Origin: Methanocorpusculum sp.
Lineage (GTDB): Archaea > Halobacteriota > Methanomicrobia > Methanomicrobiales > Methanocorpusculaceae
Direction of reading: 5' to 3'
Length of the DNA: 64,000 nucleotides
Assembly: GCA_017399555.1 (NCBI GenBank)
Contig: JAFQBW010000035.1
Coordinates: 1-64,000, forward strand
The notes below the pieces were generated by a model. That model searched no databases. It had not been told where the DNA came from and worked only from the letters and a program-made list of their open reading frames with translations. This document shows positions 1 through 64,000 of the stretch, in pieces. The stretch's first letter is position 1. Each line of letters starts with the position of its first letter. Both the position numbers and the translations under genes were made by a program.

Positions 1-551
1 CGGTAAATCTGCCCGTCAACTCTGACCCGGGCGAATCCGTCTGCGTTTAAGTCTTTGAAGAGCTGTTCATACGTTCCCTTCTTTTTGCGGATGACCGGAG
101 CAAAGATAGTAACCATCCCGTCAAAATCATGGATAATAGCATCTGCTATCTGTTCCGGTGTTCGGGATTCGATTTTTACCTTGTGTTTCGGACAGTGCGG
201 AACACCAATGCGGGCAAATAAGAGACGCAGATAATCATAGATTTCCGTTACCGTGCCGACGGTGGAACGGGGATTTTTGGAGGTGGTCTTCTGCTCGATA
301 GCAATTGAAGGGGATAAGCCTTCGATGGAGTCCACATCCGGTTTTGTCATCTGCCCTAAAAACTGCCGTGCGTAGGCGGAGAGTGACTCGACATATCGTC
401 TCTGGCCTTCGGCGTAGATGGTATCAAAGGCGAGTGTGGATTTGCCGGATCCGGATACGCCTGTGATGACCGTTAATTTATCGCGGGGGAGCGTGACAGA
501 AATATTCTGGAGATTGTGCTGGCGCGCTCCTTTTACCACCAGATTTTTCAT
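1..551 (-). CDS. uvrA: Excinuclease ABC subunit A, N-terminal part (cut by window edge)
   Basis: This is the first 183 codons of UvrA, the ATP-binding damage-recognition subunit of the UvrABC nucleotide excision repair complex. The minus-strand reading opens with an ATG at 549-551 and shows the Walker A motif GVSGSGKS followed by the UvrA stretches [20 protein letters not shown] and [18 protein letters not shown], which are close to invariant in the family. The rest of the gene lies left of base 1. Bacterial-type UvrABC is common in mesophilic methanogens. The downstream end of the fusion gene at 647 is 95 bp from this start, and both genes point the same way. Confidence 0.96.
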
Positions 552-646
552 CTGTTAGTATTAGTGTGAACTGTTTATCAGGTTTTGGAATGAGGCATGC
601 CAAATCCCTGCCGCTGAAAAAAGGAATGCGGAGGTTTTCCGCTGGT

Positions 647-3406
647 TTATGCAAGCAGTTCTCTGATGACAGAGACCAGAGTATTTATCTCGCTTTCCGT
701 GTTGTAGAAGGAAACGGTTGCCCGGACCGTTCCGTTTTCGGCACCGAGCCGCCGCATCAGAGGCTCTGCGCAGTGCATGCCGGAACGGACGGCAATTCCA
801 TGTTCCTCATCCAGCCATGCAGAAACCTCATGCGGGTGAACGCCTTCGATGCTGAAGGACACTGCACCAACGCGTGCATCGGCATCCCGGCAGGCATAGA
901 CGGTAACACCTTCGATTTTTTCGAGACCGTCAATCAGCAGGTCGGTGAGTTTTCTCTCGCGGGCAGAAACAGCATCCATCCCTACGTTTTCGAGATAATC
1001 AACCGCCGCACCAAGTCCAATGCCGCCGGAGACGTTCGGCGTTCCGGCTTCATACTTTGCATAGCCGGCTGCCGGAACAAAGCTGTCATCAGAAACACTT
1101 TCCACCATACCGCCGCCAAGGAACAGCGGTTCGAGAATTTCCTCCCGCATCCAGAGAACACCGGTTCCGGTTGGCCCAAGCATCTTGTGTCCGGAGAAGA
1201 TGTAGTAGTCAGCGCCAAGGGCTTCCACATCCACCTTCCGGTGCGGGGCAGCCTGTGCGCCGTCCACGCAAAGCGCGACTCCCTTCTCTTTACAGAGTCT
1301 GCCAATATCTTCAACAGGTGTCACCGTTCCGGTAACGTTGGATGCGTGCGTGACTGTGACGAGCCGCACGCTCTTGTCCTCTTCCAGAACTGTGCGCAGT
1401 TCGTCCATATCGAGGGTGAAATCATCCCTGATTCCCACAATGCGCAGGTTCACGCCCTTTGCGGCTAAGGCACGCCAGGGAAGAAGATTGGAGTGGTGTT
1501 CAAGAATGGTGGCAACAACCGTGTCTCCTTCTTTGAAGGGGAAACCGCGGGCAACCATGTTGAGCGCTTCGGTAGAGTTCTTTGTGAACACGACCGTTCC
1601 TGCCTCTCCGTTGATGAACTTTGCAACCTTCTGGTGTGCATGCCAGTACTTCTGGGTTGCAATCTTTGAAAGCCGGTGAACACCGCGTCCGACGTTTGCG
1701 CGGAAGTTCTGGTCGAACTCAGCGGCCGCAGTGATTACGGACTGCGGAGAGAAGGATGTTGCCCCATTGTCGAGATAGATGATGTCTCCAATCATCGGGA
1801 AGTCGGACCGAATCTTTTCGACATCAAGCTCCGGGACTGCCGGTTCCGGCGTGTCGTCCACCAGATTTTCCCGCTGGTGTTCCGGCATTAAGTGGGCGAC
1901 GGATGCAGGTGTGCTTCTCTTCACCGGCTTTTCGGTTAAGTCGAGACCTTTCTCGCGAACCAGCTCCTTCATCTTCGGCGGAAGCTCCTTCCACCGCCAG
2001 AGTCCCCAGGAGATGTACTCTTCCGGCAGGCCGCGGTCTGCCGCCCAGCGGTTCAGGAACTCATCCCAGCGCTCTGCCATTGCAGGGTGCGTTCTGTGCA
2101 TGTTCTCCTGTTCTGCTTCGAGCATGGCAGGACATAAGTAACAGCCGATTCTCTCATAGCCCATCTCGTAGAGCGGGTTGTAGGGAACTTCTTTGAGCCA
2201 GAGATAGAAGAATACGTCAAGAGCCCGCCAGGAGCGGATTGGCGAGATGTTGAGCTGTAAGGGGTTGTTCGGGTTCTGGGTTACCGCTTCGAGTTCTGCA
2301 CGGTTCCAGGACTCGTACCAGCGGTTGCCCTGCACCGTCAGGCACTCGCCGGTTTCATTTAAGTGGACCTTTAACGGGTTGAGCTTTAGGAGTTTACAGC
2401 ACCAGCGGTGGTCTTTGGCAGGCGGTCCTGCCTTTTCCACTGCCTGCCAGAAGTTTCCGGCTTTGCTGATGAACTCCACGTTCTGGGATTTCACAAACTC
2501 AATAGTCTCCGGGAACTCGAGGCCGGTGTCGATGAAGAACGCATTCTCTACCCCTGCCTTCTGTGCGATATGCCACACGGCTGTGCTGTCCTTGCCGCCG
2601 GAAAACGAGCAGTTAATCGTCGGCTTGAGGCTTAAGTTCTGGCGAATCTCACGGACTGCGGTACGCTCCATGTTCTTTAAGTGGAAGGCGTTTTTGGAAA
2701 CCGCGTCAGTCCAGGTCGGGTTCGGGAGCTGTTTTGCCGGCTCTACAGCGCCGAGTTCTTTAATCTTCAGGCTCCCGCCTTTGAGGATTCCTGTTCCGTA
2801 CTTGGATTTGTAGCGGACAATGACAATGCCGTCCTCGATATCCTGCGGTTTTACGGCAATCTTTTTGCCGCCCAGTCTTCCTTCCGGAACAGAGACTGCG
2901 GCATCCTCTAAGCGGACGATTCCGCGGTCAGCTTTTCCAATCAGCCAGGGAAGCGCTTCTGCCTCGATATCCAGCGCAAAGCGCCGTTTGGACTGGTCAA
3001 AGCTGAGCCAGGCAAAGCGGACGCCGTTTGCGATGATGAGGTCGTTTCTGTCCATGCCGCCTGCTTTGTTTAAGACCAGGATGTGCGGCAGGGTGACTTT
3101 TTCTCCGAAGCGTTCCTGAATGAGGCGGAGGATTAAGTCATAGTCGGCCTTCAGGGCAGGGCGTACATCGTACGGCTGCTGCAGGTCGATTTTTACCGAC
3201 TCGGTTTTGCAGGCGCAGGTTTTAGCCAGAAGCGGGATGTTGCAGTTCGGACACCAGTAGAGCTGCTTCATCAGCTTTGCTCTGATACTGTCCTTTCTGG
3301 TGACCTCAAGTCCTAAGGACTTCGGCTTCTCCTTCGGAGCTGTTTTCTTGTGTTCCGGCTTTCTCTTCTTCTGCCGGTATTTTGGGGGACGATATTCGTG
3401 CGGCAC
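647..3406 (-). CDS. PAPS-reductase-like PP-loop protein fused to a SufS-type cysteine desulfurase
   Basis: The 919-residue protein joins two usually separate enzymes. Residues 1-70 are basic and carry a zinc-ribbon-like Cys set (CPNC at 52-55, CAC at 64-66). A region resembling the accessory domain of archaeal PAPS reductases follows, to about 235. A PP-loop ATPase domain has SGGKDST at 269-275, a CC pair at 336-337 and CYLC at 422-425, the CC...CxxC pattern that holds a [4Fe-4S] cluster in APS reductases. After a linker (about 490-525) comes a complete class V PLP enzyme: the PLP lysine is in SGHK (Lys741) and the persulfide cysteine in RSGMHC (Cys879), typical of SufS. The inference is that the second half makes persulfide sulfur for use by the first half, in thiolation or cluster assembly. 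The substrate is unknown. No frameshift separates the halves. Confidence 0.9.
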   Translation of the reverse strand: MPHEYRPPKYRQKKRKPEHKKTAPKEKPKSLGLEVTRKDSIRAKLMKQLYWCPNCNIPLLAKTCACKTESVKIDLQQPYDVRPALKADYDLILRLIQERFGEKVTLPHILVLNKAGGMDRNDLIIANGVRFAWLSFDQSKRRFALDIEAEALPWLIGKADRGIVRLEDAAVSVPEGRLGGKKIAVKPQDIEDGIVIVRYKSKYGTGILKGGSLKIKELGAVEPAKQLPNPTWTDAVSKNAFHLKNMERTAVREIRQNLSLKPTINCSFSGGKDSTAVWHIAQKAGVENAFFIDTGLEFPETIEFVKSQNVEFISKAGNFWQAVEKAGPPAKDHRWCCKLLKLNPLKVHLNETGECLTVQGNRWYESWNRAELEAVTQNPNNPLQLNISPIRSWRALDVFFYLWLKEVPYNPLYEMGYERIGCYLCPAMLEAEQENMHRTHPAMAERWDEFLNRWAADRGLPEEYISWGLWRWKELPPKMKELVREKGLDLTEKPVKRSTPASVAHLMPEHQRENLVDDTPEPAVPELDVEKIRSDFPMIGDIIYLDNGATSFSPQSVITAAAEFDQNFRANVGRGVHRLSKIATQKYWHAHQKVAKFINGEAGTVVFTKNSTEALNMVARGFPFKEGDTVVATILEHHSNLLPWRALAAKGVNLRIVGIRDDFTLDMDELRTVLEEDKSVRLVTVTHASNVTGTVTPVEDIGRLCKEKGVALCVDGAQAAPHRKVDVEALGADYYIFSGHKMLGPTGTGVLWMREEILEPLFLGGGMVESVSDDSFVPAAGYAKYEAGTPNVSGGIGLGAAVDYLENVGMDAVSARERKLTDLLIDGLEKIEGVTVYACRDADARVGAVSFSIEGVHPHEVSAWLDEEHGIAVRSGMHCAEPLMRRLGAENGTVRATVSFYNTESEINTLVSVIRELLA

Positions 3407-3474
3407 AGTTGTGTATTATATTGGGGGTTTTTGCATAAGCCTCTTTTGTGAGGGAAGCGTATTAGTATAGTATT

Positions 3475-3753
3475 ATGGGATTAAATCCGGTGCCGAGATT
3501 ACGGGAAGGGGCAACGCCTGACGATATGAACTGGAACGAACGGTTTTACTACTGCCTGCAGAAACCCTTCTGGTTTATTGCAGGACTTGTTGTCTTCGGC
3601 GTTCTGGCACTGATTTATTCTCTGACTGGTCAGGTAAGCGACCTGCTCGATATCGCCGTACTCTTTATCTGGGGAATCGGTATTGTCTATCTGCCGGTAG
3701 CGCTTCCGGCATCTATCATTTATGCAACGGTTCGGGGATTGAAGAAAAAATAA
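3475..3753 (+). CDS. Small two-helix membrane protein, unknown function
   Basis: The 92-residue product has a polar N-terminus (about 30 residues) and two strongly hydrophobic segments (about 33-52 and 58-82), ending in a basic KKK tail. This suggests a small integral membrane protein. It is transcribed divergently from the PAPS-reductase/SufS fusion. The 68-bp gap holds AT-rich TATA-like stretches for both directions, and a TATA-like run (GTATTAGTATAGTATT) abuts the ATG. A later ATG at 3526 is a possible alternative start. I do not recognise the family. Confidence 0.65.
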   Translation: MGLNPVPRLREGATPDDMNWNERFYYCLQKPFWFIAGLVVFGVLALIYSLTGQVSDLLDIAVLFIWGIGIVYLPVALPASIIYATVRGLKKK

Positions 3754-3867
3754 TCCCGCGTCTTTCTTTTTCCGGAGAATTTCCGATTCATCTATTTAAA
3801 ACCAGTATTACACAGTGTAGCACGGAGCGGGATAGTCTTATATGAACTCTTGCGCAACGTTATTGAT

Positions 3868-5274
3868 ATGACCAAATCAGGAATCACAAAACATTCCCTT
3901 CTCCTCCTCATAGCCGTCGCACTTGCGGCACTCATGGATGGTCTTGACGGTTCTATCGTCAATATTGCCCTTCCGGTGATTGCCGCCGAGTTCGGGGCAG
4001 ATACCGGTTCGGTTTCCTGGACCGTGATTGTCTATCTCCTGATGGTTGCCGGAACGATTCTGATTTTCGGAAACATTGCCGGACGCGGACATGTGAAAAA
4101 GACGCTGATTATCGGATTTACTATCTTTACGCTGGCTTCTGCTATCTGCGGTTTTTCGACGTCGCTTGCGATGTTAATCATCGCTCGTCTGATTCAGGGA
4201 CTGGGCGCTGCTATGATTATCGCCTGTGCCCCGATTATCTGCGTCAAGTTCATGCCGTCAAAGATTCTTGGGCTTTCCTTTGGTGTTCTGACTGCCGCAA
4301 CATCCGTCGGCTTTGCTGTAGGGCCTGCTATCGGCGGATTTCTTACGCACTATCTGTCCTGGCACTGGATTTTCTTTATCAACATCCCGATAGGAATCTT
4401 TGCGGTCCTCTACTGCTTACGGGTTATCCCGAAAGAAACATCCGGCACTCCATCCCGCTTTGACTGGATTGGCGCAGGTCTTCTCTTCGCGGCCATGGCC
4501 TCCGGAGTCTATGTCTTAGAGCGGCTGCCGCATTTCGGCTTTTTCCATCCGCAGATTATCGGGTTTGGCATCTTCTTTGCGGCAACACTGATTGCCCTCT
4601 GCATCTATGAAATAAAAACTCCGACACCGCTTATTAACATCCGTGTCTTTACCCGCTTTAGGGTAAATGCAGTCATCATATCATTCTTCATCATCCAGAT
4701 TGTCTACTGCGGTCTGCTGTATCTTCTGCCGTTCTATCTGACAAACACGATGCGGGTGGATTCTCTGACCAGCGGATTTTATCTGCTGATTCCGCCGCTG
4801 GTAACAGCTATTGTCAGTGTACCTATCAGCCGCTGGTCGGATAAGACCGGCAGACGCTGGTTTATGACAGCATCCTGTGTATTCCTGGTACTCATCAGTG
4901 TTGTCTTTGCCTTCATCAAACCGGAGTGGGGAGTGATTCCGCTTCTTGCCTCCCTTCTGATGATGGGACTTTCTATCGGATTTGTCAGCGGGCCGGGTTC
5001 CGGCAGAATTGTTGAGGTCATGCCGGATGGGGAACAGGAACTTGGTTCTACTCTCATGATGACCTGCGTGTACTGCGGAGGCGTTGTCGGAACTGCCCTG
5101 TATGCCGCGGTGTTTACCCTGCTTACGGCAGAAGGAGGCCAGATTCTCTCCTTCACAGACCTGCCGACAGAGCTGTTCCTTTCCGGATTCCATCTGACCA
5201 TGGCCGCAGGTATTGTTATATCCGTAATTTCGGTTCTCCTGTCAGCGGTCGTTCCGGACAGGAAATCCGCATAA
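3868..5274 (+). CDS. MFS multidrug efflux transporter, DHA2 (14-TM) family
   Basis: A 468-residue major facilitator of the EmrB/QacA drug:H+ antiporter type. The first helix carries the DHA2 signature LDGSIVNIALP, a motif-A-like loop follows, and GPAIGGFLTHYLSWHWIFFI is the antiporter motif C with its usual W-WIF continuation. About fourteen hydrophobic segments are visible. I placed the start at ATG 3868 (MTKSG). A TTG 18 bp upstream is in frame but has no clear ribosome site. It likely exports toxic compounds, and the substrate cannot be read from sequence. It stands alone, with a T-run directly after the stop. Confidence 0.87.
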   Translation: MTKSGITKHSLLLLIAVALAALMDGLDGSIVNIALPVIAAEFGADTGSVSWTVIVYLLMVAGTILIFGNIAGRGHVKKTLIIGFTIFTLASAICGFSTSLAMLIIARLIQGLGAAMIIACAPIICVKFMPSKILGLSFGVLTAATSVGFAVGPAIGGFLTHYLSWHWIFFINIPIGIFAVLYCLRVIPKETSGTPSRFDWIGAGLLFAAMASGVYVLERLPHFGFFHPQIIGFGIFFAATLIALCIYEIKTPTPLINIRVFTRFRVNAVIISFFIIQIVYCGLLYLLPFYLTNTMRVDSLTSGFYLLIPPLVTAIVSVPISRWSDKTGRRWFMTASCVFLVLISVVFAFIKPEWGVIPLLASLLMMGLSIGFVSGPGSGRIVEVMPDGEQELGSTLMMTCVYCGGVVGTALYAAVFTLLTAEGGQILSFTDLPTELFLSGFHLTMAAGIVISVISVLLSAVVPDRKSA

Positions 5275-5282
5275 TTTTTTTT
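5275..5282 (+). terminator. T-run terminator after the MFS gene
   Basis: Eight consecutive T residues begin immediately after the stop codon, the usual form of an archaeal intrinsic terminator. Confidence 0.55.
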
Positions 5283-5463
5283 CCGCGCATGCGGCATGTA
5301 TTCATGTAACACAGTTAATATGATATTTTCAGATAATTTCTCGGGTGATGACAATATAATCTGTCTCTTTGTTCACTGAGTTAAATTAATTTCCTTTCCG
5401 ATTTTGCTGTTGCCGCAAGAATCAGTATTATATACTGAAATGTCAGAAATACTCGTATAAATT

Positions 5464-5814
5464 ATGATGAAACCCCCTGTTCAATCTGAAGAGGAGATTT
5501 CCAAGACTCTCCTGAGCCTGCTTGACGCATACGAAACAGCCGATATTCCTGGGATGCAGAAGTATTTATCCCGTGATATTGACATTCATGTTCACGAATT
5601 GGATTTGCGCGGCTGTACAGCATTTTTCAAGATTTATCGTCCGGAAAAAATTACGCTGTCTAAATTCAGTGTTAAGGCGTACGGAGATGTGGGGTGGGGG
5701 TATGGAACAATCACCCGGCAGAACAATGTAATGCACTTCAGTGCAGTGTTCCGCGAAAAACAGCGGCATCAGTGGAAGATGGTACACCTGCATCTCTCAG
5801 ATGCCTGTTTGTAA
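5464..5814 (+). CDS. NTF2/SnoaL-like domain protein (DUF4440-type)
   Basis: This 116-residue soluble protein begins with a helix (EEISKTLLSLLDAYETADIPGM) followed by beta strands ending in HQWKMVHLHLS, the layout of SnoaL/DUF4440 proteins with a cone-shaped NTF2-like fold. Such domains bind small ligands or act as isomerases, and no specific function can be given here. A TATA-like box at 5426-5437 lies about 27 bp before the start, which points to a very short leader. The gene is monocistronic and convergent with the deaminase gene. Confidence 0.65.
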   Translation: MMKPPVQSEEEISKTLLSLLDAYETADIPGMQKYLSRDIDIHVHELDLRGCTAFFKIYRPEKITLSKFSVKAYGDVGWGYGTITRQNNVMHFSAVFREKQRHQWKMVHLHLSDACL

Positions 5815-5822
5815 CTTAATCT

Positions 5823-5839
5823 CTTTTTTCTAAAAAAAA
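5823..5839. terminator. Bidirectional terminator between convergent genes
   Basis: A T6 run followed two bases later by an A8 run fills the 25-bp gap between two convergent genes, so each strand reads a poly-T end. Confidence 0.55.
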
Positions 5840-7156
5840 TTATGCAGAGTTTGCCGCCTCTGCTCTTGCAGTAAGTGCAAATGCAGCCTTTTCTGCTTCT
5901 TCCATAATCTCTTCTGCACCCGGAATCACACCATCATACATCAGAATTGCGCCGTTGCAGATGGTGGTCTCAACTGCCAGACCGTTTGTTGCATAGACTG
6001 CGTTGGACTCTGCGTTGAAGCATGGAACGTTCATCGGGTTTCTGCCGACCAGAATAATATCTGCAAGGTATCCCGGAGCGATTACGCCTGCGTTGATTCC
6101 GAGCGCCTTAAATCCGTTGCGGGAGGCAATCTGCAGAGCGTCTGTTGCCGGAAGGGCTGTCGGGTCGTTCCAGAAGAACTTCTGGAGAATGGCCGCCGTC
6201 TTCATCTCCGCAAACATATCGAGGTCGTTGTTTGAGGATGCGCCGTCTGTTCCAAGCGCCACATTTACGCCTGCCGCCTTCATCTCACTGTATGGAAGCG
6301 CCCGGTTTCCGGCAAGCTTCATGTTCGAGACCGGATTGTGGACTGCGGTAACGCCGCGCTCTGCATAGAGGCGGATGTCATCTGCATCCAGCCAGCAGGA
6401 GTGAGCCGCAATACAGGAAGGAGAGAGCACGCCGCATTTGTCAAGCCATGCCGGTGGCCGCATGCCGTGTGCTGCGATACAGTCCGTTACCTCCTGCTCG
6501 GTTTCGGAGACATGGATGTGCAGCGGAACATTTTCGGCTTTTGCATACTCCGCACACCAGCGAAGACCTTCTTCGGATACTGTATAGACAGCATGCGGGG
6601 AAACACCGGGCAGAATTCTCTCATTGTTTCTTGCCTTCAGGTTTTTGACCGTCGCCTGCATGGCACGCTTTTCCGACTCAAGCTTTTCTGCGTCTCCGTT
6701 GTCAATCATACAGTAGGATAAGCAGGCACGGATACCGGACTCTTCAACAGCATCTGCTGCCGCTTCCATCATGAAGTACATGTCGTTAAACGCGGTCGTT
6801 CCGGTGCGAATCATCTCAAGGCAGGCGAGTTTCACGCCGGCATAGATATCAGACTCGGTTAAGTGTGCCTCTGTCGGCCAAATCTTCGTGGAGAGCCAGG
6901 GGAAGAGCTGCATGTCGTCAGCATATCCGCGCAGAAGCTCCATAGCCGCGTGGGTGTGCATGTTGCACATTGCAGGAAGGGCGGTTGCCCTGTTTGCATC
7001 AAGTACAAGCTCTGCTTCATGGTCGGTGATTTTTTCTGCAACTGCGCCGATTTTTCCCGTTCCGTCCAGGTAAATCTCCTGGATTTTTCCGTTGACGCGT
7101 GCGTTTCTGATGAGAATCGGGACCTGCTGTCCGTAAATGTCAATATCTTCTGTCAT
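5840..7156 (-). CDS. dadD: 5'-deoxyadenosine / SAH / MTA deaminase (amidohydrolase)
   Basis: A 438-residue amidohydrolase of the MTA/SAH deaminase family. The metal site is visible as HTHAAMELLRGYADD (His67, His69), a later HIHVSET, AAHSCWLD, and the family-specific TDGASSNNDLDM. It replaces the 6-amino group of 5'-deoxyadenosine, S-adenosylhomocysteine or methylthioadenosine with oxygen, giving inosine-type products. In methanogens (M. jannaschii MJ1541) this is the route for recycling radical-SAM and methyltransferase by-products. The start is ATG 7154-7156, which overlaps the stop of the upstream phosphorylase gene in an ATGA. The longer frame upstream is the phosphorylase gene in another frame. 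Confidence 0.92.
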   Translation of the reverse strand: MTEDIDIYGQQVPILIRNARVNGKIQEIYLDGTGKIGAVAEKITDHEAELVLDANRATALPAMCNMHTHAAMELLRGYADDMQLFPWLSTKIWPTEAHLTESDIYAGVKLACLEMIRTGTTAFNDMYFMMEAAADAVEESGIRACLSYCMIDNGDAEKLESEKRAMQATVKNLKARNNERILPGVSPHAVYTVSEEGLRWCAEYAKAENVPLHIHVSETEQEVTDCIAAHGMRPPAWLDKCGVLSPSCIAAHSCWLDADDIRLYAERGVTAVHNPVSNMKLAGNRALPYSEMKAAGVNVALGTDGASSNNDLDMFAEMKTAAILQKFFWNDPTALPATDALQIASRNGFKALGINAGVIAPGYLADIILVGRNPMNVPCFNAESNAVYATNGLAVETTICNGAILMYDGVIPGAEEIMEEAEKAAFALTARAEAANSA

Positions 7157-7824
7157 GCGAATATCTCCACAATTCCTTTGATTAAGGATGTTACTTTGTC
7201 TCCGTTCTGCCGGGCGATTTTCACGATTTCCTCGTAGGAGGGCGCTCCTTCTCCGCCGATACCGTTTGCATAGTTGTCCACGGTGCAAAGCGCTGCGGCT
7301 CTGATGCCGAGTTCGTTTGCAAGCGTAATCTCTGATGCTGCAGTCATGCCGACGACATCGGTGTGTTCTGCGAAGTGGGCAATCTCGGCGGCCGTTTCAA
7401 ACCGCGGGCCGTTTGTCTGGAAGTAGATGCCGCGCTGTGCTTCCGGGGCAAGTTCCAGGAGGCCTGCGGAAAGTTCTTCATCAACTGCCGGAGGTACATG
7501 GAAGATGTCGTGTTCGTGGAAGGTTGGGATGTTCCACGGGGAAAAGAATCCCGAGGCAACAACGAGGCTTCCGGGAGGAAGTTCTTCCTTCATGCTTCCG
7601 GTAGAGCCGATAGATATCATCCGGTCAACGCCTAAGATTTTGAACGCGGCAAGGTGTGATCGGTGGTTTATCTGTGCGGGCGGGGTGTTAAACTGATGCC
7701 GTTTGATGACAGCGATTTTTCCCGCATACACTTCTGCAGTACCATACGGGGTTGCGACGAGTTTTCGCTCAAGCGGGGGAAGCTCAGCCTGCAGAAGAGC
7801 TGTCCCGCCGATAATTCCTAGCAT
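7153..7824 (-). CDS. S-methyl-5'-thioinosine / 6-oxopurine nucleoside phosphorylase
   Basis: A 223-residue member of the PNP/MTAP family: GIIGGTALL at the N-terminus, the phosphate-site stretch NHRSHLAAFK, IGSTGSMKEELPPGS, and the purine-site strand MTAASEITLANELG. It splits 6-oxopurine nucleosides, most likely methylthioinosine, with phosphate. The 4-bp overlap with the downstream deaminase gene indicates a two-gene operon: the deaminase makes methylthioinosine from MTA and this enzyme cleaves it to hypoxanthine and methylthioribose-1-phosphate, as MJ1541/MJ0060 do. It is shorter than bacterial MTAP enzymes but keeps all core segments. Confidence 0.88.
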   Translation of the reverse strand: MLGIIGGTALLQAELPPLERKLVATPYGTAEVYAGKIAVIKRHQFNTPPAQINHRSHLAAFKILGVDRMISIGSTGSMKEELPPGSLVVASGFFSPWNIPTFHEHDIFHVPPAVDEELSAGLLELAPEAQRGIYFQTNGPRFETAAEIAHFAEHTDVVGMTAASEITLANELGIRAAALCTVDNYANGIGGEGAPSYEEIVKIARQNGDKVTSLIKGIVEIFA

Positions 7825-7934
7825 AGATGATATAATGTATCTCCCTGATGCGTATTAATTATGAAGGAAGCTGTTCTTTTCCGAATACGTGATAGAAAAA
7901 CCTAATATCTGCCGGAGGTAATTATATACTGCAA

Positions 7935-8007
7935 GGGGCCGTAGGGTAGCCTGGCATCCTAGGAGACTGGGGGTCTTCTGACTCGCGTTCAAATCGCGGC
8001 GGCCCCA
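7935..8007 (+). tRNA. tRNA-Pro (anticodon GGG)
   Basis: A full cloverleaf folds: acceptor stem 7935-7941 with 8000-8006, a D arm starting GGGTAGCCTGG, and an anticodon stem GGAGA/TCTTC around the loop CTGGGGG, which gives anticodon GGG at 7969-7971. The T loop is TTCAAAT. The discriminator is A8007 and CCA is not encoded. No intron is present. A TATA-like ATTATATACT lies just upstream, and the next gene starts 24 bp downstream. Confidence 0.95.
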
Positions 8008-8031
8008 TACCCTTCGTTTTTGGAGAATATT

Positions 8032-8904
8032 ATGAAGTTAGCGCCGGAATGTCGTGATTGTTTATTAACCAAAGTGCGTACGCAGGCAGAATCGGTGGTT
8101 TCCGATACAGAGCAGATTGACCTTCTGGTAAGCCGGTGTGCGGAGATTTTTGATGCAGGAGTACGGGAAAATCTCGGTGCTGCAGTTGCCGCCGGAGAAA
8201 TTCACCGGTTCTGCTATGCACAGGTAAACAGTCAGGATTTGTATGCTGACCTCAAGGTCCGCGATAATCTCCGGGCACAGGAAGTCTGCCGTGAGGTAAA
8301 GCCGCTTCTGCAGAGTCTGCACGATACGCTGATTGCATCTGTTCTGGGAAATGCGATGGATTACGGCGTTACAGGACATGACGTGGCCGAGGATTTCACC
8401 AGCTATTTCCGTGAGGTATTCACACAAGGTCTTGCTCTTGATGATTCAGAGAAGTTCCTGCCGCTTGCAAAACGGGTGGTCTTTTTCACTGACAACTGCG
8501 GAGAGGTTATTTTTGATATGCTCTTCATTGAGGAGCTGAAAAAATCCGGAGCACACGTCACGGTTGTGGTAAAAGACGGTCCGATGCTCAATGATGTAAC
8601 GATGCGGGAGGCGAAAATGATTGGTCTTGATGCGGTTGCTGATGCAGTATATACCGGAGGAGGCGGAGCGCTTCTTGGAACGCATCCTTCTGCATTCTCC
8701 CCGGAAGTGGCGGCCGCAGTTGACGATGCCACGCTTTTAATCGCGAAAGGTCTGGCAAATTATGAAAGCATGACGGAGTATGTATTCAATAAACCAATCG
8801 CGTACCTTATGATGATAAAGTGCGATGCAGTGGGCCGTGACGTTTCGCAGGTCAGCGGACGGCAGGTGAAGAAAGGGGATTTGATTGCATATCTCAGCCC
8901 CTGA
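8032..8904 (+). CDS. DUF89 damage-control phosphatase (ARMT1-like)
   Basis: A 290-residue DUF89 protein. The N-terminal CxxC (Cys7, Cys10 in APECRDC) marks the prokaryotic subfamily typified by archaeal AF1104. DNCGE at 154-158 provides the metal-binding Asp/Asn, followed by VVKDGPMLNDVT and a late ANYESM segment, all family hallmarks. DUF89 enzymes are metal-dependent phosphatases that remove damaged or overflow sugar and coenzyme phosphates. The exact substrate is unknown. I chose ATG 8032 over an in-frame TTG at 8020 because the conserved part starts there. Confidence 0.85.
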   Translation: MKLAPECRDCLLTKVRTQAESVVSDTEQIDLLVSRCAEIFDAGVRENLGAAVAAGEIHRFCYAQVNSQDLYADLKVRDNLRAQEVCREVKPLLQSLHDTLIASVLGNAMDYGVTGHDVAEDFTSYFREVFTQGLALDDSEKFLPLAKRVVFFTDNCGEVIFDMLFIEELKKSGAHVTVVVKDGPMLNDVTMREAKMIGLDAVADAVYTGGGGALLGTHPSAFSPEVAAAVDDATLLIAKGLANYESMTEYVFNKPIAYLMMIKCDAVGRDVSQVSGRQVKKGDLIAYLSP

Positions 8905-8957
8905 TACTTTTCTGAAACAGCACAAATCTATTTTTCAAGCATGCGCCTGGCAACCGC

Positions 8958-9255
8958 GCCTTAGCCCTTTTTCCTTCCTCTCTCTGCATTCTTACTACCT
9001 CACAAAACAAATATAGATACATCTATGCTAAACGCCCGTATGCCCGCGACGCCTCAAGGGCATGCGGCTAAAGCCTTAGCCCTTTTTTCCTCCTCTCTCT
9101 GCATTCTTAATACCTCACAAAACAAATATAGATACATCTATGCCAAACACCCGTATGCCCGCGACGCCTCAAGGGCATGCGGCTAAAGCCTTAGCCCTTT
9201 TTTCCCTCTTCTCTCTGCATTCTTAATACCTCACAAAACAAATATAGATACATCT
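8958..9255 (+). repeat. Tandem promoter/start-codon duplication carrying two copies of the structured E element
   Basis: Three near-identical copies of the helicase promoter occur at a spacing of 115-116 bp. Each contains a pyrimidine-rich tract, the TATA-containing CAAATATAGATACATCTATG, and an ATG (9025, 9140, and the real start at 9256). Between copies 1/2 and 2/3 sit E elements with cores at 9035-9069 and 9150-9184. Each E has ATGCCC/GGGCAT and, alternatively, AAGGGC/GCCCTT stems. A degenerate E remnant precedes copy 1 (8936-8966). The duplicated ATGs run into E sequence and do not extend the helicase. Confidence 0.9.
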
Positions 9256-11271
9256 ATGCCGGACATATCAGACTACTTCCCCTATCAGGGATACCGCAAA
9301 AACCAGAAGGAGATGCTCGAAGCCGCCGCTTCAGCTGCTGCAAACAACAGTGTTCTCTTAGTTGACGCACCAACCGGAAGCGGAAAATCCAGTGTAGTCT
9401 CGGCTCTTCTTGCAAAAGCCGCCGGCAAAAAAATCATCATCGCCGTTCGCACCATCTCCCAGCTCCAGATTTTCATCCGCGAACTGGACATGATTCGCAT
9501 AAAAAAACAGCGGGACTTAAAGTTCACCTACTTAATCGGCAAAGGAAACATGTGTCCTCTGGGAGGATACGGTGATATTTACCGGAAATGCGAAGGCGTA
9601 AAAGCATTTACCACCTCCCTTATGCAGCAGCGGGCAGAACGCGGCTCCTATGACCCTTCAAAGGACAAAGTCATCCTTGACCAGATTCACCGGCAGGACA
9701 AAGACCACCCGCTGATTTGCCCCTACTTTGTTAACAGCCGTGTATTTGTCCCCTCGGAAGAAGGAGGACGCCGCATGGTGCCGTCTCCGGACATCCGCAA
9801 AAAATCCGAGACCGCACAGAAAAAAGTCGTCACCCCGGCAGACCTGCACAGCTTTGCCGGACGCTGCTGCCCATACGATTTGATGCTCTCAGCAGCCAAA
9901 GGGGCTGATGTTCTCATCTGCAACTACTACCACCTCTTCAATGATGATATCCGTGAACAGCTTTACGTAAACCTCGGATGCGAAGAGGAGAATGTTATCC
10001 TTCTGCTTGACGAGGCGCACAACTTAGGCGATGTGGTGCAGACGATTGAAAGCATCCGCATCCGTGAGTCAGATATTGAAGCGGCGGCCTCGGAACTTTC
10101 AGGTCTGCGGGAAAAAGTCCGGGGAAGCGATGCAATACGCCACATTCTCCCGCGTATTGCCCAGTTCATGGACGGGCTGCGCCGCTCAACCGAGGTCGAG
10201 GACTGGTTCGACCCTGATATCTTTAACCGGATTATCATCCGCGGCTCGCTCTACAGCAAGCCTGAGGAGATGATGGAGGATGTAATCGCCATTAAGGAAG
10301 CAGTCCGCAACATGAGTATCGAAAAAGGCGACTTCCGCGAGACAGCAATCGAAAAACTCTGCGAGTTCTTAATCCGCCTGTACCGCTCCTCCACCAACCC
10401 GGCATTCCTGACCGTATATACCAAGGATGCGGAGGCGGTCACGCTTGAAGTCCGCAACATCGACCCGGCAGAACGTCTGCAGGAGTTAGCCTCGAAGCAC
10501 GCGGCTATGGTTCTCATCAGCGGTACGCTGTCTCCGGTTGATGCCTACCGCCGGTACTACTTCGGCGATATGCCGGTTGAGACCATCTCGCTTGCCAACT
10601 CCTTCCCGCAGGAAAACCGGATGGTGCTTGGAACCGCGGATATCACGACGGCATTTTCCAAACGCCAGAATGCGGAGAATACCAAAGCTATTGAAGAGTA
10701 CATCATGGCTTTTTCCCGTCTGCCGGGAAATGTTGCTGTGTATTTCCCGTCCTACCAGCTGCAGACACAGTTTGCCAATCTCTGCGCATCCCGCATCCGA
10801 AACAAGGTGGTATATATCGAGCCGCGCGAGTCTGCCGAGGCAAACGAGGCGTTAAAGGAGTTTGTAAGCCTTCCGTCGAAGCGGAAATCAGGTATCATGT
10901 TTGCTGTCTGCGGCGGCAAGTGGAGCGAGGGACTGGATTACCGCGGAGACCAGATGACCGCGGCTATGGTTATCGGTCTTCCGCTTGCTCCGTTTACGCC
11001 GGTCCGGCGCATGGTAAACAGCTACTTCAAACGCAAGTTCGGCGAGCAGGGAGAGTTTATCGCATACACACTTCCAGCAATCAATAAGTCTATGCAGGCG
11101 TTAGGACGTGTTCTGCGAACCGAAACCGACCGCGGGGTGCTGATTTTAGGCGATCAGCGGTTCTTAAGTCCGGAGATTTTTGCCGGTGTTTCTCCCTGGA
11201 TGCAGAAGGAGATGAAGCGCTGTACTGTTTCTGAAGTGAGAGCACTGCTTTCCACCTGGGATGCAAAATGA
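9256..11271 (+). CDS. XPD/Rad3-family DNA helicase with Fe-S domain
   Basis: A 671-residue superfamily 2 helicase of the XPD/DinG group. Walker A is DAPTGSGKSS (37-46) and Walker B is DEAH (252-255). Between them lie four separated cysteine positions (100, 112, 155 and 204/205) that fit the [4Fe-4S] cluster of XPD. C-terminal motifs include VLISGTLSP, the GKWSEGLDYRG segment and QALGRVLRTETDRG. It unwinds DNA 5' to 3', probably in repair. The gene overlaps ogt by 4 bp, so an excision or repair helicase is co-expressed with an alkyl-transfer repair protein. Its promoter is triplicated (see upstream repeat). Confidence 0.92.
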   Translation: MPDISDYFPYQGYRKNQKEMLEAAASAAANNSVLLVDAPTGSGKSSVVSALLAKAAGKKIIIAVRTISQLQIFIRELDMIRIKKQRDLKFTYLIGKGNMCPLGGYGDIYRKCEGVKAFTTSLMQQRAERGSYDPSKDKVILDQIHRQDKDHPLICPYFVNSRVFVPSEEGGRRMVPSPDIRKKSETAQKKVVTPADLHSFAGRCCPYDLMLSAAKGADVLICNYYHLFNDDIREQLYVNLGCEEENVILLLDEAHNLGDVVQTIESIRIRESDIEAAASELSGLREKVRGSDAIRHILPRIAQFMDGLRRSTEVEDWFDPDIFNRIIIRGSLYSKPEEMMEDVIAIKEAVRNMSIEKGDFRETAIEKLCEFLIRLYRSSTNPAFLTVYTKDAEAVTLEVRNIDPAERLQELASKHAAMVLISGTLSPVDAYRRYYFGDMPVETISLANSFPQENRMVLGTADITTAFSKRQNAENTKAIEEYIMAFSRLPGNVAVYFPSYQLQTQFANLCASRIRNKVVYIEPRESAEANEALKEFVSLPSKRKSGIMFAVCGGKWSEGLDYRGDQMTAAMVIGLPLAPFTPVRRMVNSYFKRKFGEQGEFIAYTLPAINKSMQALGRVLRTETDRGVLILGDQRFLSPEIFAGVSPWMQKEMKRCTVSEVRALLSTWDAK

Positions 11272-11720
11272 ACTCCGGTTCGTGCAGTTTCGGGCTCTGG
11301 AAGGTTGCGGTTGACTGGGAAGGTACGACAGTTCACCGGGTTCGGTTTCTGAAAACGGCAGATGCCGGGTCCGTCCCAGTGCAGTTTACGAAGTTTCTTG
11401 CCGGGAAAGGGACGTCCTTTTCCCCGCTGATATCTGCGGCAGTTGCCGGAGACAGTGTGTATGCAAGGATTTACCGTACAGTATCTTTGATTCCCTACGG
11501 AGAGACACGGACGTACGGGGAAATTGCAGAAGCTTCCGGAACGCATGCACGGGTTGTGGGAAATGCGATGGCAAGAAATCCGACGCCGCTGATTGTTCCC
11601 TGTCACCGGGTGGTCAGCGCAGATGGGCTTGGCGGTTTTTCTCCGGATATTGCAATTAAGAAGGAACTGCTCGCACTGGAAAAGAAGATTGTGAAGAAAA
11701 GAGCTATAGCACATTCGTAA
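11268..11720 (+). CDS. ogt: Methylated-DNA--protein-cysteine S-methyltransferase
   Basis: The 150-residue protein has the AGT/Ogt active site PCHR with the alkyl-acceptor Cys112, preceded by the helix-turn-helix stretch IPYGETRTYGEIAEASG and the Asn-containing GNAMARNPTPLIV. It removes alkyl groups from O6-alkylguanine in a suicide reaction. The start ATG overlaps the helicase stop (ATGA). The N-terminal domain is short, as is usual for archaeal forms. Confidence 0.95.
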   Translation: MNSGSCSFGLWKVAVDWEGTTVHRVRFLKTADAGSVPVQFTKFLAGKGTSFSPLISAAVAGDSVYARIYRTVSLIPYGETRTYGEIAEASGTHARVVGNAMARNPTPLIVPCHRVVSADGLGGFSPDIAIKKELLALEKKIVKKRAIAHS

Positions 11721-11751
11721 ATACGTCTAATAGTCTCATCATCCTATTTAG

Positions 11752-11895
11752 AAGATATTCCCACCGCGAGCCGCTCCGCGCTGAAGTCGCGGCTCCGCAC
11801 CCCTTACTTTCTGAAAATGCTTTTTTGAACTTTGTTTTTGAAATGGGGTGCGGGGCGGCGACTCCGGCGCGGAGCCGCCCGCGGTGGAATATCTT
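11752..11895. repeat. Palindromic MITE-like element with nested hairpins
   Basis: Two arms of about 51 bp (11752-11803 and 11845-11895) are imperfect inverted repeats around a 41-bp AT-rich loop. Both outer ends read (A)AGATATTC..CACCGCG inward. Each arm has its own inner hairpin: AGCCGC...GCGGCT in the left arm and GGCGGC...GCCGCC in the right arm, read in the same sense. The arms therefore differ while the pairing is kept. No ORF is inside. Confidence 0.85.
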
Positions 11896-12066
11896 AATTC
11901 CAAGAGAAGGAGATATGACTTACTTTGGAAATAGATGATAGGGAATACCCTCTATCTTTAATTCTTCCAAAATCAATTTTAAAGTATATATGACTCGGAT
12001 GGAACTGATGCAGATAAAAGTTCCCCCATCCCCATATTGAAATAGCAACCAAACCAATAACACAGT
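11896..12066. other. Leader region of the aldehyde dehydrogenase gene
   Basis: A TATA-like TTTTAAAGTATATATG (11978-11993) precedes the ATG by about 75 bp. Just right of the palindrome, GAGAAGGAGATATG opens a seven-codon mini-ORF ending in TGA. Nothing else is recognisable. Confidence 0.4.
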
Positions 12067-13428
12067 ATGATGCTTGATGTCTGCAATCCTGCAACCGGAG
12101 AACACCTTTCTTCCGTTGAGGTTTTCTCCGCCAATGATATTTCTGCCGCGGCAGAACGTGCCGCAGAGGCCGCGAAATCCTGGGAACACACAGCGCCCTC
12201 GGTTCGTGCGGTAAAACTTGTCAATGCGGCATCCCTTATCCGCGAACGCCAGGATGCGCTGTCTGCTCTTCTGACCAGAGAACAGGGAAAACCGCTTACC
12301 GAAGCCAGAAGCGAGATTCAGGGTGCAGCCCATGTTTTTGAATATTATGCCTCCGTCTGCGGCAGTATCAGAGGAGATGCGCAGAACCTGCCAAACTATG
12401 GATATCTGAATGTTGTCAGAAAGCCGGTTGGTATCTGTGCGGCCATTATCCCCTGGAATATGCCGGCAATTATCTTTGCCTGGAAAGCAGGAGCGGCTCT
12501 TGCCTGCGGAAATCCGGTTCTGGCAAAGCCTTCTGCAACTGCTCCGCTTACTGTGACCGCGATTGCCCATGCTCTGCATGAAGCTGGAATCCCAAAGGAC
12601 ATTCTGCAGATTGTAACTGGAAACGGGGATGAAACCGGCCGCGCCTTGGTGGAAGAGCCGCTTGTCCGGCATGTTTCGTTTACCGGCTCAACCGCGGCAG
12701 GCCGCGAGGTCGGAGCTTCTGCCGGCAGAAATCTGAAACGGGTTCATCTCGAACTTGGTGGAAATGATGCCTTTATCGTCACCAAATCCGCGGATGTAAA
12801 ACGTGCCGCCACCGCGGCTGTCCGTCACCGCTTCTATAACTGCGGACAGGTGTGTACGTCTGCAAAACGCATCCTGGTACACGAATCCCTGGAAGCAGAG
12901 TTCGTCTCTGCCGCAAAGGAACGGATTGAACAGCTCACCGTCGGCGACGGCATGCTTGGCAATAAGATGGGGCCGCTGAACAATGAAAACCAGCTTAGGG
13001 CTGTTTCTGATGCGGTTTTCAAAATCCTGAACAAGGAGGAAGGAACACTGGTTACCGGCGGAGAACGCATTGAAGGAAAAGGATACTTCTACCGCCCAAC
13101 GCTCCTCTGCGATGTAGCACCCGAAGCGGTGTCGGAAGAAATCTTCGGCCCGGTGATGTCTGTGATTCCATTCCGCACAGACGATGAAGCACTGGAAATC
13201 GCCAACAGCACCGAGTACGGTCTTGGCTCTTCTGTCTGGACTGAAAGCCTTGCTGCGGCACACAAATATGCAGACGAACTCAAAGCGGGGGTTGTGTGGG
13301 TCAATAAACACCTCATCTTACCGCCTGAGATGCCGTTCGGCGGTGTTGGAAACTCCGGATTCGGACGGGAAAATGGTATGGACTTTGTGTACGAATACAC
13401 CGAAGCAAAGAGTATTCTGTTTGGATAA
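12067..13428 (+). CDS. NAD(P)-dependent aldehyde dehydrogenase
   Basis: A 453-residue ALDH-superfamily enzyme. The cofactor segment is PWNMPAIIFAWKAGAALACGN, the catalytic base is in LELGGND (Glu229), the nucleophile in GQVCTSAKR (Cys263), and EEIFGPV follows. It resembles succinate-semialdehyde and lactaldehyde dehydrogenases, but the substrate cannot be assigned. It stands alone. A structured repeat and a second copy of its last 42 codons follow, differing almost only at silent sites, so the present 3' end may be a replacement. A second in-frame ATG directly follows the first. Confidence 0.92.
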   Translation: MMLDVCNPATGEHLSSVEVFSANDISAAAERAAEAAKSWEHTAPSVRAVKLVNAASLIRERQDALSALLTREQGKPLTEARSEIQGAAHVFEYYASVCGSIRGDAQNLPNYGYLNVVRKPVGICAAIIPWNMPAIIFAWKAGAALACGNPVLAKPSATAPLTVTAIAHALHEAGIPKDILQIVTGNGDETGRALVEEPLVRHVSFTGSTAAGREVGASAGRNLKRVHLELGGNDAFIVTKSADVKRAATAAVRHRFYNCGQVCTSAKRILVHESLEAEFVSAAKERIEQLTVGDGMLGNKMGPLNNENQLRAVSDAVFKILNKEEGTLVTGGERIEGKGYFYRPTLLCDVAPEAVSEEIFGPVMSVIPFRTDDEALEIANSTEYGLGSSVWTESLAAAHKYADELKAGVVWVNKHLILPPEMPFGGVGNSGFGRENGMDFVYEYTEAKSILFG

Positions 13429-13446
13429 AGAGAATACCCCACACTT

Positions 13447-13500
13447 TTGGGCTACTGCTCTGAGAGCAGTATGCCCAAATAGGCGTCGCGGGCATACGGG
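13447..13500 (-). repeat. Structured E element between duplicated aldehyde dehydrogenase gene ends
   Basis: Read on the minus strand it starts CCCGTATGCCCGCGACGCCT and folds as ATGCCC/GGGCAT or, alternatively, TTTGGGC/GCCCAAA. The second form encloses an inner hairpin ACTGCTC/GAGCAGT. It lies between two copies of the preceding gene's 3' end that are 203 bp apart. Confidence 0.85.
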
Positions 13501-13502
13501 CG

Positions 13503-13631
13503 GTGAATAAGAATCTGATTCTTCCTCCAGAGATGCCGTTTGGCGGGGTTGGAAACTCCGGATTCGGCAGAGAGAACGGCATGGACTTTGTGTACGAGTA
13601 CACGGAAGCAAAGAGCATCCTGTTTGGATAA
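13503..13631 (+). pseudogene. Detached duplicate of the aldehyde dehydrogenase C-terminus
   Basis: These 42 codons plus stop match the last 42 codons of the aldehyde dehydrogenase with one amino-acid change (VNKH to VNKN) but about 18 further silent codon differences. The copy has no promoter or N-terminal part. The shared stretch continues past the stop (AAAGAGAATAC). It is either the original gene end, displaced by an incoming E-linked segment, or a fragment imported from a relative. Confidence 0.85.
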
Positions 13632-13723
13632 AGAGAATACCTGCCTCTTTGGACAACTCTCCTCCTTTTTTCCTTCTATACAAACCTTCTTTCCCCTATC
13701 CTTAATACAGAATGCGACAAACA

Positions 13724-13734
13724 TAGTAGTACTA
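13724..13734. promoter_or_regulatory. Perfect palindrome upstream of pyrG
   Basis: TAGTAGTACTA is an 11-base perfect palindrome about 25 bp before the pyrG start, in the place where an archaeal repressor could block initiation. Function is inferred from position only. Confidence 0.3.
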
Positions 13735-13759
13735 TTCATTTCATGAAGGGGAAACACAA

Positions 13760-15343
13760 ATGAAATATGTCGTAGTTACCGGAGGAGTAATGAGCGGACT
13801 TGGAAAAGGCATTACTGCCGCATCCATCGGCCGCATCCTCATCAACAGAGGATACCACGTAACGAGCGTAAAAATCGACCCGTACCTCAACATCGACGCA
13901 GGACTCATGAACCCTGCCCAGCATGGTGAAGTATTCGTCTTAAAGGACGGCGGCGAGTCCGACCTTGATTTAGGAAACTACGAGCGTTTCTTAGACATCG
14001 AACTCACCTCCGACCACAACTTAACCACCGGAAAAATCTATCAGTCCGTCATCACCAAGGAACGCCACGGCGACTACCTGGGAGCCACTGTCCAGATTAT
14101 CCCGCACATCACCGACGAGATTAAGGACAGAATCAAGAGAGCAGCCGAGACCTGGACTGACAAAGAAGGCAACCACGCGGAAATCTGTATCGTTGAAGTG
14201 GGCGGCACCGTCGGCGATATCGAAAGCATGCCGTTCCTTGAAGCCGTGCGCCAGATGCACTGGGAGTACGGAAACGGCGACTTCGCCCTTGTCCATGTTA
14301 CCCTCCTGCCGGCTGACACCATGGGAGACTTAAAGACCAAACCAACCCAGCACTCGGTCAAAGCCCTGCGCGAGTTAGGTCTGGAAGCAGACATCATCGT
14401 CGGCAGAAGCTCCTACCCAATTTCCCCTTCCACCAAGAGAAAAATTGCCTCATTCTGTGATGTTGACGCAGCCTCGGTTATCAGCGCAAGAACTGCTCCT
14501 GATACCTACCTTGTCCCGCTCGAACTCGAGAAGGAAGGCATGGCAGACGTTCTCTTAAAACTCCTGCGCTTAGAGCCGGGAGAGGCAGACAACAGCTGGT
14601 ACTCGGTTGTTTCCCGTGAGTACACCAGCCGTGTTTCTGTCGGTATCATCACTAAGTACGGTGTTGAAGATGTCTATATCTCCATTAAAGAGGCATTAAA
14701 ACACGCCGGCCGCAAACTCTCGACCGAGGTCGATGTTCACTGGCTCGATGCCGAGCAGTACACCGAAGACGACCTGCGCGACCTTGACGGCATCCTCATT
14801 CCGGGCGGATTCGGCAACCGCGGTGTTGAAGGTATGATTAACGCCATCCGCTTTGCCCGCGAGAACAACAAACCGCTCTTTGGTATCTGCCTCGGATTCC
14901 AGCTTTGTGTTATCGAGTTCATGAGAAACGTTGTCGGATACAAGGACGCAACCAGCGAAGAGATGGGGGAGGGAACTCACGCCATTGCACTCCTTCCGGA
15001 GCAGGAAGGCGTCGAGGACTTAGGCGGCACCATGCGCCTTGGAGACTTCAAGGTCTCTATTGCAGAGGGCAGCCGCTTAGCAGAACTCTACGGTGCAACC
15101 GAAGTTACCGAGCGCCACCGCCACAGATACGAGGTTAACCCTGCCTACATCGATGAGATTGAGGCAAAGGGCATGAAGTTCGTCGGCAGAAACGGCCGCA
15201 GAATGGAGGCCTTAGAGCTCGACAACCACCCGTACTTTGTTGCAACCCAGTTCCACCCGGAGTTCCGCTCCAGACCAACCAGAACATCCGCACCGTTTGT
15301 CGGATTCGTTGCCGCATGCCGCGACAGCCAGAGGAAAGAGTAA
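13760..15343 (+). CDS. pyrG: CTP synthase
   Basis: A 527-residue enzyme converting UTP to CTP with glutamine and ATP. The N-terminal amidoligase domain starts [17 protein letters not shown] and contains the DPYLNIDAG and [22 protein letters not shown] blocks. The C-terminal class I glutaminase has GICLGFQL with the nucleophilic Cys and FHPEFRSRP with the His/Glu pair. Length is normal. guaA follows after one base, so two glutamine-dependent nucleotide synthases are co-transcribed. AAGGGGAAA before the ATG may be the ribosome site. Confidence 0.97.
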
Positions 15344-15344
15344 G

Positions 15345-16871
15345 ATGGAGTCAATTCTTGTTCTTGATTTCGGCGGCCAGTACAATCAGTTAATTGCCCG
15401 CCGTGTCCGCGAAGCAAATGTCTTCTGCGAGGTAAAGCCGTGCACCGTCTCCCTTGACGAGATTAAAGCAGGAAACTACTCCGGTATCATCTTCACCGGA
15501 GGACCGGCAAGTGTGTATGCCGAAAACGCCCCGCACGTGGATGCCGGCATCTTTGAGCTTGGTATTCCGGTGCTTGGCATCTGCTACGGCGCACAGCTTA
15601 CCGCCTACACGCTCGGCGGAACGGTTACCTCCGCAGATACCCGCGAGTACGGCAGAACCGAGATTTCGGTCAAGCCGTCGAAGATTTTCGAGGGCGTTCC
15701 GGAGACCACCACCTGCTGGATGAGCCACACCGACAGAATCGCGGAGCTGCCGGCAGGCTTCTCTGTTATTGCAGAAAGCCCGGTCTGCCCGGTTGCCGCT
15801 ATGGAGAATCCGGAGAAGGGAATCTACTGCGTCCAGTTCCACCCGGAGGTTATGCACACGCCGGAAGGAACGAAGATGATTGCAAACTTCCTCTACAACG
15901 TCTGCGGATGCAAGGGCGAGTGGAAGATGTCCTCTTTCGTTGCAGATACGATTGCCGAGCTGAAGGCAAAGATTGGCGACAAGAAGGTTCTCTGTGCGTT
16001 ATCCGGCGGCGTTGACTCATCCGTTGCCGCAGTTCTCGTTCACAAGGCAGTTGGAAAACAGCTTACCTGTATCTTCGTTGACCACGGTCTGCTTCGCAAG
16101 AACGAAGGCGATGAGGTCGAAGAAGTCTTTAGAAAACAGTTCGACATCAACTTAATCCGCGTGGATGCAGAAGAGCGGTTCCTCTCCAAGCTTGCCGGTG
16201 TTACCGATCCGGAACGCAAGAGAAAGATTATCGGCGAGGAGTTCATCCGTGTCTTTGAGGAAGAAGCCAAAAAGATTGGTGCAGTTGACTTCCTTGTCCA
16301 GGGAACCATCTACCCGGATGTCATCGAGTCCGGCCCCGGAAATGCGGCCGTCATCAAGAGTCACCACAACGTAGGCGGTCTGCCGGATCATGTTGACTTC
16401 AAGGAGCTTGTTGAGCCGCTGCGGATTCTCTTTAAGGATGAGGTCCGCCGTGCGGGAACCGAGCTTGGCATTCCGGACTATTTGGTCTGGCGTCAGCCGT
16501 TCCCGGGACCGGGACTTGCCATTCGTGTTATCGGCGATTTAACGAAGGAGAAGCTTGACATCCTCCGTGATGCGGATGCAATCTTCCGCGAGGAGGTTGC
16601 CAATGCCGGTCTTGACCGTGCAATCAACCAGTACTTTGCCGCACTCACCAATATGAGAAGTGTTGGTGTGATGGGCGATGAGAGAACATATGACTATGCG
16701 GTGGCTCTGCGTGCTGTGGAGACGACGGACTTCATGACGGCAGACTGGGCACAGATTCCGTTCCCGGTTCTTGAGAAGATTTCGAGCCGTATTATCAATG
16801 AGGTCAGACACGTGAACCGTGTTCTCTACGATATTACAAGCAAGCCGCCGGCAACTATTGAGTACGAGTAA
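15345..16871 (+). CDS. guaA: GMP synthase (glutamine-hydrolysing), one-polypeptide form
   Basis: 508 residues with both halves in one chain: an N-terminal glutaminase with LGICYGAQL (nucleophile Cys) and FHPEV, then an ATP pyrophosphatase domain with the PP-loop SGGVDSS and a C-terminal dimerisation domain ending TIEYE. It amidates XMP to GMP. Many archaea encode the two halves separately, so the fused bacterial-like arrangement is worth noting. The start ATG 15345 follows the pyrG stop by one base. Earlier in-frame codons lie inside pyrG and were not used. Confidence 0.96.
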
Positions 16872-16873
16872 TC

Positions 16874-17059
16874 ATGCCGGTAGTTACTCTTGAAGTCTGC
16901 AATATGACAAAGGAACAGAAGGCGGAGACTGCCCGGGTGTTTACCGAGGAGCTTTCCCGCATCACTGGTCTTCCCAAGGAGGCTATTGTGGTTCTGTTCC
17001 ATGAACTGCCGTATGAGGATGTGGCATCCGGGGGCGTTCTGCTCTCGGACAGAAACTAA
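16874..17059 (+). CDS. 4-oxalocrotonate tautomerase-family protein
   Basis: A 61-residue protein starting MPVVTLEV, so Pro1 is free to act as the catalytic base once Met is removed, as in the 4-OT/DmpI family. A helix (KEQKAETARVFTEELSRITG) and a second strand follow, giving one beta-alpha-beta unit. These enzymes are small oligomeric keto-enol tautomerases. The physiological substrate in archaea is unknown. It starts two bases after guaA, so it belongs to the pyrG-guaA transcript. Confidence 0.85.
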   Translation: MPVVTLEVCNMTKEQKAETARVFTEELSRITGLPKEAIVVLFHELPYEDVASGGVLLSDRN

Positions 17060-17066
17060 TTTTTTC
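17060..17066 (+). terminator. T-run after the tautomerase gene
   Basis: A short T-run directly follows the stop codon and ends the pyrG-guaA-tautomerase unit before the separate kor promoter region. Confidence 0.45.
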
Positions 17067-17205
17067 TCATTTCGCGCGCTATATAACAGCGGCATCCCTT
17101 TTCTTTCAAAACCCTGTTCTACCGTGCCGGAAATCCGGCAAAAATCCCATTCAGTAAGGAATACTTTTAGGCATAATACATCACATAATATAAGCAGTAT
17201 TAATA

Positions 17206-17478
17206 ATGAAGCTCGTAATCAATGAACACCGCTGCAAGGGCTGCAATCTCTGTACAATGGTATGTCCTTACCGCATCTTCCAGGAAGGAAGCAAACCGGG
17301 AGCACGAGGATATGTCATCCCGGTTTTAGACCGTCCGGAACGGTGCACAAACTGCCGTCTTCAGAAGGTATACGGCAGACAGCTCTGCGGTATGTGCCAG
17401 ATGATCTGCCCTGACCAGGCAATCTCCTGGGTGGAAGAAAAACCCTTCGAACCAAAGAACGTGGAGATAGAATATTGA
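17206..17478 (+). CDS. korD: 2-oxoglutarate:ferredoxin oxidoreductase, delta (ferredoxin) subunit
   Basis: A 90-residue ferredoxin with two cluster motifs: CKGCNLCTMVCP near the N-terminus, and a second cysteine group (CTNC...CGMCQMICP). It passes electrons between the TPP enzyme and external ferredoxin. It is first in a tight operon, and its stop overlaps the TTG start of korA. In methanogens the complex normally runs reductively, making 2-oxoglutarate from succinyl-CoA and CO2 for glutamate synthesis. A promoter-like AATATAAGCAGTATTAAT lies just before the start. Confidence 0.93.
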   Translation: MKLVINEHRCKGCNLCTMVCPYRIFQEGSKPGARGYVIPVLDRPERCTNCRLQKVYGRQLCGMCQMICPDQAISWVEEKPFEPKNVEIEY

Positions 17479-18608
17479 CCGGAAAAACTGAATTCTACAA
17501 TGGAAATACTGCCTGCGCAGAGGGGGCACTTGCTGCCGGATGCAGATTCTTCGCAGGTTACCCCATCACCCCGTCCACCGAAATCGCCGAGAGAATGGCA
17601 TCGCGCCTTCCCAAAGTCGGCGGAACGTTTGTTCAGATGGAAGACGAACTCGCCAGTATGGCGGCGATTGTCGGTGGAAGCTGGGCAGGCGCCCGCTCCA
17701 TGACCGCAACGTCCGGTCCGGGATTCTCGCTGATGATGGAAAATATCGGCTATGCCGCAATCACCGAGACGCCGTGCGTTGTTGTCAACGTCCAGAGAGG
17801 AGGACCTTCCACCGGACAGCCGACCATGGCCGCCCAGGGAGATATGATGCAGGTCCGCTACGGAAGCCACGGAGACTACAGCATTATTGCACTGTCTCCC
17901 TCCTCCGTTCAGGAGATGTTTGACTTAACCGTTAAGGCATTCAACCTCGCCGACCGTTTCAGAACTCCGGTCTTCTTAATGGCTGACGAAACCATCGGAC
18001 ACATGCGGGAGAAAATCCTTCTCCGCGAAAATGTGGAAATCATCCCCCGCCGTGAACTGAAGGAGGGAGAACTCCCGTGCGAGCCGGACGAAAACGGCAT
18101 CCCGGGATTCGGCACCTTCGGAAACGGGCACAATATCCATATCACCGGTCTCACCCACAATGAAAAAGGCTACCCGGCAACCGACTCAGCAGAGCTTCAT
18201 GAGGCAATGGTCCGCCGGCAGGTCGATAAAATCGAAAAGCACCGGCTTGAACTGACCGACGTTGATATCGTCAATCCGGAAGCGGAAATCGTCTTCATCT
18301 CCTACGGAGCACCGACCAGAACCGTCCGCCAGCTTTTAGCAGACGAACCGGACACCTACGGACACTTAAACCTCAGAATCGTCTGGCCGTTCCCGGACCA
18401 CTGCTTAGACGAGTTCAAGAACGCCAAGGCATTCATCGTTCCGGAGATGAACTTAGGCCAGATTGCCAAAGAGGTCAGACAGTACACCAACGTCAAAATC
18501 ATCACCGCACCGAAACTCGGCGGCGCACTCCACACGGTAGAGGAGCTTAAAAAAGCAGCCGCGGCCGCTGAAACCGCAACCCGTCCGGTCACGGAGGTTC
18601 GCTTATGA
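17475..18608 (+). CDS. korA: 2-oxoglutarate:ferredoxin oxidoreductase, alpha subunit
   Basis: 377 residues with the hallmark FFAGYPITPSTEIAERMA and the pyrimidine-domain stretch QMEDELASMAAIVGGSWAGA, then domain II with VFLMADETIGHMREK. It forms part of the TPP active site with KorB. The start codon is TTG at 17475, overlapping the korD stop (TTGA). This is an unusual start codon, but translational coupling would explain it. The stop overlaps the korB ATG by 4 bp. Confidence 0.95.
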   Translation: MTGKTEFYNGNTACAEGALAAGCRFFAGYPITPSTEIAERMASRLPKVGGTFVQMEDELASMAAIVGGSWAGARSMTATSGPGFSLMMENIGYAAITETPCVVVNVQRGGPSTGQPTMAAQGDMMQVRYGSHGDYSIIALSPSSVQEMFDLTVKAFNLADRFRTPVFLMADETIGHMREKILLRENVEIIPRRELKEGELPCEPDENGIPGFGTFGNGHNIHITGLTHNEKGYPATDSAELHEAMVRRQVDKIEKHRLELTDVDIVNPEAEIVFISYGAPTRTVRQLLADEPDTYGHLNLRIVWPFPDHCLDEFKNAKAFIVPEMNLGQIAKEVRQYTNVKIITAPKLGGALHTVEELKKAAAAAETATRPVTEVRL

Positions 18609-19396
18609 CTTTAGAGGACTGGTACCGTCAGGACCGCCTCCCGCACATCTACTGTGCCGGATGCGGAAACGGAACCGTGCTGAACGCAACCCTTCGTGCA
18701 GTGGAGGCACTCGGATACGACATCAACGAGACCACCTTCGTCTCCGGAATCGGGTGTTCGTCGCGTGCCGGCGGATACACCGCGGCCGACTCGCTCCACA
18801 CAACCCATGGAAGAGCACTTGCGTTTGCAACCGGTGTGAAGCTCGTAAAGCCGAAACAGCATGTCATCGTCTTTACCGGAGACGGCGACTGCTCGGCCAT
18901 CGGCGGAAACCACTTCATCCACGCATGCAGAAGAAACATCGACTTAACGGTCATCTGTATGAACAACAATATTTACGGAATGACCGGAGGACAGGGCAGT
19001 CCGTGTACTCCGAAGGGTTCGATTACGACAACCACTCCGTATGGTATGCAGGAACAGCCGTTTGACCTTTGCAGACTTGCAGAAGCCGCCGGTGCCAACT
19101 ATGTTGCCCGCTGGACCTCCTTCCACGTAAAGGAGCTGACTGAGGCAATCCGTGTCGGTCTTGAGACGCCGGGACTCTCCTTCATCGAGGTGCTCGCCCA
19201 GTGTCCGACCGCTTACGGAAACAAGAACAAACTCCGCCAGCCGACCCAGATGATTGAGATGTTTAAGAAAAACGCGGTCAAAAAGGCAAAGGCTGACAGG
19301 AATGCTGCAGAGGGTATTCCGCTTGAGCCGGGGCAGTTTGTCGTCGGCGAGTTTGTGCGCCGGGCAAACCCGCCGCTGGGGGTTGTAAAAGAATGA
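18605..19396 (+). CDS. korB: 2-oxoglutarate:ferredoxin oxidoreductase, beta subunit
   Basis: 263 residues carrying the TPP-binding motif GDGDCSAIGGNHFIHACRRN and the NNNIYGMTGGQ segment that follows it. N-terminal cysteines (CAGCGNG) resemble those of other 2-oxoacid oxidoreductase beta subunits. It binds TPP and, with KorA, makes the C-C bond of 2-oxoglutarate. Four-base overlaps on both sides tie it into korDABC. Confidence 0.95.
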   Translation: MTLEDWYRQDRLPHIYCAGCGNGTVLNATLRAVEALGYDINETTFVSGIGCSSRAGGYTAADSLHTTHGRALAFATGVKLVKPKQHVIVFTGDGDCSAIGGNHFIHACRRNIDLTVICMNNNIYGMTGGQGSPCTPKGSITTTTPYGMQEQPFDLCRLAEAAGANYVARWTSFHVKELTEAIRVGLETPGLSFIEVLAQCPTAYGNKNKLRQPTQMIEMFKKNAVKKAKADRNAAEGIPLEPGQFVVGEFVRRANPPLGVVKE

Positions 19397-19926
19397 GACA
19401 TGAGATTAGATTCTCCGGACTTGGCGGTCAGGGTATTATCACTGCCGCTGTAATCCTTGGAAGAGCCGCCGCACTCTATGCGGACAAGCACGTTGTCCAG
19501 ACGCAGAGTTACGGACCGGAAGCCAGAGGCGGCGCATCTGCTTCTGCTGTTATCATCTCGGATGAACCCATCCACTACCCGAAGGTAACCGACCCGGAAA
19601 CATTTGTTATCATGTCCCAGGCGGCATATGACAAGTACGGCTGCAAGGCAGGAAACACCGCGTTAATGCTCGTCGACCCGGGATATGTGACCAGCCGTCC
19701 GTGCTGTGTCTGCCTGGAAGTTCCGGCAACCGCTGAGGCAAAGGCACAGCTTGGAAAGCCGGTCTTTGCAAACGTTATCATGCTCGGCGCATTAATGGAG
19801 GCAACAGGAGTAATTGACTATGACTCCCTGGAACGTGCCGTGCTCGACAGTGTCCCGAAGGGAACCGAGGAAGCAAACAAGAAAGCTCTCGCTATTGGAC
19901 GCGAGATTGTGAGGAAGCAGTTATGA
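19393..19926 (+). CDS. korC: 2-oxoglutarate:ferredoxin oxidoreductase, gamma subunit
   Basis: 177 residues of the gamma domain: RFSGLGGQGIITAAVILGRAA at the start, then QTQSYGPEARGGASASAVIIS, the conserved core of KorC/PorC. It completes the heterotetramer. The stop overlaps the sucC start by 4 bp, joining the kor genes to succinyl-CoA synthetase on one message. Confidence 0.94.
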   Translation: MRHEIRFSGLGGQGIITAAVILGRAAALYADKHVVQTQSYGPEARGGASASAVIISDEPIHYPKVTDPETFVIMSQAAYDKYGCKAGNTALMLVDPGYVTSRPCCVCLEVPATAEAKAQLGKPVFANVIMLGALMEATGVIDYDSLERAVLDSVPKGTEEANKKALAIGREIVRKQL

Positions 19927-21008
19927 AATTCCGTGAATATGAGGCAAAACAGATTTTCCGGGATGCAGGAATCCCGGTTCCGAACAGTGAACTGATTGAA
20001 GCAGCAGCTGATGCCGCATCCGCCCTCTCCCGCGTTGCAGAGAAGGTTGTCTTAAAGGCGCAGGTTGATGTCGGCGGCCGCGGAAAGGCAGGCGGTATTC
20101 TTCCGGCAACTGCCGAGACCGTTGATGCAACCGCAGCGGAGCTCTTCGGCAAGCAGATCAAAGGTCTTCCGGTTGAGAAGGTCTTAGTCGAGGAAGCACT
20201 CGAAATCACCCACGAATATTATATCAGTATCACCATCGACCGTGCAAAGAAGCGTCCGGTCATCCTCTTCTCTGAAGAGGGCGGTGTCGAGATTGAAACT
20301 CTCGCCAAAGAGCGTCCGGAAGCACTCCGCCGCGTCTATGTCGACCCGTCCTTTACGGTTCTGCCGGACTTCATCGTCAGAAATGTTATCGGCACAGCAC
20401 CAAAGGAAATCGGTGCTATTGTCAAGAAGCTCTTTGCGGTCTTTATCGCAAAGGATGCTATCCTCGTCGAAATCAACCCGCTGGTTGCAACCCCGAAGGG
20501 AATTATCGCCGCGGACGGCAAGGTCATCTTAGATGACAATGCACTTGCCCGTCAGGGAATTGCGGAAAACCGCGACTTAACCGAGCGCGAGAAGGAAGCA
20601 GAGAAGCACGGCTTCTCCTATGTTGAACTCGACGGCGAAATCGGCGTTATCGGAAACGGTGCCGGTCTTACCATGGCAACGCTGGATATCATTGCCTACT
20701 ACGAAGGCAAAGCCGCAAACTTCCTCGATGTCGGCGGCGGTGCTGATGCTGAGCGTGTCTGCCATGCGGTAAAACTTGTTGCATCCATGCCTGGCGTGAA
20801 AGTGATTGTTGTAAACCTCCTTGGCGGTATCACCCGCTGTGACGAGGTTGCCAAAGGTATCATCGAAGCAGGCGTTGAACAGAAGATTATTGTGAGAATC
20901 GCCGGAACCAACGAAGCAGAAGGAAAGAGACTGCTTGAGGAGAACAACTACTTAATGCTCCCGACCATGGATGAAGCAATCCGTGCCGCAGTGGAGGTAT
21001 GCAGATGA
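19923..21008 (+). CDS. sucC: Succinyl-CoA synthetase (ADP-forming), beta subunit
   Basis: 361 residues: N-terminal ATP-grasp (MKFREYEAKQIFRDAGIPVP, then KAQVDVGGRGKAGG) and C-terminal CoA-ligase domain with NPLVA, NGAGLTMATLDII, NFLDVGGGA and NLLGGITRCD. With SucD it converts succinate, ATP and CoA to succinyl-CoA, the direct substrate of the Kor enzyme encoded just upstream. The order of genes therefore follows consecutive steps of the reductive branch from succinate to 2-oxoglutarate. Confidence 0.95.
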   Translation: MKFREYEAKQIFRDAGIPVPNSELIEAAADAASALSRVAEKVVLKAQVDVGGRGKAGGILPATAETVDATAAELFGKQIKGLPVEKVLVEEALEITHEYYISITIDRAKKRPVILFSEEGGVEIETLAKERPEALRRVYVDPSFTVLPDFIVRNVIGTAPKEIGAIVKKLFAVFIAKDAILVEINPLVATPKGIIAADGKVILDDNALARQGIAENRDLTEREKEAEKHGFSYVELDGEIGVIGNGAGLTMATLDIIAYYEGKAANFLDVGGGADAERVCHAVKLVASMPGVKVIVVNLLGGITRCDEVAKGIIEAGVEQKIIVRIAGTNEAEGKRLLEENNYLMLPTMDEAIRAAVEVCR

Positions 21009-21880
21009 TTTACGCAGGAAAAGAGACGGAGGTTCTGGTCCAGGGAGCAACCGGTTCCCAGGGCAGATTCCACATCAATCTGATGAACGAGTACGCAAAG
21101 GCTGTCGGCGGCGCCGGTGTTACGGCAGGTATGACGCCGGGCAAGGGCGGCCAGGAAGTCTTTGGTGTTCCGGTCTACAACACGGTAGCAGACGCAGTTG
21201 ACAAGCATGATATCGGGGCATCTGTTATCTTCGTTCCGGGTGCCGGATGCGGCGATGCGATTATGGAGGCGGCAGATGCCGGCATTCCGACGATTGTAAC
21301 CATTACCGAGCACATTCCGGTCCATGATGTGATGCGTGCGGTAGCATATGCAGAGAAGTGCGGTTCGAAGGTTATCGGCCCGAACTGCCCCGGAATGATG
21401 ATTCCGGAGGAGTGCAAGCTTGGAATTATTCCGGCAAACCTCTGTATGAAAGGCGACATCGGTGTGGTTTCCCGCAGCGGAACGCTGACGTACCAGGTTA
21501 TCTCTGAGCTTACCGCAGCAGGTCTCGGCCAGTCGGGAATTATCGGTATCGGCGGAGATGCAATTATCGGCCAGACGTTTGCAGACGTGGTTGATACGTT
21601 CCATGCGGACGGCAGAACCCGTGCCATTGTGTTAATGGGTGAGGTCGGCGGAAACTTAGAGCTTGAAGGTGCAAAGCGTGCCATGGATTTAGGTATCCCG
21701 GTTGTATCTTATATTGCAGGCGTTTCCGCCCCGAAGGAGAAACGCATGGGACACGCAGGCGCTATTGTTGAAGGCGGCGAAGGCGATGCCGCATCCAAGA
21801 TTGAGCGGCTGAGAGCATTCGGCATTCCAACTGCTACCCGTCCCTCGGAAATTCCGGCTCTCGTGAAGGAACTGTTCTGA
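21005..21880 (+). CDS. sucD: Succinyl-CoA synthetase (ADP-forming), alpha subunit
   Basis: 291 residues. The CoA-binding fold starts VLVQGATGSQGRFH, with TPGKGG, then IGPNCPGMMIP, VSRSGTLTYQ and GHAGAIVEGG, which holds the phosphohistidine. The start at ATG 21005 gives the ATGA overlap seen throughout this operon. An ATG two codons earlier is also possible. Its stop shares one base with the dacZ start. Confidence 0.95.
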   Translation: MIYAGKETEVLVQGATGSQGRFHINLMNEYAKAVGGAGVTAGMTPGKGGQEVFGVPVYNTVADAVDKHDIGASVIFVPGAGCGDAIMEAADAGIPTIVTITEHIPVHDVMRAVAYAEKCGSKVIGPNCPGMMIPEECKLGIIPANLCMKGDIGVVSRSGTLTYQVISELTAAGLGQSGIIGIGGDAIIGQTFADVVDTFHADGRTRAIVLMGEVGGNLELEGAKRAMDLGIPVVSYIAGVSAPKEKRMGHAGAIVEGGEGDAASKIERLRAFGIPTATRPSEIPALVKELF

Positions 21881-22686
21881 TGACGACGAAAAACCGTACC
21901 CTGCTCCGTTCGGCTGATGCGCTTGCGAAGAGTGTGAATGCATTGGCGATTATCTCCTTCCTTCCGCGTGAGGCGGATTTGAAGCTGGAGACGCCGGCGG
22001 TTCACGTTGCGGATATCCAGCCGGATATCCTGCGTGACGGCTCGATGCTTGCTCTGCTTGATTACTGTTCGAACCACATTATTGATGCGGTTGTGCAGTA
22101 CCGCATTTTGACGAAGGAGAATCACGGTACGGTTGTTGCAGTGTTCCCGTATGCACTGCTTATCTATGACCTGGAGGCAACGAACTCGGAGTTTACGGCA
22201 GAGGCGCTGGCCGACCTGGCAGACCCGGCGGTTATCCATGCGGTGCTTTCGCTTGCTTTGGAGATTGCCCATGACGGCCGCGAGGGCCGGGCGATTGGAA
22301 CGGCGTTTATTATCGGCGATATTGAGGAGCTGAAGCGCTGGTCTCACCAGGGTGTGCTGAATCCGTATGCCGGACATCCGGCAGAGGTCCGTGATGTGAA
22401 GCAGCGGATGAACTGGGAGAGTGTAAAGGAGTTCTCCCAGCTCGACGGGGTCTTTATTATTGATAAGGATGGTATCGTTGAGGCGGCCGGACGCTATCTG
22501 GATGCGGACAGCCGTGATGTGAATCTGCAAAGCGGTCTTGGCGGCAGGCATCTGGCAACGGCGGCTATTACGAAGGTGACGCCGTCGGTTGGTATTGTGG
22601 TGTCCGAGTCCGGAGGTATTATCCGGATTTTTGCCGGCGGTAAGGTTGTTGCGCATATCCGGACGGATCTCCGGGTTGAGTTCTGA
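21880..22686 (+). CDS. dacZ: Diadenylate cyclase (archaeal DacZ, c-di-AMP synthase)
   Basis: 268 residues with a DisA_N (DAC) domain in the C-terminal half: GRAIGTAFIIGD at about 137-147, DGVFIID at 189-195 (the DGA-type motif) and GGRHLATAA at 221-229 (RHR-type motif). The N-terminal 120 residues form a separate domain, as in archaeal DacZ. It makes cyclic di-AMP from two ATP, a regulator of osmotic balance in Haloferax. It is the last gene of the korDABC-sucCD unit, an unexpected partner for carbon metabolism. The start ATG shares a base with the sucD stop. Confidence 0.9.
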   Translation: MTTKNRTLLRSADALAKSVNALAIISFLPREADLKLETPAVHVADIQPDILRDGSMLALLDYCSNHIIDAVVQYRILTKENHGTVVAVFPYALLIYDLEATNSEFTAEALADLADPAVIHAVLSLALEIAHDGREGRAIGTAFIIGDIEELKRWSHQGVLNPYAGHPAEVRDVKQRMNWESVKEFSQLDGVFIIDKDGIVEAAGRYLDADSRDVNLQSGLGGRHLATAAITKVTPSVGIVVSESGGIIRIFAGGKVVAHIRTDLRVEF

Positions 22687-22698
22687 TTGGTCTAGGAT

Positions 22699-22717
22699 AT
22701 TTTTTTTCTTTTTTTTG
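22699..22717 (+). terminator. T-rich terminator of the kor-suc-dacZ operon
   Basis: Two long T-runs separated by a single C follow dacZ by about 12 bp, consistent with a strong archaeal terminator. Confidence 0.6.
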
Positions 22718-22758
22718 TGTTTATGCGGGTTGGGTGTGTTTTCCGGAGCTCTGGCTAG

Positions 22759-23507
22759 ATTTGAAAAAAACCGCTGATCACGCTGATGCAGCCTGACGGC
22801 TGCGCAGCTCGTCGCTGTTTCGCCTTCGGCGAAACCTGCTGTCGCAGCCGCTTTGGAGCTGCTCAACGTTTTGGAGCTGCTAAAGATATTTATTAGTCTG
22901 TAACAGATAGACTATCATGGAAGTTTCACCGGGTGATATCTGCTATCCGTACTCTGAAGATACAGAGAAAATTATAGACTGTGCTTTTCGTGTTGCCAAT
23001 TATCTGGGAAACGGATTTCTGGAAGCAGTGTATCAAAAGTGTCTGGAAATAGAACTGGCAGGTGCAGATATCCCATTTGAATCTCAAAAGGAATTACACA
23101 TCATTTACAAGGGAGAGGATATCGGTCTCACGTATCGAGCAGATATTGTCGTGGATAAGAAAATCATCATTGAACTCAAAGCAAAAGACAAACTGAAATC
23201 AGAGGATGAGGCACAGATAATTCATTACCTGCGGTCAACCGGATATAAACTTGGCCTTCTCATAAATTTTGGACACAAGAGAAGAATGGAAATTCGGCGT
23301 TTCATCAACTCAGAAACAGTTCCGAATATTGAATAACCGTCAACAACCCCCATATTATCCCCTCAGCAGCTCCAAAGCGGCTGCGATACGCGAGGGAGCG
23401 TTAGCGACTAAGCGTTGAGCAAGTCCGAAGGGCTTGCGATGCAGGTCGCGAGCTTGCGAGCGACAGCGACGAGCTGCATCAGCGTGATCAGCGGTTTTTT
23501 TTCAAAT
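22759..23507. mobile_element. GxxExxY gene cassette bounded by inverted repeats
   Basis: The outer ends (22759-22791 and 23474-23507) are almost perfect inverted repeats of about 33 bp beginning TTTGAAAAAAACCGCTG. The left arm then has an extra hairpin GCAGCC-TGAC-GGCTGC that the right arm lacks. Both continue with CAGCTCGTCGCTGT and later share CGCAGCCGCTTTGGAGCTGCT next to the gene. Each arm has further hairpins, such as TTTCGCC-TTC-GGCGAAA on the left. The single gene inside encodes a GxxExxY protein. No transposase and no clear target duplication are seen. Confidence 0.75.
22917..23336 (+). CDS. GxxExxY protein (PDDEXK_3 nuclease-like)
   Basis: 139 residues with the family signature GNGFLEAVYQKCLEIEL and a PD-(D/E)xK-like core, RADIVVDKKIIIELKA, in which Asp, Glu and Lys are in nuclease spacing. 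The family is widespread in bacteria and archaea, often as several copies per genome, with no established function. The gene sits centrally between inverted repeats, which suggests it is cargo or part of the mobility machinery. The N-terminus from ATG 22917 has a TATA-like AAAGATATTTATTAG upstream. Confidence 0.85.
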   Translation: MEVSPGDICYPYSEDTEKIIDCAFRVANYLGNGFLEAVYQKCLEIELAGADIPFESQKELHIIYKGEDIGLTYRADIVVDKKIIIELKAKDKLKSEDEAQIIHYLRSTGYKLGLLINFGHKRRMEIRRFINSETVPNIE

Positions 23508-23893
23508 GTATCCAGTGATGAGGGGATATTGTGTAATTCAATTTCTCCAAGATTCGCATACTTGAAGTTCCCGCAACCTCTCACTCTTAGACGTGCCGGC
23601 GGCAGTTTTCTGTGGGTGCGGAGGTTGGTTTCTCTGTCCACAAACCGCGGTATTTTCCGGGTATTTTTTTCTGAAAATCTGCGCCCTTACAATAACGCCG
23701 TGAAAAAAAAAAACGGTTTTACGGGCTTTTCTTGCGATTTTATCTCCATTTATGAGTATTCGCTGTGACGCAGAGGCTGATGCTGCGATATCTTTATGTG
23801 TGCGGGGGACCAACCTTTGGTTTATAGCATCCAGTAAGTGACAGACCGTATGTTGACGGCTTGTTACTTTTCTGAATCTTTCGAATCATCTAG
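23508..23893. other. 386-bp gene-free region before the surface cassette
   Basis: No credible ORF is present. The stretch holds an A11 run (23702-23712), a small hairpin ACCAA-CCT-TTGGT about 80 bp before the next start, and AT-rich sequence that could include the surface cassette promoter and a long leader. Nothing else is recognisable. Confidence 0.4.
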
Positions 23894-25276
23894 ATGCATG
23901 TGATAGCAGCGAAAGACGGTATTCTGATTAGAAGGCGGCTGAGGATTTTTGCAGTAGCGGTAGCTCTGGTGCTTCTCTGTGCGGTGTGTGTCGGCGGGGT
24001 GAGCGGGGCTGATGTGTGGGATGGAACTGCTGATACAAGTTGGTATAAAGATAATCAGGACACCTTTACTATAACGACGGCGGAGCAGTTAGCAGGTTTA
24101 GCACGGCTTGTAAATAATGGAAATAATTTTGCAGGTAAGACAATCAACCTTGGCGATGACATTATACTTAATTCAGATATAAATGCTGATAATCTGAATA
24201 AATGGACACTAATTGGATCATCAGAACGCAATTCTTTTGCAGGGACGTTTGATGGTAATGGGTATACTATATCAGGGTTGTATCAGCGTCTTAATTGGTA
24301 TGAGAGTGGTTCTCTTGGAGGATTATTTGGTTATGTTTCCGGCATGATTACAGGCGTATATTTAGCAGATTCAAAAATTGTTATCAACAAAGGTGGTGTT
24401 ACCATTGGTTCTCTTGTGGCTGTATTGAATGGCGGTAATGTTAACAATTGTATTGTTGACAGCTCAGTTAGCATTTCTTCATGGAGTGTAGGCGGGGCAA
24501 TTAGCCAATGGTTAGGTAGTTCTTATATGGTTGGTGGTGTTGTTGGTCAAAATTCTAATGGTATTGTTTCAAGCAGTGACATTTATGCTGATGTTGATGA
24601 GTTTTTCTGGAGTGCAGATGAATCAAAAGGTCAGCATTATGGAGATATTGTTGGATATGGGGGAGAGAAAAATGCTGAAGTTTATTACACAATTACCCCA
24701 ACATGCAGTGTTGGCGGAACTATAGATCCGTCAAAAGAAACAGATTACCTTAAAGGAGAGACATATAGTTACACATTTACTCCTGACAATGGATATGTTG
24801 TAAAACAGGTTCTTGTTGATGGAAAGGATGCTACTAATGACCCACATCTTTCCACAGATACATACACTTTTGAGGACATTAAAGCAGACCATACCATCCA
24901 TGTAGAATTTGAAGAAGGTATTAGTTACACCATTACTATTCCTGATGAGCTGATTATTTATGAGGACAAAGCAGGTGAGATGGATATCACACCAACACAT
25001 CTGTGGATTCCTGATACAAGTTCTCTATCAGTCCGGGTTAAAAGCGACAATTCTTTTCATTTAATTTATGGTTATGATTCTTCAATCGACCTCGAATATG
25101 CTTTGAAGAATGGTAATACTGTAATTCCAAATAACGGAGTTGCCGCAACTTTTACTATGGCAAATAAGGATGCTGTGTCTCTTTCTGCTGAACTTACTGG
25201 AAATGAGATACGATATGCAGGTGAGTATGCCGATAAGTTGACGTTTACTGTTGAAGTCGTAAAAGGAACTGCATAA
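23894..25276 (+). CDS. Secreted surface protein with GLUG-like repeats, a bacterial repeat domain and a YTxTIP domain
   Basis: A 460-residue exported protein. Residues about 14-39 form a signal peptide (hydrophobic LRIFAVAVALVLLCAVCVGG, then SGA). The next 230 residues resemble the GLUG-type beta-helix passenger (TFTITTAEQLAGLARLVN, GTFDGNGYTISGL, GGVVGQNSNG). A bacterial-repeat domain (GGTIDPS, GYVVKQVLVDGKDA, TFEDIKADHTIHVEF) follows, then a C-terminal domain opening YTITIPDELIIYE and closing AGEYADKLTFTVEV. That last domain also makes up most of the 192-residue protein two genes on, so the two may share an assembly role. No C-terminal anchor is seen. The gene is far richer in A+T than its neighbours. 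Confidence 0.78.
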   Translation: MHVIAAKDGILIRRRLRIFAVAVALVLLCAVCVGGVSGADVWDGTADTSWYKDNQDTFTITTAEQLAGLARLVNNGNNFAGKTINLGDDIILNSDINADNLNKWTLIGSSERNSFAGTFDGNGYTISGLYQRLNWYESGSLGGLFGYVSGMITGVYLADSKIVINKGGVTIGSLVAVLNGGNVNNCIVDSSVSISSWSVGGAISQWLGSSYMVGGVVGQNSNGIVSSSDIYADVDEFFWSADESKGQHYGDIVGYGGEKNAEVYYTITPTCSVGGTIDPSKETDYLKGETYSYTFTPDNGYVVKQVLVDGKDATNDPHLSTDTYTFEDIKADHTIHVEFEEGISYTITIPDELIIYEDKAGEMDITPTHLWIPDTSSLSVRVKSDNSFHLIYGYDSSIDLEYALKNGNTVIPNNGVAATFTMANKDAVSLSAELTGNEIRYAGEYADKLTFTVEVVKGTA

Positions 25277-25280
25277 TCAA

Positions 25281-25288
25281 AAAGGAGG
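25281..25288 (+). promoter_or_regulatory. Strong Shine-Dalgarno site
   Basis: AAAGGAGG lies seven bases before ATG 25296. This near-perfect bacterial-style ribosome site is unusual among the mostly weak sites in the window and supports the chosen start. Confidence 0.6.
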
Positions 25289-25295
25289 TTAAAAA

Positions 25296-25868
25296 ATGAC
25301 GAATGAATCAATCAAACCAAACGAACCGAAAACCGAACAACATTCCTCTGATAGAAAGTGGAAGATACTTGTTGTTATCTTAGCAGTTCTTCTCCTTCTC
25401 TGCGGAGGGTGTATGATAATCTGGGGCGGTGTGCCGTTCTTCCCTGCCGCCGCCCCAAATGATGGAGGGTCAACGTCGCAGGGCGTAGGGCTGGTAGTTG
25501 ATCCGAATGCCAGTGAGTATGTAGAGCCAACTCCGGCTCCGGGTGTTGCAATTCCCGGATTTGGAGAAATGACTATTCCTGCAAACACAAAGGAGCTCTC
25601 AGGCATTAATCTCTACAACCCCAAGGAAAACGAGGGGTGGTATTATCTGACATACAAACTGTGTCTTTTAGATAAGAAAGGTGAGGTGTCAGAAGTTCTC
25701 TATGAATCACAGCTCATTCCTCCAAACAACATCATCGAGGATATTACTCTGTCACGTGGTCTTGCAAAAGGAACGTATGATGCTGTGATGAAAGTACAGC
25801 CGTATCGCATTGCGGATAACACTCCGACGAACAATGCAGATTTGAAATTAACCATTATTGTAAAATAG
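25296..25868 (+). CDS. Membrane-anchored surface protein resembling Firmicutes cassette proteins
   Basis: 190 residues: a short basic N-terminus, one transmembrane helix (about 22-45), a spacer containing EYVEPTPAPGVAIPGFGEM, then a soluble domain with LYNPKENEGWYYLTYKL, VLYESQLIPPNNIIEDITLS and KGTYDAVMKVQPY. From memory, this domain pattern is common in small proteins of gut Firmicutes, where it accompanies YTVTIP-type secreted proteins. The same two protein types lie together here. The domain is probably extracellular. A likely horizontal acquisition, judged from resemblance and low GC. Confidence 0.62.
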   Translation: MTNESIKPNEPKTEQHSSDRKWKILVVILAVLLLLCGGCMIIWGGVPFFPAAAPNDGGSTSQGVGLVVDPNASEYVEPTPAPGVAIPGFGEMTIPANTKELSGINLYNPKENEGWYYLTYKLCLLDKKGEVSEVLYESQLIPPNNIIEDITLSRGLAKGTYDAVMKVQPYRIADNTPTNNADLKLTIIVK

Positions 25869-25877
25869 TGGTAACTT

Positions 25878-26456
25878 ATGGAGAAAGAAAAAATGAAGAA
25901 ATTATTAATGGCACTTCTGGGAATTGCACTGGTTATTTCGATGGCTGGTGTTGCATCTGCAGCTGATGTTGAAATTAAGTATGATTCCACTAAGCCAAAT
26001 GTCGCTCCAACTGGAAAAATGGATGTTAAGTTAAATCTGGTACAGACATACACAGTAACAATTCCAAATACTGTCAATCTTGTATTTGGTGAGCAAGTGG
26101 TTATTGATGATGGATTAAAAGTAACTGATATGGTTATTCCATCAACTCATGAATTATTTATTACTGCAACAAGTGCTAACAAATGGTTTGTTGTAGATAG
26201 TAGTAATAATAAGATATCATACTCTATGAAAGTTACAAAAGGTCTTGAAACCCCAGTAACTTGTAGACCTAACGCACAGGATACAAATAAAGATACATAT
26301 GAGATTTATACTGCTCATATGAGACAGGTTGATCCAGATCCGGCCACCTTAACATTTGAGCTTCTCAGTACCGATGTAGTTATGGGTGAATATTCTGATT
26401 CTGTGACATTCACAGTAGATGTAAGAGCTAAAGCTACCTCAACTACAACCACTTAA
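25878..26456 (+). CDS. Secreted YTVTIP-domain surface protein
   Basis: 192 residues with a clear signal peptide (KKLLMALLGIALVISMAGVASA) followed by one domain opening TYTVTIPNTVNLVF and closing MGEYSDSVTFTVDV, and a short Thr-rich tail. The domain is paralogous to the C-terminus of the 460-residue protein upstream. Its simple layout suggests a pilin-like or coat subunit, which is inference. Only nine bases separate it from the upstream gene, so the genes are probably co-transcribed. The second Met (residue 6) is an alternative start. Confidence 0.68.
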   Translation: MEKEKMKKLLMALLGIALVISMAGVASAADVEIKYDSTKPNVAPTGKMDVKLNLVQTYTVTIPNTVNLVFGEQVVIDDGLKVTDMVIPSTHELFITATSANKWFVVDSSNNKISYSMKVTKGLETPVTCRPNAQDTNKDTYEIYTAHMRQVDPDPATLTFELLSTDVVMGEYSDSVTFTVDVRAKATSTTTT

Positions 26457-26505
26457 ATTATAATAGTACAGATTATCTCTGTACTTTTTAACATTACTGT
26501 AATCA

Positions 26506-27435
26506 ATGACATCTTCTATAGTTAGAATCCTTATCCTTGCTATAACAGTAGTTTTCTTTGTTACAATTCCTGCTGGAGCGGCAGACAACACACTCATTGA
26601 ACTCACTGTCAGCGAAGTCTGTATCGAAGCAGACGATTCTGTCAAGAGACTTGGCTATACAGTAAATGGGGATAAGAATCTTGATAGGGTTATTGTATCC
26701 TATAGCGATGTGGTAGTGGTAGACATTCCATCACTTCCGGATGGTATGGATTTGAAAACTACTGTTGTGGGTGGAGATGAACTAATTGGCTGCCCCTTAT
26801 ACTTGAGTGGTTTCCCACAGGATGAGGCAATATCTATTAGAATCCAACTGTCTTTGATTGGAACTCCTGTTAATCCTCCAACACCAGATAATCCACCTTC
26901 TGGTGAAGAGCCTGGTTATCCGAATGCCCCTGATTATCCAGACACCCCGGAGACTCCATCAGAACCAGAAAACCCGCCAACAGACGATTCAGGAACTGAT
27001 GAGCCAACAAAGCCGGACAAACCAGGCACTGACGAACCAGGTTCAGACGAACCATACCTGCCAATCCTGCCGCCCGCCGGTTCGGTTTACAACCTCGCAG
27101 GATTCATCCCGCTTGGTGCAGGAGCACTTCTGCTGTTCCTTGCATTCTTCTGGAAACGTAAGGTTTACAGAATCCTGAATTCTCATGCAAAGAAGCACGG
27201 AGAAAAGCCTGAGAAGGAACATCTCAAAGAGATTGCAGACGCAATTATCAAGCTCGTCAGAGATGAAGGCAGGTATCCTGAGTGGAAGAAGAACAGTGAT
27301 GTGGCAAAGCGTCTTTCGGCTGATATTGTATCAGTATTAGACGAAATGAATTATCCAAAGATTGTCCCGCGTGGAGCTCTGGTCACAGAGATTCTCAAAG
27401 CAGCACGCGGAAGAATTAACAGACACCGGCTCTAA
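26506..27435 (+). CDS. Surface protein with Pro-rich stalk, one TM helix and a cytoplasmic helical domain
   Basis: 309 residues. There is a signal peptide (1-25), an extracellular domain of about 95 residues, then a stalk rich in Pro, Asp and Glu (about 123-187) with PxxPxxP-like repeats. A transmembrane helix follows (GFIPLGAGALLLFLAFFW), then a basic cytoplasmic tail of about 90 residues with EIADAIIKLVRDEG and PRGALVTEILKAARG. The tail weakly recalls the C-terminal region of type I restriction HsdR proteins. GC rises in the second half. A membrane-spanning protein at the end of the cassette could anchor or sense the other surface proteins. Confidence 0.65.
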   Translation: MTSSIVRILILAITVVFFVTIPAGAADNTLIELTVSEVCIEADDSVKRLGYTVNGDKNLDRVIVSYSDVVVVDIPSLPDGMDLKTTVVGGDELIGCPLYLSGFPQDEAISIRIQLSLIGTPVNPPTPDNPPSGEEPGYPNAPDYPDTPETPSEPENPPTDDSGTDEPTKPDKPGTDEPGSDEPYLPILPPAGSVYNLAGFIPLGAGALLLFLAFFWKRKVYRILNSHAKKHGEKPEKEHLKEIADAIIKLVRDEGRYPEWKKNSDVAKRLSADIVSVLDEMNYPKIVPRGALVTEILKAARGRINRHRL

Positions 27436-27448
27436 GCCTGGTGTTTCT

Positions 27449-27484
27449 CTTTTTTTGTCTTTTCCGGTGCTGTTTTCTTTTTTC
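27449..27484 (+). terminator. T-rich terminator after the surface cassette
   Basis: Several T-runs (TTTTTTT, TTTT, TTTTTT) follow the last gene of the cassette, consistent with archaeal termination. Confidence 0.5.
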
Positions 27485-27595
27485 AAAATGTGTCCAGTAT
27501 CAATCCCATAAAACATAAGATATTTTGTAAACATATTTTCAAAACTCCCGATTTTCAGAAATTTTGAAAGTACGTTTACAAAATGACAAAACCCT

Positions 27596-28126
27596 TCACT
27601 TCCTTCTTCGAATCTCCGGCATCCCAATCCCTTTCGGATGCAAACCCAAAAGCGCCTCATAGTACTCCGCAGCAGAAAACACCTCAGCATCCGACAGCAC
27701 CGCATACGTCATCTTTGAATCAACAAGTTCATACCCCGTATCTGAAAATCCGTTTCTCTCATAGAACGCAAACCGCCGCTCCCGTTCCACCGCATTCCCT
27801 GCCGCAGAATCCAGCGGCTCTGCATTCAGCGTCAGCGGCTTCTTGTACAGATCCTTTAGATACGACAAAATCTCTGTTCCAAACCCGCGGGACTGCAGCG
27901 CAGAAGACACGGCCAGATAGAGCAGAAACACCATATCTTTCCCCTCAATCGTAAACGACATCCCGGCAAGCCTATCTCCATCATAGTACGCAAGAAACCG
28001 GCTCTTCTTTGTAAGCGCCAGCGCTTTCAGGAACAGAAAAGGAAACCGCTCCTCTTTCGGAAACGACTCCAGATACAACCGCCGAAGAGACCAGGGTGCC
28101 GTGCGGGGGATAAGGGACATATACAA
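27596..28126 (-). CDS. GNAT-family N-acetyltransferase
   Basis: 176 residues with the acetyl-CoA loop in VSSALQSRGFGTEIL (R/QxxGxG-type), followed by the motif B region FAFYERNGFSDTGYE. The substrate is not predictable. The start is ATG 28126, with a second Met two codons on. Its upstream region shares a box and a palindrome with the trmB promoter at matching distances (see those features), so it may be controlled by that regulator. Confidence 0.82.
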   Translation of the reverse strand: MYMSLIPRTAPWSLRRLYLESFPKEERFPFLFLKALALTKKSRFLAYYDGDRLAGMSFTIEGKDMVFLLYLAVSSALQSRGFGTEILSYLKDLYKKPLTLNAEPLDSAAGNAVERERRFAFYERNGFSDTGYELVDSKMTYAVLSDAEVFSAAEYYEALLGLHPKGIGMPEIRRRK

Positions 28127-28165
28127 AAGATACTGCGGATGAACTAAAAAATGCTTTTGGTGGGA

Positions 28166-28230
28166 CTTTTCCCGGTCACACCATTCTTATTATCTCTCAG
28201 CAGAAATACAAGAGTGCACAAGTTTTGTGC
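28166..28230 (-). promoter_or_regulatory. Putative operator region of the GNAT gene
   Basis: On the minus strand a palindrome TGCACAAAACTTGTGCA (28214-28230, centre about 96 bp before the start) precedes an AT-rich TATA-like stretch, and GGTGTGACC (28174-28182) lies 48 bp before the start. The same layout occurs upstream of trmB. Confidence 0.5.
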
Positions 28231-28328
28231 AGTACTTCATGGACATTTCCGAAAACACTCGGGAAATACCGCATCAGTACCTGTCTTCATTGCAAACCCT
28301 GCCGCATCCGGCCTCAGGAAATGCCAAT

Positions 28329-29111
28329 TCATTTCCTGATTTGCGGCAGCGGTTTCAGATACGTAATCAGATTCTCTGCCATCAGGCTCAGGAAAAAATT
28401 CCGGTTCATAAAAAACACCGTTCCCTGCAGATTTCCATTCACCATATCAATAGCCAGAATAGTTCTTCTGTCAGACACCAGCGTAAACTTACTGTCCGGA
28501 GACCGGAACAGTGCCGGGCGTTCCGTCATCACCGACTTTGGAATCCGTGTTTCATCGACAACACAGCAGGGAACAGGCACACCTTCCGCATCTGCCGCAT
28601 CTTTTACCACCACATACAAATCCGTCTTGCGCCAAAGCATCTTCAACGTCTTTTCCGGAATCATATGCAGCAGATACTCAGTATCTGCAGAATTGATAAT
28701 CAGCTCCGACTTACATTGGGACAGCAGAGTCTGCAGATGATTGTGAATCGCCCACTCCGTCTGCAGTTCGTAGGCATGCGGAGCTTCGAAAACAGGCTCG
28801 GGCATTTCCTGACTCTTTAAAAACTCCTCCGCCCCGGAAAGTTTTGCAAGTGCCTCCTGCTTCAAGGTTCGAAACGTCTTGGAAACATCCGTCTTTGCAT
28901 AGCGAAGCGGATTACTGCTGATAACTGCGGCAAATCCCTTCTTCTCCAGAGACCGCAGTGACTCATAGACTTTATTTCGCGGAATCCCGCAGATATCATA
29001 AACCTCTCTGGCCGTTGCAAACTTCAGATGAAAAATAACCGCATACACCTTTGCCTCATACTCGGTCATCCCGATATTCATCATCTCCGAGACAAACTGC
29101 TCATCAATCAT
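28329..29111 (-). CDS. TrmB-family transcriptional regulator
   Basis: 260 residues. The N-terminal winged helix-turn-helix reads MNIGMTEYEAKVYAVIF, ARE-VYDICGIPRNKVYESL and LEKKGF, the classical TrmB pattern. A C-terminal effector-type domain follows (about 110-255), similar to the phospholipase D-like part of TrmB proteins. TrmB regulators in archaea sense sugars or redox state and usually bind palindromes near promoters. Its own promoter and that of the GNAT gene share two motifs, suggesting self-control and a small regulon. Confidence 0.86.
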   Translation of the reverse strand: MIDEQFVSEMMNIGMTEYEAKVYAVIFHLKFATAREVYDICGIPRNKVYESLRSLEKKGFAAVISSNPLRYAKTDVSKTFRTLKQEALAKLSGAEEFLKSQEMPEPVFEAPHAYELQTEWAIHNHLQTLLSQCKSELIINSADTEYLLHMIPEKTLKMLWRKTDLYVVVKDAADAEGVPVPCCVVDETRIPKSVMTERPALFRSPDSKFTLVSDRRTILAIDMVNGNLQGTVFFMNRNFFLSLMAENLITYLKPLPQIRK

Positions 29112-29149
29112 TTATTTCCTATTCTCCCCCCTGATTTAAATAGTTCTGT

Positions 29150-29219
29150 AACTTTCCCGGGTCACACCATATTTATCCTCTTTTCCAGCACACCACATAT
29201 GTGCATGCTTTGCGTGCAC
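29150..29219 (-). promoter_or_regulatory. Putative operator region of trmB
   Basis: On the minus strand the palindromic GTGCACGC-AAA-GCATGCAC (29201-29219, one wobble; centre about 99 bp before the start) is followed by a TATA-like GATAAATAT and GGTGTGACC (29160-29168), 49 bp before the start. Spacing and order match the region before the GNAT gene. Confidence 0.5.
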
Positions 29220-29373
29220 ACCTACATATTCACCCGGTGTCTCTTAAGCAGTCTTTCCGTCTCCACCTATTCATGACCGCCGAGGTATGACACCAGGTTA
29301 CCATATCAATATTTTTTTCGCCGTCAGGTAACAGAGATTATAAACTAAGAGCACCCATATAATAAGGATTCAT

Positions 29374-30078
29374 ATGGCTGTAGAAAACGGTACCTATATC
29401 AAACTCAACTACACCGGAACCATCAACGGCGTCGCATTCGACACCACCGATGCAGAGGCTGCAAAGAACGCAAACATCTTCCGCGAGAACTTCGAATACA
29501 CCCCGGCAATCGTCAAGGTTGGCGCAGGCAGACTCTTAAAGGGACTCGACGAGGAACTTGCAGGCAAGGAAATCGGTCAGGAATACACCATCACCCTTCC
29601 GGCAGAGAAAGCATTCGGTGAGCACAAGGCAGAAGAAATGAAGGCAGTCGACAAGAAAGCATTCGACCACAAGCCGGAACTCTTCGAGCGCTTAACCGTT
29701 GAGGGACGCGAAGGTGTTGTCGTCCAGAAGATCGGAAACAGATACATTGTCGACTTCAACCACCCGCTCGCAGGACAGGAAGTTGTCTACACCTTCACTA
29801 TCATCGAAGAAGTCACCGATGCAGCAGAGTGCCTTGCAGGTACCATCAAGCTCATCACCGGCCGCGAGATGAAAGTCGGAACCAAGCACGAGAACTTCGT
29901 CTCCGTCGAAGTCCCGACTATGATTGCAATGTACAACCAGAACTGGTTCATGACCCAGTACCTCATCATGCAGGAAGCACTGGAACTCTTCCCGAACGCA
30001 GAGTCCGTCAAGTTCGTCGAGTCCTTCCCGCGCCCGAAGGCAGTCGAAGAACCGGCAGCAGAAGAGAAGACCGAATAA
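29374..30078 (+). CDS. FKBP-type peptidyl-prolyl isomerase, long archaeal form
   Basis: 234 residues. An FKBP core with an inserted IF domain spans about the first 155 (YIKLNYTGTINGVAFDTTD, VGAGRLLKGLDEELAGKEIG, then HPLAGQEVVYTFTI), as in SlyD and archaeal long FKBPs. It is followed by an archaeal C-terminal extension of about 80 residues. It speeds prolyl cis-trans isomerisation and can act as a chaperone. No signal peptide, so cytoplasmic. It ends in an acidic tail (EEPAAEEKTE). Codon use is strongly biased to C-ending codons, typical of highly expressed genes here. Confidence 0.92.
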   Translation: MAVENGTYIKLNYTGTINGVAFDTTDAEAAKNANIFRENFEYTPAIVKVGAGRLLKGLDEELAGKEIGQEYTITLPAEKAFGEHKAEEMKAVDKKAFDHKPELFERLTVEGREGVVVQKIGNRYIVDFNHPLAGQEVVYTFTIIEEVTDAAECLAGTIKLITGREMKVGTKHENFVSVEVPTMIAMYNQNWFMTQYLIMQEALELFPNAESVKFVESFPRPKAVEEPAAEEKTE

Positions 30079-30101
30079 ATTCTCTTCCCAATACTCTTTT
30101 T

Positions 30102-31091
30102 ATGCAGGCACGCCTGTTTGATTCTGTTACCGAAACCTGTAATCTCTGTTCCCGTCACTGCCGCATTCCCCGCGGAAAGCGCGGATTCTGTAATGTCAGA
30201 GAAAATGTTGCAGGAAACCTCGTAACGCTTACCTACGGCAAAATCACCGCCTGCGGAATTGACCCAGTGGAAAAGAAACCGCTCAATCACTTCCTGCCGG
30301 GCACCGGTACGGTTTCGGTCAGCAGTTTCGGCTGTAACTTCACCTGCCGCCACTGCCAGAACCACACACTCTCGCAGGAGTTTCGGCATGACACACAGCG
30401 TGCTGAGCCGGAAGATATTGTACGTGCGGCAGTTCACGCGGGAGCGAAGAGCATCTCCTTTACGTACAACGAGCCGACCGTCTTTTACGAGTTCATGTAT
30501 GATGTCTCGCGGGAAGCACAGCGGGAAGGGCTTCGTACTGCGGTTATTACCAACGGATATATGACAGAGGATGCCGTGCGCGAGATTGCCCCGTACATGG
30601 ATGCGTTCCGCATTGACCTGAAAGCATTCTCCGACTCGTTCTACAGCACAGTCTGCGGCGGCGCACACCTTCAGCCTGTTCTGGATACAATATCCAGTGT
30701 TTCAGAACTGCAGAAACATCTGGAACTGGTAACACTCATCATCCCGGGCGTAAATGACGCTCCGGAAGAAATCTCCGCGATGCTTTCCTGGGAAAAGGAA
30801 ACCCTTGGATGCGCAGTTCCGCATCACTTCACCGCCTTTACCCCCATGTATGCGATGACGGATGTACGCCCTGCGGTACACGCGGATGTGGATGCAGTCT
30901 ATCAGGCGGCAAAAGATGCCGGACTCTATTATCCCTATGTTGGAAACGTCATGCACGCAGAAGGAAGCACCACATACTGTCCGGACTGCGGTGCGCGGCT
31001 GATTCTTCGCGCGGGATATGTCTGCAGAATGCCGGGCATAAAAGACGGGTGCTGTACCTCCTGCGGACGGCAGATTGAAGGCATCTTTTAA
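30102..31091 (+). CDS. amrS: AmmeMemoRadiSam-system radical SAM enzyme
   Basis: 329 residues. The N-terminal CNLCSRHCRIPRGKRGFCNVREN and DPVEKKPLNHFLPG, then the radical SAM motif CNFTCRHCQN, match AmrS, once annotated as a pyruvate formate-lyase activase homologue. A C-terminal zinc-ribbon-like pair (CPDC...CTSC) is an added feature. The reaction is unknown. It usually accompanies AMMECR1 and Memo genes, neither of which is within this window. The chosen start ATG 30102 lies 23 bp after the FKBP stop. The longer frame overlaps the FKBP gene and is not real. Confidence 0.88.
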   Translation: MQARLFDSVTETCNLCSRHCRIPRGKRGFCNVRENVAGNLVTLTYGKITACGIDPVEKKPLNHFLPGTGTVSVSSFGCNFTCRHCQNHTLSQEFRHDTQRAEPEDIVRAAVHAGAKSISFTYNEPTVFYEFMYDVSREAQREGLRTAVITNGYMTEDAVREIAPYMDAFRIDLKAFSDSFYSTVCGGAHLQPVLDTISSVSELQKHLELVTLIIPGVNDAPEEISAMLSWEKETLGCAVPHHFTAFTPMYAMTDVRPAVHADVDAVYQAAKDAGLYYPYVGNVMHAEGSTTYCPDCGARLILRAGYVCRMPGIKDGCCTSCGRQIEGIF

Positions 31092-31174
31092 CTGACACCC
31101 CTGCTCTTTTTCCTCCCTCAGTCAGTACCATCCACAGATATTTTATTCTCATACAGCGAAAATAATTCACTATT

Positions 31175-32677
31175 ATGAACGACGCCGAGGTTCTGATGAA
31201 TCCTAACGACTTAGTACAGTTTCTGAAAAAGAGTCCGGAGTACTTCACCAAGGACGACATCATCCGTTTCTGCGAAGAAAACGCCATCGAGATGGTAAAC
31301 TTCCACTACGCAGCAGCAGATGGAAAACTCAAGACACTGAACTTTGTCATCTCTTCCAAAGAATACTTAGACACCATCCTCTCTGACGGAGAGCGTGTTG
31401 ACGGAAGCAACATCTTCCCGTTCATCGAAGCCGGAAGCTCTGACTTATACGTCATCCCGCGCTATGCAACCGCTTTCGTTGACCCGTTCGCAGAAGCACC
31501 AACCTTAGGCATTCTCTGCTCCTACTATGACAACACCGGAAAACCGCTCGCATCCGCACCGGAATACATCTTATCCCAGGCAGCAGCAGCATTCCGCAAG
31601 AACACCGGAATGGACTTCAAGTGCTTAGGAGAACTTGAGTACTACGTCATCTGCGACCAGGACGATTTCTATCCGGGACGCGACCAGAAAGGCTACCATG
31701 AGTCCGCTCCGTTCTGCAAATTCGAAGAGATGCGTGTCGAAGCCATGCGCTTAGTCGCAAAAGCAGGCGGTAAAATCAAGTACGGCCACTCTGAAGTCGG
31801 CTGCTTCACCAAAGACGGTCTCTACTACGAACAGCACGAAATCGAGTTCCTCCCGGTTGACCCGCGCCTCGCAGTCGAAGAGCTTATCCTTGCCAAGTGG
31901 ATTCTCAGAAACCTCGGAAACCAGTACGGCGTTACCGTTTCCTTCGCTCCGAAGATTACCGTCGGCAAAGCAGGTTCCGGCATGCACTTCCACATGATGG
32001 CAGAGAAGAACGGCAAGAACGTCATGATTAAAGACGGCGTCTTATCTGACATCGCAAAGCGCATGATTGCCGGAATCCTTGATGTAGGAGACGCAGTCAC
32101 TGCATTTGGAAACACCATCCCGACCTCCTACCTCCGCTTAGTCCCGCACCAGGAAGCACCGACTTACATCTGCTGGGGAGACAGAAACCGCTCTGTTGTC
32201 GTTCGTGTCCCGCTTGGATGGACCGGATCTTCCGACATGGCAGCAGAAGCAAACTTCGGTCTCAAGAGAAAGGCAGACAAGGTTTCCAAGCAGACCTTTG
32301 AGTACCGCGTAGCAGACGGTTCCGCAGACCTCTACGAAACCGTTGCCGCATTAATCATGGGAGCAATGCACGGTCTTGAGATGAACGGCGCACTTGACCT
32401 CGCAGACAAACTCTACGCATCCGGAAACATCTTCGACCCGGCATACAAGGACTTCCTTGCAACCCTCGACCAGCTCCCGACCTGCTGTGACGAATCTGCC
32501 GATGTCTTAAACGCAAAGCGTGAACTCTTTGAAAGAGACGGAATCTTCCCGACAGGCGTTATTGACGCACAGATTAAGAAACTGAAGGCATACGGCGACA
32601 AAGGATTATCCGACAGCTTACTCGGTGACGCTGAGAAGTTCGCCGAACTCGTTGATCAGTACATCCACGTTGCATAA
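31175..32677 (+). CDS. Glutamine synthetase-family protein (divergent)
   Basis: 500 residues aligning along the whole GS fold: RVDGSNIFPFIEAGSSDLYVIP (DGSS-type latch), GELEYYVI (metal Glu), YYEQHEIEFLP, GSGMHFHM, and NRSVVVRVPLG. The final signature reads EYRVADGSADLYE where canonical GS has ExRxPDxxxNPY, so the N-P is changed to D-L. It may be a true glutamine synthetase of a methanogen subfamily or a gamma-glutamyl ligase for another amine. It is followed at once by an unknown gene. The 5' leader ATAATTCACTATTATG also precedes the small membrane gene at 37123. Confidence 0.8.
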   Translation: MNDAEVLMNPNDLVQFLKKSPEYFTKDDIIRFCEENAIEMVNFHYAAADGKLKTLNFVISSKEYLDTILSDGERVDGSNIFPFIEAGSSDLYVIPRYATAFVDPFAEAPTLGILCSYYDNTGKPLASAPEYILSQAAAAFRKNTGMDFKCLGELEYYVICDQDDFYPGRDQKGYHESAPFCKFEEMRVEAMRLVAKAGGKIKYGHSEVGCFTKDGLYYEQHEIEFLPVDPRLAVEELILAKWILRNLGNQYGVTVSFAPKITVGKAGSGMHFHMMAEKNGKNVMIKDGVLSDIAKRMIAGILDVGDAVTAFGNTIPTSYLRLVPHQEAPTYICWGDRNRSVVVRVPLGWTGSSDMAAEANFGLKRKADKVSKQTFEYRVADGSADLYETVAALIMGAMHGLEMNGALDLADKLYASGNIFDPAYKDFLATLDQLPTCCDESADVLNAKRELFERDGIFPTGVIDAQIKKLKAYGDKGLSDSLLGDAEKFAELVDQYIHVA

Positions 32678-33157
32678 ATGAAAAAATTCCTCGGCAATAT
32701 TGAGCGGGCGCTTGGTATCTGGTATCCTGATCCGGAGGACTCTCCGGACGATACCAACCCCGCTGTTGTTACCGCTTTTCGCATGTATGTGGAAAACCGT
32801 CTCGGCAGTGCCTACTCCTGTGCTTCCCGCGAAGACCGGAAACTCGGCGAGCCAGATGTAATTGCTCTGCGCAATGCTGACGAAAAACGGTTTGATATAG
32901 TCACCTGCTACCGCAGTCAGATGTTTGTAGGCGCTGACGGCGAAGCATACCTTCCCTGGACAACCGAGGAAACCTATAAAAAACTCTGTGCATGGGAAAA
33001 AGAGGAAGGATACCCGGTGTACGTGGTAATCGGTCTCCACGGATATGCGGATGTGCCGAAGTTTGTTTTCTGCGTCCCATTGGCAGACGCGGCAATTGAT
33101 TTGAAAAAAAGTGTGCTCTCCCGTTTTGAAAAGAAGAAGGGAGAACCGCTCTTATAA
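32678..33157 (+). CDS. Conserved hypothetical protein, possibly nuclease-fold
   Basis: 159 residues, soluble, starting immediately after the stop of the GS-like gene (no gap), so the two are probably co-translated. Segments such as EDRKLGEPDVIALRNADEKRFDIVTCY and VYVVIGLHGYADVPKFVFCVPL have alternating strand character with Asp and Glu near strands, which loosely suggests a PD-(D/E)xK-like core. I do not recognise the family. The 3' end overlaps the convergent GNAT gene by 6 bp. Confidence 0.6.
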   Translation: MKKFLGNIERALGIWYPDPEDSPDDTNPAVVTAFRMYVENRLGSAYSCASREDRKLGEPDVIALRNADEKRFDIVTCYRSQMFVGADGEAYLPWTTEETYKKLCAWEKEEGYPVYVVIGLHGYADVPKFVFCVPLADAAIDLKKSVLSRFEKKKGEPLL

Positions 33158-33595
33158 CGTTTTTTCCAGAACCAGACGCGGGATGTCCGGATAGAAGTAG
33201 TTTTCCCGGATTTCTTTCTGAACGAATCCGATTTTTGCATAGAAAGACCGTGCGGCAGAGTTTTCCAGCGCAACGGTTACATGAACCGATGTTACCCCGC
33301 GGCTCTTCATGCGGGAGAAGAGTTCTGCCGTCAGCTGTGTTCCGCACTCCTTTCTCTGGTGACCTGGGCAGACACCAATGCGGATGAGTTTTCCTCTCGC
33401 GGCATCTTCGAGATGAACGCCCCCTAAAATATATCCGATAATATCTCCGTCCATCTCCGCTACCAGAAACAGATCGCCGAACAGCTCCTGAATATGGCGG
33501 AAGAGAATCGGACCCCCCATCCCGGAAAACATCGGGGCATCAAGCTCACACAGAACAGGATAGTCACTGTCTTGGAAATTCCGGATGGTAATCAT
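33152..33595 (-). CDS. RimI-like N-acetyltransferase
   Basis: 147 residues of the GNAT fold: LVAEMDGDIIGYILGG (strand 4), LIRIGVCPGHQRKECGTQL (acetyl-CoA loop of the QRxxGxG type, with C in place of the first G), then VALENSAARSFYAKIGF, the RimI-type motif B. It probably acetylates protein N-termini or small amines. It converges on the unknown gene at 32678 with a 6-bp overlap. Confidence 0.85.
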   Translation of the reverse strand: MITIRNFQDSDYPVLCELDAPMFSGMGGPILFRHIQELFGDLFLVAEMDGDIIGYILGGVHLEDAARGKLIRIGVCPGHQRKECGTQLTAELFSRMKSRGVTSVHVTVALENSAARSFYAKIGFVQKEIRENYFYPDIPRLVLEKTL

Positions 33596-33710
33596 ATATA
33601 GTATATCTATTTGTTCTCCCTCCTGTTAACATGTTTGTATTCTTGCGCAGTGAGTAAGAGATCCTAATGGGAAATTTATTTATATCTGAAGTTGAAAATG
33701 AATCAGTATA

Positions 33711-33983
33711 ATGACCTGGCAGATTTCCCAGCTTTTCGGCATGAACGTTTACTCTGATAAGGCGGTTTATCTGGGTAAAGTAGAAGACGTTGTCTTAGAC
33801 GTCACCAATAAGAAAGTCAGCGGTCTGGCTCTCACCAATGTCAACCGTGATGTTATTGATACCAAAAACTATTCCGGTGTAATCATTCCTTACCGCATTG
33901 TAAAGGAAGTTGGAGATATTATCATCATACGCCACATCCCCGGGGCATTCAAAACCGCGGAAGACCAGATTTCTTCGGAGTAA
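33711..33983 (+). CDS. PRC-barrel domain protein
   Basis: 90 residues: QISQLFGMNVYSDKAVYLGKVEDVVLDV and SGVIIPYRIVKEVGDIIII form one PRC barrel. Free-standing PRC barrels of this size include the archaeal FtsZ-division proteins CdpB1 and CdpB2, and that role is plausible but unproven here. A TATA-like TTATTTATATC about 35 bp before the ATG implies a very short leader. The next gene follows after about 14 bp. Confidence 0.82.
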   Translation: MTWQISQLFGMNVYSDKAVYLGKVEDVVLDVTNKKVSGLALTNVNRDVIDTKNYSGVIIPYRIVKEVGDIIIIRHIPGAFKTAEDQISSE

Positions 33984-33997
33984 ATTTGTCCTGCGAA

Positions 33998-34732
33998 ATG
34001 AAAGACCGGGAGATTTTTTCCCGTCTTGCAACCACTCTGCCGTGTGTTCTGCGCCTGGACGGCAGAGCATTTCATACGGTTACGTCTGCGTATGAAAAAC
34101 CGTTCGATGAAAACTTTTCCGCCTGTTTTGTAAAAACCGCTGAGTCTCTGTTTTCTGCAAGCGGTCTTTCTCCTGACTTTGTCTATACGTTTTCGGATGA
34201 AATCAGTATCTTCCTGCAAAAGCCGGTGTTTGACTGCCGGGTGGAAAAACTGGTCTCCGTTGCCGCAGCACACGCGGCCTCGGCATTTACGCTTTTTTCC
34301 AACGCAGAACAGCCGGTTTCGTTTGATGCGCGGGTAATTCCCATTTCCAAAGACCAGCTTCCCGCATACCTTGCCTGGCGGCAGGCAGAAGCATGGAGAA
34401 ATCACATAAACGGCTACTGCCAGAAGCTGTTGACAGACAGCAGTATGACCTCCACTCAGGCTCAGCGAAAACTTGACGGAATGAACGCCGGCGCTTTGCA
34501 TGAGCTGGCGTTTGAAAACGGCATCAATCTCGCGGCAACCCCTGCCTGGCAGCGGCGCGGAATTGCGGTGTATCGCGGAACAGTTGAGAAGATGGGATAC
34601 AATCCAAAGACAGGCGAGTCCAAACCGGTTACCAGAAATATTGCGGTAACTGACTATGAACTTCCGCTGTTCAAGACACCAAACGGACAAAAATGGGTGA
34701 TGGAGAAAGTTACATCCCCCACAGATATTTAA
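33998..34732 (+). CDS. tRNA-His guanylyltransferase family protein (Thg1-like)
   Basis: 244 residues with the Thg1 catalytic elements RLDGRAFHTVT (first metal Asp), YTFSDEIS (second Asp) and the AYLAWRQAEAWRNHINGYC helix, followed by MNAGALHELAFENGINL. Thg1 enzymes add nucleotides 3' to 5'; the archaeal forms may add G-1 to tRNA-His or repair tRNA 5' ends. I prefer ATG 33998 because homologues begin about there. An in-frame TTG 12 bp earlier is possible. The gene directly follows the PRC-barrel gene. Confidence 0.9.
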   Translation: MKDREIFSRLATTLPCVLRLDGRAFHTVTSAYEKPFDENFSACFVKTAESLFSASGLSPDFVYTFSDEISIFLQKPVFDCRVEKLVSVAAAHAASAFTLFSNAEQPVSFDARVIPISKDQLPAYLAWRQAEAWRNHINGYCQKLLTDSSMTSTQAQRKLDGMNAGALHELAFENGINLAATPAWQRRGIAVYRGTVEKMGYNPKTGESKPVTRNIAVTDYELPLFKTPNGQKWVMEKVTSPTDI

Positions 34733-34760
34733 TGCTTCAAGGCAAAGGTAATAGATAATT

Positions 34761-35945
34761 ATGGCGGCTCGTACACTCATTCTCAGCGTTGACCGGGATG
34801 ACGATGTTGGATATAAGGCAGGAGTGGAAACTCCGGCGATTGGCCGCGAAGCATGTCTTGATGCAGCAGTAAAGCTGGGGACTGCCGACCCGGAGGACTC
34901 GGATACCAATGCAATCTTCCAGGCAATCAAGACCTATGATGACCTGCTTGCAAAAGGAGAGGATGTTGAAGTTGCCGTAATCTCCGGCAATCACTTAAAC
35001 ATGCTGGAAGGCGACCGGAGAATCGCGCACCTTTTAGAAGAGGTCATCCAGAAGACGGGTGTTACTGAATGTATCTTAATCTCTGACGGTGCAGAGGATG
35101 AGTATATTCTCCCCATTGTGCAGTCGCACATGAAAGTGGCAGGTATTGTCCGCGTTGTCATCAAACAGCTTCCAAACATCGAAGGAACATACTATATCAT
35201 CAAGAAGCTGTTAAACGATCCGAAGATTGCCCGGACCTTCCTTGTCCCGCTCGGCGGAGTTCTCCTCCTTGGAGCACTTGCGGCATTGTTCCTTCCGGGA
35301 ATTTCTGCGCTGCTTGCAGTCCTTGCCGTGGTTGGTCTGTATCTTCTGTTCAAGGGATTCGATCTGGATGAATATATCGGAATGTTCTACCATGGAGTGG
35401 TGGACTCGCTCAAAAGCGGCAGAATGTCTGTTATCTCCTATCTTGGAGCAGGCATTCTGGTAGTTGCCGGTATCATTTCCGGTCTGATGAGTATCGTCAC
35501 CTACTACCCGAACACCGGTGATGTCGGATTCCTGTACAACGGCATGACCTTCCTGTTCGGCTCTCTCATCTGGTTTGTCTTAGCAGCTATGGTTGCCGTT
35601 GTCGGAAAGATTATTGATTCCGTGCAGAACAACTTCGAGAGTGTGTACCGTCTGTTTGTACTCCCGTTCTTTATCACTGCAATCGCCCTTCTTGGATACG
35701 GATTCCTGATTTACTTCCTGTCCATCTCTCCGCTTGAACCCTTCCCATTCAACTCGACCGAAGGAGTTGTTGCGATAATCAGCATGACCTTAGGCGGCCT
35801 TGCCGTAGCCCTGCTTGGAATTTACACCCGCCCGGTGTTCCAGCGCAAGATGGAGGCACGCCGTCTGGAAAAGCAGCAGCGTGCGGCAGAGGACGCAGAG
35901 AAAGTAAAGAACGGAAAGCCGGTCTATCACAAAGTCAAGTACTGA
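34761..35945 (+). CDS. DUF373-family archaeal membrane protein
   Basis: 394 residues. The soluble N-terminal part (about 150 residues: LILSVDRDDDVGYKAGVETPAIGR, VAVISGNHLN, CILISDGAEDEYILP) is the archaea-specific DUF373 domain with a conserved Asp-rich start. About six to seven transmembrane segments follow, and a basic coiled tail (KMEARRLEKQQRAAEDAEK). The function is unknown and it is near-universal in Euryarchaeota. The DGAEDEYI and DRDDD motifs could bind a metal or nucleotide. It starts 28 bp after thg1. Confidence 0.88.
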   Translation: MAARTLILSVDRDDDVGYKAGVETPAIGREACLDAAVKLGTADPEDSDTNAIFQAIKTYDDLLAKGEDVEVAVISGNHLNMLEGDRRIAHLLEEVIQKTGVTECILISDGAEDEYILPIVQSHMKVAGIVRVVIKQLPNIEGTYYIIKKLLNDPKIARTFLVPLGGVLLLGALAALFLPGISALLAVLAVVGLYLLFKGFDLDEYIGMFYHGVVDSLKSGRMSVISYLGAGILVVAGIISGLMSIVTYYPNTGDVGFLYNGMTFLFGSLIWFVLAAMVAVVGKIIDSVQNNFESVYRLFVLPFFITAIALLGYGFLIYFLSISPLEPFPFNSTEGVVAIISMTLGGLAVALLGIYTRPVFQRKMEARRLEKQQRAAEDAEKVKNGKPVYHKVKY

Positions 35946-36058
35946 CTGTTCTTTGGAACAAACATCCTTTTTTTCGAAAATCAGCAGACATTATTGCCCA
36001 ATTCTGTCAAATAGACAGAGAGGTATTTATACTATTAACAGAAATAGTTTAATATCAC

Positions 36059-36067
36059 AAAGGTGAT
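36059..36067 (+). promoter_or_regulatory. Shine-Dalgarno site of the DUF4013 gene
   Basis: AAAGGTGAT complements the archaeal 16S 3' end and lies five bases before ATG 36073. A TATA-like TATTTATACTATT is about 45 bp further up. Confidence 0.55.
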
Positions 36068-36072
36068 ATAAC

Positions 36073-36654
36073 ATGTCTATTGGAATTGGAGACAATCTTG
36101 GCAAATCCTTTGGATTCGCAAAAGACAGCCTGGTCGGCAAGTGGCTGAACTGGCTTCTTCTTATCATCGTAACCGTCATCCCAATCGTAAACTTCATCGG
36201 ACTGGGAACCTATCTGAAAATCTTCCGCGGTCAGAAGCCGGAAGTTGAAGGCATTGGAAAATCCTTCGTTGACGGTCTGCTTGTTTTCATCATCGCAGTC
36301 ATCTACATGATTATCCCGGCAATCGTCGGTGCAATTCTCGGATTCCTCGGAGCTGTCGGTGCAATTATCGCCGCAATCGTTGGATTCATCTTCATGCTCC
36401 TCTTAATCCCGGCAGTCATCGGATTTGCAAAGGGCGGATTCGGTGCAGCATTTGCATTCGGTGACCACTTCGCAAAGATCGGCAAGATTGGATGGGTTCA
36501 GTACATCTTAGCAGTCTTAGTTATCGCAGTCGTTGCAGCAGTCGTCGGATTTGTCTGCGGAATCATCCCAATCGTCGGCTGGATTCTTGGATTAATCGTT
36601 GCACCATTCCTTGCAATCATGGTTTCCAAGTACAGTGCAAACCTTCTTGCATAA
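36073..36654 (+). CDS. DUF4013-type integral membrane protein
   Basis: 193 residues, mostly hydrophobic, rich in Ile, Val, Gly and Ala. An opening SFGFAKDSLVGKWLNWLLLII, the linker YLKIFRGQKPEVEG and three to four further long hydrophobic segments match the DUF4013 family common in methanogens. The function is unknown. It has a clear ribosome site and a T-run terminator, so it is monocistronic. Confidence 0.8.
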   Translation: MSIGIGDNLGKSFGFAKDSLVGKWLNWLLLIIVTVIPIVNFIGLGTYLKIFRGQKPEVEGIGKSFVDGLLVFIIAVIYMIIPAIVGAILGFLGAVGAIIAAIVGFIFMLLLIPAVIGFAKGGFGAAFAFGDHFAKIGKIGWVQYILAVLVIAVVAAVVGFVCGIIPIVGWILGLIVAPFLAIMVSKYSANLLA

Positions 36655-36670
36655 ACAACCAACCAATCTC

Positions 36671-36678
36671 TTTTTTTT
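36671..36678 (+). terminator. T-run terminator after the DUF4013 gene
   Basis: Eight T residues begin 16 bp after the stop. Confidence 0.5.
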
Positions 36679-36756
36679 ATATTACAACCTGCTAAAACGG
36701 CTCTTATATAATCTCAGATATGAGACTGTCTCAATTCAAAGAAAAAAGAGATGAGG

Positions 36757-37056
36757 TTAGATACTGAAGAAAAGAAGCATAATGCCCAGCAGTCCGACAA
36801 CGAACACGACAAGGAGAAGCCAGACTGCAAGACCAATAATTCCTAAAACAAGACCTGCGATAGCAAGCTCCCGTATTCCCTGCTTGTTTTTCATGCAGAG
36901 TGCCGCAAAGACAATTGCAAGAATCGAAAATATAAATGATAAACCGGTAGAGAATGCAACAATACCAAGAATTCCTAAAACCAATGCGGCAATGGATAAG
37001 CCTTTGTTAAAAGTATCATATTCTTCTGTCATAGTATAAGCATAGTTTGGATTCAC
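36757..37056 (-). CDS. DUF4190-like small membrane protein
   Basis: 99 residues: a polar start (TEEYDTFNKG), then LSIAALVLGILGIVAFSTGLSFIFSILAIVFAALCM and a second pair of helices, with GIRELAIAGLVLGIIGL in between. The repeated AALVLGILG / AGLVLGIIG pattern is the DUF4190 hallmark. The function is unknown. The true start may be Met9 (ATG at 37030-37032). The TATA region upstream is shared with the divergent gene at 37123. Confidence 0.75.
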   Translation of the reverse strand: MNPNYAYTMTEEYDTFNKGLSIAALVLGILGIVAFSTGLSFIFSILAIVFAALCMKNKQGIRELAIAGLVLGIIGLAVWLLLVVFVVGLLGIMLLFFSI

Positions 37057-37122
37057 ATAAATATATACTGCCCATACATTCCCAGAGAATTTATCTGTGA
37101 AGATGACATATAATTCACTATT

Positions 37123-37395
37123 ATGGCAGAGAACAATCTTACCACATCCTGGGGAAAGCCGGTTACCGGAGAGAAAAGCACTTTCATCGCACTCCTTTTA
37201 AGTTTCTTCTTACCGGGAGTTGGAATTATCTATGCAGGAAGAGTTGGACTTGGCGTTGTTATCCTTATACTGACCGTTCTTCTCGCAGCAGTTTTTGTCG
37301 GAATCATCTTCTGGATTTACGGCATGTACAAGGCATACAAGATGTGTGTTGAAAACAACCGTATCTGGGCTGACTATCTTGCATCCCGTGCATAA
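37123..37395 (+). CDS. TM2-like small membrane protein
   Basis: 90 residues: a 20-residue polar start, then FIALLLSFFLPGVGIIYAGRVGLGVVILILTVLLAAVFVGIIFWIYGMYKA as two helices with a tight GxGxxYAGR turn, typical of TM2 domains, and a short polar tail. The function is unknown. It is the last of three small membrane genes in this stretch. The start context ATAATTCACTATTATG is the same as for the GS-like gene at 31175. Confidence 0.72.
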   Translation: MAENNLTTSWGKPVTGEKSTFIALLLSFFLPGVGIIYAGRVGLGVVILILTVLLAAVFVGIIFWIYGMYKAYKMCVENNRIWADYLASRA

Positions 37396-37530
37396 CCGAC
37401 GGGAAACCGCCGTATCTTTTTTCCCATCAGGGAGTGAGAAGGAAATTCATGCTCCCTACTATTAAATCGCAGGACAACCAATACTATACCTATTACTGAT
37501 AAGTCTGCATCCTTCCTGGAGAGTAAGAAT

Positions 37531-40500
37531 ATGGTCTATCGAATCTTTGTAGAAAAAAAGCCTGAACTTGCAAACGAAGCAGCCGCGCTGAAGAACGAAC
37601 TCAGTACCCTGCTCGGCATCAGAAACCTTGAGTCGGTGCGCATCATAAACCGCTACGATGTCGAAAATATCGAGGAGGAACTCTTCTCCTACGCAAAGAA
37701 AACAGTCTTTTCCGAGCCGCAGCTGGATATCATCTATGATGCCGTTGACGCAGAAGCAGGAGAGAGAATCTTTGCCATCGAAGCCCTTCCCGGACAGTTC
37801 GACCAGAGAGCAGCCTCTGCTGCCGAGTGTATCCAGCTCATCAGCCAGAAGGAACGCCCGACCGTCAAGACCGCCAAAGTCTATATCCTGAAAGGAGACC
37901 TCTCCGAAGAGGACTTTGCCGCAGTCAAGACCTATCTCATCAACCCGGTAGAAAGCCGCGAGGCCTCCTTAAGCCTGCCGGAGACCTTAGCCGCCTGCTA
38001 TGTCAAGCCGGAAGCGGTGGAAATTATCGACGGATTCACCGGACTTGATGCCGAAGGACTTGCCGCATTCATCAAAGAGCGCGGCCTGGCGATGGATTTA
38101 GCAGACATCACATTCTGTCAGAGTTACTTCAAAGAGACCGGAAGAAACCCGACGATTACGGAAATCAGGATGATTGATACGTACTGGTCGGACCACTGCA
38201 GACACACCACGTTCTTAACCGAAATTGACAGCATCAAGACCGAAAGCCCGGTTTTACAGCAGGCATTCGATGAGTATCTGGCTGTCAGAAAGGAGCTGAA
38301 CCGCACCAAGCCGGTTTCCTTAATGGATATGGGAACGCTTGCCGCGAAATATCTCCGGGCAAACGGACAGCTCGACAAGCTTGATGAATCTGACGAAATC
38401 AATGCCTGCACGGTAAAGATTACCGTAACCGTGGACGGCAAAGACGAGGACTGGCTCTTACTCTTCAAGAACGAAACCCACAACCACCCAACCGAAATCG
38501 AGCCGTTCGGCGGAGCGGCAACCTGTGTGGGAGGTGCTATCCGCGACCCGTTATCCGGCAGAGCCTATGTCTATGCGGCTATGCGTCTGACCGGTTCAGG
38601 AAACCCGCTGACGCCCATTGCAGAAACTCTCCCGGGCAAGCTTCCGCAGAGAAAGATTGCCGCAACCGCTGCCGCCGGCTACAGTTCCTACGGAAACCAG
38701 ATTGGTCTGGCAACCGGAATCGTGGATGAAATCTACCACGAGGGATACATCGCCAAACACATGGAGTTAGGAGCAGTCATTGGAGCCGCCCCGGCCGCAA
38801 ATGTCCGCCGCGAGACTCCTGCCGCAGGCGATGTAGTAATTCTTCTTGGAGGCAGAACCGGACGCGACGGATGCGGAGGCGCAACAGGTTCATCCAAGTC
38901 CCACACAGCATCCTCGATTGAGACCTGCGGCTCCGAGGTCCAGAAAGGAAATGCGCCGGAGGAGCGCAAAATCCAGCGTCTCTTCAGAAACCCGGCGGCA
39001 TCCACGAAGATTAAACGCTGTAATGACTTTGGAGCAGGCGGAGTTTCCGTTGCTATCGGAGAACTTGCAGACGGCTTAGACATTGATTTAAACGCTGTTC
39101 CAAAGAAGTATGACGGCTTAGACGGAACCGAGCTTGCCATCAGCGAGTCCCAGGAGAGAATGGCGGTGGTTGTTGAGGAGAAGGATGCCGCAGCATTCAT
39201 CGAGCTTGCAAAAACCGAGAACCTCGAGGCAACGATTGTCGCCCGCGTTACCGCTGAGCCGCAGCTTGTTATGCGCTGGAACGGCGATAAGATTGTAGAC
39301 ATCTCCCGCGAGTTCTTAAACTCCAACGGTGCGGCCAAGCACACGGATATCGAGATGGCAGTCCCGGCCCCCTTCCTCCGTGAAGTTTCCGGCGGCTTTG
39401 CCGAGAATCTGGAAAAGATTGTAACCGACATCAACGCCTGTTCCCGCAGAGGTCTTTCCGAGCGCTTCGATTCGACCATCGGTGCCGGAACAGTTCTGAT
39501 GCCGTTTGGCGGAAAGTATCAGCAGACGCCGGTTCAGGCGATGGTGAACAAAATCTCCGTGGAGAAGGGAGACACCGACGACTGTTCACTGATGGCATGG
39601 GGATACAACCCATACATTGCAGAGAAGAGTCCGTTCCACGCATCCTATCTCGCGGTGGTGGAAAGCGTATCCAAACTTGTGGCTACCGGGGCAGAGTTCT
39701 CTGATGTGTACCTTTCCCTGCAGGAGTTCTTCGAGAAACTCGGAACCAATCCGCTCCGGTGGGGTAAGCCTGCGGCAGCGCTTCTTGGCGCATTCAAGGC
39801 CCAGATGGGACTTGGCATCGGCGCTATCGGCGGCAAGGACTCGATGAGCGGTTCGTTTGAACAGCTCGATGTCCCGCCGACCTTGGTCTCCTTTGCGGTC
39901 ACCACCGAAAAGATTGGAAACATCATCTCCAACGACCTGAAAGGCGCAGGCCACAAGCTCTGCTGGATTCGCCCGGAGTATGATGCAGAGAATCTGCCGA
40001 CCGCAGAGTCTTTGAAGGCAGTCTTTGCAGAAGTCACCCGTCTCATGCGGGAAGGAAAGGTTCTCTCCTGCAGTACGCCGGCATACGGCGGTGTCGCAGA
40101 AGCAGTCTTTAAGGCGGCCATTGGAAACGGCATTGGTGTCTCCTTCGAAAACGTCAGCACAGCAGACCTCTTCGGCTACGCATACGGTTCCTTCATCTTA
40201 GAGATGGAAGAAGGCGAAGCCGGTGTTGTTATCGGAGAGACCACTGCCGAGCAGGTATTTACCCTCGGCGGCGAAAGAGTATCTCTTCCGGCACTGCAGG
40301 AAGCATACGAGGCAGTCTTGGAGCCGGTCTACCCCTGCAACATCAAGCAGGGAGGAGAGGAAATCGCCCCGATTTCCTACACCGAGAGAAACACTGCCCG
40401 CCCGAAGGTTAGAACCAACACGCCGAGAGTGTTAATTCCGGTCTTCCCGGGAACGAACTGCGAGTACGACAGTGCAAAGGCCGTTGCCCGTGCCGGCGCT

Positions 40501-41223
40501 GTTCCGGAGATTTTCATCATCAACAACTTAACGGCAGAAGGCATTGCTGAGTCTGCAGAGAAGTTCGCAGAGGCGGTTGCCCGCTCGCAGGCAATCTTTA
40601 TTCCAGGAGGATTCTCCGGCGGAGATGAACCGGACGGCTCGGGTAAGTTCATTACGGCATTCTTCAGAAACGAAACGATTAAGAATGCGGTCCACGACCT
40701 CTTAAAGAACCGCGACGGTCTGATGTGCGGTATCTGCAACGGATTCCAGGCATTAATCAAGCTCGGCCTTGTCCCGTACGGGGAAATCCGCGACACAGAC
40801 GAGAACTCGCCGACCTTAACCTTCAACACCATCGGCCGTCACCAGTCGAGAATCGTCAGAGTGCGTGCGGCATCGGTTAAGTCCCCGTGGCTTTCAAAGG
40901 TAAATGTCGGCGATGTGTTTGCCGTCCCGATTTCCCACGGTGAGGGAAGATTCCTCGCAAACGATGCAGTCGTTGCCGACCTCATCAAAAACGGTCAGGT
41001 CTTAACCCAGTATGTGGACCTCGAAAACAACCCGACCTCTGACATCCACTTCAACCCGAACAACTCGGTTCTCGCAATCGAGGGAATCACCTCCCCGGAC
41101 GGCAGAGTTCTTGGAAAGATGGGACACGCAGAGCGTATCGGAAACGGACTCTACAAGAATGTGGATGACGAGTTCGAGATGGGTCTCTTCGAGTCCCTTG
41201 TTGCGTATTTCAGTGAAGACTGA
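37531..41223 (+). CDS. purL: Phosphoribosylformylglycinamidine synthase, one-chain PurL-PurQ form
   Basis: 1,230 residues. The order is a PurS-like N-terminus, a linker, duplicated AIRS-type synthetase domains (NETHNHPTEIEPFGGAATCVGG, CNDFGAGGVSVAIGELADG, GIGAIGGKDSMSG), and a C-terminal class I glutaminase with FPGTNCEYDSA, CGICNGFQALIKLGL and SHGEGRF. It converts FGAR to FGAM, step four of purine synthesis. Archaea usually make PurS, PurQ and PurL separately. This long clade is known mainly from Clostridia and relatives, so transfer from a bacterium is likely. No other pur gene is adjacent. The codon use matches its neighbours. Confidence 0.95.
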   Translation: MVYRIFVEKKPELANEAAALKNELSTLLGIRNLESVRIINRYDVENIEEELFSYAKKTVFSEPQLDIIYDAVDAEAGERIFAIEALPGQFDQRAASAAECIQLISQKERPTVKTAKVYILKGDLSEEDFAAVKTYLINPVESREASLSLPETLAACYVKPEAVEIIDGFTGLDAEGLAAFIKERGLAMDLADITFCQSYFKETGRNPTITEIRMIDTYWSDHCRHTTFLTEIDSIKTESPVLQQAFDEYLAVRKELNRTKPVSLMDMGTLAAKYLRANGQLDKLDESDEINACTVKITVTVDGKDEDWLLLFKNETHNHPTEIEPFGGAATCVGGAIRDPLSGRAYVYAAMRLTGSGNPLTPIAETLPGKLPQRKIAATAAAGYSSYGNQIGLATGIVDEIYHEGYIAKHMELGAVIGAAPAANVRRETPAAGDVVILLGGRTGRDGCGGATGSSKSHTASSIETCGSEVQKGNAPEERKIQRLFRNPAASTKIKRCNDFGAGGVSVAIGELADGLDIDLNAVPKKYDGLDGTELAISESQERMAVVVEEKDAAAFIELAKTENLEATIVARVTAEPQLVMRWNGDKIVDISREFLNSNGAAKHTDIEMAVPAPFLREVSGGFAENLEKIVTDINACSRRGLSERFDSTIGAGTVLMPFGGKYQQTPVQAMVNKISVEKGDTDDCSLMAWGYNPYIAEKSPFHASYLAVVESVSKLVATGAEFSDVYLSLQEFFEKLGTNPLRWGKPAAALLGAFKAQMGLGIGAIGGKDSMSGSFEQLDVPPTLVSFAVTTEKIGNIISNDLKGAGHKLCWIRPEYDAENLPTAESLKAVFAEVTRLMREGKVLSCSTPAYGGVAEAVFKAAIGNGIGVSFENVSTADLFGYAYGSFILEMEEGEAGVVIGETTAEQVFTLGGERVSLPALQEAYEAVLEPVYPCNIKQGGEEIAPISYTERNTARPKVRTNTPRVLIPVFPGTNCEYDSAKAVARAGAVPEIFIINNLTAEGIAESAEKFAEAVARSQAIFIPGGFSGGDEPDGSGKFITAFFRNETIKNAVHDLLKNRDGLMCGICNGFQALIKLGLVPYGEIRDTDENSPTLTFNTIGRHQSRIVRVRAASVKSPWLSKVNVGDVFAVPISHGEGRFLANDAVVADLIKNGQVLTQYVDLENNPTSDIHFNPNNSVLAIEGITSPDGRVLGKMGHAERIGNGLYKNVDDEFEMGLFESLVAYFSED

Positions 41224-41281
41224 GATACAGAATCAACACCTTTTTAAAGTTAAAAGTAGAATTATCTAAAGCACTTAGTGC

Positions 41282-41353
41282 GGGCCAGTAGATCAGTGGT
41301 AGATCGCTACATTGGCATTGTAGAGGCCGCGGATTCAATTTCCGCCTGGTCCA
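41282..41353 (+). tRNA. tRNA-Ala (anticodon GGC)
   Basis: A complete cloverleaf: acceptor GGGCCAG with CTGGTCC (including the G3-U70 pair that identifies alanine), anticodon stem CTACA/TGTAG with loop TTGGCAT (GGC), and T loop TTCAATT with stem GCGGA/TCCGC. The discriminator is A41353 and CCA is not encoded. A short T-run follows at 41357-41362. The AT-rich TTTTTAAAGTTAAAAG upstream is the likely promoter. Confidence 0.95.
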
Positions 41354-41414
41354 CTGTTTTTTCGAGTTTCAGTAAATCCAAAACTATTCGTTCTTCCGCG
41401 TCACACAATATTCT

Positions 41415-41903
41415 ATGTTTCGCCCGATGAGAATAAAACAGCAGCTCTCAGACGAAGAGACCATCTCTGTTCTGGAAAACGGATCATCCGGAGTTCTCGC
41501 TCTTTCCGGAGACGAGGGATATCCGTATGCTGTCCCGTTAAGCTATGTCTATCACAACTCCCGGCTGATTTTCCACGGGGCACTGACCGGACACAAAATT
41601 GACGCCATAAAAAACTGCAGTAAAGCATCGTTTTGTGTAGTGGAAAAAGACGAAGTCATCCCGGATGAATACACCACGTACTTTAGAAGCGTAATCGCCT
41701 TTGGGAAAATGCATATCCTCGACCGCGAAGAAGCACGCGAGGCGGCACGCATCCTTGGCGCAAAATACCGTCCCGGCTTTGCCGAAGAACTTGCCGCAAC
41801 CGTCGAGCGCAATCTGGACAAGATGCACATCTTCGTTCTCGACATTGAACATCTGACAGGAAAAGAAGCAATCGAACTCGTCAGGGCGAAAAAAGAACAC
41901 TGA
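41415..41903 (+). CDS. NimA-like FMN-binding pyridoxamine 5'-phosphate oxidase family protein
   Basis: 162 residues with the split-barrel pattern of the Nim/PNPOx group: VLALSGDEGYPYAVPLSYVY, LIFHGALTGHKIDAIKNCSKASFCVVE, YFRSVIAFGKMHIL and a C-terminal helix ending LDIEHLTGKEAIELV. Such proteins bind FMN or haem, and some reduce nitroimidazoles. No direct evidence of substrate. The ATPase gene starts one base after its stop. Confidence 0.86.
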   Translation: MFRPMRIKQQLSDEETISVLENGSSGVLALSGDEGYPYAVPLSYVYHNSRLIFHGALTGHKIDAIKNCSKASFCVVEKDEVIPDEYTTYFRSVIAFGKMHILDREEAREAARILGAKYRPGFAEELAATVERNLDKMHIFVLDIEHLTGKEAIELVRAKKEH

Positions 41904-41904
41904 A

Positions 41905-42624
41905 ATGGACAAGGCATCGCTCTTCATCCGTGAATGTAAATTCAGCTTCGATGCTGTTCCGGCAGATTCCTATCTGCACAGCATCAAGGCTCTCCGTTCT
42001 CTGGAAAAACTCACATTTGAAAACCCGGTAACATTCTTTGTCGGCGAGAATGGTTCTGGAAAATCCACCCTGATTGAAAGCCTGGCTGTCGCATACGGAT
42101 TCAATGCAGAGGGAGGCACACTCAATTACCATTTCAGTACCTATGCTGAAGATTACGCCTTGGCATCTGCGTCACACATTGTAAAAGGCATTCACCGCCC
42201 GCAGGCAGGATATTTCTTCCGCGCGGAGAGTTTCTTCAACGTCGCAACAGCCGCCGAAAGATACGGCAAAAAGTACGGAGGAAAACTTCTGCACCGGCAG
42301 TCGCACGGAGAAAGTTTTCTCTCCTTCTTTCAGGAATTTTCTTCCCGCCGCGGAATCTATCTCATGGACGAGCCGGAAGCCGCACTCTCTCCGCAGAGAC
42401 AGTTAACCCTCCTGCTGATAATTGCCGAAATGGCAAAGACCGGCTCGCAGTTTATTATTGCAACACACTCTCCGATTCTTCTGGGTCTGCCGGGAGCAGA
42501 CATCATCAAAATCTCTGAGACAGGACTTTCTCCCTGCAGGTATGAAGATACCGAAAGCTATCAGCTGACCAAAATGGTTCTGGAAAACCGGGAGCGCCTG
42601 TTCTCCAAACTCTTTGACGAATAA
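41905..42624 (+). CDS. ABC-type AAA ATPase (AAA_21, COG3910-like)
   Basis: 239 residues: Walker A in VTFFVGENGSGKSTLIES, the signature-like HRQSHGESFLSFF, Walker B in RGIYLMDEPEAALSP and the switch ATHSPILLG. This is a soluble SMC/RecF-type ATPase with a very short middle region, so it has no coiled coil. Family members appear alone or beside toxins or nucleases, and the role is unknown. It is coupled to the NimA-like gene. Confidence 0.86.
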   Translation: MDKASLFIRECKFSFDAVPADSYLHSIKALRSLEKLTFENPVTFFVGENGSGKSTLIESLAVAYGFNAEGGTLNYHFSTYAEDYALASASHIVKGIHRPQAGYFFRAESFFNVATAAERYGKKYGGKLLHRQSHGESFLSFFQEFSSRRGIYLMDEPEAALSPQRQLTLLLIIAEMAKTGSQFIIATHSPILLGLPGADIIKISETGLSPCRYEDTESYQLTKMVLENRERLFSKLFDE

Positions 42625-42701
42625 CTTTTTCCGCATCGCAGAAACGCAGGCGGAAGAAAACCCTTTCATACCTCAGACACTAATACTTCCTCATAAGTAT
42701 C

Positions 42702-44039
42702 ATGGACAAAGTACGATATTACGATATCCGCTGTGTAAACGGAGATACCACCTCAATTCAGATAGAAAACGGCTCTGTGGAGAATGCCGGCTCTTCCTAC
42801 TACGGGAAAGCATTAATCCGCGTCCTTGGAGAAAACGGCTGGGGATACTGCTGTGTGTCTCCCTTCGACATGGACGATGCAAAGGCAAAAGAAGCGGCAA
42901 TCGAAAAAGCCGCACGTTCTGCACGACGGGCAACGGTCAAAGCAGACATCGCCGATGTTCCCTATGGAACTCCGCGGTCATGGAACGCCTCGGCAAAAGA
43001 ACAAGCTGAACGTCCGCTGGAAGAGAAAGCGGCAGACCTTCTTCTGCTGGAAAAAGCCGCGCGGATTGATGAAATTGCCGCAACATCCGCACGCTACGCA
43101 GAACAGTACCAGACAGTATACTTCGAGGACTGCAACGGCTACGAAGCAGAATCCTCTGTCTGCAGAACACTGTTTACCGTCAGCTCCGTTGCTGTCCGCG
43201 GTGCAGATATGCAGATGAACTATGAACAGGAAGCTGTTGTCGGCCCGCTGAGAATTACCGACTACATCAAAAAAGGAGAACTCTGTTCAAAGACCGCCGT
43301 GGATTTGCTGTCCGCGTCTGCTGTTCCGGGAGGAAAAATGCCTGCTGTCCTTGACCCGGCAATCGGCGGAGTCTTCGCGCATGAAGCAGTCGGACATGCA
43401 AGCGAGGGAGACCAGATTCGAGACGGCGTCTCCGTTCTCGGCGATAAACTGGGAATGCAGGTCGGCTCAAAGCTGGTTACCATCATAGACGACCCATCCA
43501 TGCACGGATACGGCTACGAGCCGTTCGATGCAGAGGGAGTCGCGGCAGGGCCTGTGGAACTCATCAAAAACGGTGTGGTAAACAAATTCATGCACTCCCG
43601 CGAAACACTGGCGGCAGTAGGTCTCGATACAGGCGAGGCCGGACATGCCAGAGCTGAGCCGGGAATGAATCCGTTAGTTCGCATGAGCAACACCTACATC
43701 AAAGAAGGCGATGCCTCCTATGAGGAGATTCTGGAAACCTGCAGAAACGGTGTTCTGCTGATTGGTTCCCGCGGAGGACAGGTTGACCCGGGACGCGGAG
43801 TGTTCCAGTTCAATGCAAAGTACGGATATGTTATCGAAAACGGCGAGACGGCACAGATGCTGCGCGATGTCTCCTTATCCGGCGATATCTTATCGGTTCT
43901 CCACAACATCGCATTATGCGGCAAAGAACGCAGAATGTCTTCGGGTATGTGCGGAAAAGGTCAGGCTGTTCCGGTCTCAGACGGAGCGCCGCATGTGTAT
44001 CTGACGGAAGCAACGGTTGGAGGGGCAGGAAATGACTGA
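42702..44039 (+). CDS. tldD: TldD-type metalloprotease
   Basis: 445 residues. The zinc site HEAVGH (in GGVFAHEAVGHASEGDQI) identifies the catalytic TldD subunit, followed by SRETLAAVGLDTGEAGHARAEPG and SRGGQVDPGRGVFQF. TldD and PmbA form a heteromeric protease that degrades unfolded peptides and can process modified peptides. The gene overlaps pmbA by 8 bp. Confidence 0.93.
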   Translation: MDKVRYYDIRCVNGDTTSIQIENGSVENAGSSYYGKALIRVLGENGWGYCCVSPFDMDDAKAKEAAIEKAARSARRATVKADIADVPYGTPRSWNASAKEQAERPLEEKAADLLLLEKAARIDEIAATSARYAEQYQTVYFEDCNGYEAESSVCRTLFTVSSVAVRGADMQMNYEQEAVVGPLRITDYIKKGELCSKTAVDLLSASAVPGGKMPAVLDPAIGGVFAHEAVGHASEGDQIRDGVSVLGDKLGMQVGSKLVTIIDDPSMHGYGYEPFDAEGVAAGPVELIKNGVVNKFMHSRETLAAVGLDTGEAGHARAEPGMNPLVRMSNTYIKEGDASYEEILETCRNGVLLIGSRGGQVDPGRGVFQFNAKYGYVIENGETAQMLRDVSLSGDILSVLHNIALCGKERRMSSGMCGKGQAVPVSDGAPHVYLTEATVGGAGND

Positions 44040-45321
44040 TATTGATATTGACGCAATCCTCAGGAGAGGTGCATCCCTCGCAGATGAAGTCGAGGTCTAT
44101 GTTTCCCGGTATGAGGATTTATCCCTGGAACAGCGGCAGATGGCAGTATCCTCCGTCTTTGAACACGCAGGACAGAACATCTACATCCGTGTGGTAAAGG
44201 ACGGAAGAATCGGTGTCTCCGCAACGTCTGACCCGACCAGAATTGACGACTGCATGAAAGCGGCGGTCTCCTCGGCAAATCTCTCAGAGCAGATTACCGG
44301 ATGGGAAGGACTTCCGCAGAAAGCAGACATTCCGGCCGGAAAAGAACCCTTTGACGAGACGCTGGAAATCTCCGCAGATGCCGCGGCAGAGTATCTGTCC
44401 CGCATGAATGCCGGAGCAGAAAAGTATCCGGAGGCACGGGTTGTTACTGCAGGCGTTACTCTGATGAAGGGTTCCTCCGTTCTGGCAAACAGCAACGGCG
44501 TCTGGCTTGAGCGGAAGTTCTCCGACATCTCGGTGGGAATTGATGCAATCTGTGAGGGGTCGACCGGATACGACAGTGACTCAGCCCCGTTTGCCTCCCG
44601 GATTAATCCGGAAAAGGTCGGTGAACAAACGGCATTCTTTGCCTCTGCCTCCCGCAACGGAGAGATGATTGAGTCGAAGAAGTATGATGTGGTCTTCTCG
44701 GAAAATGTTGTGGACTCGCTGGTCTTTGAACTGTTTACCGATGCAGTAAACGGAAGAAATGTCCTGACCGGAAAATCCATCTATGCAAACTCCCTTGGAG
44801 AAACGGTTGCAAACCCGAAGGTCTCGCTTACTGATTCCCCGATGGAGGAGAGAGGAGATTCCTGGAGACGGTTTGATACCGAAGGAACGCCGACAAAAAC
44901 ACAGGATATCGTAAAAGACGGTGTCTTAACATCATTCCTCTATGATGCAAAGACGGCAGCACAGGCAGGAAGTAAAACCACCGGAAATGCCTTACGGGCA
45001 GGAAACGGTACAACGATTATCAGCCCGCACTGTTTAACCATCTCTGCCCCGACAGAGAATGTGCTGGAAAGACCCTGTCTGTATGTAAAAGAAGTAATCG
45101 GCGCACACACGGCAAACCCGCTGACCGGAGAGTTCTCGGTCGAGGTTGCAAACGCCTTTATTGCAGAAGGCGGCAAACTGCTTCGTCCGGTAAAGAAGGC
45201 AATGCTTGCCGGAAATGTCTTCGATATTCTGAAAGGAGATATCACCATCTCTGAATCAGCAAAAGCATTCAGCGGAGCACTTGTCCCGCAGATGAGAATC
45301 CCGAATCTTCAGGTAATCTGA
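44032..45321 (+). CDS. pmbA: PmbA/TldE, non-catalytic partner of TldD
   Basis: 429 residues with the PmbA core YVSRYEDLSLEQRQM, GRIGVSATSDPTRIDDCMKAAV, GRNVLTGKSIYANSLGE and the C-terminal GEFSVEVANAFI, lacking a HExxxH site, as expected for the TldE partner. The start ATG 44032 overlaps the tldD end and has GGAGGGGCAGG just upstream. Co-translation supports a 1:1 complex. Confidence 0.92.
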   Translation: MTDIDIDAILRRGASLADEVEVYVSRYEDLSLEQRQMAVSSVFEHAGQNIYIRVVKDGRIGVSATSDPTRIDDCMKAAVSSANLSEQITGWEGLPQKADIPAGKEPFDETLEISADAAAEYLSRMNAGAEKYPEARVVTAGVTLMKGSSVLANSNGVWLERKFSDISVGIDAICEGSTGYDSDSAPFASRINPEKVGEQTAFFASASRNGEMIESKKYDVVFSENVVDSLVFELFTDAVNGRNVLTGKSIYANSLGETVANPKVSLTDSPMEERGDSWRRFDTEGTPTKTQDIVKDGVLTSFLYDAKTAAQAGSKTTGNALRAGNGTTIISPHCLTISAPTENVLERPCLYVKEVIGAHTANPLTGEFSVEVANAFIAEGGKLLRPVKKAMLAGNVFDILKGDITISESAKAFSGALVPQMRIPNLQVI

Positions 45322-45331
45322 AGATTTCAAA

Positions 45332-45346
45332 CTTTTTTCAAAAAAG
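45332..45346. terminator. Bidirectional terminator
   Basis: CTTTTTTCAAAAAAG, a perfect palindrome of T6 and A6 around C, lies between the convergent pmbA and SAMP-like genes. Confidence 0.6.
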
Positions 45347-45364
45347 ATATTGAAGAGGTCTCTG

Positions 45365-45643
45365 TTAGCCGCCGGATACCGGAGGATAGAGAACAATTTC
45401 GTCTCCGTCTTCCAGAGGCAGTTCTGCTGCATCTTCTGCGTCAATCCGCTCACGGTTGTACATGAGGACAACATGTCCTTTCAGTTCCCCGTTTTCGAAG
45501 AGTTCAGCCTCCGCAGACGGAACGGTTTTTGCAAACTGCATCAGGGCATCAGCAGCCGTACTTCCGGCAGGGACGTCCAGCGGCGTTTCCGCACCGAAGA
45601 GTTCGCGGAATTTTGCAAACGCGCGAATCGTGACAACAGTCAT
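45365..45643 (-). CDS. MoaD/ThiS-like small sulfur carrier (SAMP-like)
   Basis: 92 residues with a ubiquitin-like fold pattern (VTIRAFAKFRELFGAE, LYNR-type strand, EDGDEIVLYPPVSGG) and the terminal Gly-Gly that is thiocarboxylated or linked to targets. It may serve molybdopterin synthesis, tRNA thiolation or protein modification (sampylation). No E1 gene is adjacent. It starts 2 bp after the stop of the FKBP gene, so they share a transcript. Confidence 0.88.
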   Translation of the reverse strand: MTVVTIRAFAKFRELFGAETPLDVPAGSTAADALMQFAKTVPSAEAELFENGELKGHVVLMYNRERIDAEDAAELPLEDGDEIVLYPPVSGG

Positions 45644-45645
45644 AG

Positions 45646-46074
45646 TTATGCAACGATTTCTGCAATCGTAATCGTGAACACCAGGTCTTTTCCGGCAAGT
45701 TCGTGGTTTGCATCGATTCTGACGATTTCCTCGTCAATCTTGGTGATGGTGACCGGAATCTGCATTCCGTCGCCTAACTGAATCATCAGCTTGTCGCCGA
45801 CTTCTGCAACAAAGTCTGCACCAAACTCTTTGCGGGGGATGTCAACGGTCATATCTTCAGTTCTCGGACCGTATGCTTCTTCTGCCGGGATAGTGACCGT
45901 CTTTGTCTCGCCGACTTCCATATCAAGAACAGCTGCATCGAATCCCGGAACAACCATGCCGGAGCCGACTTTGAATTCAAGCGGGGCTTTTCCTTCGGAG
46001 GAGTCGAACTGCGTTCCGTCAGTCAGTTTTCCGGTATAGTGAACGCGAATGGTATCGCCTTTTTTCACAGACAT
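45646..46074 (-). CDS. FKBP-type peptidyl-prolyl isomerase (SlyD-like, short)
   Basis: 142 residues: MSVKKGDTIRVHYTGKLTDG, VGSGMVVPGFDAAVLDMEVGE, an IF insertion, and HELAGKDLVFTITI. It is a cytoplasmic prolyl isomerase/chaperone of the SlyD type. It is the middle of three minus-strand genes and is followed by the SAMP-like gene. Its upstream neighbour is an exported paralogue. Confidence 0.92.
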   Translation of the reverse strand: MSVKKGDTIRVHYTGKLTDGTQFDSSEGKAPLEFKVGSGMVVPGFDAAVLDMEVGETKTVTIPAEEAYGPRTEDMTVDIPRKEFGADFVAEVGDKLMIQLGDGMQIPVTITKIDEEIVRIDANHELAGKDLVFTITIAEIVA

Positions 46075-46113
46075 GATTATGATGTGTGCTGTTGGAAGAT
46101 AAGTTCCTTTGCG

Positions 46114-46629
46114 TCAGGCAATTGAATCAAGGGTTATGGTAAACGTCAGATACTCGCCGGCAAGGTCAGAACCGGTCAGCGCATAAAAGACGGTGTCACC
46201 TTCAACAGAAAGAATCTTGATGTAGGCAAGCTGATATCCCGTGCCGGTGTTTACGGTAACGCGGAAGGAATCACCTTCTGACACACTCTGACCAACCTTT
46301 GCTTCCAGCTCTGCTGCAGGCATCTCCTGAATCATGTCATCAGTGATTTCCCCGTATGCTTCTGCCGGAGAGAGGGTTACGGTTTTTGTTTCCCCGACCG
46401 CCATGCCATTTACGGCTTTGTCAAAGCCGGAAATCATCTGCCCGCTGCCGACGACAAATTCAAGCGGTGTTTTTCCGACATTGGATTCCCGAACTGTTCC
46501 ATCTTCCAGCGTGAGCGTGTAATAGACAGAGACGGTGTCTCCTGCTTCTGCTGTGTCAGCAGAGATACAGCCGGCAGTGAGGATTACTGCCGCCAGAAGG
46601 AAAACTGCTCCAAGGCATTTTCGTATCAT
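46114..46629 (-). CDS. Exported lipoprotein FKBP-type isomerase
   Basis: 171 residues with a signal sequence ending in a lipobox-like LTAGC (Cys21), then the FKBP pattern AGDTVSVYYTLTLEDGTVRES, VGSGQMISGFDKAVNGMAVGE and DLAGEYLTFTITL. It is therefore a membrane-tethered extracellular folding factor, paralogous to the neighbouring cytoplasmic one. A duplication with re-targeting is likely. Confidence 0.88.
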   Translation of the reverse strand: MIRKCLGAVFLLAAVILTAGCISADTAEAGDTVSVYYTLTLEDGTVRESNVGKTPLEFVVGSGQMISGFDKAVNGMAVGETKTVTLSPAEAYGEITDDMIQEMPAAELEAKVGQSVSEGDSFRVTVNTGTGYQLAYIKILSVEGDTVFYALTGSDLAGEYLTFTITLDSIA

Positions 46630-46664
46630 ACCTCATGTATTGGGCGTTGCAGAAGATAAGGGTT

Positions 46665-46893
46665 CAGCCAATGAGATAACCCAATATTGACCACCCGTAT
46701 GCCCGTGACGCCTGGATGGGCATGATGCGGATAAATCCGCAGCAGCCCAACAACTCAGCCAATGAGATAACCCAATATTGACCACCCGTATGCCCGTGAC
46801 GCCTGGATGGGCATGATGCGGATAAATCCGCAGCAGCCCAATAACTCAGCCAATGAGATAACCCTATATTCCTCAACAGCGAATATAGAATAC
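46665..46893 (+). repeat. Tandem 91-bp repeats with two E elements upstream of ilvE
   Basis: CAGCCAATGAGATAACCC occurs at 46665, 46756 and 46847. Between the copies lie E elements (cores 46694-46749 and 46785-46840) identical except near the right end. They fold as ATGCCC/GGGCAT or, alternatively, TGGGC/GCCCA enclosing TGCGGAT-AA-ATCCGCA. The third copy continues as the real ilvE promoter, with TATA-like CCCTATATT. Confidence 0.9.
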
Positions 46894-47754
46894 ATGTTAG
46901 TTTACGTCAACGGAAATTTTGTACCGGAAGATGAGGCAACCGTGTCGGTTTTCGACCACGGCTTCCTGTACGGTGACGGTGTTTTCGAGGGAATCCGCGC
47001 ATACAATGGAAAAGTCTTCAGACTCAAAGAGCACGTGGACCGCCTCTTTGACTCTGCAAAGGCAATCGACTTAGAGCCGGGAATCACCCGTGATGAGATG
47101 GCAGAGATTATCAAGGAGACCTTAAGAAAGAACAACCTCCAGAACGCATACATCCGCCCAATCATCTCCCGCGGTAAGGGAACCATGGGACTTGACCCGA
47201 GAAAGTGCGAGAAGCCGAGCATCATCTGTGCCGCATCCGAGTGGGGCGCAATGTACGGTGACCTCTACGACACCGGAATGACCGCAGTTACTGTTTGTGT
47301 CAGAAGAAACACCCCGGACTCCCTCCCTCCGAACATCAAATCCCTCAACTACTTAAACAACATCTTAGGAAAGATTGAGGCAAACTACAAGGGCGGAGAC
47401 GAAGCAATCTTCCTCGACAGAACCGGAAAACTCGCAGAAGGTTCCGGCGACAACATCTACTTAATCAAAGACGGAGTCCTCTACACCCCGCCGACCATCA
47501 ACAACCTCAAGGGAATTACCCGCCTGGTTCTCTTAGGCCTTGCAGAAAAGCTCGGCATCAAAGTCGAAATCTGCGAACTTGGTCTCTTCGACCTCTACAC
47601 TGCAGACGAAGTTATCGTCTCAGGAACTGCAGCAGAACTCTGTGCAATCGTCAAAATTGACGGCAGAGCAATCGGCACCGGTGTCCCGGGTCCGGTCTAC
47701 AAGAAGCTCCTTGCAGACTTCCAGGAAGAGACCAAAATCGGCGACGCTTACTAA
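46894..47754 (+). CDS. ilvE: Branched-chain amino acid aminotransferase
   Basis: 286 residues of class IV PLP aminotransferase: [37 protein letters not shown], the PLP lysine in [11 protein letters not shown], and [13 protein letters not shown], then GITR and SGTAAEL. It transfers amino groups to the 2-oxo acids of Leu, Ile and Val. ATG 46894 is used. Earlier in-frame codons lie in the repeats. The promoter is duplicated upstream (see repeat). Confidence 0.94.
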
Positions 47755-47774
47755 AAGCGGCTGATTTCAATATT

Positions 47775-47785
47775 CTTTTTTTTTT
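47775..47785 (+). terminator. T-run terminator of ilvE
   Basis: Eleven T residues begin about 20 bp after the stop codon. Confidence 0.6.
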
Positions 47786-47804
47786 AATACAGAACATAGG
47801 AAAA

Positions 47805-48036
47805 GCAATGCGATAGCATTGCGTAACAGAAAACGAGCGATTAGCGAAGTTTTCGACACGATTTTGTCTTTATTTATCTCTTCAATTCGCGTAGATTCGC
47901 GTGTTTGTACTTACAACCCGCAGCTATGAGGAAAGAACACGCGAATTTACACGAATAGAAATATTAGAATTAGATAATGTACTATCGAAAACTTCGCTAA
48001 TCGCTCGTTTTCTGTTACGCTGTACTATCGTACAGC
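47805..48036. repeat. MITE-like palindromic element with compensating end hairpins
   Basis: A 34-bp perfect inverted repeat (47823-47856 with 47985-48018) is capped at each outer end by its own hairpin: GCAATGC-GATA-GCATTGC (47805-47822) on the left and, on the opposite strand, GCTGTAC-GATA-GTACAGC (48019-48036) on the right. Stem sequences differ but the GATA loop and pairing are kept. An inner inverted repeat ATTCGCGT.. / ..ACACGAAT (47885-47903 with 47938-47957) is nested inside. No ORF is present. Confidence 0.88.
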
Positions 48037-48075
48037 TTTACGCAAATCAAAAAACAGCAGAAAGATACTAAAAGA

Positions 48076-48152
48076 GAGGCCCGGGTTGGGACTCTACATA
48101 ATAGAGCCCCCTGAGGTTCCAAGCCAACTCTGCGAAATACACCTTAGTGTAT
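48076..48152 (-). other. Structured region downstream of atpD
   Basis: A hairpin AAATACAC/GTGTATTT with a 4-base loop (48134-48153) directly follows the atpD stop. Further on, GGGaCTCTA-CATAA-TAGAGcCCC pairs within an outer GGgTTGG/CCAAgCC stem (48083-48130). This looks like a 3' UTR terminator structure or small RNA. Confidence 0.4.
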
Positions 48153-48800
48153 TTATGCAGTCTCTGCTGCTTCCTTTGCAGCAGACTTGCCCTTCGTTCT
48201 CTTCAGACGGGTGAGTTCTTCTCTCTCCATCTCATCTAAACGCATCTTAATAAAGTTGCGTGCCTCAACCTGCTCCGGAATAACTTTGAACTCCAGGGCA
48301 TTCACACGGCGCTTGGTTCCTTCAATCTCATCTAAGAGACGCTTCATCGTCGTTTCCAGTTCAGCGGAGAGAATAATACACTCCACTAAATCCTCGAATG
48401 CTTCTGCAGCCTCATCGATTGCGGCAGACGTTCCAATAACACCATAACCGCGCTCGTTTAAGGACTTCTTCACACTCTTCGACTCAATCTTCGGAACAAC
48501 CACTCCCATAATGTTCTTGCTCTTTAAGTCAATCTCCGGGTTCTCGGATGCAGCCATAGCTGCAGCCTTGACACCGATAGTACCCTCGACAGTTTCTGCA
48601 ATTGCAATCATTTCCTGTGCACGGGCATACTTCTCAGCAAGCTCATTCTTGAGATCCTTAGCTTCCGCTAATACCTTGAAGAACTCAAGGATCAGTCCGT
48701 CGCGCTTCATTTTCAGAAGCTTATATCCTCGCTCGGACAGCTTAATACGCTTTTTCAGCGCGATAAGTTCAGAACGGGTCGGCTTCACATTAAGCGCCAT
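48153..48800 (-). CDS. atpD: A1Ao ATP synthase subunit D (central stalk)
   Basis: 215 residues, largely helical, beginning MALNVKPTRSELIALKKRIKLSERGYKLLKMKRDGL, the conserved start of A/V-type subunit D, and ending in a basic helix. It forms the rotor shaft together with F. It is the last gene of the operon. A stem-loop follows its stop codon. Confidence 0.95.
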   Translation of the reverse strand: MALNVKPTRSELIALKKRIKLSERGYKLLKMKRDGLILEFFKVLAEAKDLKNELAEKYARAQEMIAIAETVEGTIGVKAAAMAASENPEIDLKSKNIMGVVVPKIESKSVKKSLNERGYGVIGTSAAIDEAAEAFEDLVECIILSAELETTMKRLLDEIEGTKRRVNALEFKVIPEQVEARNFIKMRLDEMEREELTRLKRTKGKSAAKEAAETA

Positions 48801-48806
48801 AGACGA

Positions 48807-50183
48807 TCACTTCCGGTATTTCGGGTGGTAGGCCTTAATCAGGTCACGGTCGATACGCTTCTCAAGTTCAGATTCCGGCAGTGCCTGGAACATGTCCCAG
48901 CCTAAGTCAAGAGTCTGGGCAATGGATCTGTCCTCGTCTGCGCCCTGACGGACGAAGCGGTTCTCGAACGTGTCTGCGAACTCTAAGAACTTCTGGTCAC
49001 GCTCAGAGAGTGCATCCTTACCGACGATGGCCACAAGACCACGGAGATCGACACCTTCTGCGTAACCGGAGTAGAGCATATCGGAGACCTTCTTGTGGTC
49101 GTCACGGGTTAAGCCCTTACCGATACCAAGGTTCATCAGACGGGATAAGGACGGAAGAACGTTGATTGGCGGGTAGATACCCTTACGGTGAAGTTCTGGG
49201 GAAATAACGATCTGACCCTCAGTAATGTAACCGGTTAAGTCCGGAATCGGGTGAGTAATATCGTCTCCCGGCATGGTTAAGATTGGAATCTGGGTAACAG
49301 ATCCTTTCAGACCCTTAATGACACCTGCACGCTCGTAGATTTCTGCAAGGTCAGTGTACATGTAACCTGGGTAACCGCGACGTCCCGGAACCTCTTCACG
49401 TGCTGCACCAATCTGTCTGAGTGCTTCACAGTAGTTGGTCATATCGGTTAAGATAACCAGAACGTGGTATCCAAGCTCATATGCAAGGTACTCTGCAGTG
49501 GTCAGTGCGAGACGCGGAGTAACGGTACGCTCGACAGCCGGGTCATCTGCTAAGTTCAGGAACACGACTGCACGCTCAAGTGCACCGGTTCTCTCGAAGT
49601 CAGCCATGTAGGAGTTTGCTTCTTCACGGGTGATACCCATAGCTGCGAAGACTACTGCGAACTCTTCAGTGGATCCCGGAACCTTTGCCTGTCTTGCGAT
49701 CTGCAGTGCAATATCGTTGTGCGGCAGACCTGCAGAGGAGAAGATCGGAAGCTTCTGACCACGAACGAGGGTGTTAGTTCCGTCGATGGTGGAGATACCG
49801 GTCTGGATGAAATCAGACGGGGAACCGCGTGCATACGGGTTAATTGCTGCACCGTTAATCTCGAGGCGCTTCTCCGGAACGATTTCCGGTCCGCCGTCGA
49901 TTGGCTTTCCTCCGCCGGATAAGATACGTCCAAGCATAGACTTGGAAACCGGCATCTTGAAGGTCTCACCAAGGAATCTGACACCAGTGTCACGTCCAAG
50001 TCCGGTGGTGGACTCGAAACACTGAACAACGACGAGGTCCTCGGAAGTATCAAGAACCTTACCGCGCTTCATGGTGCCGTCCGGAAGAACAAGAGAGACC
50101 TGTTCTTCGTAGCTGACCGGCTCAGTCTTTTCTACAAAGACAAGCGGACCTGCAATTTTACAGACTGTCTTATATTCTTTCAT
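48807..50183 (-). CDS. atpB: A1Ao ATP synthase subunit B (non-catalytic)
   Basis: 458 residues with the regulatory-nucleotide fold: [39 protein letters not shown] in place of a Walker A loop, then [18 protein letters not shown] and the late [17 protein letters not shown]. It alternates with subunit A in the A3B3 head. Spacing is 6 bp to atpD and 2 bp from atpA. Confidence 0.97.
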
Positions 50184-50185
50184 AT

Positions 50186-51931
50186 TTAGGCCCTCAGTGC
50201 TTTGAATTCTTTGTCCATGTCAGCGTAGATCTTGTCTAAGACCGGCTTGTAGTCCTTAGTGAACTTAATCTGCGGCATCTCGTTCTTTGCCTGGACGGCT
50301 AAGATCTGTGCCGGAGAGACACCTGCAGCCTGTGCAGCGTATGCAAGGTCTGCGTAGGTCTTAATCATCTTGAACATGTCAAGCTGCTTGTCTAAGTCAC
50401 AGTAAGTGTCAACCGGGTCGAAACCGTTCTGCTGTAAGAACAGTTCGCGGATCATACGGGCGACTTCGATAGTAATCTGTTCGTTTTCCGGAAGTGCATC
50501 GGAACCGACGAGCTGAACGATTTCCTGCAGTTCTGCTTCCTTCTGGAGAACTTCCATGAACCATGCACGAAGCGGGTTCCACTCTGGGGAAACCTTCTCG
50601 TCATAGTAGTCAGCAAGCTGAGCCATGTACAGAGAGTAGGACTGCAGCCAGTTGATTGCCGGGAAGTGACGCTTACGGGATAAGCTTGCATCAAGTGCCC
50701 AGAAGACCTTGACGATACGCAGAGTGTTCTGCGTAACCGGCTCAGAGAAGTCACCACCAGCCGGGGAAACTGCACCGATAACGGAGACGGAGCCAGTTCC
50801 GCCGGAGAGCGGCTCGACTAAACCTGCACGCTCGTAGAACTCGGAAAGTCTGGAGGACAGGTATGCCGGATAACCTTCTTCTCCCGGCATCTCTTCGAGA
50901 CGGGAACAGATTTCACGCATTGCTTCTGCCCAGCGGGAGGTGGAGTCTGCCATTAATGCGACATCGTATCCCATGTCACGGAAGTACTCTGCAATGGTAA
51001 TACCAGTGTAAACAGATGCTTCACGTGCTGCGACAGGCATGTTGGAAGTGTTTGCGATAAGGGTGGTTCTCTCCATAAGAGAGTTTCCGGTCTTCGGGTC
51101 GACGAGCTCCGGGAATTCAGTCAGAACTTCGGTCATCTCGTTTCCGCGTTCACCGCATCCGATGTAGACAACGATATCTGCATCAGACCACTTTGCAAGC
51201 TGCTGCTGGGTAACAGTCTTACCGGATCCGAATGGTCCCGGAATTGCTGCTGCTCCGCCCTTTGCAATCGGGAAGAGACCGTCTAAGATTCTCTGACCGG
51301 TGAGCAGCGGGATGCTCGGGGAGTGCTTCTCGACGTACGGACGCGGGACACGAACCGGCCAGCGCTGGATCATCGGGAACTTCTCGTCAGAGTCAAGCTC
51401 AATGACGATTTCATCGACAGTGAAGGAACCTGCTTCAATCTTGGTAACCTTTCCACCCTTTGCGGTTGGCGGAACCATGATCTTGTGCAGAATGGAGCGG
51501 GTTTCCTGAACAGTTCCGAAAACCTGTCCCGGCTTTACTTCATCGCCGACTTTTACGACCGGGACAAAGTCCCACTTCTTCTCGTGGTCGAGACCTGGTG
51601 CGGAAACACCACGGGAAATGAAGTTACCCATCTTCTGGATAAGGACTTCCAGCGGACGCTGGATACCGTCGTAGATACTGGTTAACAGTCCCGGACCAAG
51701 CTCAACTGCGAGCGAAAGTCCGGTATTTGTGACAGGCTCTCCCGGACGAATGCCGGAGGTTGACTCATAAACCTGAATGATGATATCCTCACCATCGATT
51801 TTGATAACCTCACCCATCAGCTGCTCATTACCGACTCTGACGACATCGTACATGTGTGCGTCAAAGTCAACTGCAGTGACCACAGGTCCTGCAATGCGTT
51901 TGAGAATACCTGGTTTGTTACTTACTTCCAC
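50186..51931 (-). CDS. atpA: A1Ao ATP synthase subunit A (catalytic)
   Basis: 581 residues with Walker A GPFGSGKT, the catalytic-subunit block [13 protein letters not shown] and [30 protein letters not shown], plus the 'non-homologous region' typical of A/V-type A subunits in the N-terminal third. It hydrolyses or makes ATP. No intein is present. The start ATG overlaps atpF by 10 bp. Confidence 0.97.
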
Positions 51932-52224
51932 AGATCAACACCCACCGAACGTTTAATACGCTCTCTCAGGGAGAGACCAGCCTCCTGACCGCCAAGGGTG
52001 ACAATTGTCGGGCGGACGGAGTTTTCAATGATTACCTGCAGACGACGCGGAAGCGTGTCAAGGTCTGCGTTCTGGAGCACGAGAATGCCGACGTTTTCGT
52101 CCTCAATCACTTTCGTGATAGTCTCGGCGAGTTTTTCCGGAGTTTCAGCAGAGTAGGTCTTCTGAACACCAGCAAGCTGGAATCCGACAACGAACTCCTT
52201 CTTTCCAATTACTGCAATCTCCAT
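51922..52224 (-). CDS. atpF: A1Ao ATP synthase subunit F
   Basis: 100 residues with [19 protein letters not shown], then [16 protein letters not shown], the compact Rossmann-like fold of subunit F that binds D in the rotor. Overlaps with atpA and 1-bp spacing from atpC show it belongs to the operon. Confidence 0.93.
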
Positions 52225-52225
52225 C

Positions 52226-53284
52226 TTACATCACCAGATACTTTTCGAGGATTTCTGCGCTGAGTCCGGACTCTTTACCGCGGGCAAGAGCACGGAGGTT
52301 GGCAACCTCATATCTCTTCCGTTCAAGGTACACGAGAAGCGGGGAGATAGAGAACGGATTGCGTTTGGACATCTTATCCATCTGACCAAGCTGGGCAGAG
52401 GTTAAGGTGCTCTCAACTGCGTAAACCGGCTTCTTCTCACGAAGCTCTTCAAGTGCCTCTGCAAGAACGGCGACTTTGACTTTCTTCTTTAAGGAATCGA
52501 CAACTTCGTCAAGGCTCTCGACAGTGGTTAAACGCTCGAGTTCCTCAGGCTTGAATGCACCGCCCTCAATCCAGAGTGCAAGCGTGTCAGCGTCTTTTGC
52601 AACCTGTGCACGAACTCTGAAGAGGTTAGTGATGTTCTTGATGTCGATTTCGAACATGACGTACTTTAAGAACGGTAAACCGCCCTTCATTCCGCCGCGA
52701 GCTGCCTTAATCAGCGTCGCATAGTAATACTTGTACAACTCGTTCTCGATATCGCCGAAAGAACGGGATTCGAGAGCTGCCTGGAGTCCTTCGCTTAAGA
52801 TATCAGCGATTGCTTTAATCGGCAGGGTTTCAACAACTCTGTCAATAGAAGACTCGGCAATCATACGGTCTAAGGCTGCTGCGTCAAGGGCACCAGCCGG
52901 TACAAGGACAGCCTTAATCTTTCCCTCAGAAAGACCAAGCTGCTTACCTCGAAGGATAGTCAGAATGTTTTGAATATCCCACTTGTGAAGGTAATCTCGG
53001 GTAAATCCTTTCATCTCTCCCGGAGCCAGTGCGATAATCTTCTGGTACTCCTTTGCCAGATTCCAGGATACGGCGTTTTCAATGAGGTCAACTCCACTAA
53101 AGGAAGCTGCAAGTTCATCGATTTCGCGTTTGTACTCCATCTCTTCCACGAGTCTGGTTAACTCTGGAAGGCCCATGTTTAACATGCGAAGATATTCCTC
53201 TCTTGGAATAAGCTTCGACTTCCGTACTCTCATACGGGTGGAAACATAGATATATGGGGCTGAACCGCTCGATACCTCTGTCAT
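52226..53284 (-). CDS. atpC: A1Ao ATP synthase subunit C (V-type d-like)
   Basis: 352 residues, nearly all helical, with [23 protein letters not shown] at the start and [14 protein letters not shown] near the end, the signature of the funnel-shaped subunit that links rotor stalk and c-ring. Length is normal for methanogen AtpC. Confidence 0.92.
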
Positions 53285-53292
53285 TTTTTACC

Positions 53293-53871
53293 TCATCCAA
53301 ACAAGATTTCTGATGCATCCTTCAGACTTGCTTCCCATACTTCGCCCATGAAGGTCTGGTATGAGTAGTCAAGAGTGAGCTGACCATCAGTGCTTTTCAC
53401 CACGACACCACCAGTAATCTCGGTGATGCCTCCAAACGTAAATCCGGAAAGGGTCTTCAGCTCGGAAATTGCTGCCTTTGCTGCTGCTTCGTCGCGCTCG
53501 CCGGTGTAAACAACTCCTTCCGGAATCTGCTTTGCAGCTTCCTTTAAGAGTTCGCGTACAGCCTTTGCGTGGACTTCAGCCGGGAGATTGGCAATCTCGT
53601 CTGCTGCGGCGGCATAGACTTTGTCAAGAAGCTCTTTTTGTGCGTTTAAGAGATCACGCTTGACAACGAGGTTGGCGCTTGCGACTTCGCGGATAACAAC
53701 ACGCTCAGCCTGGACTTCAGCGTCCTTCTCTGCTGCAAGTTTGATTTCCTCTGCACGGAGGTTTGCTTCACTGACGATAGCCTGGACCTGTGCGTCAGCT
53801 TCCGCTTTGATTGCGGCTGCCTTTGCATCGCCTTTCGCTTTGATTTCGTCAACTACTACCTCAAGTCCCAT
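53293..53871 (-). CDS. atpE: A1Ao ATP synthase subunit E (peripheral stalk)
   Basis: 192 residues: an N-terminal charged helix (about 1-100, Ala/Glu/Lys rich, coiled-coil forming) and a C-terminal globular part with GGVVVKSTDGQLTLDYSYQTFM. Pairs with subunit H in the peripheral stalks. Confidence 0.92.
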   Translation of the reverse strand: MGLEVVVDEIKAKGDAKAAAIKAEADAQVQAIVSEANLRAEEIKLAAEKDAEVQAERVVIREVASANLVVKRDLLNAQKELLDKVYAAAADEIANLPAEVHAKAVRELLKEAAKQIPEGVVYTGERDEAAAKAAISELKTLSGFTFGGITEITGGVVVKSTDGQLTLDYSYQTFMGEVWEASLKDASEILFG

Positions 53872-53886
53872 GTAAGCGGCCTCCGC

Positions 53887-54141
53887 TTAGATGAACATGA
53901 TAAGCAGTGCGATAACGAGACCGAAGATGACGACGGTTTCTGGAAGTACAGTGAAGAGAAGTGCGAGACCGAACATTCCGCGGTCTTCTGCGGTTGCTCC
54001 GACTGCTGCTGCTCCGATACCCTGTTCACCAACACCGGTACCGATACCTGCAAGACCGACTGCAAGACCTGCACCAATTGCTGCGAGTCCGGATCCAAGT
54101 GCCTGTGCGCCAACATCTGAGAATAAAGTTTCAATTGCCAT
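53887..54141 (-). CDS. atpK: A1Ao ATP synthase proteolipid subunit K (c-ring)
   Basis: 84 residues forming one hairpin of two helices. Helix 1 is glycine-rich (GAGLAVGLAGIGTGVGEQGIG) and contains Gln40. Helix 2 has the ion-binding carboxylate in LPETVVIFGL (Glu68, Thr69). Gln in helix 1 with Glu-Thr in helix 2 resembles the Na+ site of sodium-coupled rotors, so Na+ coupling is plausible. The single-hairpin size gives one carboxylate per two helices. Confidence 0.93.
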   Translation of the reverse strand: MAIETLFSDVGAQALGSGLAAIGAGLAVGLAGIGTGVGEQGIGAAAVGATAEDRGMFGLALLFTVLPETVVIFGLVIALLIMFI

Positions 54142-54144
54142 TTT

Positions 54145-56124
54145 TTATTCCTCCGAGAATTTTCTTTTAAGTCCGAAAGGTTTGTAGATTACACCGCCGC
54201 CCTGATAGAATTTGGTAAAGAATTCGACATAGTGAAGACGAATCGGGTGCAGTGCACCGCCAATAACACCAAGAACGACGTTCAGTGCGTGTCCAATGAT
54301 TAAGACAAGGACACCAACGATAATTAATAATACACCGACAACGCTGAAGTCTGCTAATGCCGGGCCAATGAAGAACTCCATTGCCAGGAAGTTAACGACC
54401 ATTGCGATTGCCACAGATGAGAGACCGACTGCTGCAATACGGCAGAAGGATAACATGTGGGACAGAAGGTTTGTCGGGATTTCCATTAAGTCAAGCGGGT
54501 TTTCGCGGGCAACGAAAACAGCTCCGAGAACAAAGAGAACTGCTCCAACGATAGTAAGCGGAAGTCCGATTACGGTTAAGTTCGGCAGCGGAATGGTGAT
54601 TCCTGCAATGAATGTGCCAATGTCGATGAGCGAGAACAGGATAATAAGCATACCCCAGAACATCGCAAACCATCCGAATTTGCCAAGGATTGCCTTTGTT
54701 CTGTGTGCTCCCTTGTGATCCATTCTTGCGTGGTTGATCATACCGAAGATCCATCCGACAGATAAGTAGATGACACCAATGGCTACGGAGATTACGAGAA
54801 GGTCCATAACCTGCGGTAAGTGATCGCCTCCGATTGGAAGGTGACGCGAGAACAGAATAGAGTGCCACGGCAGCGATAATCCGAAGATTTCACTGTAAAG
54901 GAGACCGAATACAACGGTCGAGATACCGCATCCGAGAATAATCTTGAATGCTTTTGCGCCCATCTCGCCCATGCGCATAAGGAGTTTGCGGCCGACGAGA
55001 GCTAACGCTAAGTAGATGAGACCATATCCAACATCTCCGACGATTACACCGAATAATAACGGGAACATAATCGACAGGATGATTGTCGGGTCAAGCTCTT
55101 TGAACTTTGGACGAGCGTATAAGTCCATTAAGACTTCAGCGGGCTTTGCGAACGCTGGGTTGTTGTACTCAACCGGTACTTCGTCGTAGTTGATTTCGTC
55201 TTCGTCAACAGTGACGTAGACTTTTCCGCCGGTTGCCTGGGTCAGGCCGGCTTCAATCTTTGCAACATCATCATACGGGACCCATCCGTCAAGGACGAAT
55301 GCTTCTTCGGTGGTTGCGAACCGAAGAGGTGCCTCTGCACGTTCTACATCGCACGACAGAACCTCGTCGCATGCTGCAAGAAGGTCTGCGTATTTTGCCT
55401 TTGCTTCAAGGATTTTTGCGGATGCATCAGCTAAGTCTGCTTTTGCCTGGACAAGCTCGGTGTTGTACTTGTCGATTGCTGCCTGGACAGTTCCGGTCTC
55501 GGTTGGGAGAGCGACGGAGATAAATCCGGCATCGGACAGTACTTTTTCTGCTTCCTGGGCATTTGCGGATTCAACGAAAGCGACAAGGAAGTTTCCGTCC
55601 TTTCCTGCTGCGAAGTACTTCTCGCTTGGGAAGGCGAAGTCAATGTCTTTTTCGACGTATCCGGCATATACTGCCAGAGATTCATAGCCGCGGTAGAGAT
55701 CAAGTTCTACCGGTACAAGCGCAAACGGCTTGAGTTCATTGATACGCTGTTCGCATTCGCGTATTTTCGTCTCTGCATTCGAACGCTTTGCCGTGAGCGT
55801 GCTAACTTCCGACTCAATCTTCGGGAGTTCATTATTTATTGCAGCTCGAATCGTTTCTGCAGGACGTACTGGGACGTCGAATTGCGTACCTGGGGAAGTC
55901 TGGAATACGTTCTCGATGGAACGGATCTTGATAAGATCAGAAGAAAGCTGACCTGCGTTCTCGAATGGAACACCAAGTTTTACTCCTTCATATCCTTCTT
56001 TGCCCTGATCGACAAAATCTGTGATGTGGAATACCCGGTGACGATATAATTCAGTCACAACTGACGCCATCTGTTCCTTGCTTGCGGCAATTAACAGGTG
56101 GGTCATCGGCTTAGGCTGAAACAT
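54145..56124 (-). CDS. atpI: A1Ao ATP synthase subunit I (a-subunit)
   Basis: 659 residues: a soluble N-terminal half of about 340 with coiled coils (EIESEVSTLTAKRSNAETKIRECEQRI), then seven or so transmembrane helices beginning IMFPLLFGVIVGDVGYGLIYL. It provides the ion half-channels and the stator contact. It overlaps atpH by 14 bp and abuts atpK. Confidence 0.95.
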   Translation of the reverse strand: MFQPKPMTHLLIAASKEQMASVVTELYRHRVFHITDFVDQGKEGYEGVKLGVPFENAGQLSSDLIKIRSIENVFQTSPGTQFDVPVRPAETIRAAINNELPKIESEVSTLTAKRSNAETKIRECEQRINELKPFALVPVELDLYRGYESLAVYAGYVEKDIDFAFPSEKYFAAGKDGNFLVAFVESANAQEAEKVLSDAGFISVALPTETGTVQAAIDKYNTELVQAKADLADASAKILEAKAKYADLLAACDEVLSCDVERAEAPLRFATTEEAFVLDGWVPYDDVAKIEAGLTQATGGKVYVTVDEDEINYDEVPVEYNNPAFAKPAEVLMDLYARPKFKELDPTIILSIMFPLLFGVIVGDVGYGLIYLALALVGRKLLMRMGEMGAKAFKIILGCGISTVVFGLLYSEIFGLSLPWHSILFSRHLPIGGDHLPQVMDLLVISVAIGVIYLSVGWIFGMINHARMDHKGAHRTKAILGKFGWFAMFWGMLIILFSLIDIGTFIAGITIPLPNLTVIGLPLTIVGAVLFVLGAVFVARENPLDLMEIPTNLLSHMLSFCRIAAVGLSSVAIAMVVNFLAMEFFIGPALADFSVVGVLLIIVGVLVLIIGHALNVVLGVIGGALHPIRLHYVEFFTKFYQGGGVIYKPFGLKRKFSEE

Positions 56125-56440
56125 GAAGTTTCTCCTTAAACCGCTCTACGAATAACGAAGATGCCTGCGGGAGCTTGCTGCTTCCTGCGGTAATCAGGTT
56201 TGCGGCGTCTGCCTTACCCTGGTTTACAATGGCTTCGTGCTTCGTTAATGCTACATTCCGTGCATCTAAAAGTCGTTGCTTTTTGTAATCCTCAGCAACA
56301 GCTGTTGCTTTGGCAATCAGATTGTCAGCTTCAAGCTTTGCAGCGGCGATTGCCTGCTCTGCAGCGCTTTCTGCTGCCTGAATTGTGGATTTACTTTTTG
56401 CTTCGGTTTCTTTAATGCTTTTCAGAACCTCAGTTTTCAT
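56111..56440 (-). CDS. atpH: A1Ao ATP synthase subunit H (peripheral stalk)
   Basis: 109 residues of almost continuous Ala/Lys/Glu-rich helix (IKETEAKSKSTIQAAESAAEQA), matching AtpH, the partner of E in the stalk. First gene of the HIKECFABD operon. A good ribosome site (GGAGGGTT, read on the minus strand) precedes it. Confidence 0.93.
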   Translation of the reverse strand: MKTEVLKSIKETEAKSKSTIQAAESAAEQAIAAAKLEADNLIAKATAVAEDYKKQRLLDARNVALTKHEAIVNQGKADAANLITAGSSKLPQASSLFVERFKEKLHVSA

Positions 56441-56480
56441 CCAACCCTCCTCTCACGGCATATATTATTCTGTGTTATGA
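56441..56480 (-). promoter_or_regulatory. Promoter and ribosome site of the A1Ao ATPase operon
   Basis: On the minus strand a TATA-like AATAATATATGCC (56458-56470) lies about 20 bp before the ribosome site GAGAGGAGGGTT (56443-56454), which is followed by ATG 56440. This predicts a leader of ordinary length. Confidence 0.55.
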
Positions 56481-56660
56481 ATATTTTAATGTGGGGTTTT
56501 CGCGGTTGAGTGGGTTCAATGAGTTCGCAGTTTTGAGAGTGGAAAAGGGATGGATTTTTGTTTGTCAGAGAATGGAGATACTGCAGCGCATGGATTTGCT
56601 GTGAGGTGAGTGAGGAATAAAATCTCGGTTTTCCAGCAACATCAAAAAACCTTAACACTG

Positions 56661-56710
56661 AGGGCTAAGGCGCAAAGAGCCGCACGCCCTCGAGGTATCG
56701 CGGGCGGGTG
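56661..56710 (-). repeat. Solitary structured E element
   Basis: On the minus strand it reads CACCCGCCCGCGATACCT and then CGAGGGCGTGCGGCT, matching the E element at 9.1 kb except that the TATG of the core is lost. The first stem becomes CGCCC/GGGCG and the second GAGGGC/GCCCTC, so pairing is kept although bases differ. It lies just downstream of the symporter stop, without a duplicated flank. Confidence 0.75.
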
Positions 56711-56729
56711 AAAAATAGGTGAGAGAAAG

Positions 56730-58229
56730 TTATGTTCTCTCAGTGCCGATTTCGGCTTTGTATTCGTCAAAGGTGTCCTGAACTTCCTTGCCCGGCTCGG
56801 AGGTGAGTTTGGTGACAACGAAGATTGCAAGGAGGGAGAGGATAACTCCCGGAACCATTTCGTAGAGCGGGAAGATTGGGGTGACGAGGTAGTACCAGAC
56901 GAAGGTGGTAATTCCTCCAACGAGGATACCGGCAAGAGCACCCTGCCAGTTCATACGCTTCCAGAAGAGACCGACTAAGATAACTGAACCAAAGGAACAT
57001 CCAAATCCTGCCCATGCGAAGGAAACGATTCCAAAGACAGAGCTGTTCGGATCAAGTGCGATGGTAAATGCGGCAGCAGCGACAAGTAAGACACTGATTC
57101 TGGAAACAGTGAAGAGGAGTCTGTCGTCTGCATCCTTCTTGATTAAGGTCTTGAAGAGATCCTTTGCAATAGAAGAGGATGCTGCAAGCATCTGGGAAGA
57201 TGCAGTACTCATGATTGCTCCAAGGATACCACAGTAGATGACACCGGCAAGGAACGGAAGTGCTCCAAGAACTCCGCTGGTCATGTCGATGAAGACAGTC
57301 TCAGAGTCTGCAAGCGGGGTGCTGAAGAAGACCTGTCCGACAAGACCAATGAAGATTGCTGCTGCAAGGGAGATAACTACCCAGACCATTGCGATGCGGC
57401 GTGCCTGCGGGATGTCTTCCGGATTCTCAATACCCATGAATCTCGGGAGAATGTGCGGCTGTCCGAAGTAACCGAATCCCCATGCAAGACCGGAGACAAT
57501 CACGAAGACAGAGACGAACTCACCGGTTGTCGGGTCGTGGAAGAGGGAGAACATGTTCGGGTCAAGAGTTCCAAGGGCTGCTCCGCCGTCTCCAAGCATG
57601 AAGAGTGCAACAATCGGGATGAGCAGAAGTGCGAAGAACATCAGGACTGCCTGAATGGTGTCCGTAAGACATACTGCACGGAAACCGCCTAAGAATGTGT
57701 ATGCAACAACAATGATTGCACCAACGAACATTGCAACGCTGTAGTCAATTCCAAAGATGTTGTGGAATAACTTTCCGCCTGCTGCAAACTGGGAGGAAGT
57801 GTAGACGATGAAGAAGATAACAATAAAAATCGATGCAATGGTCGATGTGTATGCTTTCTTGTCGCCGAAGCGGTTCTTGAAGAACTCCGGAATAGTAATA
57901 GAGTCTTTTGCTTTGTGGGTGTAGATGCGAAGGCGCTTTGCAATGAACTTCCAGTTGAGGTAAGTACCGATTGCAAGACCAATGGCAGTCCATCCGGCAG
58001 AGGAAAGACCGGTTAAGTATGCAACTCCCGGCAGACCTAAGAGAAGCCATCCGCTCATATCGGATGCTTCAGCAGACATTGCCGAGACGAATTTACCAAG
58101 TTTTCTGCCTCCTAAGATGTAATCACTGGAGGTCTGGTTCTTTTTCATGTAGTAGATACCGGCATATATCATCACACCGAAGTAGATGACAAATGCGGCA
58201 ATAATTCCAACTAATGTTCCTGTATCCAC
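56730..58229 (-). CDS. putP: Sodium/proline symporter (SSS family, PutP-type)
   Basis: 499 residues with about 13 transmembrane segments: SDYILGGRKLGKFVSAMSAEASDMSGWLLLGLPG (substrate and Na+ region), a following GGFRAVCLTDTIQ, and GYFGQPHILPRFMG, all PutP hallmarks. It imports proline, probably for osmotic protection, using Na+. The start is GTG 58227-58229, because AAGGAG lies 8 bp upstream. The earlier in-frame GTG at 58257 precedes that ribosome site. The structured E element follows its stop. Confidence 0.93.
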   Translation of the reverse strand: MDTGTLVGIIAAFVIYFGVMIYAGIYYMKKNQTSSDYILGGRKLGKFVSAMSAEASDMSGWLLLGLPGVAYLTGLSSAGWTAIGLAIGTYLNWKFIAKRLRIYTHKAKDSITIPEFFKNRFGDKKAYTSTIASIFIVIFFIVYTSSQFAAGGKLFHNIFGIDYSVAMFVGAIIVVAYTFLGGFRAVCLTDTIQAVLMFFALLLIPIVALFMLGDGGAALGTLDPNMFSLFHDPTTGEFVSVFVIVSGLAWGFGYFGQPHILPRFMGIENPEDIPQARRIAMVWVVISLAAAIFIGLVGQVFFSTPLADSETVFIDMTSGVLGALPFLAGVIYCGILGAIMSTASSQMLAASSSIAKDLFKTLIKKDADDRLLFTVSRISVLLVAAAAFTIALDPNSSVFGIVSFAWAGFGCSFGSVILVGLFWKRMNWQGALAGILVGGITTFVWYYLVTPIFPLYEMVPGVILSLLAIFVVTKLTSEPGKEVQDTFDEYKAEIGTERT

Positions 58230-58404
58230 AGTAATACTCTCCTTACGCGGGATTCCCACACCTCCTGGGAATTCCGCGTGTTGGTATACGGGTAATTTTT
58301 GGTTTTACTACCTATATATGTTCTGTGACTTGAAAATGAGAAGCGGATGTTTTTATCATACCGCAAAGGGAATCTATTTGTCTTTGGATGAAGTATGTAT
58401 AACT

Positions 58405-58593
58405 ATGGTTGAACCAATGACAAAGGAGCGTGCCTACAAAATTTTAGGCGTGGATGAGTCGGCGGATTTCAGTGAACTGTCTCTTGCATTCAGAAACCTC
58501 CGGGAAAAATACCATCCGGATAAAAACCCTGCCTTCCGGAAAGAGTATGCCGAAGCAATGGCCGCATTTGAACTTCTTCAGCGGGAGTACTAA
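58405..58593 (+). CDS. Stand-alone J-domain protein
   Basis: 62 residues: a short start (MVEPMTKERAYKILGVDESADFSEL) and the J-domain helices with the HPD motif in YHPDKNPAF, ending right after helix IV (ELLQREY). No G/F or zinc region follows, so this is a bare J domain that could stimulate a DnaK ATPase. The longer ORF upstream reads through the divergent putP promoter and is not used. The ATG at 58405 fits the domain start. Confidence 0.82.
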   Translation: MVEPMTKERAYKILGVDESADFSELSLAFRNLREKYHPDKNPAFRKEYAEAMAAFELLQREY

Positions 58594-58667
58594 TCCCCTC
58601 ACTTACCCGCTCAAAACCCTCTTTTCAAACCATACACTTACCATCTTCTCCGTCCAATATATAGGAA

Positions 58668-59552
58668 ATGACAGCCGGTGACTTCTACCGTATCGAATTC
58701 CGCATCCAAAACAGCACCCGCAAATACTATCTGGTGCGGGAAATATTCTCTGATGCAAAGAAATTTTCCGCATCCCGTCTGATAACCTCCGGAACTCCGC
58801 CGACCAGAACGGAAACCGACCGCTGTGCATCCCTCTACGGTTTCGACCTGGAACTGAAATGTATCACCAAAGCCGCAAAATACCGCACAGCCCTCTTCCG
58901 CTTCGACCAGACAGACGATGCGGATGCGGTCTTTGAGATGGAACGGTTCCGGCTTTTCAGTGCCAGAAAAGCACAGATGAATCCGGCAGACCAGGTATTT
59001 TCACATATCGCATCCTGCAGAGATGTCACATTTACTGAAGATGAACTCACCAGACTGTTTTCCAATGGAACAATCCCGCAGGGAAAAACACTCTCTGCCG
59101 TAAACCGTGTCCAGAATCTCAGAAATGCCTGGCAGATGCGGGATGGAAAAATGCTGACCGCAGCAAAACTCTACAAACTGCATGCCGTCCTTTCTGCAAA
59201 CCTCGGCGTTCCAAAGCTGGAGGAAAACCTGCGTCCTGCACTGGAAAAACTCCTTCGCGGATTTTCCGGAAATATAAAAGCCGGCTTCTATCCTTTTGAG
59301 CAGTGCATCCTCCTCTATCAGGACCTGCAAAACCTCATACCGGATGAAGAACTTTTCACCGAAGAAATCCTCAGCATCCTGCTCGACTCCTTCGGCTACC
59401 CAATACCGCCAGCCCAGGCAAAAACCCTGGACCTAGCATTCTCCTTTGCAGCGGCGGAAAATCCGAAGCTGGAGTCCGAAATCCGGCAGTTAAATGCAGG
59501 ACTCTTCAAGGTAAAATCCGGCGGAAAACAAAAACAGCTTGATTTATTCTGA
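58668..59552 (+). CDS. Fic-like fold protein without catalytic motif, with a C-terminal PIP-like box
   Basis: 294 residues. The N-terminus (FYRIEFRIQNSTRKYYLVREI) resembles that of archaeal Fic-domain proteins. The middle has AVNRVQNLRNAWQ and AAKLYKLHAVLSANLG, helix patterns as in Fic folds, but where Fic enzymes have HPFxxGNGR this protein has YPFEQCILLYQDL (208-220). It ends QKQLDLF (288-294), which fits the PCNA-interacting pattern QxxLxxF at the extreme C-terminus. Family placement is tentative. It may be an inactive Fic relative that binds the sliding clamp. Confidence 0.5.
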   Translation: MTAGDFYRIEFRIQNSTRKYYLVREIFSDAKKFSASRLITSGTPPTRTETDRCASLYGFDLELKCITKAAKYRTALFRFDQTDDADAVFEMERFRLFSARKAQMNPADQVFSHIASCRDVTFTEDELTRLFSNGTIPQGKTLSAVNRVQNLRNAWQMRDGKMLTAAKLYKLHAVLSANLGVPKLEENLRPALEKLLRGFSGNIKAGFYPFEQCILLYQDLQNLIPDEELFTEEILSILLDSFGYPIPPAQAKTLDLAFSFAAAENPKLESEIRQLNAGLFKVKSGGKQKQLDLF

Positions 59553-59562
59553 ATCCGAAAAA

Positions 59563-60213
59563 TTACCAGACGCTTCCGTCAACGCGTCTGGTGCTTTTTG
59601 CCGGAGCACTTTTTTTGTGCAGGATTTCATTTGGATGAAGCCGCTGATACAGAAGATTTCCCGCTTCAAGAACGGCGACTGCATCAGACTCCCGCAGATA
59701 CTTTGGCTCTTTGACCGGCTCGGCACAGACCAGCAGGAACTGAACCTCACAGCCGTAGAGACGCTCCAGAAGAGAGCGCTTCTCTGCGACCTCGGATGCC
59801 AGATGGCCTGCCTTTGCCGGATTGACGATGACTTCTCCAAAGATGCGGACGCCGTCTGCGGTTTTTACCAGAAAATCGACCTCAGCGGCCACTCTTCCGG
59901 AGACCTTGAAGCGGATGCCGCCGTCTTTGGAATACCAGAGCCCGTCTTTGGCATATTTATCATACGGGACATACTGCGCATCCGACATCTGCGCGGCGAT
60001 TGAGGATACGGCAGGCGAGGCTTCGCTTTCCGCAAGCAGAATCTCGTACACTAATGCTTCAAAAAATTTGCCGGAGGCTGTCCGGTGTTCGGGCGATGTT
60101 TCATCGTACAGCGCGGCACGTAAGGGTTTTGGGAGGTGAATTGCCGCCCGGCGGATTTCTCCTCCGGTGACTTCCGCATTGCTGAGAAGTGCGGCAATTT
60201 CAGCGGCTGACAT
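59563..60213 (-). CDS. Conserved hypothetical protein, possible nuclease fold
   Basis: 216 residues starting exactly where gltX stops (no gap), so co-transcribed with GluRS. EVDFLVKTADGVRIFGEVIVNP has an acidic-strand-turn-strand pattern reminiscent of PD-(D/E)xK proteins (VDF ... GEVI), but the usual Lys after Glu is missing. Earlier ASGKFFEALVYEILL resembles the alpha-1 helix of such enzymes. The function is unknown. The basic C-terminus (KSAPAKSTRRVDGS) may contact nucleic acid. Confidence 0.62.
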   Translation of the reverse strand: MSAAEIAALLSNAEVTGGEIRRAAIHLPKPLRAALYDETSPEHRTASGKFFEALVYEILLAESEASPAVSSIAAQMSDAQYVPYDKYAKDGLWYSKDGGIRFKVSGRVAAEVDFLVKTADGVRIFGEVIVNPAKAGHLASEVAEKRSLLERLYGCEVQFLLVCAEPVKEPKYLRESDAVAVLEAGNLLYQRLHPNEILHKKSAPAKSTRRVDGSVW

Positions 60214-61896
60214 TTAACGGTGAGTGTGATAGGCGACAGCTTTTCCGTTCTCGACAGCGTCAATCTTTGCAAAGCCGACACGCTCGAACTGTACAATCTT
60301 TCCTGCGTAGCCTAAGACTTCCGGTTCGGCAAATCCGTCCTGCATGCCTTCCGGCGTCAGCAGGGAGCATGGTGCGGCATTCTCTGCCGGGAGCCACTGG
60401 ATAATTGGTGCTTTCTCTTTTCTTGCGTCAGCAAGGGAGTCACCGGCATACTCTGCGGTTGCCTCTCCGGTCATTCTGATGTTGAATAAGTCCTTGAGTC
60501 TGAGCATGCCTCCTTTCTCAACCTCAGCACGCGGCAGGAGAACCTTTCCGGTGAAGTGAAGCAGGCGTTCTCCTCTCTCCGGTTTGTTCGGATATACCGG
60601 AGCGTGGGCAGTCATCTCCGGGGCGTTCGCAACGGTGACTTCCACTGCGTCCGGAACGAAGAAGTAGCGATCTGCATCTGCGTCGATGATTGCCTTGTTT
60701 GCGGCAAAGAGGTTCTCCCAGGAGAAGGAGATGTCCGTATCTCCCATGCCGATGTCAACAACAGCTCCGCGGACTGCTTCCGCCTGGATACCGCGGCGGG
60801 CTAAGGCACGCAGTGTTCCTAAGTGGATGTCGTCCCAGCCGGTGTAGAGTCCTTCGTTGATTCCCTTTCTCATGCCGGAGGTGGAAAGTTCCAGACCTGC
60901 AATGGACATTCTGCCGTAGTGGTAGAAGTACGGCATCTTCCAGCCGAAGTAGTTGTAGATGTACTCCTGGCGTCTGGTGTTTGCGATGTGGTCCTTTCCG
61001 CGGATGACGTGCGTCATGCCGAGCAGGTGGTCATCGACCGCAACGGAGAAGTTCATTAATGGATAGACGAAGATTTCCGGCTTTCTCGGGTGCTTCGGCT
61101 CTTTTAAGACACGCATTGCGGCGAAGTCGCGGACTGCCGGATCCGGGTGTGCGATGTCAGTCTTGACACGCATGGTAATCTGTCCTTCCTCGTACTTTCC
61201 GGCCAGCATGTCGTCAAAGCGCTTGAGGTTCTCTTCGACGGATAAGTCGCGGCACGGGCATGCCTGCTTTTTGAGTTTTAAGTCGCGGAACTCTGCGTTG
61301 TCACAGTCGCACATGTATGCTCCGCCGAGTTTGATTAACTCACGGGCGTGTTCATAGTAAATCTCGAAGCGGTCGGACTGGTAAACAACATCAGTGATGC
61401 CGATGCCAAGCCACTTGAGGTCTTCGGAGACCATATCATATGCTTCAGGGTCAACGCGTTTCGGGTCGGTGTCTTCAACACGGTAATAGAACTTTCCGCC
61501 GTATTTTCTGACATAGTAGTCGTTTAAGACAGAAGCTCTTGCGTGTCCTAAGTGGAGCGGGCCGGACGGGTTTGGCGCAAAGCGCATGACAACGCCTCCC
61601 TCTGCATCCGGAAGGGCCGGCAGTTCATGGATGCGCTCCTTTTTCTCGTGCATCTTTTCGATTGCTTCCGGATTGAGTTCGCGAAGCTGTGACTCACGAT
61701 ATTCCGGGGATAAAGCTTCGACCTTTGCAAGGATTGCCGGAAGCAGGGCGTTGATTTCCTTTGCCTGCGAGCGAAGCTCAGGGTGGGCACCCATAACGCT
61801 TCCAAGAACTGCCCCGGCTCTGGGGACGGCTTTGTTTTTGACGGCATTCTGGAGTGCCAGAATGTATATATCGTTTTCAAGACTGCTGTCAGCCAT
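60214..61896 (-). CDS. gltX: Glutamyl-tRNA synthetase (archaeal type)
   Basis: 560 residues of class I synthetase: an N-terminal helical extension (about 1-95), the signature FAPNPSGPLHLGHAR (HLGH at 115-118), a cysteine set (CDCDNAEF...CPCRD) and the KMSKS-equivalent LSTSGMRKG, then the archaeal/eukaryotic beta-barrel anticodon-binding domain. It charges tRNA-Glu and, in archaea with GatDE, also tRNA-Gln with glutamate. The downstream unknown gene begins at its stop codon. Confidence 0.95.
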   Translation of the reverse strand: MADSSLENDIYILALQNAVKNKAVPRAGAVLGSVMGAHPELRSQAKEINALLPAILAKVEALSPEYRESQLRELNPEAIEKMHEKKERIHELPALPDAEGGVVMRFAPNPSGPLHLGHARASVLNDYYVRKYGGKFYYRVEDTDPKRVDPEAYDMVSEDLKWLGIGITDVVYQSDRFEIYYEHARELIKLGGAYMCDCDNAEFRDLKLKKQACPCRDLSVEENLKRFDDMLAGKYEEGQITMRVKTDIAHPDPAVRDFAAMRVLKEPKHPRKPEIFVYPLMNFSVAVDDHLLGMTHVIRGKDHIANTRRQEYIYNYFGWKMPYFYHYGRMSIAGLELSTSGMRKGINEGLYTGWDDIHLGTLRALARRGIQAEAVRGAVVDIGMGDTDISFSWENLFAANKAIIDADADRYFFVPDAVEVTVANAPEMTAHAPVYPNKPERGERLLHFTGKVLLPRAEVEKGGMLRLKDLFNIRMTGEATAEYAGDSLADARKEKAPIIQWLPAENAAPCSLLTPEGMQDGFAEPEVLGYAGKIVQFERVGFAKIDAVENGKAVAYHTHR

Positions 61897-61955
61897 AATT
61901 GGTCTAATATATTGAATTTCAGTATGTTTAAGGTAACTGGTTGCAGTGAGGCTTC

Positions 61956-62618
61956 TCAGACATTCTTCCGCAGAGTAATCAGCAGAACCAACGCAGTAAC
62001 AGCAAGGACAATCAGAATCCAGTACGGAACAGGAAATGCGGATTTCGTCGCAGAATCAGGCGGAACATCCGGCATTGGATAATCAGACGAAACATCTGTC
62101 TGCGGCATATCCGGAATCTCTGCTTCCGGCGGTGTCTGATTCAGCGGATTTCCCTCTCCGGTATTTTTTCCGATAACCAGAACCGTTTCATATCCGGAAT
62201 ATGCAGGCACGGCAACCGCAGGAGCTGTTCCGGAAAACACCTGCGTAACAGACAGGGTAAGCGGGACAGGCGTTGCGGTCTTTGGTGTTACGTCAAGCAG
62301 GAAAAGCTCTGCATCTCCGGAGATGGTTTTTCCCTGCAGAGCACCTGCCCAGATGAGGATTCCGGTCTCATCTGAATAGGTCAGACCTGAGGCTGATGCA
62401 GGATTTACGGAAATCTTTGCCGATGCTGTGTTTCCCGTGTTCAGATGAATCTGGTATCCGGACATACCCTCTGCCCCGAAAACAGATACCGGAATCTGCA
62501 CAGTCTCGCCGACAGCGGCAGTTACTCCTGCCGTATCAATTACAAAAGAACCGCCGGCGGCAGCTGCCGGAAGAACGCACAGCATCACTGCAAGCAGAGC
62601 AAGAACGCGATACCGCAC
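61956..62618 (-). CDS. Cohesin-domain surface protein with C-terminal membrane anchor
   Basis: 220 residues: signal peptide (RVLALLAVMLCVLPAAAA), then a cohesin-like domain of about 140 (VGETVQIPVSVFGAEGMSGYQIHL, ILIWAGALQGKTISGDAELFLLDVTP), a Pro/Asp-rich linker (about 150-190) and a terminal helix (IPYWILIVLAVTALVLLITL-like) before a short basic tail. Start GTG 62616-62618 immediately follows the stop of the dockerin gene. It is likely a cell-anchored receptor for a dockerin partner, possibly the protein encoded next door. Confidence 0.78.
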   Translation of the reverse strand: MRYRVLALLAVMLCVLPAAAAGGSFVIDTAGVTAAVGETVQIPVSVFGAEGMSGYQIHLNTGNTASAKISVNPASASGLTYSDETGILIWAGALQGKTISGDAELFLLDVTPKTATPVPLTLSVTQVFSGTAPAVAVPAYSGYETVLVIGKNTGEGNPLNQTPPEAEIPDMPQTDVSSDYPMPDVPPDSATKSAFPVPYWILIVLAVTALVLLITLRKNV

Positions 62619-62619
62619 C

Positions 62620-64000
62620 TCAGTACCCCTTGATGAAGTTAAAGACCGACAGCGCATCGCTGAGCCGGATATCTCCGTCTGAGTCAACATCCGCATACAC
62701 CCGCCAGTCTTTCCGGATATAGCGGGTCTTGTCAACTGCCGCGTGCAGAATCATATCCACATCGTAGAGATTGACGGCATTCAAATCTCCGCTTCCCTCA
62801 ACCACATCGCCGAGCTTGCGGCCGGTAAAGACCAGTTTGAAACACTGTGCATCCGAATCCGCCGGGGAAAGCGAGAAGCAGATTTCCCCTGCATTATTGC
62901 GGGTGACTGTACTTGATGCCGCAGTCCAGGCGTTCTGCGAACCGTACGGGGTTGATGATTTGTAGACTGAGACATCTGCAAGTTCAGTTTCGGCACCCAG
63001 GTAGAGCGGAGAAGCATTGCGGGAAACCGTCGGCCACGTTTTGTCCAGCGAGGCACTGTATGGTGATATGACATAGGTAACAGCTGCTTTCTGTGCAAAT
63101 GACCATATGCCGATTCCAAACGCATCCGCCTGTTTCGTATTCGATGTCTCGGCAAGGATTAACGGAATAACTGATACCGGAACATCAAGCGTCTGCTGCG
63201 GATACACGGTATAATCCTCCGTATTTGACACGGAACTTTCCATGACAAAGCGGACAGTATACTTCCCGGGAGAAAGAGATTCAGTGTTTTTCACCGTCAG
63301 AACAAAGAGGTCAGTGATATCCTCCACGATATCGGTACCCGTTGAAAGCGTGAGTTTGCCGGCAGTGTTCTGTTCAGCTACTGCAAACGGCGCACCCTCT
63401 TTTACCGCATAGGAGTACACGGCATCAGAAACAGGCACTCCGGATTCGGTTTGAAGCAAGGCAGTGATTACCAGAGAACTCACCCTGGTATCTATTACTT
63501 CCAGCGATACCGGAATCAGGACGGCATCTCCGGGGATTATCGTGACGGACGAAACAGCCGGCACAATCCGTGCCGCGGGTTTTACGGTAAGGAAAAGCTC
63601 CGCATCTTTTACCGAAACCTGATACTTCCCGGATGCAGGAATAAACTGTCCCTGGGATACTGCCGCCTCTTCCGCAGAGGCAAAGCGGGCAAACGGTGTG
63701 TCGGAAACAACGGTTGTATAACTGATTCCGGATACCGTGCCGCTAAAACCAGATGCTATCTGCATCACCGGAGCGGAAAGACCGTTTGCAATATCATTTT
63801 GGAGATGGATACTGGAAACTTCAGCATCTCCGGATAACGAAATAGTGGTCGCCGACGGTTCTCCTCCCCGGACAACAATATCATATCCGCTGTTTTGCGA
63901 AATCCGGCCTCCGTTCATCCGGAAGGTACAGCCGTTTGAAAGGAAAAGTCCTCCTCCTTCCTCTGCAGAATTTCCGGTGATTTCCCCGCCGTTCATTACA
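62620..64000 (-). CDS. Adhesin-like surface protein with C-terminal dockerin (cut by window edge)
   Basis: At least 458 residues; the frame runs off the right edge and the first Met seen is probably internal. The visible N-part has beta-helix repeats (MNGGEITGNSAEEGGGLFLSN, RMNGGRISQNSGYDI) as in archaeal adhesin-like proteins. Several Ig-like segments follow, then a C-terminal dockerin: GDLNAVNLYDVDMILHA and a second calcium-loop repeat DVDSDGDIRLSDALSVFNFIKGY. The stop is one base from the cohesin gene start. The two products are expected to bind each other or related partners, forming a cell-surface complex. Confidence 0.8.
   Translation of the reverse strand, partial: VMNGGEITGNSAEEGGGLFLSNGCTFRMNGGRISQNSGYDIVVRGGEPSATTISLSGDAEVSSIHLQNDIANGLSAPVMQIASGFSGTVSGISYTTVVSDTPFARFASAEEAAVSQGQFIPASGKYQVSVKDAELFLTVKPAARIVPAVSSVTIIPGDAVLIPVSLEVIDTRVSSLVITALLQTESGVPVSDAVYSYAVKEGAPFAVAEQNTAGKLTLSTGTDIVEDITDLFVLTVKNTESLSPGKYTVRFVMESSVSNTEDYTVYPQQTLDVPVSVIPLILAETSNTKQADAFGIGIWSFAQKAAVTYVISPYSASLDKTWPTVSRNASPLYLGAETELADVSVYKSSTPYGSQNAWTAASSTVTRNNAGEICFSLSPADSDAQCFKLVFTGRKLGDVVEGSGDLNAVNLYDVDMILHAAVDKTRYIRKDWRVYADVDSDGDIRLSDALSVFNFIKGY

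Follow-up and report, generated by a model that had tools for sequence, protein, structure and literature searches.

The closest precedent for a duplicated gene end whose copies differ silently is the e14 prophage in icd of Escherichia coli, where 165 bp of the gene end are duplicated with 12 exchanges and 2 conservative replacements (PMC11148124). For long, variable direct repeats, the closest precedent is provided by IS1549 and IS1634 (IS1634 family), whose repeats measure 8-514 bp; according to a review of the IS4 family, no mechanism for such repeats had been proposed (PMC2266710). REP/BIME, MITE and similar elements are short, dispersed, hairpin-forming and non-coding, and integron attC sites, often located after a stop codon, are folded sites with conserved shape and variable sequence. 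In homing-type elements such as mobile introns, the element inserts with co-conversion of its flanks.

The window analysed here, a stretch of 64,000 nucleotides, contains an aldehyde dehydrogenase (ALDH) gene whose end occurs twice around a short element, hereafter E. As with e14, the gene end is duplicated, the differences are mostly silent and the upstream gene is intact. However, e14 is a prophage that encodes its integrase and occupies one site, whereas E is a non-coding element of ~70 bp found at dozens of sites, with repeats that vary in length. Long variable direct repeats are shared with IS1549/IS1634, but those elements are 1.5-2 kb long, encode a transposase and possess terminal inverted repeats, whereas E has no gene, its alignment shows no apparent terminal inverted repeat, and its repeats are one-sided. 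E-free sites with one repeat copy are as expected of a transposon that makes target-site duplications; the lack of symmetry is not. E shares all the features named above with REP/BIME, MITE and similar elements, but differs in that its stems covary instead of being conserved in sequence, its flanks form long direct repeats and the genus lacks a Y1 transposase. It likewise resembles attC sites in fold, variable sequence and position, but has neither complementary end boxes nor gene cassettes, and the recombinase found in these genomes is not an integron integrase. Like homing-type elements, E together with a short flank can be common to the same site across species (the KENC gene), but it has direct repeats, and neither an endonuclease nor evidence of splicing was found. 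E behaves like a mixture of e14 and an IS1634-type element, although it lacks the integrase gene and the single site of the former, and we rate it as a short non-autonomous repeat with an unusual and unexplained insertion signature.

Two ends of the ALDH gene

The genome containing the window (G000; 2.02 Mb, 67 contigs) clusters with ruminant-gut Methanocorpusculum. All genomes used were metagenome assemblies, three of the six carrying E were <80% complete, and gene calls around E were simple open frames. The ALDH gene (12067-13428, + strand) is a complete open frame of 453 amino acids with full-length orthologues in the genus; it is intact, and its nearest complete orthologues are also 453 amino acids long. 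An earlier note had reported that the last 42 codons occur twice, 203 bp apart. Alignment confirmed this and showed that the 10 nt 3' of the stop codon (AGAGAATACC) are duplicated as well, giving a repeat of ~139 bp. Copy A, consisting of the final 42 codons, the stop codon and these 10 nt, spans 13300-13438 on the + strand (coding part, 13300-13428), and copy B, a partial second gene end with the same 10 nt beyond its stop codon, spans 13503-13641 on the + strand (coding part, 13503-13631). E is located between them (13445-13510, + strand), with its hairpin at 13449-13476 and its conserved tail at 13481-13502; it matched the tail pattern and scored 60.3 bits with a covariance model built from 47 copies (E-value 1.2e-13, E-values of this model being rough).

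A protein search detected the ALDH end at copy B with an E-value of 1e-23. The gene and copy B were the sole matches within G000, and another ALDH copy in this genome was therefore dropped as a source. Relatives without E at ALDH (G015, G013, G012 and G007) have one gene end each, as the earlier note had anticipated for strains with an empty site. In G014, an E of the same hairpin subtype is located 3' of ALDH and is followed by an apparent gene-end remnant of ~7 codons. In the relatives checked, pyrG did not adjoin ALDH, and the idea of an ALDH remnant upstream of pyrG was discarded, as none was seen. Upstream of ALDH, the window also contains a GC-rich element (11740-11900) whose ends resemble inverted repeats (GATATTCCCACCGCG...CGCGGTGGAATATC); part of this element is found again at other positions in G000, and similar sequence is present in relatives.

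Silent differences between the copies

Over the 43 codons from V-N-K to the stop, copies A and B of ALDH had 24 identical codons, 18 silent differences and a single replacement (CAC to AAT, H to N), matching the count previously made by eye. If a remnant drifts freely and the gene itself changes only silently, 63% of the changes are expected to be replacements; in ALDH alone, 1 replacement was found among 18 changed codons (P = 6e-7). We then pooled 27 gene-end pairs of the E family, which are not fully independent because a few orthologous loci are included, and counted 207 identical codons, 56 silent differences and 17 replacements, corresponding to a replacement share of 23% (P = 9e-12; P = 4e-7 without ALDH). 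Some silent differences require two steps, such as AGA to CGC, TTA to CTT and CTG-TTA to TTA-CTG. The silent bias, together with these two-step changes, indicates that both copies carry a coding history. A dead copy drifting in place was ruled out by the codon counts of both ALDH and the pooled pairs, which bears out the earlier argument that a non-functional fragment would not keep only silent changes. The same bias supports the view that the copies diverged in two working genes and were then joined.

E is a structured, dispersed repeat

E is a dispersed element of ~60-75 bp in which the fold, a P1/P2 hairpin plus a conserved tail, is maintained while the sequence is free to change. Strong covariation was seen in its stems P1, P2 and P3: 98.8% of cells were paired, and double changes were observed in 72 cells, compared with 13 in shuffles and ≤13 in slid controls. 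The tail (AGGCGTCGCGGGCATACGGG) had 20 matches in G000 at ≤3 mismatches and 0 in the reversed-pattern control; the E between the ALDH copies, already recognised in the earlier note, is real and is one of these 20. The covariance model detected 30 matches in G000 and 16-31 per genome in six ruminant-gut Methanocorpusculum genomes. Among 150 genomes of the order, many copies were found only in those six, and two others had a single weak match. In a collection covering 84,980 species, the exact E core was restricted to gut Methanocorpusculum and one contig filed under Lachnospiraceae. This 3.3-kb contig (L260) contains two exact cores and is probably misbinned Methanocorpusculum. Viral carriage of E was ruled out, as the core was absent from viral contigs. 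No Rfam match was obtained at E, either in the window at the gathering threshold or, with the threshold relaxed, in seven E loci, which ruled out a known RNA family. Among the titles and abstracts listed by literature searches, we recognised no earlier description of E repeats in Methanocorpusculum.

E occurs both after genes and in non-coding DNA, in both orientations, and no overall orientation bias relative to genes was found. Besides the ALDH copy, the window contains two − strand copies at 9025-9086 and 9140-9201 (covariance model), two − strand copies at 46684-46752 and 46775-46843 (tail pattern and covariance model), and a diverged + strand copy at 56658-56718 (48.6 bits). Longer variants have extra hairpins inserted at a few recurring places; they were observed at L050, L065, L105, L108, L110 and L114. 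Their insert (TCGCAAG...CTTGCTCATG...CTCGAG...CTCTCG) appears to be a structured repeat in its own right, lying within E in one or the other orientation.

One-sided duplication of flanks

The flank on the hairpin side of E recurs directly after the tail in 48 of 78 copies, compared with a chance level of 4.5% obtained by swapping flanks between E copies. These direct repeats are about 19-140 bp long, the longest at a gene end being that of ALDH. Several loci contain tandem arrays (flank-E-flank-E-flank), including two inside the window. The window arrays, at 9025-9201 (~115-bp step) and 46684-46843 (91-bp step), consist of E and duplicated non-coding flank; another flank or hairpin copy, which has diverged, lies at the edge. 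E-free orthologues with a single gene end were found for ALDH, fen1, the L056 gene and tbp. The last three insertions are apparently recent: at the L056 gene, copies A and B are identical over ~27 nt and five relatives lack E; at tbp, the E array is present in G000 only; and at fen1, E is present in G015 and absent from G000, G007, G013 and G012.

When a gene on the hairpin side ended ≤40 nt from E, its end was duplicated in 20 of 25 cases, compared with 2 of 18 for convergent genes ending at the tail (P = 9e-6). In several of these convergent cases, the tail directly adjoins the stop codon, and any repeat there is very short. E-free sites for the non-duplicated copies, whose left sides often could not be compared, show the tail joined at the stop of the convergent gene, with a 5-nt repeat (TTTAG) at L086; a deletion at the tail junction was tentatively set aside. 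The one-sidedness of the duplication is the chief unexplained feature of E and would not be expected from a simple, symmetric target-site duplication. E was also observed repeatedly at the 3' ends of a protein multigene family ending ...IETWAD... (L057, L065, L069, L070 and G000 paralogues), where gene ends may pass among paralogues too.

Origin of the two ALDH ends

We compared both copies with G015, the closest relative, whose ALDH is 99% identical at the amino acid level and which has no E at this gene. Copy B had 9 differences in the first 30 nt and 2 in the 99 that follow (Fisher P = 3e-5); the former count could be inflated, as E may extend ~12 nt beyond the tail. Copy A had 1 difference in the first 36 nt and 13 in the other 93 (P = 0.11). 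The split points were picked after seeing the data, which makes both P values optimistic. On this comparison, copy B appears to be a mosaic in which codons 1-9 are foreign-looking and the remainder is native, that is, G015-like, and copy A hints at the reverse mosaic, which is not significant alone. Codons 5-9 of copy B differ silently from copy A even when the ~12-nt tail ambiguity is allowed for. The apparent breakpoints of the two copies coincide at codons 10-12, and the start of copy B is nearest to G007 and one more distant relative, with 4 differences in 33 nt.

A foreign tract extending from codon ~12 of copy A through E to codon ~9 of copy B would account for the mosaic. The proposal that the element had carried in the gene end of a relative fits in part: recombination is consistent with the mosaic of copy B and with another locus at which E moved between species. 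However, the locus is not simply a resident copy B plus a carried copy A, as the start of B looks foreign and the remainder native. A donor closely matching one copy had also been anticipated; among the genomes compared, no donor was a close match to either copy, and none matched both the end of copy A and the start of copy B.

Signs of exchange at E loci

At the KENC gene, E was 98% identical between G013 and G015, whose gene bodies were 77-80% identical, whereas in the sister pair G000/G015 the bodies were 95-96% and E was 81% identical. At L050/L109, the end types LASI and LASF were found in opposite copies between the sisters G000 and G015, and at L112/L151, copies A and B were altered together. 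G000 has a scar at the KAHKELGRG gene where E was lost, and several E loci are located at abrupt changes of between-genome identity. These observations suggest that related strains recombine at E loci and thereby swap E and a portion of the adjoining gene end. Stretches of G007 contig C14 were 98-100% identical to G000 or G015 (L052/L085, L058/L091 and L069/L070), species that are usually far more different; this may reflect recent transfer or misbinning.

From these sequence comparisons, we infer an initial insertion of E with a long duplication, followed by recombination with the corresponding loci in related strains, and we assign this account as a whole a probability of roughly 0.55. E would have moved, or would still move, and its insertion would leave a direct repeat of ~19-140 bp that covers the end of the preceding gene, so that the upstream gene stays whole. 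Later, E loci would recombine with their homologues, and with the homologous gene ends, in related strains and species, either by a double exchange or by a single crossover of an excised circle containing E plus one repeat; the latter would automatically yield the coinciding breakpoints. At ALDH, the tract acquired from a relative would comprise copy A from about codon 12 to its end, E, and copy B up to codon ~9, and the remainder of copy B would be the resident gene end. The differences would be only silent because both copies descend from working genes.

It is possible, if rather doubtful, that no foreign donor was involved and that exchange between the two direct repeats within a lineage keeps moving copy B sequence into the gene, with array growth and loss, excision and re-entry, and gene conversion exposing both copies repeatedly to selection. 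Such exchange would fit the tandem arrays at several loci, the swapped end types at L050/L109, the joint change at L112/L151 and an excision scar in L215. However, the first codons of ALDH copy B are nearer to G007 and distant relatives than to copy A or G015, and the E of the KENC gene is common to two species despite differing gene bodies; both observations favour insertion followed by exchange between strains. More speculatively, E might mark the end of a small mobile unit of a new kind, which would arrive as a gene 3' end plus hairpin. The unit would enter a gene end by homology from the hairpin side with its tail joined at a variable point, the donor end would replace the end of the gene while the resident end stays, and gene ends would in this way pass from species to species with no integrase in the element.

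Search for a mobilising enzyme

No mobilising enzyme for E was identified in searches for Y1, reverse transcriptase and tyrosine recombinase enzymes. Y1 transposase was detected in 0 of 25 genomes, with control genomes positive, and is absent from the genus, which ruled out an IS200/IS605 or REP/RAYT origin. Reverse transcriptase was found in G000, G007 and G013, not in the incomplete G012, G014 and G015, and also in three E-free genomes; in these assemblies its presence did not track that of E. A family of lone tyrosine recombinases was present in all six E genomes and in four E-free genomes, but none was found next to E. This family scored 20 bits with the integron-integrase model, far under the cut-off of 265, and E showed no attC R boxes (end complementarity 4.20 versus 4.19 for shuffled sequences; GTTRRRY in 2 of 56), so that an integron attC identity was rejected. 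The lone tyrosine recombinases at L322-L334 diverge rapidly and end near HWHMTRKWFISRF...KKLSI; some are beside trpF or a tRNA gene, and they have no evident cargo. One example is in G012 (L324, 2109-3041).

These results bear on an e14/icd-like model, in which gene ends are the targets of a site-specific integrase and are restored by the incoming element, E being what is left of a larger one. The outcome, an intact gene and a partial copy with silent differences, is the same as for e14 (PMC11148124), and the lone tyrosine recombinases occur in 6/6 E genomes. We nevertheless consider this model improbable, given the many unrelated target genes and non-coding flanks, the varying repeat length, the absence of an integrase gene beside E and the four E-free genomes that also carry the recombinase family. 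The likeness to integrases that restore a gene's 3' end, drawn in the earlier note, therefore holds as an analogy only: no integrase was found at the ALDH locus, and the arrangement is repeated at numerous genes unrelated to one another, as well as in non-coding sequence, which makes it characteristic of the E family rather than of one gene-end-specific integration.

Remaining alternatives and implications

A target-site duplication whose unselected remnant then drifted slowly in place would agree with the recent copies at the L056 gene and tbp, which are near-identical beside E-free relatives, but the codon counts given above for the family and for ALDH, together with the one-sided duplication, make it very unlikely. 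An assembly chimera of co-occurring strains is just as unlikely: strain mixing could join alleles in metagenome assemblies, but six genomes that were binned separately show the arrangement at many loci, among them the orthologous L050/L109, L112/L151 and L064/L113. Least credible is an intron-like E, with copy A through E removed from some transcripts and both copies translated and selected; deleting copy A plus E restores the frame exactly and both copies look selected, but frame restoration follows from any direct duplication, E also occurs in non-coding DNA in both orientations, and known intron families were unmatched.

If insertion and exchange between strains explain these loci, the fossil gene ends beside E would record alleles exchanged between closely related archaeal species, and E loci would serve as natural recorders of fine-scale recombination. 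A fold-conserved mobile repeat with one-sided duplications of ~19-140 bp would also inform how long variable direct repeats arise. As a caution, duplicate gene ends with only silent differences do not necessarily imply an integrase.

A detached, decayed ALDH 3' end was also observed at G006:C5:9578-9748 (L044, about 4590-4750); this genome lacks E, and its intact ALDH gene lies far away. Silent differences were again found, in the last third of this fossil.
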